A DNA stretch of 64,000 nucleotides. Source: Stenotrophomonas rhizophila (lineage in GTDB: Bacteria > Pseudomonadota > Gammaproteobacteria > Xanthomonadales > Xanthomonadaceae). The translations under genes were made by a program, and so were the position numbers. Shown here one piece after another: positions 1 to 64,000 of this stretch (position 1 is its first letter; each line of letters begins with the position of its first letter). The DNA lies in the NCBI RefSeq assembly GCF_000661955.1, contig NZ_CP007597.1, positions 4,425,228-4,489,227 of the forward strand, written 5' to 3'. The notes below the pieces were generated by a model. It was not told the origin of the DNA, ran no database searches, and was given only the letters and a program-made list of their open reading frames with translations.

Positions 1-1516
1 CAAGAAGGCGCTGGCCGACGCGGCACTGGCGACCGCCAAACGGCTGGGGGCCAGCTACTGCGACGTACGCATCGGCCGCTACCTCAACCAGTCGGTGATC
101 ACCCGCGAGGCGCAGGTGCAGAACGTCACCAACCGCGAATCGTCGGGCATCGGCATCCGGGTGATCGTCAACGGCGCCTGGGGCTTTGCCGCCACGCACC
201 AGCAGACACCGGCCGCAGTGAAGGCCGCGGTGGAACAGGCGGCCGCCATCGCCCGGGCCAACGCCGGCATCCAGACCCGTCCGGTCCAGCTGGCACCCGT
301 GCAGGGCGTGGGCGAGGTGAGCTGGAAGACGCCCATCCGCAAGAACGCGATGGCCGTGCCGATCCAGGACAAGGTCGACCTGCTGCTGAGCTTGAACGCC
401 GCCGCGCTCAATGCCGGCGCCAACTTCATCAACTCCACCCTGTTCCTGGTCAACGAACAGAAGTACTTCGCCTCCAGCGACGGCTCCTTCATCGACCAGG
501 ACGTGCACCGCATCTGGCTGCCGTTCACCGCAACCGCGATCGACAAGAGCAGCGGCAAGTTTCGCACGCGCGCCGGTCTGTCCTCGCCGATGGGCATGGG
601 CTACGAATTCCTGGACGGCGATGCCAGCGGCAAGATCGCCCTGCCCGGCGGCATCACCGCCTACCGTGATTCCTACGACCCGGTGGAAGATGCCATCGCC
701 GCGGCGCGGCATGCGCGCGAGAAGCTCAAGGCCCCGTCGGTCAAGCCGGGCAAGTACGACCTGGTGCTGGACCCGTCCAACCTGTTCCTGACCATCCACG
801 AGAACGTCGGCCACCCGCTGGAGCTGGACCGTGTGCTGGGCTACGAGGCGAACTACGCCGGTACCAGCTTTGCCACCCTGGACAAGCGCGACGCCGGCTA
901 CCGCTGGGGCAGCGAGCGGGTCAACTTCTTCGCCGACAAGACCGCCCCCGGCAGCCTGGGCGCGGTGGGCTACGACGACGAGGGGGTCAAGACCAAGCGC
1001 TGGGATCTGGTCAAGGACGGCATCCTGGTGAACTACCAGGCCACCCGCGACGAGGTACACATCCTGGGCGAGACCGAATCGCACGGCTGCAGCTACGCCG
1101 ATTCCTGGTCCAGCGTGCAGTTCCAGCGCATGGCCAACGTCTCGCTGGCCCCGGGCAAGACCCCGCTGAGCGTGGCCGACATGATCAAGGACGTGGAGAA
1201 CGGCATCTATATCCACGGCCGCGGCTCGTACTCCATCGACCAGCAGCGCTTCAACGCGCAGTTCGGCGGCCAGCTGTACTACCAGATCAAGAACGGCCAG
1301 ATCACCGGCATGGTCGAAGATGCGGCTTACCAGATCCGCACGCCGGAATTCTGGAATGCCTGCAGCGCGATCTGCGATGAACGCGACTTCCGCTTCGGCG
1401 GCTCGTTCTTCGACGGCAAGGGCCAGCCCGGCCAGGTATCGGCGGTGTCGCATGGCTCGTCGACCACGCGCTTTGATGGCATCAACATCATCAACACCGC
1501 GCGCAGCCTGGGATGA
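1..1516 (+). CDS. TldD family metalloprotease, 5'-truncated by window edge
   Basis: The reading frame is open from base 2, so the start lies upstream of the window. TldD proteins are zinc peptidases that usually work as a heterodimer with TldE on unfolded or modified peptides. The family metal-binding HExxxH motif is present as HENVGH, encoded at about 797-814, followed by the conserved PLELDRVLGYEANYAGTSF block. By eye about four of five residues match the next gene, so the two are tandem paralogues. That gene has a Tat signal; whether this one does cannot be seen. It ends 134 bp before its paralogue and heads the same-strand cluster. Confidence 0.9.
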   Translation, partial: KKALADAALATAKRLGASYCDVRIGRYLNQSVITREAQVQNVTNRESSGIGIRVIVNGAWGFAATHQQTPAAVKAAVEQAAAIARANAGIQTRPVQLAPVQGVGEVSWKTPIRKNAMAVPIQDKVDLLLSLNAAALNAGANFINSTLFLVNEQKYFASSDGSFIDQDVHRIWLPFTATAIDKSSGKFRTRAGLSSPMGMGYEFLDGDASGKIALPGGITAYRDSYDPVEDAIAAARHAREKLKAPSVKPGKYDLVLDPSNLFLTIHENVGHPLELDRVLGYEANYAGTSFATLDKRDAGYRWGSERVNFFADKTAPGSLGAVGYDDEGVKTKRWDLVKDGILVNYQATRDEVHILGETESHGCSYADSWSSVQFQRMANVSLAPGKTPLSVADMIKDVENGIYIHGRGSYSIDQQRFNAQFGGQLYYQIKNGQITGMVEDAAYQIRTPEFWNACSAICDERDFRFGGSFFDGKGQPGQVSAVSHGSSTTRFDGINIINTARSLG

Positions 1517-1546
1517 GCATGCCCTGCCCACCGTGCATTTCGTCAT

Positions 1547-1576
1547 TTGACGCCCCCTTCCGATGGCCGCAAGAAT
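1547..1576 (+). promoter_or_regulatory. possible sigma-70-type promoter before the second tldD
   Basis: TTGACG at 1547-1552 and AAGAAT at 1571-1576 are 18 bp apart, about 75 bp upstream of the TTG start at 1651. The -35 match is good and the -10 match moderate. It would give the second tldD and the genes after it their own promoter inside the cluster. This is inferred from sequence only. Confidence 0.3.
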
Positions 1577-1650
1577 CGGGGCCACCGCCCCGGCGGTCGC
1601 TGTGATGTCGCCGTTTCCCTGCCACCCCCACACCGACGTGGAGAGCTGCC

Positions 1651-3285
1651 TTGCAAAGACGTGACTTCCTCGCCCTCACCGGGCTTACCGCTGGCGGACT
1701 GATCGTGCCGTCATTCTTCGGCAAGGTGATCGCCGCCGAGCAGCTGCACAGCACGCTGGACCTGGGGCTGAAGAAGCGCCTGGCCGACGCCGCGCTGGCC
1801 GCTGCCCGCCAGGCCGGCGCCACCTACTGCGACGTCCGCATCGGGCGCTACCTGCGCCAGTTCGTGATCACCCGCGAGGACAAGGTGCAGAACGTGGTCA
1901 ACACCGAATCCACCGGTGTGGGCATCCGCGTGATCGTCAACGGCGCCTGGGGCTTTGCCGCCACCAACCAGCTGGGCACCGCCGACGTGGCGCGCGCCGC
2001 GCAGCAGGCGGCCGCCATCGCCAAGGCCAACTCGGGCGTGCAGACCGCGCCGGTACAGCTGGCCGCCGCACCCGGCGTGGGGGAAGTGAGCTGGAAGACC
2101 CCCATCCGCAAGAATGCGATGGACGTGCCGATCAAGGAGAAGGTGGACCTGCTGCTGGACGTCAACGCCGCGGCGATGGCCGCCGGCGCCAGCTTCGTCA
2201 ACTCGATGCTGTTCCTGGTCAACGAACAGAAGTACTTCGCCTCCACCGATGGCTCCTACATCGACCAGGACGTGCACCGCATCTGGGCTCCGATGACCAT
2301 CACCGCCATCGACAAGGCCAGCGGCAAGTTCCGCACCCGCGAAGGCCTGTCCGCGCCGATGGGCATGGGCTACGAATACCTCGATGGCGCCGCCGCCGGC
2401 AAGGTGCTCACCCCCAACGGGGTGGTCAACTACAGCTCCTCCTACGACATGAAGGAAGATGCCATCGCGGCGGCCAAGCAGGCGCAGGAGAAGCTGAAAG
2501 CACCGTCGGTGAAGCCGGGCAAGTACGACCTGGTGCTGGACCCCTCGCACACCTGGCTGACCATCCACGAATCGGTCGGCCATCCGCTGGAACTGGACCG
2601 CGTGCTTGGCTACGAAGCCAACTACGCCGGCACCAGCTTCGCCACCCTGGACAAGCGCGAACAGCACTTCCAGTACGGCAGCGACAAGGTCAACATCTTC
2701 GCCGACAAGACCCAGCCGGGCAGCCTCGGCGCGGTGGCCTACGACGACGAAGGCGTCAAGACCAAGCGCTGGGACCTGATCAGCGACGGCAAGCTGGTGG
2801 ACTACCAGACCATCCGCGACCAGGCCCACATCCTGGGCAAGACCGCCTCGGACGGCTGCTGCTATGCCGACTCCTGGTCCAGCGTGCAGTTCCAGCGCAT
2901 GGCCAATGTGTCGATGGCGCCGGGCAAAACCCCGCTGAGCGTGGCCGACCTGGTCAAGGACGTGGAAAACGGCATCTACATCATCGGTGACGGCTCCTTC
3001 TCCATCGATCAGCAGCGCTACAACGCGCAGTTCGGTGGCCAGCTGTTCTACGAGATCAAGAACGGCAAGATCACCCGCATGCTTGAAGACGTGGCTTACC
3101 AGATCCGCACGCCGGAATTCTGGAACGCCTGCAGCGCCGTGGCCGATGAACGCGACTACCGCCTGGGCGGTTCGTTCTTCGACGGCAAGGGCCAGCCGGG
3201 CCAGGTCTCGGCGGTCTCGCACGGGTCGTCCACCGCGCGCTTCAACGGCATCAACGTCATCAACACCGCACGCAGCCTCGGCTGA
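1651..3285 (+). CDS. Tat-exported TldD family metalloprotease (second copy)
   Basis: A 544-residue TldD-type zinc peptidase. The TTG start follows GGAG and gives an N-terminus MQRRDFLALTG, a twin-arginine (Tat) signal with a hydrophobic stretch to about residue 29. This predicts export of the folded protein, unlike the cytosolic E. coli TldD. The HExxxH motif is HESVGH at about residues 306-311. The TldE-like partner starts 21 bp after its stop, which suggests co-transcription and a heterodimer. The substrate is unknown; E. coli TldD/E matures microcin B17 and degrades CcdA. Function is by family; export is inferred from the signal. Confidence 0.92.
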   Translation: MQRRDFLALTGLTAGGLIVPSFFGKVIAAEQLHSTLDLGLKKRLADAALAAARQAGATYCDVRIGRYLRQFVITREDKVQNVVNTESTGVGIRVIVNGAWGFAATNQLGTADVARAAQQAAAIAKANSGVQTAPVQLAAAPGVGEVSWKTPIRKNAMDVPIKEKVDLLLDVNAAAMAAGASFVNSMLFLVNEQKYFASTDGSYIDQDVHRIWAPMTITAIDKASGKFRTREGLSAPMGMGYEYLDGAAAGKVLTPNGVVNYSSSYDMKEDAIAAAKQAQEKLKAPSVKPGKYDLVLDPSHTWLTIHESVGHPLELDRVLGYEANYAGTSFATLDKREQHFQYGSDKVNIFADKTQPGSLGAVAYDDEGVKTKRWDLISDGKLVDYQTIRDQAHILGKTASDGCCYADSWSSVQFQRMANVSMAPGKTPLSVADLVKDVENGIYIIGDGSFSIDQQRYNAQFGGQLFYEIKNGKITRMLEDVAYQIRTPEFWNACSAVADERDYRLGGSFFDGKGQPGQVSAVSHGSSTARFNGINVINTARSLG

Positions 3286-3306
3286 CCGGTCAGGAGCCTA
3301 CGAATC

Positions 3307-4641
3307 ATGAGTATCTTCACCGAAGCACAAGCCAAGGCCATCCTCGACAAGGTCATCGCGCTGTCCAAGGCCGATGAATGCACCGCCGTGCTGGCCGGCT
3401 CGATCAACGGCAACATCCGTTTCGCGCTCAACAACGTCTCCACCAGCGGCATCGTGGACAACACCGAACTGGCCGTCACCGTGGCCTTTGGCAAGCGCGT
3501 GGGCACCGCCTCGATCAACGAGTTCGACGATGCCGCGCTGGAACGCGTGGTGCGCCGCGCCGAAGACCTGGCCCGCCTGGCCCCGGAAAACCCGGAGTTC
3601 ATGCCGGCCATCGGCAAGCAGACCTACACCGCCAGCCCCACCTTCAGTGCGTCCACCGCCGCCATCGACCCGGCGTTCCGCGCCAAGGTCGCCGCCGACT
3701 CGATCGCCCCGTGCCGCGGCAAGGGCCTGATCGCCGCCGGCTTCCTGGAAGACGGCCAGGGCTTCTACGCCACCGCCAACAGCAACGGCAACTTCGGCTA
3801 CCAGCGCAGCACCAACTTCGATTACACCTGCACCGTGCGCACTGAAGATGGCCGCGGTTCGGGCTGGGTGGGTCGCAACCTCAAGGATGCCGCCGACTTC
3901 AAGGCCGACCAGGACATCCAGATCGCGATGCGCAAGGCCACCGAATCGCAGGAAGCCAAGGCGCTGGAACCGGGCAAGTACACGGTGATCCTGGAGCCGG
4001 CCGCCGCGGCGGGCCTGATCAGCTTCATGATGAATTTCTTCAGCGCGCGCTCGGCCGATGAAGGCCGCAGCTTCCTGTCCAAGAAGGGCGGCGGCAACAA
4101 GCTGGGCGAGCAGGTCTACGACCCGCGCGTGAACATGCATGCCGACCCGTGGCACCCCGAAGCCCCGGTGCTGCCGTGGGATGGCGAAGGCATGCCGCGC
4201 GGCAAGCTGCCGATCATCGAGAACGGCAAGGTCGCCAACCTGGAGTACACCCGGTTCTGGGCGCAGAAGCAGGGCAAGACCGCCAATGCCACCCCGGGCA
4301 ACCTGCTGATGAGCGGCGGCGACAAGAGCACCGCCGATCTGGTGCGTGGTACCCAGAAGGGCATCCTGGTCACCCGCACCTGGTACATCCGCATGGTCGA
4401 TCCGCAGACCGTGCTGCTGACCGGCCTGACCCGCGATGGCACCTTCTACATCGAGAACGGCCAGATCAAGTACCCGGTGAAGAATTTCCGCTTCAACGAG
4501 TCGCCGGTGATCATGCTCAACAACATCGAAGAGCTGGGCAAGCCGGTGCGCGTGGCCGGTGACGAGTCGAACTTCGTGATGATGATTCCGCCGATGAAAC
4601 TGCGCGATTTCACCTTCACCTCGTTGTCCGACGCGGTCTGA
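3307..4641 (+). CDS. TldE/PmbA-type subunit of a TldD/TldE peptidase
   Basis: A 444-residue protein of the TldD/PmbA family. It has the N-terminal and C-terminal family folds but no HExxxH motif, as expected of TldE, the non-catalytic partner that helps form the substrate channel. The ATG start has AGGAG nine bases upstream. There is no signal peptide at its N-terminus (MSIFTEAQAKAIL), although its TldD partner carries a Tat signal. It lies between tldD and the DUF4159 gene, with only 7 bp to the latter. Confidence 0.88.
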   Translation: MSIFTEAQAKAILDKVIALSKADECTAVLAGSINGNIRFALNNVSTSGIVDNTELAVTVAFGKRVGTASINEFDDAALERVVRRAEDLARLAPENPEFMPAIGKQTYTASPTFSASTAAIDPAFRAKVAADSIAPCRGKGLIAAGFLEDGQGFYATANSNGNFGYQRSTNFDYTCTVRTEDGRGSGWVGRNLKDAADFKADQDIQIAMRKATESQEAKALEPGKYTVILEPAAAAGLISFMMNFFSARSADEGRSFLSKKGGGNKLGEQVYDPRVNMHADPWHPEAPVLPWDGEGMPRGKLPIIENGKVANLEYTRFWAQKQGKTANATPGNLLMSGGDKSTADLVRGTQKGILVTRTWYIRMVDPQTVLLTGLTRDGTFYIENGQIKYPVKNFRFNESPVIMLNNIEELGKPVRVAGDESNFVMMIPPMKLRDFTFTSLSDAV

Positions 4642-4648
4642 TGCACGG

Positions 4649-5350
4649 ATGAACCGCGCGCAGTTCCTGCGCCTGCTGCTGGGCAGCGCCGCATTCGCGG
4701 CGTTGCCCTCACTGGCGCGCGCCCAGGCCGGTCGTTACGACTTCTGGTTCACCCGCCTCAAGTACGACTCCGGCGACTGGGACGTGGATGCGCGCATGCC
4801 GTCCAACGTGATCACCTCGCTGATCGATTACACCTCTTTGCGCGTGGACCCGACCGAGCATGTCATCGCCCTGTCCGACCCACGCATGCTGGAAGCCCCG
4901 TTCTGCTACCTGGCCGGGCACAAGCTGGTGGAGTTCAACGCCGCCGAGCGGCAGAACTTCGTGCGCTATGTGCGCAACGGAGGCTTCGTGTTCGTGGATG
5001 ACTGCAACCACGACATCGACGGCCTGTTTGCCAAGTCGTTCGAGGCGCAGATGGCCAAGCTGTTCGGCCCCAAGGCGCTGAACAAACTGCCCAACAGCCA
5101 CGCGCTGTACCGCAGCTTCTTCCGTTTCCCCGACGGGCCGCCCGCCACCGGCTTCGAGCTCAACGGCTGGGGCGATGACCTGGTGCATGACTACCTCAAG
5201 GGCATCGAGGTGGACGGCCGGCTGGGCCTGCTCTACAGCAACAAGGATTACGGCTGCGAGTGGGACTACGACTGGCGCAACAAGCGGTTCCTGGCCGAAG
5301 ACAACACGCGTTTCGCGGTGAACATCGTGATGTACGCGTTGAACAACTAG
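4649..5350 (+). CDS. exported DUF4159 domain protein
   Basis: A 233-residue protein. Residues 1-25 form a signal peptide ending in ALPSLARAQA; only one arginine is in the n-region, so Sec export is more likely than Tat. The rest matches the DUF4159 family, a Rossmann-like fold related to glutamine-amidotransferase-like domains, including the RNGGFVFVDDC segment. DUF4159 genes often sit beside MoxR/DUF58/BatA genes, as here. Its biochemical role is not established. It starts 7 bp after tldE, so translation is probably coupled. Confidence 0.82.
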   Translation: MNRAQFLRLLLGSAAFAALPSLARAQAGRYDFWFTRLKYDSGDWDVDARMPSNVITSLIDYTSLRVDPTEHVIALSDPRMLEAPFCYLAGHKLVEFNAAERQNFVRYVRNGGFVFVDDCNHDIDGLFAKSFEAQMAKLFGPKALNKLPNSHALYRSFFRFPDGPPATGFELNGWGDDLVHDYLKGIEVDGRLGLLYSNKDYGCEWDYDWRNKRFLAEDNTRFAVNIVMYALNN

Positions 5351-5365
5351 TTTCTTCCTGATTCT

Positions 5366-5390
5366 TCAGCCACGCATGGCGTGGCTCTAC
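5366..5390 (-). repeat. SMAG-type GTAG palindrome
   Basis: On the minus strand it reads GTAGAGCCACG, then CAT, then GCGTGGCTGA: a short hairpin with the GTAG head typical of Stenotrophomonas SMAG/REP elements. It fills the 61-bp gap between the DUF4159 and moxR genes and could cause partial termination or mRNA stabilisation there. Confidence 0.8.
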
Positions 5391-5411
5391 ATCGATTGAT
5401 GCGAGTGCCTT

Positions 5412-6395
<984 letters not shown>

Positions 6396-6402
6396 GCCCG
6401 CC

Positions 6403-7299
6403 GTGACGCTGCACGCCCCCATCGCCATTCCCGCCGACGTGCGCAGCCGCCTGAAGGCGCTGCGTCTGTTGCCGCGGCGTGCGCGGGGTGCGCACGGCAT
6501 CGGCCAGCATGCCAGCCGCAGCCGCGGTGCCGGGCTGGAGTTCGCGCAGTACCGCGCCTACGAGCCGGGTGACGAACTGCGCCAGATCGACTGGAAGCTG
6601 TACGCCCGCTCGGACCGCTTCTTCGTGCGCGAATCCGAACGCGAAAGCCCGATCACCAGCTGGGTGCTGGTGGACGCCAGCGCATCGGCCGCCCAGCACG
6701 ACCGCGCCCGCCCGGGCTGGTCGCGCCTGGACCACGCCTGCGCCACGGCCGCCTGCCTGGTCGAACTGGCCCTGCAGCAGGGCGACCGCTTCGGGGTGAT
6801 CGCCGTCAACGGCCACGGCGTGCAACTGATACCCGCTGGCAGCGGCCCGCGCCAGCGCGACCGCGTGCACCTGCTGCTGCGTCAGCTGCAGACCCACGGC
6901 GGCTGGCCACCCGCCGACAAGCTGCGCCCGGTATGGGAGCGCGTGCAGCCCGGCGACCTGCTGGTGGCCCTCGGCGATGGGTTCGACGCGGCCGGCACCG
7001 TGCTGCTGGAACGCTTGGCCGCCGCGCGCCGCGAGGTGCTGCAGGTGCAACTGCTGGGCGCCGACGAACGCGACTTCCCGTTCACCGACGGCCACCGCTT
7101 CCGCGATCCGGAAACCGGCGAGGAACTGCTGGGTGACGGGCGCGCCATCCGCGCCGATTACCTGGTCCGCTTCGCCCAGGCCCAGCGCGACCTGCAGGCA
7201 CGCCTGCACGCCAGCGGCATCGCGTATGCGGTGGGCTACCTGGACCAACCGCTGGATGCACCGCTGCGCCAGCTGTTCGGCCCGGGCGGCGGCGCATGA
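6403..7299 (+). CDS. DUF58 domain protein (VWA-like, MoxR partner)
   Basis: A 298-residue soluble protein with a GTG start 7 bp after moxR. It contains the DUF58 signature, GAGLEFAQYRAYEPGDELRQ followed by IDWKLYARSDRFFVRE, then a VWA-like region with a metal-site type sequence (WVLVDASASA). DUF58 proteins are standard partners of MoxR ATPases. The stop overlaps the next start (ATGA at 7296-7299), so translation is coupled. Confidence 0.9.
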   Translation: MTLHAPIAIPADVRSRLKALRLLPRRARGAHGIGQHASRSRGAGLEFAQYRAYEPGDELRQIDWKLYARSDRFFVRESERESPITSWVLVDASASAAQHDRARPGWSRLDHACATAACLVELALQQGDRFGVIAVNGHGVQLIPAGSGPRQRDRVHLLLRQLQTHGGWPPADKLRPVWERVQPGDLLVALGDGFDAAGTVLLERLAAARREVLQVQLLGADERDFPFTDGHRFRDPETGEELLGDGRAIRADYLVRFAQAQRDLQARLHASGIAYAVGYLDQPLDAPLRQLFGPGGGA

Positions 7300-8423
7300 G
7301 CCTGGCGCTGCTGTTCCCGCTGGGCCTGCTGGCGCTGGCTGCGTGGCTGGTGCCGTTGCTGATCCACCTGGCGCGCCGCCACCAGTACGCACCGCTGGAG
7401 TTTGCCGCCCTGCGCTGGCTGCGCGCCAAGGTACGGCCGCGCCAACGCGTTCGTTTCGACGAGTGGCCGCTGCTGCTGGTGCGCCTGGCGCTGCTGGCCG
7501 CCCTGGCGCTGCTGCTGGCGCGCCCGGTACTGCAGGGCAGCGCTGCCGACACGCATCCGGTGGTTGCGGTGGCCCCCGGACTGGACGTCGCCGCGCAGCA
7601 CGCACGGCAGCCGAACGCCGACTGGCGCTGGCTGGCACCGGGCTTCCCGCCGCTGGATCAGCCCGCCCCCACCGGCGCGCAGCCGCTGGCCAGCCTGCTG
7701 CGCGAGCTGGACCAGCAATTGCCTGCCGGCACCCCCTTGACCGTTTACGTGCCCGACCCAATGCCCGGCACGGACGCCGAGCGCCCGCGACTGTCGCGCA
7801 CCGTGCAGTGGCAACCGCTGGCGGCGGCCAAGCCGAGCCCGGCGCAGCCGACGGCACGCGCGCCGCGCCTGCACCTGGGCGTGGATGCCGATGCACAGGC
7901 GCAGCGCGTGTTCGATGCGGTGCAACGCGCCTGGAGCGCCGCGCCGATCGCAGCGGCCAACGCGGCCGTGCCCGGCAACGACGAGGTCGGCGTGTGGCCG
8001 TCCAACGCCCCGCTGCCACCGGCCTGGCAGGCCTGGCTGGCGGGCGGCGGCACAGTGCTGGGCAGCGCACCGGCGCCGCCCGGTGCGGCCGGGGTCGTGG
8101 TGCTGCGCGACGCGGAGGGCGCGGCGGTGCTCAGCGAATACCGCATCGGCAGCGGGCGTCTGCTGCGCTTCCACGCGGCAGTGTCACCGGCGGCGTCGCC
8201 GGGCCTGCGCGACCCGGAGTTCCCGCGACGGCTGCTGCAGCTGGTTCGTCCGGTCGCCGCGCCACAGTGGGTGGACGCGCGCGCGCACGCGCCGTTGCAG
8301 GGTGCCCGAGCGCCCACGCCGCAACCGCTGGACCTTGCACCGTGGCTGCTGGCATTGACCGTGCTGCTGTTCGCGCTTGAACGCTGGCTGGCCACATCGC
8401 CCCGGCGTGGGGGGACGGCATGA
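7296..8423 (+). CDS. BatA-domain membrane protein
   Basis: A 375-residue protein. The N-terminus has the BatA (N-terminal double-transmembrane) pattern: LLFPLGLLALAAWLVPLLIH, then a conserved RRHQYAPLEFAALRWLR segment, then a second helix (LLLVRLALLAALALLLARPV). A third hydrophobic segment lies near the C-terminus (LLALTVLLFALERWL). The long middle part is Ala/Pro-rich and probably periplasmic. ATGA overlaps join it to the genes on both sides. It is a likely membrane anchor for the MoxR/DUF58 module. Confidence 0.83.
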   Translation: MSLALLFPLGLLALAAWLVPLLIHLARRHQYAPLEFAALRWLRAKVRPRQRVRFDEWPLLLVRLALLAALALLLARPVLQGSAADTHPVVAVAPGLDVAAQHARQPNADWRWLAPGFPPLDQPAPTGAQPLASLLRELDQQLPAGTPLTVYVPDPMPGTDAERPRLSRTVQWQPLAAAKPSPAQPTARAPRLHLGVDADAQAQRVFDAVQRAWSAAPIAAANAAVPGNDEVGVWPSNAPLPPAWQAWLAGGGTVLGSAPAPPGAAGVVVLRDAEGAAVLSEYRIGSGRLLRFHAAVSPAASPGLRDPEFPRRLLQLVRPVAAPQWVDARAHAPLQGARAPTPQPLDLAPWLLALTVLLFALERWLATSPRRGGTA

Positions 8424-10600
8424 TCGCCGCCCTGCAGCAGCGCTGGCGGCAGGCACGCCGACGCCGGTGGTGGTCGACGCTGCTGCTGGCGTTGCCGCTC
8501 GCGTTGGGCGCCACGGCCGTGGCGTTGCGCCTGGGCGGGTTCGATATCGCCACGGTGGTGCTGCTGGTGGCGCTGCTGGCCGGCGCGGCACTGGCCACCT
8601 GGCGCAGCCGCCAGCTGGACCGGCGCTGGCTGGTACGCCAGCTCGACCGCCACGCCGCACTGCAGGACAGCGCCGACCTGCTGTTCGCGCCCGACGATGC
8701 GCTCAACCCCCTGCAGCGTCGGCAGCGCGCGCATGTCCACGCCGCGTTGCAGGCGCGAACGCCCGACCTGCGCGCGGCGTGGCCGCGCCGCGCCTTGCTG
8801 GTGGCCTGGCTGGGTGCGCTGGTGCTGATCGCGCTGGCACTGGGATGGCCGCGTACCAGCGGCGGCACCGCGCGCCCATCGTCGGCCACCGCCCCGCTTG
8901 CCACGCCCGCACAACCGCCCCGCCTGCAGTCCAGCCGGCTGGCGATCAACGCCCCGGCCTACACGGGGCAACCGGCCCGGGTGCAGAGCACACTGGATGC
9001 AAAGGTCGCGCAGGGCAGCGCGCTGCAGTGGTCGCTGCGCTTCAGCGCGCAGCCCAGCGAGGCCGTGCTGCAGTTCCACGATGGCCGCCGTGTCGCCCTG
9101 CGTCGCGAGGGCGACACCTGGACCGGCACATGGACCGCCGACCGCCCCGCGCTGTACCGCGTGGTCACCGTACCGGCGCTGGCAGGGCCACGCCTGTACC
9201 GCCTGGATGTGCTGCCCGACCAGCCGCCGCGCGTACGCGTGCTCGCCCCGGACCGCACGCTGGTGCTGGGCACGCCCGGGCAACGGCAGTGGGCGCTGCA
9301 GTTCGAGGCCAGCGACGACCACGGCGTGGCCGCCGATGCCCAGCTGAAGATCACCCTGGCCCAGGGCGGTGGCGAGAACATCACCTTCCGCGAACACACC
9401 CTCACCCTGGCCGGCAGCGGCACGCCCACGCTGCGCCGCTTCGCGCGCACGCTGGACCTGGCCGCGCTGGGTGCCGAGCCGGGCAACGATGTGATCGCCC
9501 AACTGCAGGTGCGCGACAACCGTGTGCCCACGCCACAGACCGCGCAGAGCACCAGCGTGATCCTGCGCCTGCCCAGCGTGGAGCAGGTGCAGGGCGCGGA
9601 ACTGGACGGCATGGTCAAGAAGACGTTGCCCGCCTACTTCCGCAGCCAGCGCCAGATCATCATCGACGCCGAGGCGCTGATCAAACTGCGTCGCCAGCTG
9701 CCTGCCGAAGAATTCATCAAGCGCGCCGATGCCATCGGCGTGGACCAGCGCATCCTGCGCCTGCGCTATGGCCAGTTCCTGGGCGAGGAGAGCGAAGGCG
9801 GCGCCAAGCCGCCGCCGACCAGCGACGCGCTGCCCACCAGCGACACCCCCACGGCCGATGCACACGACGACACCGATGCGCACGCGCATGCGCAGGCCGA
9901 AAAGAGCGACCACGCGCAGGCCGGCCATGACGGCCATGACCATGCAGGCGCCACACCGGAGGCACCGCCGGTGTTCGGCAGCGCCACCGACGTGCTGTCC
10001 GAGTACGGCCACACCCACGACCACGCCGAAGCCGCCACCCTGCTCGACCCGCAGACCCGCGCCACGCTGAAAGCCGCCCTGGACCAGATGTGGTCGTCCG
10101 AAGGCGAACTGCGCCAGGGCCGGCCCGAAGCCGCGCTGCCCTACGCCAACAAGGCCTTGGCCTTCATCAAGCAGGTGCAGCAGGCCGAGCGCATCTATCT
10201 GGCGCGGGTGGGTCCGGAACTGCCGCCCATCGATGAAAGCCGTCGGCTCAGCGGCGACCGCACCGACCTCGGCAGCCGCACCCTGCCCATCGCCGCGGTG
10301 CCCGCCCCCGAGCCGGCGATCGTGAGCGCCTGGCAACAGCTTGCCGACCCGGCCAGCACGCCCGACCTGGATGCCATCGCGCAGTGGCTGCAGCGCAACG
10401 ACAGCCGCCTGCCCGATCCGCTCAGCCTGGCCGCGGCCATCGAAGAGCTGCGGGTTGCACCGGACTGCGGCGAGTGCCTTGCGGTGCTGCGCGCGCGCCT
10501 GTGGCGGGCGTTGTCGCGGCCCAGTCCGCAGGTGTCGCGGCGCACGCCTCCCGATCGCATGGGCCAGACCTATCTGGATGCCCTGGAGGCCACGCGATGA
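8420..10600 (+). CDS. DUF4175-like large membrane protein with His-rich segment
   Basis: A 726-residue protein. Two transmembrane helices lie near residues 20-60 and a third near 125-145, followed by a long periplasmic region with beta-sandwich-like repeats. This resembles the DUF4175-type proteins of BatA/MoxR clusters, but the family assignment is tentative. Around residues 480-540 is a His/Asp-rich stretch with HAHA, HDGHDHAG and HTHDH clusters, a plausible metal-binding linker. ATGA overlaps join it to both neighbours. There is no obvious enzymatic motif. Confidence 0.68.
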   Translation: MIAALQQRWRQARRRRWWSTLLLALPLALGATAVALRLGGFDIATVVLLVALLAGAALATWRSRQLDRRWLVRQLDRHAALQDSADLLFAPDDALNPLQRRQRAHVHAALQARTPDLRAAWPRRALLVAWLGALVLIALALGWPRTSGGTARPSSATAPLATPAQPPRLQSSRLAINAPAYTGQPARVQSTLDAKVAQGSALQWSLRFSAQPSEAVLQFHDGRRVALRREGDTWTGTWTADRPALYRVVTVPALAGPRLYRLDVLPDQPPRVRVLAPDRTLVLGTPGQRQWALQFEASDDHGVAADAQLKITLAQGGGENITFREHTLTLAGSGTPTLRRFARTLDLAALGAEPGNDVIAQLQVRDNRVPTPQTAQSTSVILRLPSVEQVQGAELDGMVKKTLPAYFRSQRQIIIDAEALIKLRRQLPAEEFIKRADAIGVDQRILRLRYGQFLGEESEGGAKPPPTSDALPTSDTPTADAHDDTDAHAHAQAEKSDHAQAGHDGHDHAGATPEAPPVFGSATDVLSEYGHTHDHAEAATLLDPQTRATLKAALDQMWSSEGELRQGRPEAALPYANKALAFIKQVQQAERIYLARVGPELPPIDESRRLSGDRTDLGSRTLPIAAVPAPEPAIVSAWQQLADPASTPDLDAIAQWLQRNDSRLPDPLSLAAAIEELRVAPDCGECLAVLRARLWRALSRPSPQVSRRTPPDRMGQTYLDALEATR

Positions 10601-12423
10601 ATGACGCCGTCTGGATCGCGTCGGCACTGCTGGCCATCGTGCTGATCGGCAGCGTTCGCACGCTGCTGCAGCAGCGTCGCAACCGCACGCACGGTACCGC
10701 GCGCATCGTCGCGCTGCTGGTGCTGCAGGTCGGCGCGGCCGCACTGCTGTACCTCACCCTGCTGCCACCGCCGGTGCACATCGCCGCCCAGCGCCTGACC
10801 CTCCTGACCGGCCACGCGGCGGCCACATCGAACGCAGCCGGCGACGCCAGCGTGATTGCACTGCCGGAAGCCGCGGCGCGCAGCGGCACCCGCGTCGCGC
10901 CCGACCTGGCCACGGCATTGCGCCAGCACCCCGGCACGCAGGCCCTGGTACTGCAGGGCGATGGGCTGGTGGCGCGTGACCGCGACATCGCGCTGCCCCG
11001 GCAGGTCGCGCTGCAGCCTGCCGCCGCGCCCCGCGGCTGGGTCGCTCTGGAACCACCGGCCATCACCGTTCCCGGCGCACTGTTCACGGTGCGGGCGCGG
11101 GCCCAGGGCGTGACCGGTGCGCGCGCCGAACTGCTTGATCCGGCCGGCATCGTCGTGGACCGCGCCGCGCCCGGCCGCGATGGCAGCGTCGCGCTGGACG
11201 GCGTTGCCCGTGCCAGCGGCCGCAGCGAATTCAGCCTGCGCCTGCTCGACGCCGACAGGCACGTGGTGGATACCGTGCCCGTGCCATTGCAGACCGACGA
11301 CGCCCCCGGCGTGCGGGTGCGGGTGCTGGCCGGCGCCCCCACGCCGGAGCTGAAATACCTGCGCCGCTGGGCATCCGATACCGGCCTGGAGCTGCACGCC
11401 CAGGCCAGTGCGGGCGCCGGGGTGGTGCTCGGCGACGCACCCGTGGCCCTGACCGCCGCGCGTCTGGCCGCCACCGATGTGCTGATCCTCGATGAGCGCA
11501 GCGTGGCCGCGCTTGGCCCGCCCCAGCGCGCGGTCGTGCAGCAGGCACTGCGCGATGGCCTCGGCGTACTGGTGCGCAGCAGCGGCCCGCTCACTGATGG
11601 CACGCGGCAGACACTGCGCAACTGGGGCCTGGCGACAAGCGGCAGCAACCAGAGCCTGCCGCTGCGCCTGGCCGCCGATCCGGATCCTGCGCTGCTGCAG
11701 GCGCGGCGTGGCCCGCAGCGCGCGGCCAGCGCACCCACCGCCGCCATCGACGAAGCGGACAGCACCTCGCACAACGCCCCGTTGCCTGCGCTGGAGCAGT
11801 TCAACCAGCGCGCCCTGGATGCCACGCCGCTGCTGCGCGATGCCAACGGTGCCGCGCTGGGCGGCTGGCGCGATGTGGGCCGTGGTCGCCTCGCGCTGCT
11901 GCCCGTCACCGACAGCTACCGCCTGGTGCTGGCCGGCCGCGACGATCGTCATGCCGAGCTGTGGAGCAGCGTGGTGGCGACGCTGGCGCGCCCGCTGGCG
12001 ACCCCTGCATCGGTGCGCCTGGGCAGTGCCACGGCTTGGGCCGGCGAACGCATCGCGCTGTGCGCGCTGGCCGACGGCACCACCGTGCGCAGCCCGCAGG
12101 GCATCACGGTAGCGCTGCACATCGACCCGGATACCGCGGGCGACCGCTGTGCCGGCTACTGGCCGCAGCAGCCAGGCTGGCACCAGGTGCAGATGGGCAC
12201 ACGCACCCGGGCGTTCTACGTGTTCGACCCGGCGCGCGCGCAGGCCATGCACCGCCAGCAGACCCGCGATGCCACCGCGCTGCGGCTGGGCACTGCCACC
12301 GCCGCTTCGACCGCCGCGGTCGTTCCCGTGCCCGGCCCGCGCTGGCCGTGGCTGCTTGGCTTCCTCGTGGTGGCCGGCCTGCTGTGGTGGTTGGAGCGTT
12401 GGCGCCCGCGCGGCACACCGTAA
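10597..12423 (+). CDS. uncharacterised membrane protein, last gene of the TldD-MoxR cluster
   Basis: A 608-residue protein starting at the ATG of an ATGA overlap. Longer in-frame extensions upstream lie inside the preceding gene and are rejected. Two helices lie near the N-terminus (about residues 5-22 and 35-55) and one near the C-terminus (WPWLLGFLVVAGLLWWLERW). The middle looks periplasmic and includes a segment resembling the amidotransferase-like domain found at the end of such clusters (LAATDVLILDERSVAAL). No catalytic residues can be assigned. It is probably the last member of the envelope complex. Confidence 0.65.
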   Translation: MNDAVWIASALLAIVLIGSVRTLLQQRRNRTHGTARIVALLVLQVGAAALLYLTLLPPPVHIAAQRLTLLTGHAAATSNAAGDASVIALPEAAARSGTRVAPDLATALRQHPGTQALVLQGDGLVARDRDIALPRQVALQPAAAPRGWVALEPPAITVPGALFTVRARAQGVTGARAELLDPAGIVVDRAAPGRDGSVALDGVARASGRSEFSLRLLDADRHVVDTVPVPLQTDDAPGVRVRVLAGAPTPELKYLRRWASDTGLELHAQASAGAGVVLGDAPVALTAARLAATDVLILDERSVAALGPPQRAVVQQALRDGLGVLVRSSGPLTDGTRQTLRNWGLATSGSNQSLPLRLAADPDPALLQARRGPQRAASAPTAAIDEADSTSHNAPLPALEQFNQRALDATPLLRDANGAALGGWRDVGRGRLALLPVTDSYRLVLAGRDDRHAELWSSVVATLARPLATPASVRLGSATAWAGERIALCALADGTTVRSPQGITVALHIDPDTAGDRCAGYWPQQPGWHQVQMGTRTRAFYVFDPARAQAMHRQQTRDATALRLGTATAASTAAVVPVPGPRWPWLLGFLVVAGLLWWLERWRPRGTP

Positions 12424-12540
12424 CCCGGCACGCTGCCCGCACAGCCACCATCCGCCACAACGTGCGCTCCGTTTCTGCATGCCATGACTGCCTCGTGCAA
12501 ACTACCTGCGCACTGCACACCAAGGACAGGTCACGCATAC

Positions 12541-12870
12541 ATGGAAAAGCCATCGAAAACCCCCTCCCAGCGTACGCAGCTGATCGCCTCAGTGCTGCTC
12601 CTCTCCGTGCCACTGCTGCTGGTGGGCGGGCTGCTGCTGCGCGACCATGTGGCCAAGCAGCGTCAGCGTGAATTCGCTGCGCAGATGATGGCGATGCAGG
12701 TGGCCGACGGCCAGCGACGCCAGCAGGCCATCATCCAGGCGCTGGAAGCGGCTGCACAGCCCGCGCCGATCGCGTCAGTTGAACAGCCCGATGCCGAGCC
12801 GATGACGTTGCAGGCGGTGACCGTCACCCCCGATGCCGGGTACAGCCCACCGCCACCGCCGCCGCGCTGA
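12541..12870 (+). CDS. small single-span membrane protein, unknown function
   Basis: A 109-residue protein. The ATG at 12541 is preferred over upstream starts because AAGGACAGG lies before it and the protein then begins directly with a short basic segment and one transmembrane helix (LIASVLLLSVPLLLVGGLLL). A charged, Gln/Arg-rich helical part follows, and the protein ends in a Pro tract (SPPPPPPR). No known family was recognised. It lies 117 bp downstream of the TldD-MoxR cluster and may be separate from it. Confidence 0.6.
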   Translation: MEKPSKTPSQRTQLIASVLLLSVPLLLVGGLLLRDHVAKQRQREFAAQMMAMQVADGQRRQQAIIQALEAAAQPAPIASVEQPDAEPMTLQAVTVTPDAGYSPPPPPPR

Positions 12871-13024
12871 CGCGTTTACAACGCCCGGTATTCGTAGCGG
12901 TCGGCGTGCTGTCGCCGCTGCACCGCGAGCGGCCTCACGCAAGAAACGCAGGCATGCCATTTGCCCTATCCGGCCGCGCGCGGCAGACTAGCGCCCGCCA
13001 AATGCCGCTCCAATGGAGGGAGCC

Positions 13025-13114
13025 ATGAACGACATGATGTCGTGCGCCGATCGCACGCGTTTCCTGCCCGATCCGTCCCGGCCCAACCGCACACATGCGG
13101 GGGCAACGCGATGA
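13025..13114 (+). CDS. 29-codon leader ORF coupled to the IgaA-like gene
   Basis: A short ORF (MNDMMSCADRTRF...) with a strong ribosome site, GGAGGGAGCC, just before its ATG. Its TGA overlaps the ATG of the igaA-like gene in an ATGA arrangement at 13111-13114. The downstream ATG itself has only a weak G-rich upstream sequence. A leader that delivers ribosomes to the main gene is therefore plausible. The peptide has no recognisable family. Confidence 0.5.
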   Translation: MNDMMSCADRTRFLPDPSRPNRTHAGATR

Positions 13115-15312
13115 CGTTCTGGATCATTCTGAAACTGGTGCTGCTGGGCGTGGCCCTTTTCAGCTTCCTGTCCTACAAGTCGCGTCGCAGCGACAATCAC
13201 GGTGCGCTGGCGCAGCTGCGCGAGGCACCCGTGCTGCGCACCTTGACGCCCGACGAAGCACTGGCGCTGGAGCCGCTGCGCGTGGCCGGCGGACTGAGCT
13301 GGGCGCCGGAGGTACGGGCGCTGCGTGGACGCTTCAGCCGCCATGGCCTCGAGGTCAACGGCGCCCAGACCCTGCACGACACGCTGGGCAACGTGGAGGT
13401 GTTGTTGCCCTACGACGCGCCGGCGTTCCTGCACGACGACGACAACGATGCGGAAGTGGTGCTGAGCGCCAAACAGGCCATTGTGGTGCGGCTCAACGGC
13501 TTCACCGTGGTGGACGGCCGTGCCCGCACCCTGCAGCAGGCAAGTGCCCACGGCGATGACGAACTGCCACCGCCCCTGCCCGGTCAGGGCGATCCTGCGG
13601 ATGCCGACGCCACGCTCAGCAGGCCCGTGCAACAGATCGCAGAAACGCCCGTGGAGGTACGGGAACGGCGCGTGGAAACGCCCGAGGAAGCGGCACTGCG
13701 CCAGCCCACCTCGCGGGTGTGGAAGATGGCCGGCCTCTGGGTGCTTGCGTTCGTCCTGATGCTGGTAGTGGCCAATGCCGATCTCGGCGGTGCGCGCGTG
13801 CCGCTGCTGCTGGCGGCACTGGCGATGGCCGGCGCAGCGGTGTGGTGGCAGTGGCGGCGCCCCGCCCCGGCCGCGCCGGCGAAGCCGCTGGCGGTGAACC
13901 GCGTCCACGGGCCGCTGCGGCTGGTGGAGCTGCCCAATCCGACCAATGCAGCCCTGCGCACCTATCACTACTTCCTTGGCGATGCATTGCAGGTGCAGAT
14001 GCCGGCGCACTGGCAGCACTCCGGGCGGTTGCCGCTCGGGCAGCCGGTGGAGGTGGAGATCCTGGCGACCAGCGGCGAGGTGCTGGCGATGGGCAGCGCG
14101 TGGTCGCAGGTGGACGAAGCACGTCGCTTCCCGGCGGCGCGCTGGGGCCATCATGTGGTGCTGCTGGCCGTGGGGCTGGTGGCACTGTTGGCCGCGCTGC
14201 TCAACAGCCATGGCGTCACCGACGACATGGCGCTGGCGTGGCAGGGCGTGCGTGGCGGAGAGACCCGCAGCGATGCCACCGCGGCTTCGCTGGCACAGCG
14301 GCCGCCCCGCGGTGGCGACCGGGTCAGACTGCGCGGCGAAGGCCAGTGCGAACTCGCCCTCACTCCCCTGCAGGAGATCGATGCGGCCATCGTGCTGCCC
14401 GATTGCAGCCGCGTGCGCTGGGGCGGCACGCCGGTGAGGTTGCCCGGGCTGCAGATGCCCGCCGCGCTGCAGTCGCTGTATCGCGGCGACTATGTCAGCG
14501 TCCGCGAAGACAACATGTCGGCCATGCTGCGCCTGCTGATGTTGCAGCAGGCCGGCAGCGATCCTTACGCACAGGCCGCACTGTCGGCGCAGCATAGCGG
14601 CGGCAAGATCGTGAGTGGCATGGGCAACCTGGTGGAAGTCGTCGAACAGGCGTGCGCCGCCGGCCTGGAGGACTGCGACGCGCTGAAGCGCGAGATCGTG
14701 GACGAGCTTGCCGCCACGGCAGACGTGGACGGCCAGGAACTCGCCCTGGACAGCTGGCCACTCCTGGCCCGCGAACTGCGCCGTGCCGTCGAGGAAGGCA
14801 ACGACGGCATGCTGATGCCATCGCACCAGTTGAGCGCGCTGCAGGACATTACCCGTGGCCATGCCGGTATCGCCATCGCGCGGCAGCTGCAGACGCTTGC
14901 CCCGCAGTTGCTGTCGCTGCAGCAGGGCGGCGTGGTGCTGGCCACCCCGCATGACCTGCGGGGCGATGCCGACGCGGTGCGGCTCGATGCGGCCGACGTG
15001 CGTGCCGAATCGGTGCTGGATCGCTGGGAGCAGGCGATGACCACCTTGGCCACGCCGGTGCCGTTCACGGTGGACGGCCTGGTGGTGGGCCGCCACGAAG
15101 ATGCCGCCGGCCTGCGCCTGGAGGTGAATACCGATGCCGACCAGCGCCGCATCGTGGCCGCCGCTGCCAGCACCCTGGCCCTGTTGCTGGCCAGTGCGCT
15201 GGCACTGGGCCAAGCCGCGCTGCTGTGGCGTGGGGTGGCCCGGGCCCGGGCGCGCCGCCGCGCGCTGGACGCGGACATGCAGACCCGCCCGGTACCCGGG
15301 CTGGCAGCCTGA
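13111..15312 (+). CDS. igaA: IgaA/UmoB (YrfF) family inner-membrane protein
   Basis: A 733-residue protein aligning by eye along its length with enterobacterial IgaA (YrfF). Shared features are an N-terminal helix (MTFWIILKLVLLGVALFSF), a cytoplasmic domain with VVRLNGFTV, two helices around residues 207-250 (LWVLAFVLMLVV and the following LLLAALAM region), a periplasmic Cys-containing part with IVLPDCSRVRW, and a C-terminal helix near 690-710. In enterics IgaA restrains the Rcs phosphorelay; no Rcs gene is in this window, so the partner here is unknown. The ATG follows the coupled leader ORF. A farther upstream TTG (12961) would run through that leader and is rejected. Confidence 0.83.
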   Translation: MTFWIILKLVLLGVALFSFLSYKSRRSDNHGALAQLREAPVLRTLTPDEALALEPLRVAGGLSWAPEVRALRGRFSRHGLEVNGAQTLHDTLGNVEVLLPYDAPAFLHDDDNDAEVVLSAKQAIVVRLNGFTVVDGRARTLQQASAHGDDELPPPLPGQGDPADADATLSRPVQQIAETPVEVRERRVETPEEAALRQPTSRVWKMAGLWVLAFVLMLVVANADLGGARVPLLLAALAMAGAAVWWQWRRPAPAAPAKPLAVNRVHGPLRLVELPNPTNAALRTYHYFLGDALQVQMPAHWQHSGRLPLGQPVEVEILATSGEVLAMGSAWSQVDEARRFPAARWGHHVVLLAVGLVALLAALLNSHGVTDDMALAWQGVRGGETRSDATAASLAQRPPRGGDRVRLRGEGQCELALTPLQEIDAAIVLPDCSRVRWGGTPVRLPGLQMPAALQSLYRGDYVSVREDNMSAMLRLLMLQQAGSDPYAQAALSAQHSGGKIVSGMGNLVEVVEQACAAGLEDCDALKREIVDELAATADVDGQELALDSWPLLARELRRAVEEGNDGMLMPSHQLSALQDITRGHAGIAIARQLQTLAPQLLSLQQGGVVLATPHDLRGDADAVRLDAADVRAESVLDRWEQAMTTLATPVPFTVDGLVVGRHEDAAGLRLEVNTDADQRRIVAAAASTLALLLASALALGQAALLWRGVARARARRRALDADMQTRPVPGLAA

Positions 15313-15372
15313 CGCACGTGGTTGTCGTGTACTGGCCCGGCCGGCCACCCTCGCGCCGGGCCCTGTCCGGTG

Positions 15373-16050
15373 TTACCGCTGCGGGCGGGTACGCCGGTAC
15401 ACACCGTTGAAGCGCACGTTCATGCCACCGCATTCGCTGTTGTCGGCCACGATCAGGTAGTCGCCCAGGAGGTGGGCGCGCAGCGTGCAGGTGGCGTCCT
15501 GGAACGCCACCGTGTTCCCCGTCGGCGCGGCCAGCGCCTCCACCTGGCCCATGTTCGGCCCGTACGGGCGCACCTCCGGGGTGGGATTGGCCGACGGCCA
15601 GTAGGCATCGCCCTCCACGTGCAACTGGCCACCCCGCACGCCGATGACCAGCTGGTCATCGCCATCGCGCCAGTCGCCGGCCCATGCCTGCAGCGTCGGC
15701 GGTGGCAGCGGCTGCGGCTGCAGCCGCGTGCTGGCTACCCAGCCCGCACTGCCGCCCCCCTTGTTGGGGAAGAACGCACAGCGGTACCCGCTGTTGTCGC
15801 GCCCGGTGATCAGCGTATCGCCGGGCACCACGTAGCTGCGCTGGCGGCACGCCGGTTCACCGCGCGCCGGGCAGCCCTCCGTGTCGCTCAACAGGTACAG
15901 CCGCGATGCACCGACCACCTTGGCCAGCGCGAAGCCGCTTTGTTCCGAGGGAAAGGCGCCGTTGCGGCAGCTGCCATCGTCCGCGCTGCCACTGGCCATG
16001 GCCGTGACGGGAAGCAGTGCGGCAAGCAGGAACACAGAGCGCAGGGACAT
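15373..16050 (-). CDS. secreted protein of unknown function
   Basis: A 225-residue protein starting at ATG 16050, which gives a clean signal peptide (MSLRSVFLLAALLPVTAMASG). The mature part has several cysteines, an SH3-like stretch (VVPGDTLITGRD, then GWVASTRL) and a C-terminal domain ending CGGMNVRFNGVYRRT. This pattern suits a periplasmic or secreted binding protein, but no named family was recognised. It converges with the igaA-like gene and lies just downstream of another secreted-protein gene, overlapping its frame region by no more than the intergenic few bases. Confidence 0.7.
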   Translation of the reverse strand: MSLRSVFLLAALLPVTAMASGSADDGSCRNGAFPSEQSGFALAKVVGASRLYLLSDTEGCPARGEPACRQRSYVVPGDTLITGRDNSGYRCAFFPNKGGGSAGWVASTRLQPQPLPPPTLQAWAGDWRDGDDQLVIGVRGGQLHVEGDAYWPSANPTPEVRPYGPNMGQVEALAAPTGNTVAFQDATCTLRAHLLGDYLIVADNSECGGMNVRFNGVYRRTRPQR

Positions 16051-16088
16051 GGCGGTAAGCGGGCGTGGCGGGGCGACAGGATAGCCGG

Positions 16089-16565
16089 TCACTTCTGCGG
16101 CGGTGCCACGCAGCCCTGCTGCGGATCGCAGAACTGCAGCGCGCGCAGTTGCTGTTGTTCGGTCAGCTGCGGCGGTGGGCGGGCGATGGCCGACTGGATC
16201 TGGTCCGGTGCGCCGGTGATCTTATGGATACCCTGCGCGGCCTTGGCGATACCGTAGTAGATGCCCATCATCACGTAGCCGCCGCTCATGCTCACCTGCT
16301 CCGGAGTGGGGGGCTCGCGCCAGGAGCGACTGAAGCGGTTGTTTTCGGCCTGCACCGGGCTCTTGAACCGGTACAGATCCAGCGGCACGTCTTCATCGGG
16401 CTTGATGGCGCGTACTTCGCCCAGCGTGGTGACGTCGCCCGCGGCGGCAGACGGCGCCACGGGCGGTTCCCGGGCCGGCTCGGGTGCCGGCGGCTGCTGG
16501 GCCTGTGCCCGGGCGGCCAGCATCATGCCGGCCAATACGGCTGCTTGATATCCCACACGTGCCAC
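16089..16565 (-). CDS. small exported protein, unknown function
   Basis: Up to 158 residues from a GTG start at 16565; an internal ATG pair about 13 codons in is another possible start. The N-terminus is a signal peptide ending ARAQA. A Pro-rich linker follows, then a short domain with a Gly/Met-rich hydrophobic part (GGYVMMGIYYGIAKAAQGIH) that could insert in a membrane. Two cysteines lie near the C-terminus. It was not recognised. Its gene is followed after 38 bp by the secreted-protein gene on the same strand. Confidence 0.6.
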   Translation of the reverse strand: MARVGYQAAVLAGMMLAARAQAQQPPAPEPAREPPVAPSAAAGDVTTLGEVRAIKPDEDVPLDLYRFKSPVQAENNRFSRSWREPPTPEQVSMSGGYVMMGIYYGIAKAAQGIHKITGAPDQIQSAIARPPPQLTEQQQLRALQFCDPQQGCVAPPQK

Positions 16566-16671
16566 AGCTGCCCATCCTGGTCCGTTGCGTACGGCGCCAA
16601 GGATACGGATGCCGCCTTCAGATTTCGTTGGGCGGCCATCGCACTGAATGATTCACCCGCGCTTCCGGTGT

Positions 16672-16688
16672 GTCTCAAACATTGAGAC
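16672..16688. promoter_or_regulatory. 17-bp perfect palindrome upstream of the mrfA-like gene
   Basis: GTCTCAA and TTGAGAC flank a 3-bp ACA spacer, 43 bp before the helicase start. The size and position suit a repressor operator. It does not resemble the LexA boxes usual in Xanthomonadaceae. The regulator is unknown. Confidence 0.4.
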
Positions 16689-16730
16689 GCCGCTGTGGTT
16701 CCATGGCGTCCTTTGCAGACCGTTGTTCCC

Positions 16731-19211
16731 ATGGCCTACGAACTCGCCAAGCGCACCGAAGATGCCGAGCGCCGCCTGTCCACCACCGACGGGCTGCCCT
16801 CGCGCAACGGCGCGCTGCTCACCGCGCGCCTGCAGCAGCGCTACGCCGACCGCATCACCGGCAGCTTCACCATCCCCGGCCGCGAAGGGCGCTACGCGCC
16901 GATCCCGGCCGACGTGCCGGCCGCGCTCACCGCCGCCCTGAAGGCGCGCGGCATCGAGCAGCTGTACAGCCACCAGGCCGAGGCCTGGGATGCCACCCAG
17001 CGCGGCGAGCACGTGGCCATCGTCACCCCCACCGCCAGCGGCAAGTCGCTGTGCTACACCCTGCCGGTGGTGAGTGCGGCCATGCAGGGCAAGGCCAAGG
17101 CGCTGTACCTGTTCCCGACCAAGGCGCTGGCCCAGGACCAGGTGGCCGAGCTGCTGGAACTCAACCGCGCCGGCGACCTGGGCGTGAAAGCCTTCACCTT
17201 CGACGGCGATACGCCCGGCGATGCACGCCAGGCGATCCGCCTGCACGGCGACATCGTGGTCTCCAACCCGGACATGCTGCACCAGGCGATCCTGCCGCAC
17301 CACACCAAGTGGGCGCAGTTCTTCGAGAACCTGCGCTATGTGGTCATCGATGAAGTGCACACCTACCGCGGCGTGTTCGGCAGCCATGTCACCAACGTGC
17401 TGCGCCGGCTCAAGCGCATCTGCGCGTTCTACGGGGTGGAGCCGCAGTTCATCCTGTGCTCGGCCACCATCGGCAACCCGCAGGCGCATGCGCAGGCGCT
17501 GATCGAAGCCCCGGTCACCGCCATCACCGAATCCGGCGCGCCCAGCGGGCCGAAGCATGTCCTGCTGTGGAACCCGCCGGTGGTCAACGCCGACCTGGGC
17601 CTGCGCGCCTCGGCGCGTTCGCAGAGCAACCGCATCGCCCGCATCGCGATCAAGTCCGGGCTGAAGACGCTGATCTTCGCGCAGAGCCGCTTGATGGTTG
17701 AAGTGCTCACCAAGTACCTCAAGGACATTTTCGACCACGACCCGCGCAAGCCCGCGCGCATCCGCGCCTACCGCGGCGGATACCTGCCCACCGAGCGCCG
17801 CGAGACCGAACGTGCCATGCGGGCCGGGCTGATCGACGGCATCGTCAGCACCTCGGCGCTGGAGCTGGGCGTGGATATCGGCAGCCTGGACGTGGTGGTG
17901 CTCAACGGCTACCCCGGCAGCGTGGCGGCCACCTGGCAGCGCTTCGGTCGCGCCGGGCGCCGCCAGCAGCCCGCGCTGGGGGTGATGGTGGCCAGTTCGC
18001 AGCCGCTGGACCAGTACGTGGTGCGCCACCCCGACTTCTTCGCCGACGCATCGCCCGAGCACGCGCGCATCGCCCCGGACCAGCCGCTGATCCTGTTCGA
18101 CCACATCCGCTGCGCCGCCTTCGAGCTGCCGTTCCTGGCCGGCGACCCGTTCGGGCCGATCGACCCGCTGGTGTTCCTGGAAGCGCTGGCCGAAACCGAG
18201 GTGATCCACCGCGAAGGCGACCGCTGGGAGTGGATCGCCGACAGCTACCCGGCCAACGCGGTGAGCCTGCGTTCAGTGGCCGACGGCAACTTCGTGGTGG
18301 TCGACCGCAGCGACGGCAAGCAGCAGATCATCGCCGAGGTGGATTATTCGGCGGCCGCGCTCACCCTGTATGAGGGCGCGATCCACATGGTGCAATCCAC
18401 GCCATACCAGGTGGAGCGGCTGGATTGGGACGGCCGCAAGGCCTACGTCACCCGCACCCACGTGGACTACTACACCGACAGCATCGACTTCACCAAGCTC
18501 AAGGTGCTGGACCGCTTCGACGGCTGCCTTGCCGGGCAGGGCGATGCCCACCACGGCGAGGTGCACGTGGTGCGGCGCGTGGCCGGTTACAAGAAGATCC
18601 GCTACTACACCCACGAAAACATCGGCTACGGCCCGGTCAACCTGCCCGACCAGGAACTGCACACCACCGCGGTGTGGTGGCAGCTGCCGCAGGCATTGCT
18701 GCTGACCGCGTTCGAGAGCAAGCAGGAAGCGCTGGATGGTTTCCTGGGCGCGGCATATGCGCTGCACATCGTGGCCACGGTGGCGGTGATGGCCGACGCG
18801 CGCGACCTGCAGAAGGCGGTGGGCAACGGCGACGGCGCGTGGTTCGCGGTGGCCGACCAGAGCGGCCGTGGCCAGCTGCGCGGGGCCGAGTTCGATGCCA
18901 GCGCGATCGAACTGCAGCAGCAGTTCGTGCCCACCGTGTACCTGTACGACAACTTCCCCGGTGGCGTGGGCCTGAGCGAGCCGTTGTGGCTGCGCCAGGA
19001 CGAACTGCTGCAGCGCGCGCGCGAGCTGGTGCAGCGCTGCGACTGCAAGGCCGGCTGCCCGGCCTGCGTGGGTCCGGTGCTGGCCGGGCAGGAAGACGAT
19101 GCCACCACGCCCCGGGCGCTGGCGTTGAAGGTGCTGGACCTGTTCGATGCCCCGGCGTTGCCCGGCGCCGACGCGCAGGACCGCGTGCATGCCGAGGTGG
19201 TGCCGCAGTGA
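16731..19211 (+). CDS. mrfA: DEAD/DEAH-box helicase, MrfA (YprA) type
   Basis: An 826-residue superfamily-2 helicase. Motif I is TPTASGKSLCYTLP, motif II is IDEVHTYRG (DEVH box) and motif VI is QRFGRAGRRQQ. The C-terminal DUF1998-type region ends with a four-cysteine zinc motif, CDCKAGCPACVGP. This architecture matches Bacillus subtilis MrfA, which works with the exonuclease MrfB in a UvrA-independent repair of mitomycin damage. The next gene is an MrfB-like exonuclease overlapping by GTGA. The ATG at 16731 is chosen because a GTG 36 bases upstream adds nothing conserved. Confidence 0.87.
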   Translation: MAYELAKRTEDAERRLSTTDGLPSRNGALLTARLQQRYADRITGSFTIPGREGRYAPIPADVPAALTAALKARGIEQLYSHQAEAWDATQRGEHVAIVTPTASGKSLCYTLPVVSAAMQGKAKALYLFPTKALAQDQVAELLELNRAGDLGVKAFTFDGDTPGDARQAIRLHGDIVVSNPDMLHQAILPHHTKWAQFFENLRYVVIDEVHTYRGVFGSHVTNVLRRLKRICAFYGVEPQFILCSATIGNPQAHAQALIEAPVTAITESGAPSGPKHVLLWNPPVVNADLGLRASARSQSNRIARIAIKSGLKTLIFAQSRLMVEVLTKYLKDIFDHDPRKPARIRAYRGGYLPTERRETERAMRAGLIDGIVSTSALELGVDIGSLDVVVLNGYPGSVAATWQRFGRAGRRQQPALGVMVASSQPLDQYVVRHPDFFADASPEHARIAPDQPLILFDHIRCAAFELPFLAGDPFGPIDPLVFLEALAETEVIHREGDRWEWIADSYPANAVSLRSVADGNFVVVDRSDGKQQIIAEVDYSAAALTLYEGAIHMVQSTPYQVERLDWDGRKAYVTRTHVDYYTDSIDFTKLKVLDRFDGCLAGQGDAHHGEVHVVRRVAGYKKIRYYTHENIGYGPVNLPDQELHTTAVWWQLPQALLLTAFESKQEALDGFLGAAYALHIVATVAVMADARDLQKAVGNGDGAWFAVADQSGRGQLRGAEFDASAIELQQQFVPTVYLYDNFPGGVGLSEPLWLRQDELLQRARELVQRCDCKAGCPACVGPVLAGQEDDATTPRALALKVLDLFDAPALPGADAQDRVHAEVVPQ

Positions 19212-20323
19212 GCCTGAGCCTGGACAAGCTGCGCCTGCTGCGCCGGCAGGCCGGTGACGCTACCCCCGCGCCTGCGGGGGAGCGGACGAAGGCGACCGAG
19301 GGTGCCCCGCACGCCGCTGACACGGGCGTGGCCCCCCCCAACGAAACGGTCGGCACCGACCGTCGGTCGGCACACGCCGCCGCGCTCCCCGCCGCCGCCA
19401 ACGATGCGCGCGCACGGTCCCCCGCGCCGGCCTCGGTGTTTGCCTGGGTCGAACAGGAAATCCGCCACAAGCCCACTGGTGCGGCCAGCAGCACACCCGC
19501 AGCGCCCGCACCGGCGCTGCGCACGCCCGACGTGGGCAGCCTGCACCGGCTGCTGGGCCTGCGTGGTCGGGGCAGCGCCGCAGCGCCCGCGCCGCGCGCC
19601 AACGCGCAGGACCGCCATGTGCCCGGCGAGGAGATCGCGCCCGGGCTGTTCCTGATCGAATCGTTCCTGCCCCAGCCCATTCCCACCCAACCGCTGTCGC
19701 TGGCCTTCGCCAAGCGCGAGGGCGACCAGGTGCAGCCGCAGGACCTGATGTTCTTCGATACCGAAACCACCGGCCTGGCCGGCGGTACCGGCACCCGCGC
19801 TTTCATGATCGGCGCGGCCGACTGGCATGCCCATCCCGAACAGGGCGACGGCCTGCGCATCCGCCAGTTGTTGATGACCACCATGGCCGCCGAAACCGCA
19901 ATGCTGCGCGAGTTCGCCGGCTGGCTGCAGCCCACCACCGTGTTCTCCAGCTACAACGGCCGCTGCTACGACGCCCCGCTGCTCAAGACCCGCTACCGGC
20001 TGGCCCGCCAGCGCTGCCCGATCACCCCGCTGGACCACGTGGACCTGCTGTTCCCGACCCGCCGCCGCTACCGCGGCACCTGGGAGAACTGCCGGCTGGC
20101 CACCATCGAACGGCAGCTGCTGCAGATCGTCCGCGAAGACGACCTGCCCGGTTCGGAAGCGCCGGCGGCATGGCTGAACTACCTGCGCGGCGGCAGCGCG
20201 GTGAACCTGCGCCGCGTGGCCGAGCACAACCACCAGGACGTGGTGACGCTGTCGCTGTTGATGCTGCGGCTGGTGGCCGAGGAACAGCGCGCGCGGGAAA
20301 CGCTGGCACTGCAGGGCGAATGA
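19208..20323 (+). CDS. mrfB: DnaQ-like 3'-5' exonuclease, MrfB (YprB) type
   Basis: A 371-residue protein from a GTG start that overlaps the mrfA stop (GTGA). The DEDDh exonuclease motifs are clear: Exo I in FFDTETTGLAGGTGTRAFMIG-type sequence, Exo II in SYNGRCYDAPLLKTRY, and Exo III in AEHNHQDVVTL. Before the nuclease domain is an Ala/Pro-rich linker (about residues 18-100) that is poorly conserved in character and includes a repeat-like palindrome. With MrfA it probably forms a DNA-damage repair pair. Residue-level activity is inferred from the family. Confidence 0.86.
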   Translation: MSLSLDKLRLLRRQAGDATPAPAGERTKATEGAPHAADTGVAPPNETVGTDRRSAHAAALPAAANDARARSPAPASVFAWVEQEIRHKPTGAASSTPAAPAPALRTPDVGSLHRLLGLRGRGSAAAPAPRANAQDRHVPGEEIAPGLFLIESFLPQPIPTQPLSLAFAKREGDQVQPQDLMFFDTETTGLAGGTGTRAFMIGAADWHAHPEQGDGLRIRQLLMTTMAAETAMLREFAGWLQPTTVFSSYNGRCYDAPLLKTRYRLARQRCPITPLDHVDLLFPTRRRYRGTWENCRLATIERQLLQIVREDDLPGSEAPAAWLNYLRGGSAVNLRRVAEHNHQDVVTLSLLMLRLVAEEQRARETLALQGE

Positions 20324-20402
20324 ACGCGGCGGTGGGCTTTTGACGCGATGTGAAGCACGCACCCACCACACTGCCCGCTACTGACCCCGGGAGAAGTACC
20401 GC

Positions 20403-20723
20403 ATGCGCCTTGCCCTGTTGTTGACCCTAGGTTGTGCGTTGCCACTGGCCGCCTGCAGCCAGCCGCCGAAAACCAGCGCCCCCACGTCCGAACCCATGGC
20501 CGCCGGTGCCGACAGTGCCGCCCGCTGCGATGCGGAGAAGTTGAATGGCCTGGTGGGCCAGACCGCCAGCGAGGCGGTGCTCGCCAAAGCAGTCAAGGAC
20601 AGCGGCGCCCGCCATGCACGCGTGCTCAAGCCGGGCATGGCCATGACCATGGATTACCGCGAAGACCGCGTCAGCATCGAAGTGGACGAACAGAACAAGA
20701 TCGTCCGCGCCAACTGCGGTTGA
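20403..20723 (+). CDS. I78 family peptidase-inhibitor lipoprotein
   Basis: A 106-residue protein with a lipoprotein signal (lipobox PLAACS) and an I78-type domain: a first cysteine (RCDAEKLNGLVGQ), the ARVLKPGMAMTMDYREDRVSIE core, and a terminal CG. I78 proteins inhibit serine proteases. GGGAGAAG precedes the ATG by about 6 bases. It is the first of three I78-like lipoproteins in this window. Confidence 0.85.
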   Translation: MRLALLLTLGCALPLAACSQPPKTSAPTSEPMAAGADSAARCDAEKLNGLVGQTASEAVLAKAVKDSGARHARVLKPGMAMTMDYREDRVSIEVDEQNKIVRANCG

Positions 20724-20743
20724 TCGCGTGAGCCGATGAAGGC

Positions 20744-20773
20744 GGCGGCCTGCGTAGCGCTGCGCAGGCCGCC
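20744..20773. terminator. hairpin between convergent genes
   Basis: A perfect 11-bp GC-rich stem (GGCGGCCTGCG paired with CGCAGGCCGCC) around an 8-base loop lies between the convergent I78 and M56 genes. The T-run is poor, so termination efficiency is uncertain, but the position suits a two-way terminator. Confidence 0.5.
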
Positions 20774-20785
20774 GTTGCCGTACGG

Positions 20786-22579
20786 TCAGTCGCGCAGGCG
20801 CTCGGCCTTGCCGCTGGACAGTGCCTGGTCGATCGCCGCGCGCACGTCACGTGCGGCGCGGGCCGAGGCCAGGCTCTGCTGCTGCGCCAGGCGCGCCTGC
20901 TCGCGGCCAAGTTCGGCCTGTTCGCGGGCCACCCGGGCCAGCTGCTGCGCATCCACGGCCTTGGCAGAGGCCTTGCGCGCCTGACGTGCCGCCTGGTTGG
21001 CCTCGGCGGCCGCGTCCAGGGTGGCGTGCTGCGCGGCCGCGTGGGTCACCGCGTCCACATCCAGATGCGCCATGACGTCGGCGGTGACCTGCATGCTCAC
21101 CCTGGCCATCTGCTCGCCGATCTCCGATTGGCGATCGCCCAGGTCCGCCTGCGCGTCGCCCAGTGCGGCCACTTCGCTCTGGCTGCGTCCCAGCTGCCGC
21201 AGCACGGCCGGATCGCGGATCAGGTAGCGGGCCTGCCCGCGCCGTACCCACAGCACCGGTTCGCCATCGCGGGCATCGCGCCGCGCCTGCTTGAGGTCGG
21301 CCACCGAGGCATTCACGAAGTTGTCGCCATCCCCCATCAGTACGAAGGCCTGCGCCGGTTGCCGGGACAGCGTGAGCTGGCCGTGGGTGACCAGCGGCAT
21401 GCCATCGTCCAGCGCCTGCGGTGAGGCCGGCGCACGGGGTGCCTGCGGTGCCATCGGCGGTGCCGGCGGCGCAGGGACCGCCATCGGTTCCGGGGCCGGG
21501 ACCGGCGCGGAGGGCGCGGGCGGCGGCGTGGCCGGGGCGTGCGGTGCAGCCGGTGGCGGCGGCGGCGCGGGGGGTGCAACCGCCGCCACCAGCCGCAGCG
21601 GCGCGACACCCACCAGCACGAACACCGCGGTGATCGCCATGGCCGCCATGCGCGGGAAACGACGGGTCTGCTGCAGGCTCAGCAGGCGACGCTTGAGGCT
21701 GCGGAAGTTCGGCGACGCACTGGCCACACCCACCGCCGGGCGCGGGGCCACGCCCAGCTGCACCAGCAACCGGCCGTAGTCGTGCCGGCAGTGACCATGC
21801 CCGGCCACCACCGCACCATCGCAGGCTTCTTCGCGGGCCAGCGCATATTCGCGGGCCGCCAGATGCACCAGCGGATGGAAGAAGAACAGGTGCTGCGCCA
21901 ACGCAGGCAGCAAGCCCCACCACAGGTCGCGGCGCTGCAGGTGCACCAGCTCGTGGGTCAGTGCCATGTCCAGGTCATCGGCGGCCATCGCCGGCAGTTC
22001 CCGCGCTGGCAGCAGCAGCACGGCACGCCATGGTCCGATCAGCTGCGGCGAGCGGATCTGCGCGGAGATCTTCAAGGCGGGCGCGCGGCGCAGACCGTGT
22101 GCTTCGGCCGCCAGCTGCAATGCGTCCTGCAGCGAGGCATCGGTGCACTCCACTGCATCGCGTACCAGCGCGCGGCTGTGGCGATAGCCACGCAGGCTGT
22201 GCAGCAGCATCACCAGCACACCCGCCGCCCACATCGCCAGCAGCACGGCAGGCCACGACCACAGCACCGAGGCCGGCGCCGCCATCGAAACCGTGTCGGC
22301 GGCCAAAGGTGCCACCGCAACGGCGGTGTCCATGGCAGGCAGTGCGATCACCTGCGTGGTCTGCGCCACGGGCGCGGGCAACACCGCCAGCTCCAGCGGA
22401 CTGCTCCAGACCAGGCCCAGTACCGCCTGCAGGGCCACCAGCCACCACAAACGCACCCGCGTGGACGGCGGCAGGCCCGGCAGCAGCCGGCACACGCCCC
22501 ACACCAGGCCCACCAGCACCGCGCTCTGCACGCTGGTCCAGCCCAGCCGCACCAGCAGTTCCATCATCAGCGTCTCCAT
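20786..22579 (-). CDS. M56 (BlaR1-like) membrane metallopeptidase
   Basis: A 597-residue protein. Several N-terminal helices surround a cytoplasmic zinc-peptidase domain with HELVH (about residues 209-213) and the downstream EACDGAVV segment. This is the M56/BlaR1 peptidase, which cleaves a BlaI-type repressor on signalling. The C-terminal part lacks the penicillin-binding sensor of true BlaR1. It has instead a long Pro/Ala-rich tract (about 330-390) and an Ala/Gln/Arg-rich, probably coiled-coil tail. It starts 3 bp after the blaI-like gene. Confidence 0.88.
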   Translation of the reverse strand: METLMMELLVRLGWTSVQSAVLVGLVWGVCRLLPGLPPSTRVRLWWLVALQAVLGLVWSSPLELAVLPAPVAQTTQVIALPAMDTAVAVAPLAADTVSMAAPASVLWSWPAVLLAMWAAGVLVMLLHSLRGYRHSRALVRDAVECTDASLQDALQLAAEAHGLRRAPALKISAQIRSPQLIGPWRAVLLLPARELPAMAADDLDMALTHELVHLQRRDLWWGLLPALAQHLFFFHPLVHLAAREYALAREEACDGAVVAGHGHCRHDYGRLLVQLGVAPRPAVGVASASPNFRSLKRRLLSLQQTRRFPRMAAMAITAVFVLVGVAPLRLVAAVAPPAPPPPPAAPHAPATPPPAPSAPVPAPEPMAVPAPPAPPMAPQAPRAPASPQALDDGMPLVTHGQLTLSRQPAQAFVLMGDGDNFVNASVADLKQARRDARDGEPVLWVRRGQARYLIRDPAVLRQLGRSQSEVAALGDAQADLGDRQSEIGEQMARVSMQVTADVMAHLDVDAVTHAAAQHATLDAAAEANQAARQARKASAKAVDAQQLARVAREQAELGREQARLAQQQSLASARAARDVRAAIDQALSSGKAERLRD

Positions 22580-22582
22580 GGC

Positions 22583-22969
22583 TCAGCCCTCCCGCTTGCG
22601 TGACTGCAACTGCGCGACCAGCGCTTCCAGCTCGGCCAGTTCCTGGTCGCTGACCTCGGCCTTGTGCGACATGAAGGCCACGAACGGCGACACCGAGCCC
22701 TGCAGGGTCTTTTCCACGAAGCTGGCCACGGCGCCCTGCACCACGCTGTCCTGGCCGCTGGTGGCGGCATAGCGGTACACGCCCTGCACCTGCTTGCGCT
22801 GCAGGTAGGCCTTGCCGCGCAGGCGCTCCATCATGGTCAGCACGGTCGAACGGGCCAGCCCGCGCTCCTCGCCAAACCCCGCCGCCACTTCACCGACGGT
22901 GGCGCCGCCCTGTTCTGCTACGTACTGCAACAGGGCCAGTTCCTGGTCCCCGATGGTTTTGCCGCGCAT
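22583..22969 (-). CDS. blaI: BlaI/MecI family transcriptional repressor
   Basis: A 128-residue winged-helix repressor of the BlaI/MecI/CopY family (residues 1-75 hold the helix-turn-helix, including LARSTVLTMMERLRGKAYL). The C-terminal half is the dimerisation part, where BlaR1-type peptidases cut. GGAG lies 7-10 bases before the ATG. It forms an operon with the M56 peptidase and is divergent from the serine hydrolase. Two operator palindromes in the intergenic region suggest it controls both directions. Confidence 0.92.
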   Translation of the reverse strand: MRGKTIGDQELALLQYVAEQGGATVGEVAAGFGEERGLARSTVLTMMERLRGKAYLQRKQVQGVYRYAATSGQDSVVQGAVASFVEKTLQGSVSPFVAFMSHKAEVSDQELAELEALVAQLQSRKREG

Positions 22970-22981
22970 GACACACTCCGA

Positions 22982-22999
22982 TGACTACACGTGTCGTCA
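22982..22999. promoter_or_regulatory. BlaI-type operator 1
   Basis: An 18-bp near-perfect palindrome, TGACTACA CG TGTCGTCA, 12 bp upstream of the blaI start. It has the TACAnnTGT core and dyad form of BlaI/MecI operators. Confidence 0.75.
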
Positions 23000-23008
23000 C
23001 CGTGCCAG

Positions 23009-23026
23009 TGACTACAACTGTCGTCA
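23009..23026. promoter_or_regulatory. BlaI-type operator 2
   Basis: A second 18-bp palindrome, TGACTACA AC TGTCGTCA, 27 bp centre to centre from the first (about 2.5 helical turns). Two sites in the divergent region suggest joint control of the blaI operon and the hydrolase gene. Confidence 0.75.
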
Positions 23027-23171
23027 AGTGCCGGACGGCGCGCGCCGACGAACGGTCGCCTGCGCGCCGGTTAAACCTTTTCGCCCGCCGCCGCATCCAA
23101 GCCCGCGAGCCCGGACTGTCCGCCGCTCCACCGGCGCGCGGCGACCGGTGCACCCGCCCAAGGAAAGCTGC

Positions 23172-24317
23172 ATGCGTTTCAGTGCCCTCCGCACCCCCGT
23201 CCTGTTGGCCGCGCTCGCAGTGCCCTTGGCGTGTTTCGCCGCTCCCTCCGCCGCCTGGGATCCCGCCAACGCGCAGGCCCGCCGGTTCGTGCAGGACACG
23301 ATGCAGGCCAGGCGCATTCCGGGCCTTCAGGTCGCGGTGGTCAAGGACGGCCAGCTGGTGCTGTCCGAGGCCTATGGACTGGCCAATGTCGAGAACGGCG
23401 TGGCCGCCACGCGCGACACGCGTTTCCCGCTCAACTCGGCCACCAAGTCCTTTACCGGGGTCGCGATGGCGCAGCTGGCCCAGGCCGGGCGTGTGGATCT
23501 GCAGGCACCGGTGTCGCGCTACCTGGATGATCTGCCGCCGGCGTGGGGCAAGGTGCAGGTGCGCCAGCTGCTCGCCCATACCTCCGGTCTGCCGGACATC
23601 CTCGATGCGCAGGGCCTGCTGGGCGGCGGCACCGAAGAGCAGGCGTGGACGCAGGTGACCGCCCTGCCGGTGGAAGCAGCGCCGGGGGAGCGCTTCCGGT
23701 ACAACCAGACCAACTACGTGCTGCTGGCGCGGATCATCGCCAGGCAGGCCGGCATGCCGTATCCGCAGTACATGGCCAGGCATCAGTTCGACGTGGTGGG
23801 CATGCCACGCACCACCTTCGGCGACAGTTACGACCTGGTCGCCGACGCGGCCACCATCTACAGCTGGTTCCCCCGCAAGACCGACGCCGCCGATGCACCG
23901 CAACGGCTGTCGCACTGGTTCTACGACCTGTCACCGGGTCTGTGGGCCGGTGCGGGCATGCTCACCACCGCCGACGAGGTGGGCCGCTGGATCATCGCGC
24001 TGTCGCAGGGGCAATTGCTCAGGCCGGACGGCGTGCGCCGCATGTGGACACCGGAACGCCTGAACAACGGTGAGCCCGGCGCCTGGTCGGCCGGCTGGCC
24101 CATCATGGGCACGGCCCCGGACCTGCAGGTCGGCGGCATGGGCGGCGCACGCGCGGCGTTCATCGTCTATCCCGAACGCCGGCTGGCGGTGGTCGTGTTG
24201 ACCAACCTGGTCGGTGCCAACCCGCAGGACTTCATCGCCCCGATCGCCGCGTTCTACGGCGCTGTGCCCACCACCGATGCCAGCCGGCCATCGACGAAGC
24301 GCACGGCAACCCCGTAG
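23172..24317 (+). CDS. beta-lactamase-fold serine hydrolase (S12/class C type)
   Basis: A 381-residue exported protein (signal peptide ending PLACFAAPS). It has the serine beta-lactamase/DD-peptidase fold: the SxxK motif is SATK within NSATKSFTG, the tyrosine motif is in RYNQTNY, and a GGMGG segment sits where the KTG motif is expected. This type includes esterases and peptidases as well as beta-lactamases, so antibiotic activity cannot be assumed. The ATG at 23172 has AGGAAAG upstream; longer frames would run through the operators. It is divergent from blaI. Confidence 0.85.
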   Translation: MRFSALRTPVLLAALAVPLACFAAPSAAWDPANAQARRFVQDTMQARRIPGLQVAVVKDGQLVLSEAYGLANVENGVAATRDTRFPLNSATKSFTGVAMAQLAQAGRVDLQAPVSRYLDDLPPAWGKVQVRQLLAHTSGLPDILDAQGLLGGGTEEQAWTQVTALPVEAAPGERFRYNQTNYVLLARIIARQAGMPYPQYMARHQFDVVGMPRTTFGDSYDLVADAATIYSWFPRKTDAADAPQRLSHWFYDLSPGLWAGAGMLTTADEVGRWIIALSQGQLLRPDGVRRMWTPERLNNGEPGAWSAGWPIMGTAPDLQVGGMGGARAAFIVYPERRLAVVVLTNLVGANPQDFIAPIAAFYGAVPTTDASRPSTKRTATP

Positions 24318-24652
24318 GTCCGCGTCGGCGAGGTGAACTGGAGCGTCAGCGCCTGGCGCTGCCGCGTGCAGGAACTGCGCAGGCCCAGAAACCCCGAGCG
24401 CGCACCGATCTGATCATTGATCTGCCGTACCTGCTCCGGCGGCAGCGCCACGTCGTTGACCGTGAACGCCGTCACCGGCACGGCCTGCCCCGCCTCCACG
24501 GTGATGTCAAAGCGACTGTCACCGCAGTGCAGCTGGTGGCGGGAGACGTAGTGCGTGGCCGTCACACCGTCCTCGGTGGTTATCGACGTCAGCGGCGCGG
24601 CGGCCACGCCCGCCAGCAGCAGTCCCAATCCGGTTGCGGCGGCGACACCCAT
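24254..24652 (-). CDS. small exported protein, unknown function
   Basis: A 132-residue protein. The ATG at 24652 has AAGGAG seven bases upstream, so it is preferred over a GTG ten codons earlier. Residues 1-20 form a signal peptide. Two cysteines could form a disulfide. No family was recognised. Its 3' end overlaps the convergent hydrolase gene by 64 bp. Confidence 0.65.
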   Translation of the reverse strand: MGVAAATGLGLLLAGVAAAPLTSITTEDGVTATHYVSRHQLHCGDSRFDITVEAGQAVPVTAFTVNDVALPPEQVRQINDQIGARSGFLGLRSSCTRQRQALTLQFTSPTRTYGVAVRFVDGRLASVVGTAP

Positions 24653-24749
24653 CGTTGCACTCCTTGTCCATGTCCGTCCCACTCCACCCCACCGGCGGCT
24701 GACGCGGCGTAGATCGCGCGCGTCAGCCTGCCGTGCTACCGCGCCGCGC

Positions 24750-25859
24750 TCAGCCGCGCGGCCCGCCCATCACCGGCAGGATCACCCCGCTGATATAGCT
24801 GGCGGTCACCGGCGAGGCAAGGAACACGTACGCCGGGGACAACTCCTCCGGCTGCGCCGGGCGGCCCATGTCGCTGTCCTTGCCGAACTCGGCCACGTCG
24901 GCGGCCTGTTTGTCGGCCGGGTTGAGCGGTGTCCAGACCGGGCCCGGCGCCACCGCGTTGACCCGGATCCCGCGCGGCAGCAGCTGGCTGGCCAGCGCCT
25001 TGGTGAAGGCATGGATGGCGCCCTTGGTGGCCGAGTAGTCGATCAGGGCCTTGCTGCCGAACAGGCCGGTCTCCGACCCCGTGTTGATGATGCAGTCGCC
25101 TTCCTGCAGGTGCGGCAGCACCGCGCGGGCCATCTGGATATAGCCGCCGATGTTGGTCTGCAGGGTTTCCTGCAGGTGCGCGTCCTCGAGGTCTTCCAGG
25201 CGCTCGCAATGCAGCTGGAAGGCGGCATTGTTGACCAGGATATCGATCCCGCCGAAGGCCTTGGCCACCTGCTTGACCGCCTTGGTGCAGAACGCGGGAT
25301 CACGCACATCACCGGCGATCACCAGGCAGCGGCCGCCTTCGGCTTCCACATGCTGGCGCGTCACCTTGGCGTCGGCCGCTTCGTCCAGGTGCAGCACGGC
25401 CACGTCGGCGCCTTCGCGGGCAAACAGCACGGCCACCGCGCGGCCGATGCCCGAATCGGCGCCGGTGATGATCGCGCGCTTGCCGGCAAGCTTGCCGCTG
25501 CCCTTGTAGTCAGGGGCAAGGAAGCGCGGCGCCAGCGCCAGTTCGTGCTCATTGCCCGGCTTGGCGATCTGCTGCGCCGGCATCGTCTCCGGCTGCTTGC
25601 GCGCGCCGGCCTGGGTGGCCTTCTTGGTCGCCTTCTTCGCCACCTGCTTCTTGGCGGCCTGCTTGGCTACGCGTGCATCCTTGGCCTTCTCCTGGTCCTG
25701 CAGGCGACGCTGGCGCGCGGCCACGCGGGCGGCGCGCGGGTCCTTCGCCGCCGCCTTGCGGGTGGCGGTCTTCACCACCGGCGTGCGCTCGGCCAGGGGT
25801 TTGGCGGCCTTGTCAGCGGCGGCGGGCGAGGTGGGCGTGCGAGTCTTGCGGGTGGCCAT
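24750..25859 (-). CDS. SDR family oxidoreductase with Lys/Ala-rich N-terminal tail
   Basis: A 369-residue protein; AAAGGAG before the ATG at 25859 decides the start. The first 90 or so residues are rich in Lys, Ala and Arg (for example AKKQVAKKATKKATQAG), like histone H1 tails. From about 125 a typical short-chain dehydrogenase follows: NAD(P) motif TGADSGIG, NNAA, and catalytic Ser with YSATK. The enzyme part resembles the YghA/glucose-dehydrogenase-like SDRs. The substrate is unknown. The basic tail might bind nucleic acid or membranes; this is inference. Confidence 0.87.
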   Translation of the reverse strand: MATRKTRTPTSPAAADKAAKPLAERTPVVKTATRKAAAKDPRAARVAARQRRLQDQEKAKDARVAKQAAKKQVAKKATKKATQAGARKQPETMPAQQIAKPGNEHELALAPRFLAPDYKGSGKLAGKRAIITGADSGIGRAVAVLFAREGADVAVLHLDEAADAKVTRQHVEAEGGRCLVIAGDVRDPAFCTKAVKQVAKAFGGIDILVNNAAFQLHCERLEDLEDAHLQETLQTNIGGYIQMARAVLPHLQEGDCIINTGSETGLFGSKALIDYSATKGAIHAFTKALASQLLPRGIRVNAVAPGPVWTPLNPADKQAADVAEFGKDSDMGRPAQPEELSPAYVFLASPVTASYISGVILPVMGGPRG

Positions 25860-26016
25860 CTGCGGCTCCTTTGCGAAAGCGTTCAAGTGCACAGGCAGTG
25901 TGGCCAACTGCGCGGCCACGCAAAGTGAGTGCGATGTGGGCAATCCGTGCAGGCTTCATCCGCTGCATACGTCAAACGCGGCACGCTGCAGGCCGGAAAT
26001 CCTGCTGGAGTCACCC

Positions 26017-26358
26017 ATGTACCGCACCCTTTTCGCGGCGGCCGCCCTGGCCACCCTTTCCGCCTGCAGCAGCACCCCGGTGGCGCAGGTGCAACCCATC
26101 GACGGGGTGATCTCCGGCCAGTGCCACGTAGACAAAGTGCGCGGTGCGGTGGGCCTGGCCGCATCGGCGGCCACCATCGAGCGCGCCCGCGTGGACAGCG
26201 ACAGCCTGCAGGTGAACGTGGTGCGCGGGCAGCGCGCCGAGAGCGGCCCCACCGCCAGTGGCGCGGCCAACCCGACCCCGGGCGCGCAAACCGGCGGCGA
26301 GCGTTTGACCATCGAAACCGGCCGCACCAACAACATCACCGCGCTCTACTGCGGCTGA
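26017..26358 (+). CDS. lipoprotein, divergent I78-like
   Basis: A 113-residue protein with a lipoprotein signal (ATLSACSS) and GGAG before the ATG. The mature part has a cysteine near the start (GQCHVDKVRGAVG), a middle resembling the I78 core, and a terminal YCG, matching the layout of the two clearer I78 proteins nearby. The core is more divergent, so protease inhibition is less certain. It converges with the topoisomerase gene, with 9 bp between the stops. Confidence 0.65.
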   Translation: MYRTLFAAAALATLSACSSTPVAQVQPIDGVISGQCHVDKVRGAVGLAASAATIERARVDSDSLQVNVVRGQRAESGPTASGAANPTPGAQTGGERLTIETGRTNNITALYCG

Positions 26359-26367
26359 TGGACCCGC

Positions 26368-27432
26368 TCAGGCCGCCCGCGCGCGCTTGACCGTGCGCCG
26401 TGCGGCCTTGAGCACCTTCAACGTCGCCTGCTCCCACTGCCGCTCGCCGCGCAGGCCTGCCAGCGCCTTCAGCGAGCCGGCGCGCCAGCCGTCGAACACG
26501 CACGGATCGATGTAGGACTTTCTGCACACCGACGGCGTATTGCCCAGCAGGGTCGCCACCTCGCACACCACCTGCTTCTGCAACCCCGCAAGCGCACGTT
26601 CGCTGGACGGTTCGGGCAGCTCGGTGATGGCCAACTGGCGGATGGCTTCCAGCGTCCCGCCCCAGGTCCGGAAATCCTTGGCACTGAAATCCTCGCCCAT
26701 CGCGTCGTGCAGGTACTCGTTGACCATGCCCGAATCCACCGGCTGCACCGCCCCCTCGTCATCGCGGTACTGGAACAGCGCCTGCCCGGGCAGCTGCTGG
26801 CAGCCACGGATCAGCGTCACCAGGCGGCGATCATCCACGTCCACCTCGTGCGCCTGTCCAGACTTGCCACGGAAGCGCATCTGCGCACGCCCGCCCTTGA
26901 CCAGCGCCAGGTGCCGGTTGCGCAGCGTGGTCAACCCGTAGGACCGGTTGTCGCGGGCGTATACCTCGTTGCCCACCCGCACCAGCGTCTGCGCCAGCAG
27001 CGCGACCACAATGGCCAGCACCTTGTCGCGCGGGAAGCCGGTCAGCTTCAGGTCGCGCCGCAGGCGGCGGCGCAGCACGGGCAGCGCAGTGCCGAAGGCG
27101 ATGATGCGGTCGAACTTGCCGTCGCCGCGCACCCGCGCCCAGTCGGCGTGGTAGCGGTACTGCTTGCGCCCGCGCGCATCGCGGCCGGTAGCCTGCAGGT
27201 GGCCATTGGGCAGCGCGCAGATCCACACGTCGGTGTAGGCCGGCGGAATCGCCAGCGCGCGGATCCGGGCCAGGGTGGCGGCATCGCGCACCGCCGCGCC
27301 GTCGGCGTCGCGGTAGCTGAAGCCCTTGCCGGCACGGCGCCGCTGCAGGCCCGGCATTTCATCGCTGACATAGCGCAGGCCGGCCTCGCGGGCGGCGGCG
27401 ACTTCGGGGGTGACGCGACGGCTGGGGCTCAT
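26368..27432 (-). CDS. DNA topoisomerase IB
   Basis: A 354-residue enzyme of the poxvirus-like topoisomerase IB family, which relaxes supercoils through a 3'-phosphotyrosine. Visible features are the RDARGRKQYRYHADW segment of the core, a conserved catalytic region (VGNEVYARDNRSYGLTTLR), and the active-site tyrosine at about residue 307 in CRKSYIDPCVF. The ATG at 27432 is chosen; a GTG 22 codons upstream adds only a low-complexity extension. Confidence 0.92.
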   Translation of the reverse strand: MSPSRRVTPEVAAAREAGLRYVSDEMPGLQRRRAGKGFSYRDADGAAVRDAATLARIRALAIPPAYTDVWICALPNGHLQATGRDARGRKQYRYHADWARVRGDGKFDRIIAFGTALPVLRRRLRRDLKLTGFPRDKVLAIVVALLAQTLVRVGNEVYARDNRSYGLTTLRNRHLALVKGGRAQMRFRGKSGQAHEVDVDDRRLVTLIRGCQQLPGQALFQYRDDEGAVQPVDSGMVNEYLHDAMGEDFSAKDFRTWGGTLEAIRQLAITELPEPSSERALAGLQKQVVCEVATLLGNTPSVCRKSYIDPCVFDGWRAGSLKALAGLRGERQWEQATLKVLKAARRTVKRARAA

Positions 27433-27568
27433 CGGAGGACGCGGCGGTAAGGGCCTGCAGTGATACCCGGTACGGGTGCGAGGGCGCGTCAATAACACAA
27501 CACGAACACCTCACGCCCCGCTTGGCGATATCCTCCAAGGTTTCCCTGGTTCGATGTCTGGAGTCTCG

Positions 27569-27970
27569 ATGCCGTCCTTGTCGTTCCGCCGCCTGCGGCG
27601 TTCCATTGGCCTTGTGGCCGTCATTCCCGCCCTGCTCGTACTGGCCGCCTGCCAGGCGCCGCCCATGGACGAGCAGGAAGCCGTGGGCACCCATGCCCAG
27701 AAGGCCGCCGAAGCCGCTGCGGCCCCGACCGATGAAACAGGCAAGGCGCTGGAAGCGCCGCCGGTCGGCAACTGCGACGCCACCCAGGTGCAGAGCCTGG
27801 TCGGCCAGGCCTATACCGACAAAATCGGCAGCCAGGCCCAGCAGGACGCCAGCGCCAAACAGCTGCGGGTGCTCAAGCCCAACGACATGACCACGATGGA
27901 GTTCGTCGGTGAACGACTGAACATCGAAGTGGACGAAAAGGGCGCGATCAGCGGCCTGCGCTGCGGCTGA
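27569..27970 (+). CDS. I78 family peptidase-inhibitor lipoprotein
   Basis: A 133-residue protein with an n-region rich in Arg, a lipobox (LVLAACQA), a linker rich in Ala/Glu and an I78 domain: NCDATQVQSLVGQAYTDKIG, LRVLKPNDMTTMEFVGERLN and a terminal RCG. GGAG before 27569 decides the start over an ATG five codons upstream. A strong terminator follows directly, so it is probably monocistronic. Confidence 0.85.
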   Translation: MPSLSFRRLRRSIGLVAVIPALLVLAACQAPPMDEQEAVGTHAQKAAEAAAAPTDETGKALEAPPVGNCDATQVQSLVGQAYTDKIGSQAQQDASAKQLRVLKPNDMTTMEFVGERLNIEVDEKGAISGLRCG

Positions 27971-27978
27971 ACAGGGAC

Positions 27979-28007
27979 GCCTGGAACCCCGGTTCCAGGC
28001 GGTTTTT
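27979..28007 (+). terminator. rho-independent terminator
   Basis: A perfect 10-bp stem (GCCTGGAACC and GGTTCCAGGC) with a 2-base CC spacer is followed by GGTTTTT. It lies 8 bp after the I78 stop and separates that gene from gltB. Confidence 0.9.
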
Positions 28008-28147
28008 GAAGGGGTTTGGTTGCGCCTGCAACCGTGTATTGCGGCGTTGCAGCAACTGTGATCTAGTCGAGTCATCCGGTGCCTCCAGATGCGCTCAACG
28101 GATTGAGCGGGGACGAGTGTCGCCGCTCACCCGACATTGAGGCAGAG

Positions 28148-32602
<4,455 letters not shown>

Positions 32603-32610
32603 CCGTCCAC

Positions 32611-34207
<1,597 letters not shown>

Positions 34208-34245
34208 CGCAGGACCGATGCAGCGGCCGCGTTATGCGCGGCGCC

Positions 34246-34270
34246 GTAGAGCCGGGCTCTGCCCGGCTGC
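34246..34270 (+). repeat. SMAG-type GTAG palindrome
   Basis: A single 25-bp copy with a GAGCCGGGCTCTGCCCGGC core, between gltD and a convergent small gene. Confidence 0.85.
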
Positions 34271-34272
34271 CC

Positions 34273-34563
34273 TTACGCCGCGTTCGACAACGGCGGGGCC
34301 GCACGCACCCCGGCCCGCTCGATTTCCAGCGCCAGCAGCAGTTCAATCTCGTCCAGCTGGTCGCGGATACGTCCATTGCTGGCGTCATCGGCATGATCGT
34401 TGTCGATGTGCGCGTCGAGCATGCGTGCCAGCCCAACCAGCAGCACGTCGGCATCGCCGCTGGCGGCATGCCGCAGCAGCCTACCCAGCGCGCGGATGCG
34501 GGCACTGCGATCCGCAGCAAGGGACTGGACCGACATGTCCTTGGGAACCTGGGAGAGAGCCAT
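34273..34563 (-). CDS. small protein of unknown function
   Basis: A 96-residue mainly helical, acidic protein. The ATG at 34563 has AGGA about 10 bases upstream; a GTG start 11 codons earlier is possible. No family or motif was recognised. It converges with gltD, with a repeat between. Confidence 0.5.
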   Translation of the reverse strand: MALSQVPKDMSVQSLAADRSARIRALGRLLRHAASGDADVLLVGLARMLDAHIDNDHADDASNGRIRDQLDEIELLLALEIERAGVRAAPPLSNAA

Positions 34564-34728
34564 GGCGGGTTTTCCTGATTGACTGACGACCTCCACTGTC
34601 GGTTATGGCCCGCTGCCGGGCTATGCAACTAATACGAAAATGCGTGAAGACGCGTGCCCGGGTTCGCAGTTCCGCAGCACGGGAAGCGACATAGAATGCC
34701 GATTGCCCCTCCCTACCGGATCATCCCC

Positions 34729-35601
34729 ATGCGCATCGGCCTGGCCGCCAACCGCCTGCACCACCACGACAAGCACGCCGCCCTGTTCCGCTGGCTGCGC
34801 GCCTGCGACAGTGGCCTGCGCGAGCTGGGCGTGGAGCTGCATGCGGTCGGGCGCACCTTCGATGCGATCCAGCGGCTGGGCTTCCTGCCCGATTTCGCCC
34901 CGCTCAAGCGCTATCCCAACGGGCGCGAGGGCGGCCTGATGAAGCTGGTGGCCGAAGTGGTCGGGATGGGCTCGCCCGAGCGCACCCTGGACGGGGCGAT
35001 CTACCTGATGGACCCGGTGGACCCGTCGTCGATCTTCCCCGAGGCCACCGCGCTCAAGCGCCAGTGCGTGATCCACGGCAAACCGTTCATTTCCACCGTG
35101 GCCACCGCGCGCGACTGGGTGGAAGTGGAGCGCGTGCACGCGGGGCTGGCCGCCGATCCGGGTGCCGACGACCTGCATGCGTTCGAACGGCAGACCCTGG
35201 CCCTGATTGCGCACGACGCCATGAAGCCGGCCATCCTGGCCTTTGCCGACGAGCACTTCGACCTGCTCTCACGCTTCGCCCACCGCGTGGGCACCGGCAC
35301 CACCGGCCAGCGCCTCAACGAGCTGGCCTGGAGCCGCGGCTGGCCGCAGGACCAGGCCTGGGTGCAGCGCTACCAGAGCGGCCCGATGGGCGGCGACGCG
35401 CAGATCGCCGACCGCGTACTGGAAGGCCACTGCCAGCGCGCGATCTTCTTCGAAGACCCGCACGTGGCCCGCCAGCACGAGGCCGACATCCAACTACTGG
35501 AACGCGCCGTCACCACCGTCACCGACCAGGCCGTGTGCATCACCGCCCCCCGCGTGGCCGCCCGCTGGGCGCAGGCCGCCACCGCCCGCGCCACCCGGTA
35601 G
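34729..35601 (+). CDS. methylglyoxal synthase with two tandem domains (first degenerate)
   Basis: A 290-residue protein, about twice the usual length. Residues from about 155 form a complete methylglyoxal synthase domain, which turns dihydroxyacetone phosphate into methylglyoxal: AHDAMK (H162, D163, K166), GTGTTG (188-193), SGPMGGD with catalytic Asp223, and FFEDP. Residues 1-145 resemble the same fold (IYLMDPVDPSSIF and ISTVATARDW match late segments of the family) but lack GTTG and the GGD aspartate. The first copy is probably structural or regulatory. An ATG at 34696 is a possible earlier start. The stop TAG is part of the following repeat. Confidence 0.85.
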   Translation: MRIGLAANRLHHHDKHAALFRWLRACDSGLRELGVELHAVGRTFDAIQRLGFLPDFAPLKRYPNGREGGLMKLVAEVVGMGSPERTLDGAIYLMDPVDPSSIFPEATALKRQCVIHGKPFISTVATARDWVEVERVHAGLAADPGADDLHAFERQTLALIAHDAMKPAILAFADEHFDLLSRFAHRVGTGTTGQRLNELAWSRGWPQDQAWVQRYQSGPMGGDAQIADRVLEGHCQRAIFFEDPHVARQHEADIQLLERAVTTVTDQAVCITAPRVAARWAQAATARATR

Positions 35602-35851
35602 GTACCGACCGTTGGTCGGTACGGAAGATACCGGTAGTGCCGGCCGCTGGCCGGCAACCTCGGGGGCCTGGATGTCATGGGCAGCCGACCAACGGTCGGC
35701 TCTACCCACCGGGCTAGGCAGCCGACCAACGGTCGGCTCTACCACCGGGCTACGCAGCCGACCAACGGTCGGCTCTACCCTCCGGGCTGCGCAGCCGACC
35801 AACGGTCGGCTCTACCACCGGGCTGCGCAGCCGACCAACGGTCGGCTCTAC
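35598..35851. repeat. seven-copy SMAG-type repeat array
   Basis: Copies at 35598-35622 and 35634-35658 (plus orientation) and five opposite ones at 35681-35705, 35718-35742, 35754-35778, 35791-35815 and 35827-35851. The last five are almost identical and 36-37 bp apart. Both flanking convergent genes end in the TAG of the outermost copies. It occupies the whole 246-bp gap. Confidence 0.92.
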
Positions 35852-36636
35852 GGGGTGGGGGTCAGCAGTTGCCGCAACGTGGCCTTCAACCGCCGTCCTT
35901 CGGCCTGGAAATAATCGCGCTCCTGCCGCCACGCCGGAAAACGCTGCTCCACCTCGGCCCAGAAGGCCGGCGAGTGGTTGGCCTGGATCAGGTGGCAGAG
36001 TTCGTGCACCAGCACGTACTCGAAGGCCGATGACCGGCCCAGTACCAGCGCCAGGTCCAGGGCCATACTGCCGTCGGGCGCCAACGAGCCCCATTGCGAG
36101 GACATCACCTTCAGGCGCAGCCGTGCCGGTGCGCGCGGCAGCGCGGGCAGGTAGCGCGGCAACCACTGGCCCACATCGGCGCGGGTCTGTGCTTCGTAGA
36201 ATTCGCGCAGGGTGCGGCGCAGCGTGGCGTCGGTACCGCGCGCCGGCCAGTGCAGGCAGGCCCCCTCGCCGTCCACGTGCATGTGCGCGAAGCGACCGCT
36301 TTCCCACCGCAACGGCAGCAGCGCACCGCGCAACGGCAACACGCCGGGCTCGCCGATCACGAGCGGGGGCGGCAGGTTCTGCGCCTGGTAGCTGCGCAGC
36401 TGCGTGGACAACCAGTCGCGGTGTTGTTCGAGAAAACGCTCGCCCATCACCAGGCTGGCCCGCGGCGGCAGCGTCAGGCGCACGCCCCGCTCGTCGACGC
36501 TGAGCTTGATCCGCCGCGCACGCGGATCGCGCACGCGCAGCACGTCGATCTCGGCATCTTCCAGCCGCAGTCGAACCGTGTCGCGCTGCAGGGTGGGGGC
36601 AGCCGGCGAAATGAGGCGGCGGAGGAATCCGGACAT
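35848..36636 (-). CDS. YgjP-like (DUF45) metallopeptidase
   Basis: A 262-residue protein with an HExxH zinc motif in VLVHELCHLIQANHSPAFW. The preceding SSQWGSLAPDG stretch is also typical of the DUF45/YgjP group. No signal peptide is seen, so it is probably cytoplasmic. The substrate is unknown. The ATG at 36636 is chosen because the upstream extension is low-complexity. The stop codon, TAG, is the head of a repeat copy. Confidence 0.83.
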   Translation of the reverse strand: MSGFLRRLISPAAPTLQRDTVRLRLEDAEIDVLRVRDPRARRIKLSVDERGVRLTLPPRASLVMGERFLEQHRDWLSTQLRSYQAQNLPPPLVIGEPGVLPLRGALLPLRWESGRFAHMHVDGEGACLHWPARGTDATLRRTLREFYEAQTRADVGQWLPRYLPALPRAPARLRLKVMSSQWGSLAPDGSMALDLALVLGRSSAFEYVLVHELCHLIQANHSPAFWAEVEQRFPAWRQERDYFQAEGRRLKATLRQLLTPTP

Positions 36637-36709
36637 GGGTACAGCATAGCGCCGGCAGTGACCGGCGCATGACTGCGCGCTGTTCAGGGCGCTGCCAGGT
36701 ACCCAGAAC

Positions 36710-36870
36710 GTAGAGCGGGGCTCTGCCCCGCTGCCTTTCCGGGCGGGTGCCACGTGCGTGAAGCAGCGGGGCAGAGCCCCGCTCTACCTGCTCTGGTACC
36801 GGGCGGAATCAGCGGGGCAGAGCCCCGTTCTACCGGGTGCGTGAAGCAGCGGGGCAGAGCCCCGCTCTAC
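36710..36870. repeat. four SMAG-type palindromes
   Basis: Copies at 36710-36734 (plus) and 36763-36787, 36809-36833 and 36846-36870 (minus), all with an AGCGGGGCTCTGCCCCGC-type core. They lie between the YgjP-like gene's promoter side and the end of rdgC. Confidence 0.9.
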
Positions 36871-36887
36871 GCGGTGGCGCCGGTGGC

Positions 36888-37793
36888 TCAGTCGGCCTTG
36901 CTGAGCTTGAAGGCCTCTTCCAGCAGCAGGAACAGGCGCCGTACTTCGCCGCTCTGCAGGGCGAAACGGGCGTCCAGTTCGGCGCGGCGGCCGTCGTCGT
37001 CGGCGTGTTCGAGCTGGTCCAGCGCGCCGTCCAGGAACTTCAGCTTGCGCACGATCAGGTCGTCGCCCAGCACGAAGGACAGGTTGTCCTCGAACACCAG
37101 CGCCAGCTTGGTCACCTGCTTGCCGGCATCCAGGTGCTTGTCGATCTCGTCGCAGCGCAGTTCCTGGTGCTGGCACTTGACCACCGCACCGCCCTCGGCC
37201 GGGTCCTTCATCTCGCACTCTTCGCCCAGGCTCAGCCCGGTGGGCAGTTCCTCACCGGCAATCCAGCCGGTCAGGATCGAGCGCGGGGCCACTTCGGCGT
37301 TGAGCGGCATCGCCGGGAAGCTGCCGAGCAGGCCACGGATGTCGGACATCACGTTCTCGCCGGTCTTGCGGCTGGAACTGTCCACCGCCACGTAGCCGTG
37401 GGTCAGGTCGATCAGGGCGTCGGTGCGCGAGCTCTTCACGAAGGCGCGCGGCATCAGTTCGTGCAGCAGGTCGTCCTTGAGGCGCTTGCGCTCGCGGCCG
37501 CCGGGCTTGCGCCCTTCCTTCTCTTCGATCTCCTCGAGCTTGCGCGCCAGCAGGTCGTTGACCACCGCGCCCGGCAGGATCTTGTCCTCGCCGCCCACGG
37601 TGAGCCACAGCGCATCGCCGATGCGGTGCGAGAACACGGTCTTTTCCTCGCGGCCGAACGGCGAGATGAAGCCACGCGAATTCATTTCAAGCGGACCCAC
37701 CGGCTTGAGCAGCACCTGCGGCAGCAGGGTGTCTACTTCGGAAAAGTCGGTGGCGGTCGGGAAGCGGAACAGCGTCAGGTTGCGAAAGAACAT
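36888..37793 (-). CDS. rdgC: recombination-associated protein RdgC
   Basis: A 301-residue DNA-binding protein that forms a ring and modulates RecA. The N-terminus MFFRNLTLFRF and the central LLTVGG-type and IRGLLGSFPAMPLNA segments match the RdgC family over the full length. The ATG at 37793 gives the usual start. It lies 46 bp downstream of ttcA on the same strand. Confidence 0.95.
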   Translation of the reverse strand: MFFRNLTLFRFPTATDFSEVDTLLPQVLLKPVGPLEMNSRGFISPFGREEKTVFSHRIGDALWLTVGGEDKILPGAVVNDLLARKLEEIEEKEGRKPGGRERKRLKDDLLHELMPRAFVKSSRTDALIDLTHGYVAVDSSSRKTGENVMSDIRGLLGSFPAMPLNAEVAPRSILTGWIAGEELPTGLSLGEECEMKDPAEGGAVVKCQHQELRCDEIDKHLDAGKQVTKLALVFEDNLSFVLGDDLIVRKLKFLDGALDQLEHADDDGRRAELDARFALQSGEVRRLFLLLEEAFKLSKAD

Positions 37794-37839
37794 GGAAGTC
37801 CGAAGTAGGTCGTGAAGGGAAGGCGGGGCGGTGGGCGGC

Positions 37840-38754
37840 TCAGGCCGGCCCGGGCGCGCCGCCGATGTCGGGGGTGTCGTCGGCCCAGGCCGACGGCGGG
37901 GACGGCACGGCGGTGGCCGGGCTTCGGGCCAGCGCCATGAAATCGAACAGGGCCGGGTCGGCCAGCTGCGACGGCTCGACGGTGCCCAGCGCGCGGGCGA
38001 TCTGGTCGATGCGGCCGGGGTGCTGCTGCTCCCACTGCTGCAGCATCTGGCCCACCTGGCGGCGTTGCAGGTTGTCCTGGCTGCCACACAGGTTGCACGG
38101 AATGATCGGGAATGCGCGGGCCTGCGCATACGCGCGGATGTCGTCCTCGGCCACGTAGGCCAGCGGGCGGATCACCACGTGCTGGCCGTCGTCGCTGCGC
38201 AGCTTGGGCGGCATGGCCGACAGCTTGGCGTGGTGGAACAGGTTGAGGAAAAAGGTGGCCACGCTGTCATCGCGGTGGTGGCCCAGGGCGATCTTGCTGA
38301 AGCCGTTTTCCGCCGCGTGGCGGTACAGCGCGCCGCGCCGCAGCCGCGAGCACAGCGAACACATCGTGCGCCCTTCCGGAATGACCCGGCTGACCACCGA
38401 ATAGGTGTCCTGCTCGATGATCTGGTAGGCCACGCCGATCGATTCCAGGTACTGCGGCAGCACGTGCGCGGGAAAGTCCGGCTGCTTCTGGTCCAGGTTG
38501 ACCGCCACCAGCTCGAAGCGCACCGGCGCCTTCTTCTGCAGCTGCAGCAGCACGTCCAGCAGGGTGTAACTGTCCTTGCCGCCGGACAGGCACACCATCA
38601 CCTTGTCGCCGTCGGCGATCATGCCGAAGTCGGCAATGGCCTGGCCCACCTGGCGGCGCAGGCGCCGCGCCAGCTTGTCCTGCACGGCGTCGGCCGCGCG
38701 CGGATCGCGGGCGCGCGGGACGGGATCGGGCAGGCGGATGACGGCGGAATGCAT
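37840..38754 (-). CDS. ttcA: tRNA 2-thiocytidine synthase TtcA
   Basis: A 304-residue enzyme that makes 2-thiocytidine at tRNA position 32. The PP-loop ATP site is SGGKDS, and the two CxxC pairs that hold the iron-sulfur cluster are CSLC and CNLC. A C-terminal tail of about 30 residues is Pro/Ala-rich and variable. It is divergent from the YdcH-like gene. Confidence 0.95.
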
Positions 38755-38850
38755 GGTGTCATTCTACCGGCTGGGGGGCACCCTCACAGGGACCCCGTCG
38801 TGACTGCGTTCACTCCCGGGCGTCATCGCAGATGTGTATGCTCGACAGCT

Positions 38851-39054
38851 GTGGATACCCTCACACCCGAGCAGATCAGTGTCCGTCTTGCCGAACTCCG
38901 GCAGGAACACCGCGTGCTGGACGAGCAGATCCAGCGCATGGCCGCCAACGGCGAAGACGAACTGGAAGCCAAGCGCCTGAAGCGGCGCAAGCTGCAGTTG
39001 AAGGACTGCATCGCCAAGCTGGCGGACATGCTGATTCCAGACGAACCCGCGTAG
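38851..39054 (+). CDS. YdcH/DUF465 family small protein
   Basis: A 67-residue helical protein from a GTG start. The LRQEHRVLDEQI part followed by a KRLKRRKLQLKDCI segment is typical of DUF465 (YdcH). Its function is not established. The stop TAG is the head of the adjacent repeat. Confidence 0.78.
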   Translation: MDTLTPEQISVRLAELRQEHRVLDEQIQRMAANGEDELEAKRLKRRKLQLKDCIAKLADMLIPDEPA

Positions 39055-39132
39055 AGCCGACCGTTGGTCGGCTGCGGTTGGTCCCGATCCCCGCCGATGT
39101 TCCGGGGGTAGAGCCGACCGTTGGTCGGCTGC
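39051..39132 (+). repeat. two SMAG-type palindromes within a duplicated ~57-bp unit
   Basis: Copies at 39051-39075 and 39108-39132 share the core GAGCCGACCGTTGGTCGGC. The sequences after them (GGTTGGTCCCGATCCCCGCC and GGTCCGTCGCGATGCCCGCC) are also related, so the unit of duplication is about 57 bp. Confidence 0.88.
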
Positions 39133-39195
39133 GGTCCGTCGCGATGCCCGCCGATGGTGCGGTCGGACGGATGCGCCTCCGCGCATCCGCTTCCG

Positions 39196-41898
39196 TCAAT
39201 CCGTGCTGACCGGTTCTTCCGGCTTGGCCGCTTCCGGGCTCACCCGTTCGATGGTGTGGCGCAGCTCGCGGCCGAGGATGAACTTGGCGTCCTTGGCCCA
39301 CGCGTCCAGGCGGTCGTCGAACAATAGCTTGCTGTTCTCGTCCGGCCACACCAGGCGCAGTTCGCGCAGCTTCTGGATGAAGCCGCGGAACAGCGTGCGA
39401 TCGAAGAACTCCGGCGCGGCCGGGGCATAGAGCAGGCTCAGGCGCTGGGCGGCCTGCTGGCACAGGCTTTCCAGCTCGGCCGCACCCAGCGTGCCGGGGC
39501 CGTTCTTCACCAGCACCGAGATGGCGATGTAATAGCGCTCGAATGCCTGCTGCAGCGAATGGCCGATGGCACGCAGGCGGAACACTTCATCGGTCTGCCC
39601 GGTATTGCGCGCCAGGATGCCACCGTCGTCGTCGTTGACGTTCTGCAGCAGCCCTTCGCGCACGAACACGTTGATGGTCTGCTCGATGCGCTGGGCAAAC
39701 TCTTCCTCGGTCCACGGCAGGAACAGCTCGGCCTGCAGGAACGGGTACACCGTGCGGCCCAGCTGGACCAGGCCGGTGCGGCTCATGCGGCGGTTGTTCT
39801 GGAAGCAGCACGCCACCCACGACGACGCGGTGAACAGGTGGATGACGTTGTTGCGGAAGTAGCTGAGCAGCACCGCGGTGTCGCCGCTGACGCTGAGCAC
39901 GTCGCCCAGCGGGTGCTTGATGCGGGTGAGGACGTTGATTTCCTCGGCGTGGGCGATGATGCGGTCCGGCGAATGCGGGGTCACCGTGACCCGGTCCGAG
40001 TACGGCATTTCAACCAGCAGGGTCTTGCACAGCTCGATCTGCGCGATCAGGTCGGCTTCGCCCATCGCGTGCTTGGGCGTGGACAGCAGCGCCAGCGCCA
40101 GCAGGTTGATCGGATTGACGTCGGCGGCGCCGTTGATGTGCACCTGGATGCGTTCGGCCAGGTGGTCGACGGTGCCCGACAGCCACGACGGTTTCTCGTC
40201 TTCGCTGACCGGCTGGCCGTTCCAGTCCGGCGCCTGCTGGGCGAGCACGTCGTTGAGCGCGATCGGCTCGCCGAAGTTGACCACCACCTGCCCGTAATTC
40301 TGCTTGAGCACCTTGGGAATGGACCACAGCAACGACCAGATCGATTCCTTTTCCTTCGGCCGGCCGGACAGTTCGTCCAGGTAGCTGCCGCCTTCCATCA
40401 GCTTTTCATAGCCGATGTAGACCGGCTGGAACAGCACCGGCTTGCGCGGCTGGCGCAGGAACGCGCGCAGCGTCATCGAGATCATGCCGCCCTTGGGCTG
40501 CAGCAGGCGCCCGGTACGCGAGCGACCGCCTTCGACGAAGTACTCGATTGAATAGCCACCGGCCACCAGCTGGGCCACGTACTCGCTGAGCACCGCCGAG
40601 TACAGCGCATTGCCGCGGATCGAGCGGCGGATGAAGAACGCACCGCCCTTGCGCAGCAGCGTGCCGACCACCGGCAGATTCAGGTTGATGCCGGCCACGA
40701 TGTGCGGCGGCACGATACCCCGGTCGTACAGCAGGTAGGACAGCAGCAGGTAGTCCATGTGGCTGCGGTGGCTGGGCACGTAGACCACTTCGTGCCCGGG
40801 CGCCGCCGCCTTGAACTTGTCCAGGTGATGGACCAGCACGCCGGCGTAGATACGGTTCCAGACATGGCTGAGCATGAAGCTGGCCGAACGCACCACCGGG
40901 CTGGAATAGTCCGCGGCGATTTCCCAAGCGTAGGCATGCGCCTTCTTCCAGGCATCGGCCGGCTTGGAGTTGTCGCGCTTGGCCTGCGAGGCGATTGCCT
41001 CGCGCACGGTATCGGCGTCCAGCACCTTGTCCACCAGCAGGCGGCGGGTGGACAGGTCCGGCCCGATCACCGACTCGCGGATGCGGCGGAAATGGGTACG
41101 CAGCACACGCTGCAGCTTGCGCACGGTGCGCTCGGGGTCCAGCCCCTCGTCGATCGTGCTGCGCAGCGAGATCGGCGGGGCGAACCGCACGATGGTGCTG
41201 CGGCCGTTGAGCAGCACGGCCAGCAGGCGGCGGAAGCGGCCCACCAGCGCCCAGTTTTCCGAGAACAGCACCGCGAACCAGCCGCTCTGCTTGTCCGGGG
41301 CGCGGCCGACGAAGATCGACACCGGCACCAGGTGCACGTCCAGCTCATCGCGCGCGCGATGGGCCTGCAGCACCTTGGCCAGCGAATCGGAATGGGTCTT
41401 GGCGCCACGCTGCTCGGGAATCAGCGAGTTGCTGCTGCTCCGCCGCGACAGCGCCACGTAGGCGCGCTTGCGCCCGGTGGGGTCGCCGGCGATGGGCACC
41501 AGCGGCGACGGCAGGCCGGCCTCGCGGCAGGCCTTGTCCAGGATCAGCGCGTTGGACAACCCGTAGTCTTCCAGCACGTAGACCACCGGGCGGCCGTCGT
41601 TGTACTGGCCGGGGTGTTCGGGTTCGATCTTCAGCGACAGCCACGGCTCGACCAGGCGGCCAAGCAGGCGCGCCCACCACGGGCGGCGGCCAACCGGGGC
41701 GCGGGTGCCGGGCACGATCGCGGCGGGCGCGACGCTGTCCGGGTCGACCTCGGCAGAGGGGGCAGCCGTCGCCTGGCCGGGATCGGCCGGGGCGCCGGTG
41801 GCGGCCACGCTGTCGGGCGACGCGGACGAAGCGTCCGGGGTCTTGGGCGGCTCTTCGCCGGGGAAAGGCAGGGGATTCTGGTTCGGCATCGGCTTCAT
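39196..41898 (-). CDS. plsB: glycerol-3-phosphate 1-O-acyltransferase PlsB
   Basis: A 900-residue membrane-associated acyltransferase that makes lysophosphatidate, the first step of phospholipid synthesis. The acyltransferase H(x4)D motif is HRSHMD at about residues 377-382; the GAFFIRRS and YSIEYFVEGGRSRTG blocks follow. An N-terminal extension of about 75 residues is Pro/Ala-rich. The start overlaps the stop of the upstream lipoprotein gene by one base (TAATG). Confidence 0.95.
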   Translation of the reverse strand: MKPMPNQNPLPFPGEEPPKTPDASSASPDSVAATGAPADPGQATAAPSAEVDPDSVAPAAIVPGTRAPVGRRPWWARLLGRLVEPWLSLKIEPEHPGQYNDGRPVVYVLEDYGLSNALILDKACREAGLPSPLVPIAGDPTGRKRAYVALSRRSSSNSLIPEQRGAKTHSDSLAKVLQAHRARDELDVHLVPVSIFVGRAPDKQSGWFAVLFSENWALVGRFRRLLAVLLNGRSTIVRFAPPISLRSTIDEGLDPERTVRKLQRVLRTHFRRIRESVIGPDLSTRRLLVDKVLDADTVREAIASQAKRDNSKPADAWKKAHAYAWEIAADYSSPVVRSASFMLSHVWNRIYAGVLVHHLDKFKAAAPGHEVVYVPSHRSHMDYLLLSYLLYDRGIVPPHIVAGINLNLPVVGTLLRKGGAFFIRRSIRGNALYSAVLSEYVAQLVAGGYSIEYFVEGGRSRTGRLLQPKGGMISMTLRAFLRQPRKPVLFQPVYIGYEKLMEGGSYLDELSGRPKEKESIWSLLWSIPKVLKQNYGQVVVNFGEPIALNDVLAQQAPDWNGQPVSEDEKPSWLSGTVDHLAERIQVHINGAADVNPINLLALALLSTPKHAMGEADLIAQIELCKTLLVEMPYSDRVTVTPHSPDRIIAHAEEINVLTRIKHPLGDVLSVSGDTAVLLSYFRNNVIHLFTASSWVACCFQNNRRMSRTGLVQLGRTVYPFLQAELFLPWTEEEFAQRIEQTINVFVREGLLQNVNDDDGGILARNTGQTDEVFRLRAIGHSLQQAFERYYIAISVLVKNGPGTLGAAELESLCQQAAQRLSLLYAPAAPEFFDRTLFRGFIQKLRELRLVWPDENSKLLFDDRLDAWAKDAKFILGRELRHTIERVSPEAAKPEEPVSTD

Positions 41899-42875
41899 TA
41901 TGGCTTAGCCGGTGCAGAAGCACCGTCCTTGACCTGCGCGGCGGCCTCTGCTTTGGCCGCCTCGGCGGCGTCATGTTCAGCTTGCGCGGCCTGCGCGGCG
42001 TCGGCGGCCTGCAGCAGCGCGTCGGCCTGTTCCAGCGTGCGGGCCACGTACCAGTGGCCATCACGGCGGGTCATGCGCACCTGCGCCTCGATCTGCTCGC
42101 CTGCCAGCGGGTACTGCACCCGCACCACCGCGTCGTTGCCCAGTTCGGACACCAGCTCGCCGCGCAGGCCGATCAAGGCCTCATCCAGCGCCAGGCCGTA
42201 GCTGGCCAGCGCGGTCTTGAACGCCTTGAAGAACGGCGCCAGGCGGCGCAGCGACTCCTCCATGCCAGCCGCCTGCAGCTGCGCATCGGTGGACAACCCG
42301 GCGGTGCGCGCGGTGGCGGTGAGCAGGGTGATGGTGGTGCGGGCGCGCTGCTTGTCGGTCAATGGCGCGGCCGCCGCCCATTTGCTCAGGGCGTCCACCA
42401 CCTGGCTGTAATGGGCGCGTTGGGCGTCGGTGTAGTCGCTCTGGTTGCGCAGGTACTGCACGCCGAACAGGCCCATCGAGTGCGCCGCCTGGCGCACGCC
42501 GGTGGCCTGGCCGGCAATCTGGGTATCGAACGAGCGCTGCAGGCGCTGCGGTGCGTCCGGTCGCGACAGCGAGGCCAGCATCGGCAACAGCTGGCCATCC
42601 AGCGGCAGCTCGGTGAGCGGCCAACGGCTGTGCCCCTGCGCCCAGGCGGCCTGCAGGCGCGTGTAGTGGGCCGGCGGTACCGACGCGCGGGCGTAGCCGA
42701 GCAGGTCGTTGTCGGCCACGTGCCGGGCCAGCTGTTGCAGTGCGGCCACCGGTTCGGCGGCCGGCGCATCCGGATCGATCCGGTCCCGCTTGCAGGCCCC
42801 CACCAACAGCGCCCCACACAGGACCAGGGCCATTGCCTGCCCCCGGTACTGCCACGACTTGGACGACATGGACAT
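41898..42875 (-). CDS. lipoprotein of unknown function upstream of plsB
   Basis: A 325-residue lipoprotein (lipobox ALLVGACKR). GGGGAG lies 9 bases before the ATG at 42875. The body is largely alpha-helical and the C-terminus is an Ala/Glu/Lys-rich helix likely to form a coiled coil. No family was recognised. One-base overlap with plsB suggests coupled translation. Confidence 0.72.
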   Translation of the reverse strand: MSMSSKSWQYRGQAMALVLCGALLVGACKRDRIDPDAPAAEPVAALQQLARHVADNDLLGYARASVPPAHYTRLQAAWAQGHSRWPLTELPLDGQLLPMLASLSRPDAPQRLQRSFDTQIAGQATGVRQAAHSMGLFGVQYLRNQSDYTDAQRAHYSQVVDALSKWAAAAPLTDKQRARTTITLLTATARTAGLSTDAQLQAAGMEESLRRLAPFFKAFKTALASYGLALDEALIGLRGELVSELGNDAVVRVQYPLAGEQIEAQVRMTRRDGHWYVARTLEQADALLQAADAAQAAQAEHDAAEAAKAEAAAQVKDGASAPAKP

Positions 42876-43035
42876 GAATTCGGACTCCCCGGACCGGATC
42901 GCATCTTGCGGCCTGCGCCCCTGACGCGGCAAGCCACCCACCGGCCAACCCGGCCCAGCCCCCTGGAATGGAACCGAACGGGGTTCGATCAGTGGCGATC
43001 CGTGGCAATCAGGCGCTCTTCGTGCCGGAACACGC

Positions 43036-43065
43036 GGGAGGGCGACGCCGCTGCGTCGCCCTCCC
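43036..43065 (-). terminator. GC-rich hairpin after the serine protease gene
   Basis: A perfect 12-bp stem (GGGAGGGCGACG with its complement) and a 6-base loop lie 53 bp after the protease stop. There is no T-run, so intrinsic termination is only possible. Confidence 0.4.
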
Positions 43066-43117
43066 ACTGCCACGGTACATCGGTCCACAGTACCGCGCCG
43101 CGTGTTTCCCGCCGGTG

Positions 43118-43945
43118 TCAGTCCCCCAGCCAGGTCGCGGCGATGAAGTCCTTGATGTAGCCATCGCCCAGCCGCGCGTACACGCCCGGGTAGCCGGCCT
43201 GGGCGCAGCCCTGCCCCCAGCTGACCACGCCCAGCACCGTCCAGGCGCCGCGCCGCTGCACCAGCAACGGCCCGCCCGAGTCGCCCTGGCAGCTGTCGAT
43301 GCCTTCTTCCCCGGCGCAGATGACCGCACCCGCCTGCAGCCCGGGATAGGCCTGCCGACAGGTGCGGAACGACACGAACGGCGTTTTGACGGTCTGCAGC
43401 ACGGTGGGCGAGGCAGCGTCGCCCTCCAGCCCGGTGTCGCCCCAGCCGATCACATCGAACCGGCGCCCGGCCCGCAGGTAACCGGCATCACTGCCATCCA
43501 GCATCTGCGCCGGGGTGACGCCGGCCAGGGGTTCGCGCAACTGGATCAGGGCCACGTCGTTGACCAGGGTGTTGCTGTCGAACGCGGGATGCACGTGGAT
43601 GGCGCGGATGTTGGACGGCCGTTCGCGGGCCGTGGCGTCCAGCGTCGTGGCGCCGCCGAGCACCGCATACCCGGCGGGCTGGGCACCCTCGACGCAGTGG
43701 GCGGCGGTGAGGACCCAGGACGGGGAAATCAGCGTGCCGCCGCACCAGTGCCGGGTGTGGTCGGAGTCGCCGAAATCCAGCCGCTGCAGGCTGACCATGA
43801 ACGGATATTGCCCAGGCAGTGCGTCTTCGCCGCCGATGATCAGCGGGCGCACGGGCTCGCCACCGGGCAGCGCGGGTGCTGCGTGTGCGGCAAGGGACAG
43901 GGCAAGGAAACCGGCGGCCAGGGCCAGTCGGGGGAAGACATGCAT
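43118..43945 (-). CDS. secreted trypsin-like serine protease (S1)
   Basis: A 275-residue protein. GGAGGT six bases before the ATG at 43945 decides the start. A signal peptide (to about AHAAPA) is followed by IIGGEDALPGQYPFMVSLQ, the N-terminus expected after activation cleavage. The triad is His in TAAHC, Asp in NDVALIQL and Ser in CQGDSGGP. Six cysteines suit the usual disulfides. It is probably secreted or periplasmic. Confidence 0.94.
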   Translation of the reverse strand: MHVFPRLALAAGFLALSLAAHAAPALPGGEPVRPLIIGGEDALPGQYPFMVSLQRLDFGDSDHTRHWCGGTLISPSWVLTAAHCVEGAQPAGYAVLGGATTLDATARERPSNIRAIHVHPAFDSNTLVNDVALIQLREPLAGVTPAQMLDGSDAGYLRAGRRFDVIGWGDTGLEGDAASPTVLQTVKTPFVSFRTCRQAYPGLQAGAVICAGEEGIDSCQGDSGGPLLVQRRGAWTVLGVVSWGQGCAQAGYPGVYARLGDGYIKDFIAATWLGD

Positions 43946-44209
43946 GCGGCACCTCCATTGCGTTGATGGAAACAGGCCGGGCAGGAATGCACCGGCAGGA
44001 TCGATTCCATCGCAGGGAGGGGCAGCGGAACGGGTGCGTAATCCCAGTTCACCGGGAGTGCGGCGTTTCCTGATGCGTGGGCGCGGCGTCCGGGAAGGCC
44101 GTCGGCGTTGTTCGGGGGTCATGCCGCCATCGCACGTGCGGCGTGCCCGGCGGGTAGTCGCCCACCCGCCGCACAACGTCGCGGCGGCGGGTCGGGCGGG
44201 CACGCGGGC

Positions 44210-44941
44210 TCAGGCCTGGCGGGCGCGCCAGGCGGTGGCGATTTCCAGCTGGATGGCGTCGGCGGCGGCACGCGGGTCGCTGGCCAGGCGGATCGGGCGA
44301 CCCACCACGATGGCATCGGCGCCGTCGGCGAACGCCTGGGCCACGCCCACGGTGCGCTTCTGGTCGTCGCCCACCGGGCCGCCGGGGCGGATGCCCGGGC
44401 ACACGATGGAGAAACCGGCACCGGTGGCGGCGCGGATCGGCCCGGCTTCCTGCCCGGAGGCGATGACGCCGTCGATACCGGCGGCCTGGGCGGCCAGTGC
44501 ACGCTCGACCACCACGTCCACCGGTTCGCGGTCGATGCCCATGCCGCGCAGGTCCTCATGGCCCATCGAGGTCAGCACGGTGACCGCCAGCAGGCGCATG
44601 TCGCTGCCGTTGGCGGCCGCACAGGCCGCCATCATGGCCGGGTGCCAGCCATGAATGGTGGCGTAGCTCACCGGCCACTGCGACAGGCGTTTGATCACCG
44701 CCGCGGCGGTGGCCGGGATGTCGAAGAACTTCAGGTCGACGAACACGCGCTTGTTGCGCGCGGCCAGCGTCTCGAGCACCTGGAAGTACTCGCCGGAGGC
44801 CAGCAGTTCCATGCCGATCTTGTAGAACGACACGCTGTCGCCCAGCCGGTCCACCCACGCCAGCGCTTCGTCGCGGCCCGGCACATCGAGCGCGAAGATC
44901 AGGCGCTCGTCATCGCGCAGCGGCAGCGGGGCGCGGCTCAC
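44210..44941 (-). CDS. pyrF: orotidine 5'-phosphate decarboxylase
   Basis: A 243-residue enzyme of the last step of UMP synthesis. The catalytic Lys/Asp motif is [10 protein letters not shown], and the phosphate-binding end has VVGRPI. The GTG start overlaps the stop of the acid phosphatase gene (GTGA), so the two are translationally coupled. Confidence 0.95.
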
Positions 44942-45867
44942 GGCGCGTAGTCCAGCGCGGCGCGCTTGGCGTCGTGGCGGGCCTGGCGCGACTGGCTGTA
45001 GTCGTTGTTGAACTGCGCCGGCTCGAAGCCGCCGTAGGTCGGGTTGGGCAGCATCCACCAGCGCTCGCCGAACCAGTCGTGGTACTGCTGCAGCAGTGCG
45101 TCGCGACCGTCGTTGGTGTTGGCGGTGACTTCCACGAAGTCGCCCAGCTGGTCGCCGAACTGCATCAGCACGCGGTACTTCTGGCCGGCCAGGCGGCGGC
45201 GGCAGTTCTTCTCGCTGCCGGCCTGCTCGCAGCCTTCCACCACGGTGCCCAGGCCCAGGAACACGCTGTCGTCGGCCACCGGCAGGCCTTCGGCGCGCAG
45301 GTTGGCCAGGGTGGCCTCCTTGAGGTGCACGGCGCGGTTGGAGATGTACAGCAGGGTCACGCCCTTGGCATTGGCGGCCTTGGCGAAATCGACCACGCCG
45401 GGGATCGCCTTGGCCTTCTTTTCGGCCACCCACTGGTCCCAGGTCATCTCGTCGTATTCCTTGCCGTCGCGCACCAGGCGCGCCTGGTAGGGCGAGTTGT
45501 CCAGCACGGTTTCATCCACGTCCAGCACCACGGCCGGCTTCAGGCCCTTGGCGGCGTTGCCGCGCTCTTCGGACACCAGCGCGTCCCAGTTGGGTTCCTT
45601 CAGCGCCTTGTCCAGGTGGTCGGCGGCGGCGCGGTAGGTCTGCTCGGTGATGGCCCGGTATTCCTGCGCGCGCTGCATCCACAGCACCGCGTTGAGGTTG
45701 TCGTTGGCCGACACGGCGGCATCGGCGCTGGCAGCGGGCGCGCCGGCGGGGGCCGCAGCGGCGGCCGGCGGGGCGGCATCGGCCGGGGCTTCGGTGCGCT
45801 TGCAGGCACTCAACGCCATCACGGCGCAGGCAAGCACGGACAGGGAAACAGCAGCAGTACGACGCAT
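44938..45867 (-). CDS. lipoprotein HAD acid phosphatase, e(P4) type
   Basis: A 309-residue outer-membrane or periplasmic lipoprotein (lipobox LSAC after a short signal; ATG at 45867). The HAD phosphatase motif is [11 protein letters not shown], with later motifs in ISNR and FGDQLGDF. This is the class C / lipoprotein e(P4) family, which removes phosphate from nucleotides. Its gene is coupled to pyrF. Confidence 0.91.
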
Positions 45868-45978
45868 CGGGGTCACCAGCAACAAAGTCGCGCCAGTTTA
45901 CCGGCTTGTCCGGCCCGGTTCATGCCATCGGCGGGGCTCGGCTATGCTGCACGCCCCTGAAACACCCCGGAGCGCGCC

Positions 45979-46641
45979 ATGACCGACGACACCCAGACCC
46001 CCGCCCTGCCCGTGCTGAGCGCGGCCCAGGCCCGCGCCCTGGGCTGCCTGATCGAGAAGGAGGCGACCACCCCGGACGCCTACCCGCTGACGGTCAATGC
46101 CGCCCAGGTGGCCGCCAACCAGAAGACCGCGCGCGAGCCGGTGATGGCGCTGTCGGCCGGCGATGTGCACCACGCGCTGCGCCAGCTGGAAAGCCTGGGC
46201 CTGGCGCGCCAGCAGTTCTCCTCGCGGGCCGAGCGCTACGAGCACCGCGCCGGCAGTGCGTTGGATCTGACCCGGCAACAGCTGGCCATCGTGGGCCTGT
46301 TGCTGCTGCGCGGCCCGCAGACGGTGAACGAGCTGCTGACCCGCAGCGAGCGCCTGTTCCAGTTCCAGGACGCCGAGGAAGTGCGCCACCACATCGAACG
46401 CATGATCCAGCGCGGTATGGCGGTGCAGCTGCCGCGCGCCAGCGGCCAGCGCGAGGACCGGTACATGCACCTGCTGGGTGGCCCGGTGGACGTGCAGGCG
46501 TTGGCGGAGAGCTACAAGGGGTCGTCGTCGAGCGGTGGCGGTGGCAGCCCGGCGCTGGAAGCGCGCGTGCAGCAGTTGGAGGCCACGGTGGCGGAGTTGC
46601 AGGCGCAGTTGGCGGAGTTGCGCGCGCAGTTGGGGGGGTGA
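45979..46641 (+). CDS. YceH (DUF480) family protein
   Basis: A 220-residue protein of the YceH family with tandem winged-helix folds; [18 protein letters not shown] and the [10 protein letters not shown] segment are diagnostic. The C-terminal 30 residues are a Leu/Ala heptad coiled coil. Its function is not known. Confidence 0.9.
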
Positions 46642-46642
46642 G

Positions 46643-46667
46643 GGGCAGCCGACCAACGGTCGGCTCT
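46643..46667 (-). repeat. SMAG-type GTAG palindrome
   Basis: A single 25-bp copy, one base after the YceH stop. Confidence 0.88.
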
Positions 46668-46696
46668 ACCCTGTGTTGCGTGGCCGGTTGTCGGCG

Positions 46697-47230
46697 TCAG
46701 GGGGCCGGGGCGCCCGGGGTGGCGAACAGCAGCACGACATCCCCGCCATGCGGTGGCGGCAGCAGCAGGTCGCCGCGGTCTTCCATGCCCAGCTTGCGCA
46801 GCAGCGCAGCCGAACGCAGGTTGTCCGGCGACACGATGCCGTACAGATCGGTATGGCCCAGCACGTCGCGGGCGTAGTGCATCACCCCGCGCGCGGCTTC
46901 GAACGCGTATCCGTTGCCCTCGTACTGGGCCAGCAGCGCGTAGCCGATGTCCGGGGCGGGCAAGCCGTCGCGGCGCACCAGTCCGGCATTGCCCAGCCAC
47001 GCACCGTCGCTGCGCCGGATGATCGCGTACATGCCGAAACCATTGAGGGTGTAACTGCCCAGCACGCGCTCGGCGGTGTAGTCGCGCGCCTGCGCCAGGG
47101 TGCGCACGCCACGGTCGGCGATGTTGCGGATGAAGCCCGGCTCGTTCAGCAGGGCCAGCATGTCGGCCGCATCGTGATCGGGATCGATCAGGCGCAGGTG
47201 CAGGCGTTCGGTCTGGATCACGGCGGACAT
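46697..47230 (-). CDS. GNAT family N-acetyltransferase
   Basis: A 177-residue acetyltransferase of the RimJ-like GNAT type: IQTERLHLRLIDPDHDA at the start, and a G-rich acetyl-CoA region with IGYALLAQYEGNGYAFEAAR. The acceptor is unknown. The ATG at 47230 excludes an upstream extension that runs through a repeat. Confidence 0.88.
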   Translation of the reverse strand: MSAVIQTERLHLRLIDPDHDAADMLALLNEPGFIRNIADRGVRTLAQARDYTAERVLGSYTLNGFGMYAIIRRSDGAWLGNAGLVRRDGLPAPDIGYALLAQYEGNGYAFEAARGVMHYARDVLGHTDLYGIVSPDNLRSAALLRKLGMEDRGDLLLPPPHGGDVVLLFATPGAPAP

Positions 47231-47284
47231 GCGGGTACCGGTGGAAGGCGATACGCCGATTGTGCAATGCGCGCCCCGAACACG

Positions 47285-47370
47285 GTAGAGCCGACCGTTG
47301 GTCGGCTGCTCTTCGAGGCGGGGCATGGCAGCCGACGCGCTTCGGGCAGCCGACCAACGGTCGGCTCTAC
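47285..47370. repeat. inverted pair of SMAG-type palindromes
   Basis: A plus copy at 47285-47309 and a minus copy at 47346-47370 face each other, 36 bp apart, between the acetyltransferase and rep. Confidence 0.9.
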
Positions 47371-47382
47371 CCGTGCAGTGGG

Positions 47383-49359
47383 TCAGTCGAATAGTGCCTG
47401 GATCGCGGCCAGGCCCGCGCTGGCGCGCTCTTTCTTGCGCGCGGCGTCGGCGACGGGGTCTGCGCCGTCGCGCTGCATTTCCTCGGCCGGAATTTCATCG
47501 AAGAACCGGCTCGGCTTGAGCCGCACGTGCTCGCCGAACTTGCGGGTGAGCTTGCTGTAGCTCATCCACAGCTGCACCTTGGCGCGGGTGATGCCCACGT
47601 AGAGCAGGCGCCGTTCTTCCTGCAGGTTGCCTTCGTCCAGGCTGACCTGGTGCGGCAGCACGCCATCCTCGCAGCCGATGATGAACACGTACGGGAATTC
47701 CAGGCCCTTGGAGGCGTGCATGGTCATCATCCGCACCTGGTTGCCGCCGTCGTCCTTGTCGTTGCGCGACAACAGCGCCAGCTGTGCGGCCAGGTCGGCG
47801 GTGGTGGCGCCGCGCGGGCCGCCTTCGAACCACTGCGCCAGCTCTTCCAGGTTGCCCAGCCGGCGCTGGTAGACCGACTCTTCCTTGCACGCGCTGCGCA
47901 GTTCGGACACCAGCCCGGATTCCTTCACCAGCTTGCGCACCAGGTCGCCGGAACTGAGCTTGGGCATCTCCGCGCGCAGGTCGCGCAGGATGTCGGTGAA
48001 GCGGCTCAGGCCGTTGGCCGCGCGCGGTGGCAGCTGCGACAACGCGCCAATGGCTTCGGCCGCGTGCGCCATCGGCAGCTCTTTCTCCGAGGCAAGTTCA
48101 GCCAGCTTGGCCAGGGTGCCGGCACCCACTTCGCGCTTGGGCGACTGCACCGCACGCATGAACGCCGTATCGTCGTCGGGGTTCACCAGCAGGCGCAGCC
48201 ACGACAGCGTGTCCTTGACCTCCTGGCGTTCCAGGAACGCGGTACCGCCGGTGATGTGGTACGGCGCGCGCACCAGCTGCAGCGCTTTTTCCAGCGGCCG
48301 CGACTGGAAATTGCCGCGGAACAGGATGCAGAAATCGCTCCAGGGAATCTTCTTCGACGTCGCCAGGAAGGAGATCTCGGCGGCTACTTTCTCCGCTTCG
48401 TGCTCGCTGTTGCGGCACTCCCACACGCGGATGCGCTCGCCGTCGGCCTGGTCGCTCCACAGCTTCTTCAGATGCTCGTGCGGGTTGTTGGCGATCAGCG
48501 CGTTGGCCGCGCGCAGCACGCGGTTGGAGCAGCGGTAGTTCTGCTCCAGCTTGATGATTTCCAGCGCCGGGTAGTCGCGCGCCATCTGCTGCAGGTTTTC
48601 CGGGTTGGCGCCACGCCAGGCATAGATCGACTGGTCATCGTCGCCCACGCAGGTAAAGTTGCCCTTGCTGCCGGCCAGCTGCTTGAGCAGCCGGTACTGC
48701 GCATCGTTGGTGTCCTGGCATTCGTCGACCAGCAGGTAGCCAATGCGCTCGCGCCAGGCCACGGCGATCTCCGGGTTCTCTTCCAGCACCTGCACCGGCA
48801 GCCGGATCAGGTCGTCGAAGTCGACCGCGTTGAACGCGGTCAGGCGCAGCTGGTAGCGCTCATAGACACTGGCCGCTTCCTTCTCGCGGGTGCTGCGCGC
48901 GGCCGCCATGGCCTGCTCGGGCGACAGACCGGCGTTCTTGGCGCGCGAGATCAGGTTCTTCACGTCCTCGATGTCGTCGGGCTTGGCGCCGTACATCAGG
49001 TCCTTGACCTGCGAGGTGGCATCGTCCGCGTCGAAGATCGAGAAGCCGCGCTTGAGCCCCACCGCCGCGTGCTCGATCTGCAGGAACTTCAGCCCCAGCG
49101 CGTGGAAGGTGCAGATGGTGACGTCCTCGGCATCCCCGCCGTGCAGGCGCTTGGCCACGCGCTCGCGCATTTCCTTGGCCGACTTGTTGGTGAAGGTGAT
49201 CGCCGCGATGCGCCGCGCGGGGTAGCGCTTGGTCGCGATCAGCTGGGCGATCTTTTCCACGATCACGCGCGTCTTGCCGCTACCGGCGCCGGCGAGCACC
49301 AGTAGAGGACCTTCGCAGTGCAGCACTGCAGCGCTTTGGGGGGGATTGAGACCGTGCAT
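47383..49359 (-). CDS. rep: ATP-dependent DNA helicase Rep
   Basis: A 658-residue superfamily-1 helicase. The N-terminus (MHGLNPPQSAAVLHCEGPLL) and Walker A (GAGSGKT, residues 24-30) match Rep, as do the LAAITFTNKSAKEM-type motif Ia and the late helicase motifs. Rep moves 3' to 5' on single strands and helps replication forks past proteins. Its length is normal. Confidence 0.94.
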   Translation of the reverse strand: MHGLNPPQSAAVLHCEGPLLVLAGAGSGKTRVIVEKIAQLIATKRYPARRIAAITFTNKSAKEMRERVAKRLHGGDAEDVTICTFHALGLKFLQIEHAAVGLKRGFSIFDADDATSQVKDLMYGAKPDDIEDVKNLISRAKNAGLSPEQAMAAARSTREKEAASVYERYQLRLTAFNAVDFDDLIRLPVQVLEENPEIAVAWRERIGYLLVDECQDTNDAQYRLLKQLAGSKGNFTCVGDDDQSIYAWRGANPENLQQMARDYPALEIIKLEQNYRCSNRVLRAANALIANNPHEHLKKLWSDQADGERIRVWECRNSEHEAEKVAAEISFLATSKKIPWSDFCILFRGNFQSRPLEKALQLVRAPYHITGGTAFLERQEVKDTLSWLRLLVNPDDDTAFMRAVQSPKREVGAGTLAKLAELASEKELPMAHAAEAIGALSQLPPRAANGLSRFTDILRDLRAEMPKLSSGDLVRKLVKESGLVSELRSACKEESVYQRRLGNLEELAQWFEGGPRGATTADLAAQLALLSRNDKDDGGNQVRMMTMHASKGLEFPYVFIIGCEDGVLPHQVSLDEGNLQEERRLLYVGITRAKVQLWMSYSKLTRKFGEHVRLKPSRFFDEIPAEEMQRDGADPVADAARKKERASAGLAAIQALFD

Positions 49360-49489
49360 GCCATCTCCGGGGGAGGAGCATTGTACCGGGCCGCCCGGCC
49401 GGGTCGGAGGGCCCGGCCGCGGCGGACGATTGCGTCCGCCGGCCCCGCCGGGCCGCCACGGGAGCCGGCCAGGCGTCTAGAATTGGCCG

Positions 49490-50110
49490 ATGGCCAAGCT
49501 CTATTTCTATTATTCGGCGATGAACGCCGGCAAGACCACCACGCTGCTGCAGTCGGCGCACAACTACCGGGAACGGGGCATGCGCGTGGCCATCCTGACC
49601 CCGCGCCTGGACGACCGCGCCGGGCGGGGCGTGGTGGCTTCACGGATCGGGCTGAAGGCCGACGGCGTGGCCTTCGACCGCGACACCGACCTGCAGCGAC
49701 TGATTGCGCAGGACCTGGACGCCCACGGGAAGCTCGGCTGCGTGCTGGTCGACGAGGCGCAGTTCCTGAGCCGCAGCCAGGTCTGGCAGCTCAGCGAGGT
49801 GGTCGACCAGCTGCGCATTCCGGTGCTGTGCTACGGGCTGCGCACCGATTTCCGCGGCGAGCTGTTCGAAGGCAGCCAGTACCTGCTGGCCTGGGCCGAC
49901 GAGATGCAGGAGATCAAGACGATCTGCCACAGCGGCAAGAAGGCCACCATGACCGTGCGGGTGGACGAGCACGGCCATGCGGTGCAGGACGGCCCGCAGG
50001 TGGAGATTGGCGGCAACGAGCGCTACGTGTCGGTGAGCCGGGCCGAGTTCAAGAAGATCACGCGGGGCGAGGGCAAGATCGAACCGGCCCAGGCGCAGTT
50101 GCCGATGTGA
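49490..50110 (+). CDS. tdk: thymidine kinase (type II)
   Basis: A 206-residue kinase that makes dTMP from thymidine. The P-loop is MNAGKT, the Walker B-like site is LVDEAQFL, and the lasso/substrate region is GGNERYVSV. The zinc-binding cysteines seem partly lost: TICHSGKK replaces the usual C-x2-C and VSVSR replaces VSVCR. It converges on opgD, with a repeat between. Confidence 0.93.
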
Positions 50111-50113
50111 GCA

Positions 50114-50138
50114 GCAGCCGGGCAGAGCCCGGCGCTAC
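50114..50138 (-). repeat. SMAG-type GTAG palindrome
   Basis: A single 25-bp copy with an AGCGCCGGGCTCTGCCCGGC-type core between the convergent tdk and opgD genes. Confidence 0.85.
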
Positions 50139-50160
50139 GTCTGGAACGGTTCGCCTGCCC

Positions 50161-51762
50161 TCAGTACAGCGTGCGCTCCGGCGCGCCCTTCGGCGGCGGG
50201 CTGTACTGGTACAGCCAGGTTTCGGTCAGGGTCTTGCCGCCGCTGCGCAGGTACAGGCGGATGTCGATCTGGTCGGTGGAATCGTCCGGCGGGACCAGGT
50301 CGAACATGGCGCGGTAACCCTTGATCTCGCGCAGCGGGCGCGCCGACACGATCTCCACGCGGCCTCGGCTGGCCTGGACCACCGCTTCCACCTCGCCCTT
50401 GTCGATCAGCGCGGCCAGCTCGCCGCCTTCGAAATCCACCGCGAAGCGCCACGAGAAGTACGCCCGCTTCTTGCCGATCACCCCGCCCAACCCGGTGCGG
50501 CTGTCCACGCAATGCGCCAGCGGCGTGCGGGCCGGCGGCTGCGCGCCCCAGTACAGACGGTAGCCCAGCAACAGCTCCTGGCCCGGCTGCGGCTTGGCCT
50601 CCGGGTTCCAGAACGCCACGATGTTGTCGAAGGTTTCATCCACCGTGGGGATCTCGACCAGCTGCACCGAGCCCTTGCCCCACTGGCCCTTCGGTTCCAC
50701 CCACAGGCAGGGGCGCTTCTCGTAGAACACCCCGTCGTCCTGGTAGTGGTCGAAGTTGCGGTCGCGCTGCAGCAGGCCGAAGCCGCGCGGGTTGTTGTCC
50801 ACGAACATGTTGAAGCGCAGGTTGTGCGGGTTGCACAGCGGGCGCCAGATCCACTCGCCGCTGCCGGTCCACATCGACAGGCCGTCGGTATCGTGGATTT
50901 CCGGGCGCCAGTCCCAGGCCATGCGGCGGTCGTTCTCGCCCACCTGGTACATGCTGGTGCACGGGGCGATGCCCAACCGCTCGATGGCCTTGCGCGGGTA
51001 CAGGGCGCAGTCGATGTCCATCAGCAGGGTGTCGCCGTTGGTGATCGCAAACCGGTACGCGCCGGCCACGCTGGGCGAGTCCAGCAGCGCATAGACGACC
51101 AGGGTGTTGGAGTCGGCCGCCGGCTGTTCCAGGTAATAGGCGATGAAGTCCGGGAACTCCTCGGGCTTGCCCATGCCGGTGTCGATGGCCAAGCCACGCG
51201 CCGACTGGCCGTACTGGCCTTCCTTGCCCACGGCACGGAAATAGCTGGCGCCCAGGAACGCGGCGAAATCACGGTTGGTGTCCTGGCGGGTGTTGAGCCG
51301 GAAGCCGGCAAACCCCAGGTCGGCCGGCAGGTGGCTGCCCTTCAGCCCGCTCTTGCCGTAATCGAACGCGGCCGGGTCGTAGGCCAGCTCCTGCGCGGTG
51401 CCGTCGACCACGTCGAACATCCGCACCGGGGAATGGAAGTACAGGCCCAGGTGGAAGAACTTGGCCTGGTACTTGCCGGGCTTGTCGGCCCACAGCGCAT
51501 GGTCCTGGCGGTAGCTGATGGACTGGTACTGGTCCCAGTCCAACGCTTCCAGCGGCCCGGGCAACGTGCGCTTGTGGGTCTGGTAGGCGGCCTGCGACAG
51601 CGCGCGCGCCTGGCCCTTGAGGGTGGCGAAATCGAACGGCTGCGGCTGGCCGAGCCGGCGCAGGCCCACCTGGCTGCCCTGCGCGGCGCAGGCCGGCAGC
51701 GCCGGGAAGCCGATCGCGGCCAAGGCCAGGGAGGCATTGCGGATGAAGTCGCGACGTTGCAT
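50161..51762 (-). CDS. opgD: glucan biosynthesis protein D (Tat-exported)
   Basis: A 533-residue periplasmic protein that shapes osmoregulated periplasmic glucans. The N-terminus MQRRDFIRNASLALAA is a Tat signal, as in OpgD. The YWGAQPP, DCALYPRKAIERLGIAP and MYQVGENDRRMAWDWRPE segments match the OpgG/OpgD family over the full length. It lies after the kinase gene on the same strand. Confidence 0.93.
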   Translation of the reverse strand: MQRRDFIRNASLALAAIGFPALPACAAQGSQVGLRRLGQPQPFDFATLKGQARALSQAAYQTHKRTLPGPLEALDWDQYQSISYRQDHALWADKPGKYQAKFFHLGLYFHSPVRMFDVVDGTAQELAYDPAAFDYGKSGLKGSHLPADLGFAGFRLNTRQDTNRDFAAFLGASYFRAVGKEGQYGQSARGLAIDTGMGKPEEFPDFIAYYLEQPAADSNTLVVYALLDSPSVAGAYRFAITNGDTLLMDIDCALYPRKAIERLGIAPCTSMYQVGENDRRMAWDWRPEIHDTDGLSMWTGSGEWIWRPLCNPHNLRFNMFVDNNPRGFGLLQRDRNFDHYQDDGVFYEKRPCLWVEPKGQWGKGSVQLVEIPTVDETFDNIVAFWNPEAKPQPGQELLLGYRLYWGAQPPARTPLAHCVDSRTGLGGVIGKKRAYFSWRFAVDFEGGELAALIDKGEVEAVVQASRGRVEIVSARPLREIKGYRAMFDLVPPDDSTDQIDIRLYLRSGGKTLTETWLYQYSPPPKGAPERTLY

Positions 51763-51857
51763 GCAGGCAGCACTGGCAGGAAAGGGCCGGCCATCATAGG
51801 CAGGCGAACGTTAAATCGCCGAGGTGGCGCGCGCGTGGCGTTCAGCCAGCCCGCCGC

Positions 51858-54689
<2,832 letters not shown>

Positions 54690-54756
54690 CGATCTGCTCC
54701 CCGAACGATGTACCACCGCCCGCGCCGCCACGCGGGACCGTCATTGCCCGCCGTGT

Positions 54757-55320
54757 TCAGTCGTCGCGCACGGAGGCCAGCAGGAACATGCGCGCCTTCT
54801 GCCAGTCGCGGCGGATGCTGCGCTCCGAGCGCTGGCACAGATCGGCGATCTCCTGTTCGGACAGCCCGGCGAAATAGCGCAGCTCCACCACCTTGGCCAG
54901 GTGGCCGTCCACGGCCTGCAGCCGGGCCAGGGCCACGTCCAGCGCCAGCAGGTCTTCATCCAGGCGCACGCCGCTGCTGCTGTTCTCGGGCAGGTCCACC
55001 CGTTTGAGGTCGCCCCCGCGCTTGCGCGCCAACCGGTTGCGCGCGTAATCCACGACCACGCTGCGCATGGCCGAGGCGGCATAGGCGAAAAAGTGCGCGC
55101 GGTCTTCGAAGCGGGCCGCACCGCGTGCGCCGAGCAGCTTCAGGTAGGACTCGTGGACCAGCGAGGTGGCATCGAGCGTGCGCCCCTGCTGGCCGGCCAA
55201 CTGGCGCCGGGCCATGCTGTGCAGCTCCTGGTAGAGCAGGGTCAGCACCCGGTCCAGGGCGGCGCGGTCGCCCGCGCGGGCTGAATCCAGCCATACGGTG
55301 ATATCCGGTGCTTCGTCCAT
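54757..55320 (-). CDS. ECF-like sigma factor linked to a Ser/Thr kinase
   Basis: A 187-residue sigma factor with region 2 (ATSLVHESYLKLLG through AYAASAMRSVVVDYARNR) and region 4 (VVELRYFAGLSEQEIADLC followed by SERSIRRDWQKARMFL). It belongs to the group whose genes neighbour Ser/Thr kinases and that lack a classical anti-sigma factor. Activation by the downstream kinase is inferred from that arrangement. Confidence 0.9.
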   Translation of the reverse strand: MDEAPDITVWLDSARAGDRAALDRVLTLLYQELHSMARRQLAGQQGRTLDATSLVHESYLKLLGARGAARFEDRAHFFAYAASAMRSVVVDYARNRLARKRGGDLKRVDLPENSSSGVRLDEDLLALDVALARLQAVDGHLAKVVELRYFAGLSEQEIADLCQRSERSIRRDWQKARMFLLASVRDD

Positions 55321-55385
55321 CGCACACCCCCGCCGGTGACGTTGGGCGGACTATACCGCCGCCAAGGCGACGGGCGTGCGAGGGT

Positions 55386-56198
55386 TCAGCGCTGGCAGTA
55401 GCCGCACCAGACGCTGGCGCGCTGGCCGATGGTGGCGTGCCGCAGCAGCCGGCCGCACTGGCGACAGGGCTCGCCTTCACGGCCGTAGACCAGCAGTTCC
55501 TGCTCGAAATAGCCCGGCGCCCCGTCCGGGTTGATGAAATCGCGCAGGGTGGTGCCGCCGCGGGTGATGGCGTAGGCCAGGATCTGCTTCACGGCATCGG
55601 CCAGGCGCTGGTAGCGCCCGCGCGAGATCTTCCCGGCCTCGCGCAGCGGGTTGATGCCGGCCATGAACAGGCTTTCGGCGGCGTAGATGTTGCCCACCCC
55701 GACCACGATGCCCTGGTCCATCAGGAAGGTCTTCACCGGTGCCTTGCGCCCCCGGCTGCGCTGGAACAGGTAATCGCCATCGAAGGCGTCGTCGAGCGGC
55801 TCCGGACCCAGCCCGGCCAGCAGTGCGTGGGTTTCCCCGGCCGGCTGCCACAGCAGGCTGCCGAACCGGCGCGGGTCGTTGAAGCGCAGCAGGCGCCCGT
55901 TGTCCAGGCTGATGTCGACGTGGTCGTGCGCGCGCACGGGGGTATCGCCGGGCAGCACGCGCAGGCTGCCGGACATGCCCAGGTGCAGCAGGGCGCTGCC
56001 GATGGCGGTATCCAGCAGCAGGTACTTGGCGCGGCGGCGCACGCCCTCGATCGCCTGCCCGGGCAGCAGCGCGCCGATCTCTTCGGGAATGGGCCAGCGC
56101 AGGTCCGGCCGGCGCAGGATCACGCCATGCACGCGGCGGCCTTCCAGGTGCGGGGCCAGGCCGCGGCGGGTGGTTTCTACTTCGGGCAGTTCAGGCAT
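55386..56198 (-). CDS. mutM: formamidopyrimidine-DNA glycosylase
   Basis: A 270-residue repair enzyme that removes 8-oxoguanine. The N-terminus MPELPEVET carries the catalytic Pro2 and Glu3. The helix-two-turn-helix is in [13 protein letters not shown], and the C-terminal zinc finger is CRQCGRLL...CGYCQR. Length is normal. Confidence 0.97.
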
Positions 56199-56234
56199 GG
56201 GGAAATTCTACTCAACGAGTCGCATGCGCTCCGT

Positions 56235-56882
56235 TCACTTCTGGACCAAGAATGCATCCTCGACCAGCGCGCTACATCCCCCCAAACGCCAGAGCGCCAG
56301 ATAGGGCGCGAAATCGATGGCGTCAGGTGCCAGCGGCTGGGAGATGTACCAGCCCAGATACAGATCCGAAGCGACGTGGTACAGCGCCTCGTCCAGTGCG
56401 GCCACCTGCGCGGTGTCCAGCGTGCGCGCATCCCTCACCACCTCGCAGATCACATCGTGCAGGTAGGCCGACGGTTCGGACGTGGACCGAGCCGCTTCCA
56501 GCCGGTCGGACGATGTGCTGACAACCGGGACGCGGAGCAGCGTTGCCTGCAACGCCGGTTCGCCATTCGCGCCGGCAACGCGCGCCAGTTCGTCCAGCCA
56601 CGCGCGCGCGGCGGCGGCTCGGACCTGTGCATTCCCTTCGTGGGCGGGCTGGAGGTAGAGATGATTACCCCAACGACCGGCCTGGAGCACGTCCAAGGCG
56701 CGCGCCTCCAGGGCATCGGCGTGAGGAAAGGATGCGAACACCTGCGTCAGGACCGCCGCCTCGGTAACGCCCTGCAGCAGGCCCGAGAAGTACCACGTTT
56801 CCTGTTCGCTGCGTCCCGCGCAGAATTCACACCATTCGTCGATCAGATCGTCCATGCCGAGCATGATCGCCCAACGCTTCAC
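56235..56882 (-). CDS. hypothetical protein
   Basis: Up to 215 residues; internal ATGs seven and ten codons in are other possible starts. It is acidic and helical with aromatic-rich parts (SEQETWYFSGLLQGV, LYLGWYISQPL). No signal peptide, membrane helix or known family was recognised. Confidence 0.55.
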   Translation of the reverse strand: MKRWAIMLGMDDLIDEWCEFCAGRSEQETWYFSGLLQGVTEAAVLTQVFASFPHADALEARALDVLQAGRWGNHLYLQPAHEGNAQVRAAAARAWLDELARVAGANGEPALQATLLRVPVVSTSSDRLEAARSTSEPSAYLHDVICEVVRDARTLDTAQVAALDEALYHVASDLYLGWYISQPLAPDAIDFAPYLALWRLGGCSALVEDAFLVQK

Positions 56883-56900
56883 CTGGTGGCCAGACCACGC

Positions 56901-57254
56901 TCACCGCGGCGGCGCGGCCAGTTCCTTCGCACTCAGGTACCCGTCGCCGTTGGCGTCCTGCTTGTGGAAGCGCTGCATCAGGGTCTGCCGCTGTTGTTCC
57001 TTGGTGATCGGGGCGCCCTTGCCGCCGGGCAGTTCATCGGCGCTGAGTACGCCGTCGCCGTTGCGGTCCATGCGCTCGAAGGCGTACATCATCCACTGCA
57101 CGTATTCCTCGACGCTGACCCGGCCATCGCCGTCGGTATCCATGCGCTGCAGGTAGCTGCCGGTGTCGGCCACCTGCGCCTGCGCCATGCCGGCGGCCAT
57201 CAGCACGGCCATGCAGGAAAAACGCCGCACGAGGCGGCGTTTTCCACGGTTCAT
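56901..57254 (-). CDS. exported EF-hand calcium-binding protein
   Basis: A 117-residue protein with a signal peptide (ending MAQAQ) and three EF-hand loops: DTDGDGRVSVEE, DRNGDGVLSADE and DANGDGYLSAKE, each with the acidic residues for calcium. It is probably periplasmic. The ATG at 57254 is preferred over a GTG five codons upstream. It follows the desaturase gene by 18 bp on the same strand. Confidence 0.86.
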   Translation of the reverse strand: MNRGKRRLVRRFSCMAVLMAAGMAQAQVADTGSYLQRMDTDGDGRVSVEEYVQWMMYAFERMDRNGDGVLSADELPGGKGAPITKEQQRQTLMQRFHKQDANGDGYLSAKELAAPPR

Positions 57255-57272
57255 CACGCCAGGGCGCACCGG

Positions 57273-58475
57273 TCAGTGCGCCGTCAGCGCGTAGCCCTTC
57301 AGGCGGGCGGCGTAGGCCTGCAGCGCGGCGATGCCGCTGGCTTCGGCCTCGTGGCACCACGCCTGCAGCAGCTTCAGGCGCTCGGCGGCATCGTTGCCAC
57401 GCGCTTCCAGCAGGGCCGCCAGGCGCGCGCGGTGTTCGACCAGCACGCGGATGCGCGGGCGCTGCTCGACCCAGGTGCTGAGCTGGGCGCGGCAGTCCGG
57501 CTTGAGCCAGCGGCCGTCGTTGACCAGCCCGCGGCGCATGCGGCGCGGCAGCAGCTTGCGCAGCTTGGCGCCGGCCATCGCCGCCTCTTCGCGCAGGGCC
57601 GGCACGAACACATTGCGCTGGTAGTCGGTCATGGCCTGGAAGCGGTGCGACAGCAGCGCCTTCAGGGTTTCGGCATCCGGCACGGCGATGTTCGGGCGTA
57701 CGTCCATGGACGGAGCCACGCGCAGCACCTTGGCCAGGCGCAGTGCCTGCAGGCCGCGGATGGCGGCCCAGCCGATGTCGAACTCCCAGCGGCGCATCGA
57801 GAAGCGGGCCGAGCTGGGGAAGGCGTGGTGGTTGTTGTGCAGCTCTTCACCGCCGATCCAGAACGCCCAGGGGGTCAGGTTGGTGGAGGTGTCGGCCGAT
57901 TCAAAGTTGCGGTAGCCCCACCAGTGGCCCAGGCCATTGACCACGCCGGCGGCCCAGAACGGGATCCACGCCATCTGGATCGCCCACAGGGCAACGCCCG
58001 GCAGGCCGAACAGCAGGCTGTTGATGGCCAGCAGCGCGACCGGGCCGAGGTTGGCATGCGGGGTGTAGAGCTTGCGTTCGATCCAGTCGTCCGGTGCGCC
58101 GCGACCGTACTGTTCGATGTCCGCACGCATCGCGCGGGCCTCGCGGTACAGCTCCACGCCACGCCAGAACACCATGCCGATGCCCTTGGTGACCGGGCTG
58201 TGCGGGTCTTCGTCGGTTTCCACCTTGGCGTGGTGCTTGCGGTGGATGGCCACCCACTCCTTGGTGATCATGGAGGTGGTGAGCCAGGTCCAGAAGCGGA
58301 AGAAATGCGCGATGACCGGGTGGAAATCCACGCCACGGTGCGCCTGGCTGCGATGCAGGTACAGGGTGACGGCGAAGATGGTGAGCTGGGTGAACACCAG
58401 CAGCACCAGTGCCATGCCCCACCAGCCGAGGCCGACGACACCGCCGGTCAGGAAGTTGAGGAGCGTATCGAGCAT
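57273..58475 (-). CDS. acyl-CoA/fatty-acid desaturase (delta-9 type)
   Basis: A 400-residue integral membrane desaturase that adds a double bond to acyl chains. The histidine boxes are HRSQAH, HRKHH and HNNHH. Helices flank them (LVLLVFTQLTIFAVTLYL, LLAINSLLFGLPGVALW). The ATG at 58475 is used because the upstream extension is not conserved in character. It is divergent from the ABC ATPase gene. Confidence 0.9.
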   Translation of the reverse strand: MLDTLLNFLTGGVVGLGWWGMALVLLVFTQLTIFAVTLYLHRSQAHRGVDFHPVIAHFFRFWTWLTTSMITKEWVAIHRKHHAKVETDEDPHSPVTKGIGMVFWRGVELYREARAMRADIEQYGRGAPDDWIERKLYTPHANLGPVALLAINSLLFGLPGVALWAIQMAWIPFWAAGVVNGLGHWWGYRNFESADTSTNLTPWAFWIGGEELHNNHHAFPSSARFSMRRWEFDIGWAAIRGLQALRLAKVLRVAPSMDVRPNIAVPDAETLKALLSHRFQAMTDYQRNVFVPALREEAAMAGAKLRKLLPRRMRRGLVNDGRWLKPDCRAQLSTWVEQRPRIRVLVEHRARLAALLEARGNDAAERLKLLQAWCHEAEASGIAALQAYAARLKGYALTAH

Positions 58476-58624
58476 CGCAGGACTCCGGGCCGCGGACGGC
58501 CAGCAAGGGAACAGGTACACCTTCGGACATGATGGGGCCTGCAGTTGCAAACTTCATCCGTCTGGTGCGATTTTTGCGCAGTCATTCAGTTGTTTTCCTC
58601 CTTCGTGAGCATGCCCCCGCATTC

Positions 58625-59455
58625 ATGACAGTCGCAGCCTCTTCGGCGCCCCAGGCCGCCAACGTCCCCCTGATCGAGCTGGACCGTGCCTGCGTGATCC
58701 GCGGCCAGGTCCGGGTTCTGCACGACCTCAGCCTGCGCATCGCCCAGGGCCAGCACACCGCGCTGCTGGGCCCCAACGGCTGCGGCAAGTCGTCCTTCAT
58801 CAAGCTGATCACCCGCGAGCTGTACCCGCTGGCGCATGCCGACGGCAGCGTGGCGGTGCGGGTGCTGGGCCAGAACCGCTGGCAGGTGGACCGGCTGCGC
58901 TCGCAGCTGGGCATCGTCACCGGCGATCTGAGCAGCAACCTGGCCGACATGCCCGGGCTGACCGTGGAGGAAGCGGTGCTGTCGGGCTTCTTCGCCAGCT
59001 TCGTGGTGCCGGCCTTCCGCGAGGTCACCGAGGACATGCGCCAGCGCGTGCGTGAAACCCTGGCTCTGACCGGTGCGCTGGCGCTGCTGGCGCGGGGCTA
59101 TGCCGAGCTGTCGGCCGGTGAAACCCGGCGCGTGCTGATCGCCCGGGCGCTGGTCAACCGGCCGCAGGCGCTGCTGCTGGACGAGCCGTCCACCGGGCTG
59201 GACCTGATCGCCCGCCAGCACCTGATCGCCACCATGCGCCGGCTGGCCGCCGAAGGCATCACCCTGGTGCTGGTGACCCACCACATCGAGGAGGTCATTC
59301 CGGAGATCGCGCGGGTGGTGCTGCTGCGCGGTGGCCGGATCATCGCCGATGGGCCGCGCGACGACCTGCTGCGCGACGCGCCGCTGTCGGAAGTGTTCGG
59401 CGGCCCGATCCAGGTGGTGGAGCACGAGGGCCGGCTGAGCGCGTTCGCCGGATAG
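58625..59455 (+). CDS. ABC transporter ATP-binding protein
   Basis: A 276-residue ABC ATPase. Walker A is GPNGCGKSS, the signature is LSAGETRRV, Walker B is ALLLDEPS and the H-loop is in LVTHHIEE. No permease gene adjoins it, so either it acts with components elsewhere or it is a stand-alone regulator such as those of the molybdate-type ModF group. The ATG at 58625 is chosen over a longer form. Confidence 0.87.
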   Translation: MTVAASSAPQAANVPLIELDRACVIRGQVRVLHDLSLRIAQGQHTALLGPNGCGKSSFIKLITRELYPLAHADGSVAVRVLGQNRWQVDRLRSQLGIVTGDLSSNLADMPGLTVEEAVLSGFFASFVVPAFREVTEDMRQRVRETLALTGALALLARGYAELSAGETRRVLIARALVNRPQALLLDEPSTGLDLIARQHLIATMRRLAAEGITLVLVTHHIEEVIPEIARVVLLRGGRIIADGPRDDLLRDAPLSEVFGGPIQVVEHEGRLSAFAG

Positions 59456-59460
59456 GTCGC

Positions 59461-59597
59461 GCAGCCACCCATGGGGTGGCGCTACCTTGGCGCGTGACGG
59501 GTACCGTGTCCGCGCCCCCAATGGTAGAGCCACGCCATGCGTGGCTGGCGGTGCACGGGTGCCCGATGAAAGGCAGCCACCCATGGGGTGGCTCTAC
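59461..59597. repeat. three SMAG-type palindromes
   Basis: Copies at 59461-59485 (minus), 59524-59548 (plus) and 59573-59597 (minus), with AGCCACCCCATGGGTGGC-type or AGCCACGCCATGCGTGGC cores. They fill the gap between the convergent ABC ATPase and DUF4785 genes. Confidence 0.88.
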
Positions 59598-59638
59598 CGC
59601 CGGGCGACGGAGGGTGTCGCCTCCGTCGCCCGCGGTGC

Positions 59639-60844
59639 CTAGAACTTCAACGCCACCGCGCGTGACTCGATCGGTGCCATCCGTCCCTGGTCCTGCAGCT
59701 GCAGGTCGCGCAACTCGAACGGGGCTGTATACCCGCGCGGCAAGGCCACGCTGGCGAAGGGCAGCGCGATGGCGCCCGGGCCGGCGCGGTCGAACCACGC
59801 TGCGCTGTGCGCCTGCGCCACCGGCCGCAGCTGGCCGTCCGGGCCGGTGGCGTACAGCGTGCCGCGCGCCTCGTAGCGACCGGGCGCACCAATCTGCAGC
59901 GGCAACGTCACCGTGCGCCGGGCGAGGTCCACGTCAGCTTGGCCGGTGAAGCGCGCGGTGGGCTGGGCCACCGCGAAGGCCACCTTGCCATCACGCTGTA
60001 CCCCGTTGGCGCTGACGAAGGCCTGCAGTTCCCACAGCCCCTGCACCGGGCCGATGTCCTGCGGGATCGTCACGCGTGCGCGCAGGCCGTCCTTGCCGGC
60101 CACCAGCGGCACCGGCCAGCTGCGGCCATCCGGGGCCACCAGCAACGCCTCGCCGCCGGCCGGCAGGGTGCGCGCGGCCGCCGTGGCGCCGGCCAGCGTG
60201 GCCGTGCCGCGGTCATCCAGCAACCGCGCGCTCAGTTCCACGCTGCCACCGGCCAGCACCTGCTGGCGGCTGGCCTGCAGCTGCAGCGACACCGTGCTGT
60301 TGGGCTCCAGCACCTGCACCACGTAGCGGCCCTGCGCCTGGGCGCTCTGCAGGCGATAGGTACCCACCGCGGCACTGCGCCCGGTTCGCACCATGGTGCT
60401 GCCCTGCCCCGCCGCCATGCCGGCCGCACGCAGCTGCTGGTCATCCACGACCTTGTCCACCGCCAGCGTGCCGGCCGGGTCGCGCACCTGCCACTGCTGC
60501 GGTGCCAGCGCGCGGGCACCCGGCGCCGGGCTGACCTGGATCACCGCATCCGGTGCGGTCAGCGGCAGGTCCAGGCCGCGTTGCAGGGTGGCCGCGTCCA
60601 CCATTTCCCAGTAGCTGCGGCTGGTGGCCACGAAGGGCGCAGGCGCAGTCAACGTATCGGCGGGGTCCAATGCCCAGGCAAAACTCACCGGGGCCCGCTC
60701 GATGCCGTCGGCCTGCAGGGGCGCGCTTTCCACGCGCGGCGCCAGCTGGTCGCTGCTGCGGGCCAGCAGCGGCTGCGCGGCGTGCAGCGGGAGGGCCACC
60801 AGCGCCGCGGCAACAGCGGCGGCAATCGTCAGTCTTGAAGTCAT
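59639..60844 (-). CDS. exported DUF4785-like protein
   Basis: A 401-residue protein with a signal peptide (ALVALPLHAAQP). The body is beta-rich, with two immunoglobulin-like parts after residue 190, in line with the DUF4785 group; the assignment is tentative. It starts 10 bp after the lipase stop, so the two probably form an operon. Confidence 0.7.
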   Translation of the reverse strand: MTSRLTIAAAVAAALVALPLHAAQPLLARSSDQLAPRVESAPLQADGIERAPVSFAWALDPADTLTAPAPFVATSRSYWEMVDAATLQRGLDLPLTAPDAVIQVSPAPGARALAPQQWQVRDPAGTLAVDKVVDDQQLRAAGMAAGQGSTMVRTGRSAAVGTYRLQSAQAQGRYVVQVLEPNSTVSLQLQASRQQVLAGGSVELSARLLDDRGTATLAGATAAARTLPAGGEALLVAPDGRSWPVPLVAGKDGLRARVTIPQDIGPVQGLWELQAFVSANGVQRDGKVAFAVAQPTARFTGQADVDLARRTVTLPLQIGAPGRYEARGTLYATGPDGQLRPVAQAHSAAWFDRAGPGAIALPFASVALPRGYTAPFELRDLQLQDQGRMAPIESRAVALKF

Positions 60845-60854
60845 GGCGTGCTCC

Positions 60855-61736
60855 TCACAGGGTCAGGTCGTTGCGCAGGATCGTGCCCAGGCCGAAGCAC
60901 TCGCGGCGGCTCTGGTTGTGGCTCAGCGGCTCGGCGCCCTGGGTGCGCGCCTTGTCGGTGAACCACAGCGTGCCGGCAGCCTTCTGGCTGCTGCACTCCA
61001 GGAACCCGTCCGAACAGCTGTTCAACCAGTTCTGGGTGAACTCCAGCCCCACGTTCTGCGCATACCCGCCGCAGTAGCTGTTGCTGTCCCACACCGCCGA
61101 CTCCACATCCGAGCCGACCACCGCGCGGAACGGCTTCGGCAGCGCCGGGCGTCCGGCGGTGCCATACAGGTTCTGCGCGTTGTAGGTGGCCATGTGGCCC
61201 ACCTGCTGCTGGCGCACGGCGTCGCTCTTGTAGCCCAGCAGCCAGCCCACCGAGGTTTCAAACGTGTTGCCGTTGAGCGCGGCATCTGCCAGTGGCGTAC
61301 CGGCCGAGGACGGTGCCAGCGCGGTGACCTTGCCGATGGTCTGGATGATCTTCGGGTAGCGGCTGTCGTAGGTGGGGTTGGACAGCATCCAGCGCACCAC
61401 GTTGCCGCCGTTGGAGTGGGTGATCACCACCAGCTTGGTGATGCCCTTGGTGTTGATGAAGGTGGTCAGCTGCCCAGCGAGGCAGCCAGCCGCCTCGGGC
61501 TTCCACATGTACTGTTCGAAATCGCAGTTGATGACCGTGTAGTTGCTGCTGTTGGGCAGCCCCTGGCGCACGGTGTCGATGATGCCCGGCTGCCAGTAGT
61601 CCGTACGTGCGTCGGTCTGCTTGCCGGTGCCGTGCACGAACGCCACGCCCACCACATCGGCCGCGTGCGTGGTGCCGCACGCCAGCATCAAGCCCAGGGC
61701 GAGTCCACCGCCCGTCCATCCCGCGTTGCTTCGCAT
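60855..61736 (-). CDS. secreted alpha/beta-hydrolase (lipase-like)
   Basis: A 293-residue exported protein (signal ending TTHAADVV; ATG at 61736). The nucleophile elbow is ITHSNGGN and a VAFVHGTGKQ segment precedes it, as in lipases. The cysteines suggest disulfides. It is probably co-transcribed with the DUF4785-like gene. Confidence 0.83.
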   Translation of the reverse strand: MRSNAGWTGGGLALGLMLACGTTHAADVVGVAFVHGTGKQTDARTDYWQPGIIDTVRQGLPNSSNYTVINCDFEQYMWKPEAAGCLAGQLTTFINTKGITKLVVITHSNGGNVVRWMLSNPTYDSRYPKIIQTIGKVTALAPSSAGTPLADAALNGNTFETSVGWLLGYKSDAVRQQQVGHMATYNAQNLYGTAGRPALPKPFRAVVGSDVESAVWDSNSYCGGYAQNVGLEFTQNWLNSCSDGFLECSSQKAAGTLWFTDKARTQGAEPLSHNQSRRECFGLGTILRNDLTL

Positions 61737-61994
61737 CCGTTTGCTCCCTTGCAGGTGATCCCCCTGATGACCGGCGCTACCGCGTTGCCATGCAGTGCAT
61801 CTATCCATAGAGATATGACGAGTGATGGCGCCTGCGCCGAAGCTATGTCGCGCGGCGGCCCAATTCCGTGAACCAGTCGCGGGTTTCCGTCATCCGACTG
61901 CCGGGCGTGCCGGATCTGGCCGCATGACCAACGGCCACTGTCGCGGCCGGGTGAAGCTGCGATCATGCCGGCTCCCCCTCTGCGAGTCCTGCCG

Positions 61995-62840
61995 ATGTCG
62001 TCGTCTGCCGCCCCCGTCCTGCGCCCCCTGCTGACCGTTGCCGTGCTGGTGGCCCTGGCCGGCTGTACGACCACCGGCGCACCGCGCACCACGGCCGTGG
62101 AGGCATCGGTCACGACCAAGGCGGTGGGTTACCTGCAGGCCGACGCGGTGCCAGCCAGCCTGGCGCTGGTGCCGGCGCCGCCGGCAGCCGGCTCGGCCGG
62201 CTTCGCGCTGGACGAACAGGTCAGCCGTGAAGCCCGCGCGCTACGTGGCAGCCCCCGCTTCGCGCAGGCCCATATCGATGCCGAACTCGGCTTCCCGGCC
62301 GGTGCCAACCAGTTCTCCTGCGCCATCGACATCGACGTGGACGCGGTAAAGACGCCCGCGCTGTACCGCCTGCTGGAACGCAGCCGGATCGATGCCAGCT
62401 CGGCCACGCGCACCGCCAAGAAGCACTACCAGCGCGCGCGCCCGTTCATGGTCAACGGCGAACCCACCTGCACGCCCGACGATGAAGAAGGGCTGCGCGG
62501 CAATGGCTCGTACCCGTCCGGCCATACGTCCATCGGCTGGGCGTGGGCCTTGATCCTGTCCGAGATCGCCCCCGAGCGCGCCGATGCAATCCAGCTGCGT
62601 GGCCGCAACTACGGCGAGAGCCGCCTGGTGTGCAACGTGCACTGGCAGAGCGACATCCTGGAAGGGCGGTTCATGGGCGCGGCCGCCGTGGCACGCCTGC
62701 ACGACAACGCCGCGTTCAACAAGGATCTGCTGGCTGCGCGCAAGGAGATCGCCGCGGCACGCAAGGCCGGGCTGCATTCCAGCCGCGATTGCGCCGCCGA
62801 GGAAGCGGTGTTGAAGGTGCGGCCTGAGAGCGCGTTGTAG
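61995..62840 (+). CDS. PAP2-type (class A) acid phosphatase lipoprotein
   Basis: A 281-residue lipoprotein (lipobox VALAGCTT). The three phosphatase motifs are KKHYQRARP (Lys and Arg-Pro), GSYPSGHT (PSGH) and SRLVCNVHWQSD. This matches non-specific class A acid phosphatases. The ATG at 61995 is preferred over an earlier one at 61965. Confidence 0.91.
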   Translation: MSSSAAPVLRPLLTVAVLVALAGCTTTGAPRTTAVEASVTTKAVGYLQADAVPASLALVPAPPAAGSAGFALDEQVSREARALRGSPRFAQAHIDAELGFPAGANQFSCAIDIDVDAVKTPALYRLLERSRIDASSATRTAKKHYQRARPFMVNGEPTCTPDDEEGLRGNGSYPSGHTSIGWAWALILSEIAPERADAIQLRGRNYGESRLVCNVHWQSDILEGRFMGAAAVARLHDNAAFNKDLLAARKEIAAARKAGLHSSRDCAAEEAVLKVRPESAL

Positions 62841-62849
62841 GCGCGTTGG

Positions 62850-62953
62850 GCAGCCGACCAACGGTCGGCTCTACCGGTATGACGGAAAACGGCGCGGATT
62901 TCTCCGCGCCGTTTTCGTTTTCAGGGGCGTGCCCACCATCGGTGGGCACCTAC
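62850..62953 (-). repeat. two SMAG-type palindromes flanking a terminator
   Basis: Minus copies at 62850-62874 and 62929-62953; the second has a GTGCCCACCATCGGTGGGCAC-type core slightly unlike the others. The hairpin terminator sits between them. Confidence 0.8.
62885..62916. terminator. bidirectional terminator
   Basis: An A-rich then GC-rich stem (AAAACGGCGCGGA paired with TCCGCGCCGTTTT) around TTTC. The outer A/T arms give T-runs on both strands, suiting the convergent phosphatase and TonB-receptor genes. Confidence 0.88.
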
Positions 62954-62966
62954 CGCATGACGTGCA

Positions 62967-64000
62967 TCAGAACTTCGCGGTGAACTCCACGCCGAACGTG
63001 CGCGGTTCGTTGAGGAAGCCGGTGAGGTTGTTGAAGTCGATCGCGCCCACCACGCGCACCTGGTCGGTCAGGTTGCGGCCGTACACGGCCACGTCGTACT
63101 GGCCGTAATCCCAGTTGTAGCCCAGGCGCAGGCCACCTTCCAGCGACGAGCGGCTGCGGAACTCCGGCGACTCGTACAGGAAGAAGTTCACTTCACTGCG
63201 GTAAGCCCAGTCGGTGTACACGTACAGCTCGCTGGCGTCGTTGATCGGGAAACCGGCGCGCAGGGTCAGGTTGTGGATCCACTTCGGCGCCTGCGGCAGC
63301 GAATTGCCGTTGACCAGTGCGTAGGTGGAACCGTCGATGACCGTGGTCGGGTCGGTGATGGTGCAGCCGCCACCGCAGATCGCCACCGCCAGGTCGCGGT
63401 CCTTGATCTCGGTGTCGTTGTAGCTGCTGCCCAGGGTGAGCAGCACGTGGTCGGTGAGGTAGGCCTCGAAGTCCAGTTCCACGCCCTGGCCCAGGGTCTT
63501 GTCGGCGTTGAGCAGGGTGGCGGTGTTGTTGCTGCCGCCCACCGCGATCAGCTGCTGGCCATCGACGTTGTAGCGGAACACGTTGAAGCCCAAGCGCGCA
63601 CGACGGTCGAACAGGTCGGCCTTGATGCCGGCTTCATAGGAAATCACCTTCTCCGAGTCGGCCTGGGAGACGCCACCGAAGGCCAGACGGCCCTGGATCG
63701 ACGGCGCACGGAAGCCCTTGGCCACGCGTGCATAGGCGTTGAGGTTGTCGGTGATCTGGTAGACGCCGCTCAGGTCCCAGCTGACGTCGTTGACGTCGGT
63801 GTTGGCCAGGTACGGGCCGCTGACCGGCGTACCGAACGGCACGGCCTGCAGCACGCTGGCGCTGAAGTCCTTCTTGTCCTGCGTGTAACGCACGCCACCG
63901 CGCAGCTTGAAGCGCTCGGTCACGTCGAAATCGCCGGACACGAACGCCGCCCAGGCCTTGTTACGCTGGCTCTGCACGGCATGGCCGTTCTGCGGGTTGC
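62967..64000 (-). CDS. TonB-dependent receptor, C-terminal part
   Basis: The last 340 or so residues of an outer-membrane beta-barrel; the N-terminus lies beyond the window. Alternating strands (LRGGVRYTQDKKDF, LNAYARVAKGFRAPS, VISYEAGIKADLFD) and the closing FGVEFTAKF with a terminal Phe are typical. The substrate cannot be told from this part. Confidence 0.93.
   Translation of the reverse strand, partial: NPQNGHAVQSQRNKAWAAFVSGDFDVTERFKLRGGVRYTQDKKDFSASVLQAVPFGTPVSGPYLANTDVNDVSWDLSGVYQITDNLNAYARVAKGFRAPSIQGRLAFGGVSQADSEKVISYEAGIKADLFDRRARLGFNVFRYNVDGQQLIAVGGSNNTATLLNADKTLGQGVELDFEAYLTDHVLLTLGSSYNDTEIKDRDLAVAICGGGCTITDPTTVIDGSTYALVNGNSLPQAPKWIHNLTLRAGFPINDASELYVYTDWAYRSEVNFFLYESPEFRSRSSLEGGLRLGYNWDYGQYDVAVYGRNLTDQVRVVGAIDFNNLTGFLNEPRTFGVEFTAKF

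Follow-up and report, generated by a model that had tools for sequence, protein, structure and literature searches.

A conserved gene cluster joining TldD and TldE to a MoxR/DUF58 module in Stenotrophomonas rhizophila, with a possible role in peptidase maturation

Gene content of the locus

The window analysed here is a stretch of 64,000 nucleotides from the genome of Stenotrophomonas rhizophila. An earlier note had described a nine-gene, same-strand cluster at 1..12423, and this description is borne out by the open-frame list, which contains nine same-strand frames at that position, and by Pfam, which backs the domain identities. The frames represent eight kinds of gene: TldD (two copies), TldE, DUF4159, MoxR, DUF58, a BatA-like protein, gene 8 (Mem8) and gene 9 (Mem9). 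Matches above the curated Pfam cut-offs were obtained for TldD/PmbA (genes 1-3), DUF4159, AAA_3 and AAA_lid_2 (MoxR), DUF58 and BatA. The many ATGA overlaps that the note had mentioned do exist, but 4-base overlaps of this kind were counted at only three of the eight junctions (DUF58/BatA, BatA/gene 8 and gene 8/gene 9), the other five being gaps of 7 to 134 bases.

All features lie on the + strand. TldD-1 (1..1516) is truncated by the window edge, so that its C-terminal 504 aa are in the window and the GTG start codon is found 113 bases further upstream (L006:12116); it has a Tat-like leader, MQRREFLTLSGMGLAGL, the motif HENVGH and an Asp that replaces Cys454. TldD-2 (1651..3285; 544 aa; TTG start) has the Tat-like leader MQRRDFLALTGLTAGGL, HESVGH at residue 306 and Asp511 at the third-ligand position. 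These genes are followed by a TldE-like partner in which neither HExxxH nor a signal peptide was seen (3307..4641; 444 aa) and by a type I DUF4159 protein with a leader-like N-terminus and conserved DDCNHD, GWGDD and CEWD motifs, related to PDB 4i66 (4649..5350; 233 aa).

The MoxR-type AAA+ ATPase (5412..6395; 327 aa) scored 209.8 bits for AAA_3 and 59.7 bits for AAA_lid_2, both over the cut-offs. GxPGxxKT is present in all 86 MoxR frames compared, of which only 27 contain the strict Walker A pattern. The adjoining DUF58 gene (6403..7299; 298 aa; GTG start) encodes a protein without a TM-like segment whose DxSxS motif is DASAS. DxSxS, the one MIDAS part that was scored, occurs anywhere in the sequence in 69 of 81 DUF58 frames; the 12 frames without it include four of the window's own genus.

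Three putative membrane proteins complete the cluster. The BatA-like protein (7296..8423; 375 aa) combines the N-terminal double anchor of TIGR02226 with one C-terminal TM-like segment, and gene 9 (10597..12423; 608 aa) has two N-terminal TM-like segments and a C-terminal stretch that appears hydrophobic by eye. Gene 8 (8420..10600; 726 aa) is predicted to consist of three TM-like segments, a beta-sandwich region, a low-confidence His-rich loop and helices. Neither gene 8 nor gene 9 matched a Pfam or NCBIfam family at E 0.01, these databases recognised only the BatA/TIGR02226 N-terminus and no VWA or TPR domain in genes 7-9, and PDB profile searches with the same three proteins gave no match better than E 0.2. 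When the gene 8 model was used for a structural search, 114 hits had E 0.001 or better; most of those listed were sandwiches of immunoglobulin-like or similar type, and their TM-scores were at most 0.14 by query length. The acidic, His-rich loop (9824..10042; residues 469-541), which is probably periplasmic, includes a conserved HxH (H531, H533; YGHTHDHAEAATL), and 71 of the 75 gene 8 frames compared have at least five His within 40 residues.

The Bat (Bacteroides aerotolerance) operon is defined by VWA-type BatA/BatB, TPR and BatD proteins. The cluster shares MoxR, DUF58 and the BatA-type N-terminal anchor with it, but only that N-terminus matches a Bat protein family, the membrane proteins lack any VWA or TPR family match, and TldD, TldE and DUF4159 are added.

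A TldD branch with a predicted distinct metal site and a Tat-like leader

Because the genome holds a second, canonical tldD/tldE pair elsewhere (G000:C1:1385576 and 1387792), the TldD and TldE proteins of the cluster are additional paralogues. The canonical pair is separate from any MoxR module, and its TldD has the Cys ligand. The cluster proteins stay far below the NCBIfam equivalog cut-offs (best TldD 129.8 versus 635; TldE 53.4 versus 438). They share with the TldD/TldE peptidase (MEROPS M103; E. coli, PDB 5nj5) the TldD/PmbA domains, HExxxH in TldD only and the adjacency of tldD and tldE, and differ from it by the Tat-like leader, Asp for Cys454, sub-equivalog scores and the attached MoxR module.

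In the alignment, the HExxxH columns are His, Glu and His in all 144 TldD rows (142 distinct genes), and Asp occupies the position of the third metal ligand (Cys454 in E. coli) in all 144 cluster-type rows. All 30 Bacteroidota loci examined likewise have Asp, with at least one locus among them repeating an earlier gene, whereas five of five unlinked TldD-like proteins have Cys. That some TldD proteins have Asp, for example in Gemmatimonas, is already known (PMC5810440, partial text). Two TldD paralogues read HESVAH.

An RRxF[LI]-type leader followed by a moderately hydrophobic stretch, which we took as the Tat signature, was found in TldD: RR occurs in the leader of 142 of 144 rows, the exceptions being the window-truncated copy and L150 (KRK), and the 30 Bacteroidota loci have 23 RR and 7 RK leaders, counted by eye. 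Median leader hydrophobicity was 1.5 for TldD and 0.59 for TldE, and a cut-off of 1.6 was passed by only 45 of 144 TldD rows. Judged from these leaders, the TldD of the cluster is probably exported. A leader was sought in 126 TldE frames and found in none, and HExxxH was absent from all 126, so the earlier view of an exported TldD/TldE agrees with the leaders of TldD but not, for want of a signal of its own, with TldE. TatC was useless as a discriminating partner because 197 of the 198 Bacteroidota genomes have it, as does the genome of the window.

Two Bacteroidota genomes (G315 and G475) encode a more distant TldD, of the Asp and Tat type, together with TldE, while DUF4159 and gene 8 gave no matches in them. 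This class of TldD can therefore exist without the module. For the same reason, Asp was dropped as a marker of the MoxR link in favour of a marker of export; the sequences suggest that the Asp ligand accompanies export, not MoxR.

The DUF4159 alignment contains numerous invariant residues, and no leader was seen in its Massilia and Acidobacteriota rows or in several of those from Bacteroidota. The model of the protein is similar to PDB 4i66 and, more weakly, to ThuA-like, gamma-glutamyl hydrolase and glutamine amidotransferase folds. Such residues and likenesses would fit a reading in which TldD/TldE is no general peptidase but a hydrolase dedicated to one small molecule or modified peptide, DUF4159 is a second enzyme and MoxR does no more than assemble the complex; a 2022 paper by Vobruba, cited in PMC10885120, is said, by its title, to place N-deacetylases within the TldD/TldE family too. 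We regard this explanation as quite unlikely, because every likeness other than that to 4i66 has E >0.001 and because no conserved biosynthetic or precursor family emerged when 5,643 unassigned frames of at least 40 aa from 97 loci were clustered and the 25 largest clusters viewed. A RiPP-type cluster with a conserved precursor was likewise not found among these 25. The widest clusters were common superfamilies, named by eye (a PAS-like sensor at 14 loci, an ABC-type ATPase at 8 and a dehydrogenase at 6), some of them crossing phyla and all counted regardless of their place in the locus.

Linkage and co-occurrence across genomes

The neighbourhood of cluster-type TldD was compared at 78 loci, taken from Gammaproteobacteria, relatives of Massilia, Bacteroidota and a single Acidobacteriota contig. 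Both MoxR and DUF4159 are close by at 66 of them, and 3 further loci reach the contig end at DUF4159. For nine named genomes with a TldD locus lacking both genes nearby, DUF4159 was found elsewhere in all eight that were searched; at five of these eight distant loci, all type I, the surroundings were read and contain MoxR, DUF58 or TldE. G045 was confirmed as type I, with MoxR and DUF58. The core order tldD-tldE-DUF4159-moxR-DUF58-gene 8-gene 9 was retained, with small departures, at 16 of 20 loci fetched from the order. The remaining four (L035, L047, L048 and L049) carry a different, type II DUF4159. They share with the cluster a DUF4159 with MoxR/DUF58 nearby (three of four), but TldD was not found within the fetched stretch, and their DUF4159 scores 22-47 bits against the type I query or profile at three loci and was missed by it at L035.

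In the order sample, the 18 of 61 genomes with extra copies of TldD are exactly those with type I DUF4159, and both states are represented within six families. The TldD type and type I DUF4159 also coincide in 6 of 249 Pseudomonadota genomes, four of which belong to the order sample as well. Among 198 Bacteroidota genomes, TldD (best match at least 65% identity), DUF4159 and gene 8 are present in the identical 18, and in four of these the genes lie on different contigs. None of the sampled genomes (61, 249 and 198, respectively) has type I DUF4159 without cluster-type TldD. The gene set recurs far beyond chance, in line with the earlier statement that such clusters occur in other genomes. A rule of separate tldD/tldE and moxR-DUF58 genes would have spoken against their association, but for cluster-type TldD co-occurrence is perfect in two samples, the order and Pseudomonadota, and almost perfect among the Bacteroidota genomes, also where the genes are unlinked. 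Distances among six operon proteins from 75 loci correlate at 0.74-0.94, a result that we do not rely on because vertical descent alone could produce it.

MoxR-DUF58 neighbourhoods without TldD do exist (L035, L047 and L048), as would be expected if the module were an ordinary Bat-like stress system and tldD/tldE unrelated passengers. This view is already disfavoured and highly improbable, given the co-occurrence in three samples, the two states within six families, the retention of the set when unlinked and a linkage that survives rearrangement in L132, L143 and L150. Chance or passenger linkage was accordingly rejected.

Maturation and substrate-feeding readings

In the mxa methanol dehydrogenase cluster, mxaR is a MoxR, mxaS is DUF58-like, mxaC is BatA/VWA-like, and the cluster has a role involving calcium. 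CoxD/CoxE is similar to NorQ/NorD. The mxa cluster resembles ours in that enzyme genes come first, followed by mxaR, mxaS, mxaA, mxaC, mxaK and mxaL (PMC6414531, partial text); unlike it, our cluster lacks methanol dehydrogenase, cytochrome and PQQ genes. With NorQ/NorD the cluster shares a MoxR-type ATPase next to a putatively VWA-like partner in a metalloenzyme operon, but the partner is DUF58 instead of the large NorD, three membrane proteins are present, the client would be an exported peptidase, and metal insertion is hypothetical. A MoxR protein and its VWA partner insert iron into the NOR of the same operon, according to the available parts of PMC13036017 and PMC9976466.

We favour, with a probability of roughly 0.45, the reading that MoxR and DUF58 drive a maturation machine and that an exported TldD/TldE is its client. 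TldD, with its Tat-like leader and HExxGH...Asp metal site, would join leaderless TldE in the cytoplasm, and Tat would export the folded pair, TldE riding on TldD. On the cytoplasmic side, MoxR and its DUF58 adaptor would act on the BatA-like, gene 8 and gene 9 proteins of the inner membrane, whose outward-facing parts, including the His-rich loop, may insert metal into TldD/TldE or otherwise activate it; topology, physical contacts and substrate are putative in this scheme. DUF4159 would be an additional soluble partner. By analogy, the conserved His-rich loop and the NorQ/NorD precedent (PMC13036017, partial text) lend indirect support to metal loading of TldD and suggest such a step.

The proposal that MoxR activates an exported TldD/TldE is partly supported: it gains from the co-occurrence of TldD type and module and loses from G315 and G475, which have TldD/TldE without it. 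Further points against maturation are the DUF58 frames without DxSxS (12 of 81), the HESVAH paralogues, the DUF4159 rows without a leader, and His-rich loops elsewhere, which can also store or sense. E. coli TldD/E, moreover, is active (PMC5810440, partial text) although DUF4159 and DUF58 had no matches in E. coli, which served as control. Tat clients mostly acquire their metal prior to export, and a periplasmic metal donor fits poorly with this. A more specific version, Tat-coupled and ATP-driven, is unlikely: TldE, and leaderless DUF4159, would hitch-hike with TldD, and force generated by MoxR/DUF58 and transmitted across the membrane would move metal from a His-rich periplasmic donor (gene 8) into an Asp-ligated site safe from thiol oxidation.

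Because E. coli TldD/E threads unstructured peptides into a narrow channel independently of sequence (PMC10885120, partial text), a partner that presents substrate in unfolded form would be plausible. MoxR/DUF58, together with the three membrane proteins, could accordingly bring in or unfold peptides or envelope proteins that TldD/TldE then trims outside the membrane, which would amount to envelope proteolysis instead of maturation. AAA+ rings are remodellers (PMC13036017, partial text), and several genomes have two or three tldD copies per single module. We nevertheless consider such feeding somewhat unlikely, as neither MoxR nor DUF58 has a leader and TldD appears to be exported, so that ATP-driven work would need to reach across the membrane, and no channel-like protein was seen in the cluster, gene 8 having just three TM-like segments.

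MoxR ATPases are common, yet to our knowledge the client has been established for few of them. In this case one MoxR module is tied to a peptidase whose fold and metal chemistry are known, across Pseudomonadota and Bacteroidota and on a single Acidobacteriota contig, in genomes with linked and with unlinked genes, so that client and machine are directly testable. If the maturation reading is true, the TldD/TldE family would gain a branch that is exported and has a metal site of its own, while DUF4159 and two nameless families (gene 8 and gene 9) would gain a role. The set of eight gene kinds is widely conserved yet unstudied; one published mention was found of what appears to be the operon, uncharacterised and lowered in Stenotrophomonas biofilms.

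Organization and conservation of the cluster

The cluster comprises nine consecutive genes on the same strand: TldD-1 (2-1516, cut by the window edge, its start lying 113 bases further upstream), TldD-2 (1651-3285), TldE (3307-4641), DUF4159 (4649-5350), MoxR (5412-6395), DUF58 (6403-7299), a BatA-like gene (7296-8423), gene 8 (8420-10600) and gene 9 (10597-12423), with ATGA overlaps at three gene junctions. Because a methyltransferase-like frame (named by eye) upstream of TldD-1, at 11353-12009 of the own-genome stretch L006, is on the opposite strand, TldD-1 is probably the first gene of the operon. The single promoter-like match in the scanned stretch, a bare consensus match, falls between TldD-1 and TldD-2, which are 134 bases apart. 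The canonical tldD and tldE of this genome are located approximately 3 Mb from the cluster on the contig. By its available text, PMC7688217 appears to describe the same operon, matched by description rather than sequence, and no further paper on it was found in the available excerpts of the open-licence PubMed Central literature.

Two neighbouring features were noted by eye. Upstream of the window, at L006:9605-11352, an HTH-type regulator frame precedes a 426-aa HipA-like frame, resembling a HipBA toxin-antitoxin pair. Directly after gene 9, on the same strand at 12484-12870, a 128-aa frame with one hydrophobic stretch matched no Pfam or NCBIfam family.

The cluster is a real, conserved unit. 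DUF4159 was found in 20 of 61 genomes of the order, and more than two TldD/PmbA matches were found in 18, all within these 20 and none among the 41 DUF4159-negative genomes. The two DUF4159 genomes without extra TldD (G004 and G019) carry only type II DUF4159, a second, distant kind that lacks the TldD cluster. We fetched 20 stretches around DUF4159 from genomes of the order; 16 contained tldD, tldE, DUF4159, moxR and DUF58, plus genes 8 and 9 where the contig was long enough, and the remaining four (L035, L047, L048 and L049) held type II DUF4159. Among the 16, the BatA-like gene had no score in L039 and L046, TldE lies between two TldD in L037 (whose stretch stops within gene 8), L041 has two TldE, and TldE precedes TldD in L044. 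With the window's own copy and a short locus of type I DUF4159 (the kind found in the window), MoxR and DUF58 on a 4 kb contig of G045, outside the 20 stretches, the 16 loci make 18. Because six families in the order sample contain both carriers and non-carriers, the cluster genes seem to be gained and lost jointly, not by shared descent alone. G016 (L039, L048) and G034 (L046, L049) each have both DUF4159 types, with type I in the TldD cluster and type II away from it.

When one genome per species was scanned using an alignment of 15 TldD sequences, 581 candidates were confirmed, and the best 80 of these corresponded to 78 distinct loci; they are a best-scoring set and not a random sample, and they span Microbulbifer, Alteromonas, Colwellia, Massilia, Pseudoduganella, many Bacteroidota and one Thermoanaerobaculia (Acidobacteriota) MAG contig. 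Within this best-scoring set, MoxR and DUF4159 were inside the fetched stretch in 66 of 78 loci, DUF4159 was present before the contig ended in three, and neither was found in nine. All eight searchable genomes of those nine have DUF4159 elsewhere, and in the type I loci read from five of the eight, MoxR, DUF58 or TldE adjoins it. Gene order is rearranged in L132, L143 and L150, with the genes still close together. A single DUF4159-MoxR module is preceded by two or three copies of tldD, each set with its tldE, in L115, L127, L134 and L144, which suggests that the client expanded without expansion of the machine.

Of 249 Pseudomonadota genomes, 11 have TldD-2 relatives (E 1e-40 or better) and exactly six have type I DUF4159 (E 1e-8 or better); four of these six are shared with the overlapping order sample. 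These six are those with a best TldD of at least 72% identity; the other five TldD show 30-43% identity and a Cys ligand, with no module genes in the fetched stretch. Among 198 Bacteroidota genomes, TldD at E 1e-40 was found in 20, type I DUF4159 (E 1e-35) in 18 and gene 8 (E 1e-160) in 18; the same 18 genomes had all three, and the next gene 8 match drops to 1e-28. At least one of the three is on a separate contig in G390, G436, G444 and G448, and TldD was absent within 20 kb around DUF4159 in G390, G436 and G448. This joint presence in three samples, together with the linkage in the best-scoring loci, bears out the connection between TldD/TldE and MoxR drawn in the earlier note. The remaining two of the 20 TldD-positive genomes, G315 (53% identity) and G475 (49%), encode Asp-type, Tat-type TldD plus TldE with no module nearby, and they count against a strict requirement of TldD/TldE for the module.

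Metal site and predicted export of TldD

The available text of PMC5810440 gives His262, His267 and Cys454 as the metal ligands of E. coli TldD, reports that zinc or iron can be held and that activity was seen only together with TldE, and already remarks that Cys may be replaced by Asp in some TldD, e.g. in Gemmatimonas. The Cys454 equivalent is Asp in all 144 cluster TldD rows (142 distinct genes) and in 30 of 30 Bacteroidota TldD loci, including G315 and G475, and it is Cys in all five unlinked TldD-like proteins. An RRxF-type motif is present at the TldD start in 142 of the 144 rows, the exceptions being the copy cut by the window edge and L150 (KRK); by eye, 23 of the 30 Bacteroidota loci have RR and 7 have RK, with at least one gene among the 30 already counted before. 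Because the five Cys-type frames have no Tat-like leader and nearly all Asp rows have one, even in the module-less G315 and G475, Asp at the third-ligand position tracks the predicted export of TldD; a possible reason is that a thiol ligand would not be safe beyond the cytoplasm. In two TldD paralogues, at L171 (G461) and L185 (G307), the HESVGH of the active-site helix is replaced by HESVAH.

The earlier note had both TldD and TldE exported, which fits TldD with its Tat-like leader, whereas TldE does not look exported by itself. The highest hydrophobicity over 15 residues close to the start had a median of 1.5 in TldD versus 0.59 in TldE, and a cut-off of 1.6 was passed by 45/144 TldD versus 0/126 TldE. 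An RR pattern occurs near the start of nine of 126 TldE frames, in none of the nine before a hydrophobic stretch: it is located upstream of the probable ATG, within the first helix (EARRI) or in the misread L044 frame. DUF4159 starts in a leader-like way in the window's copy and in most gammaproteobacterial rows; the Massilia (L104), Acidobacteriota (L097) and several Bacteroidota rows show no evident leader.

Membrane proteins and a possible maturation role

Transmembrane-like segments were located at residues 5-23, 57-75 and 343-361 of the BatA-like protein, 21-39, 41-59 and 125-143 of the gene 8 product, and 4-22 and 36-54 of the gene 9 product. By our reading of the positive-inside rule, the large part of the gene 8 protein would face outwards. 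Its predicted model (mean pLDDT 79, pTM 0.48) contains a beta-sandwich region and a His-rich, acidic loop with pLDDT <50 at 459-541, after which come helices. At least five His per 40 residues were counted in 71 of 75 gene 8 frames; L126 and L127 end before the loop, and L097 (three) and L150 (two) are real exceptions. Means for the other seven families range from 1.6 to 3.2, with single frames up to 8; frames in these counts run from stop to stop and may take in sequence beyond the gene. All 35 aligned gene 8 sequences have H533, and nearly all have H531.

The best fit is a model in which MoxR/DUF58 and the membrane proteins would mature an exported TldD/TldE, with metal loading as a putative route; we put its probability at roughly 45%. 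The mechanism in the earlier note, maturation of TldD/TldE by the MoxR ATPase, is reasonable. The mxaACKL genes have a role in calcium insertion. According to the excerpts available, mxaR, S, A, C, K and L are among the mxa genes of Methylobacterium (PMC6414531), and MxaR and MxaS have no settled role (PMC9728263). The available portions of PMC13036017 and PMC9976466 describe MoxR-type NorQ and the VWA protein NorD as required for iron insertion, involving NorD linker remodelling, into the nitric oxide reductase that their own gene cluster encodes. In Leptospira, Bat deletion gave no oxidative phenotype, as far as the accessible text of PMC3557215 goes.

DUF4159 matched PDB 4i66 in both sequence (E 1.3e-10) and fold (E 2.7e-12); matches to gamma-glutamyl hydrolase and ThuA-like folds were weaker than E 0.001. 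Of 81 DUF58 frames, 69 have DxSxS, and the 12 that lack it include four relatives of the window's genus. Four more DUF58 matches were seen in the window's own genome (G000:C1:958759-960661, 168526 and 3509130), two of them less than 2 kb apart; therefore, other MoxR/DUF58-type modules may be present there.
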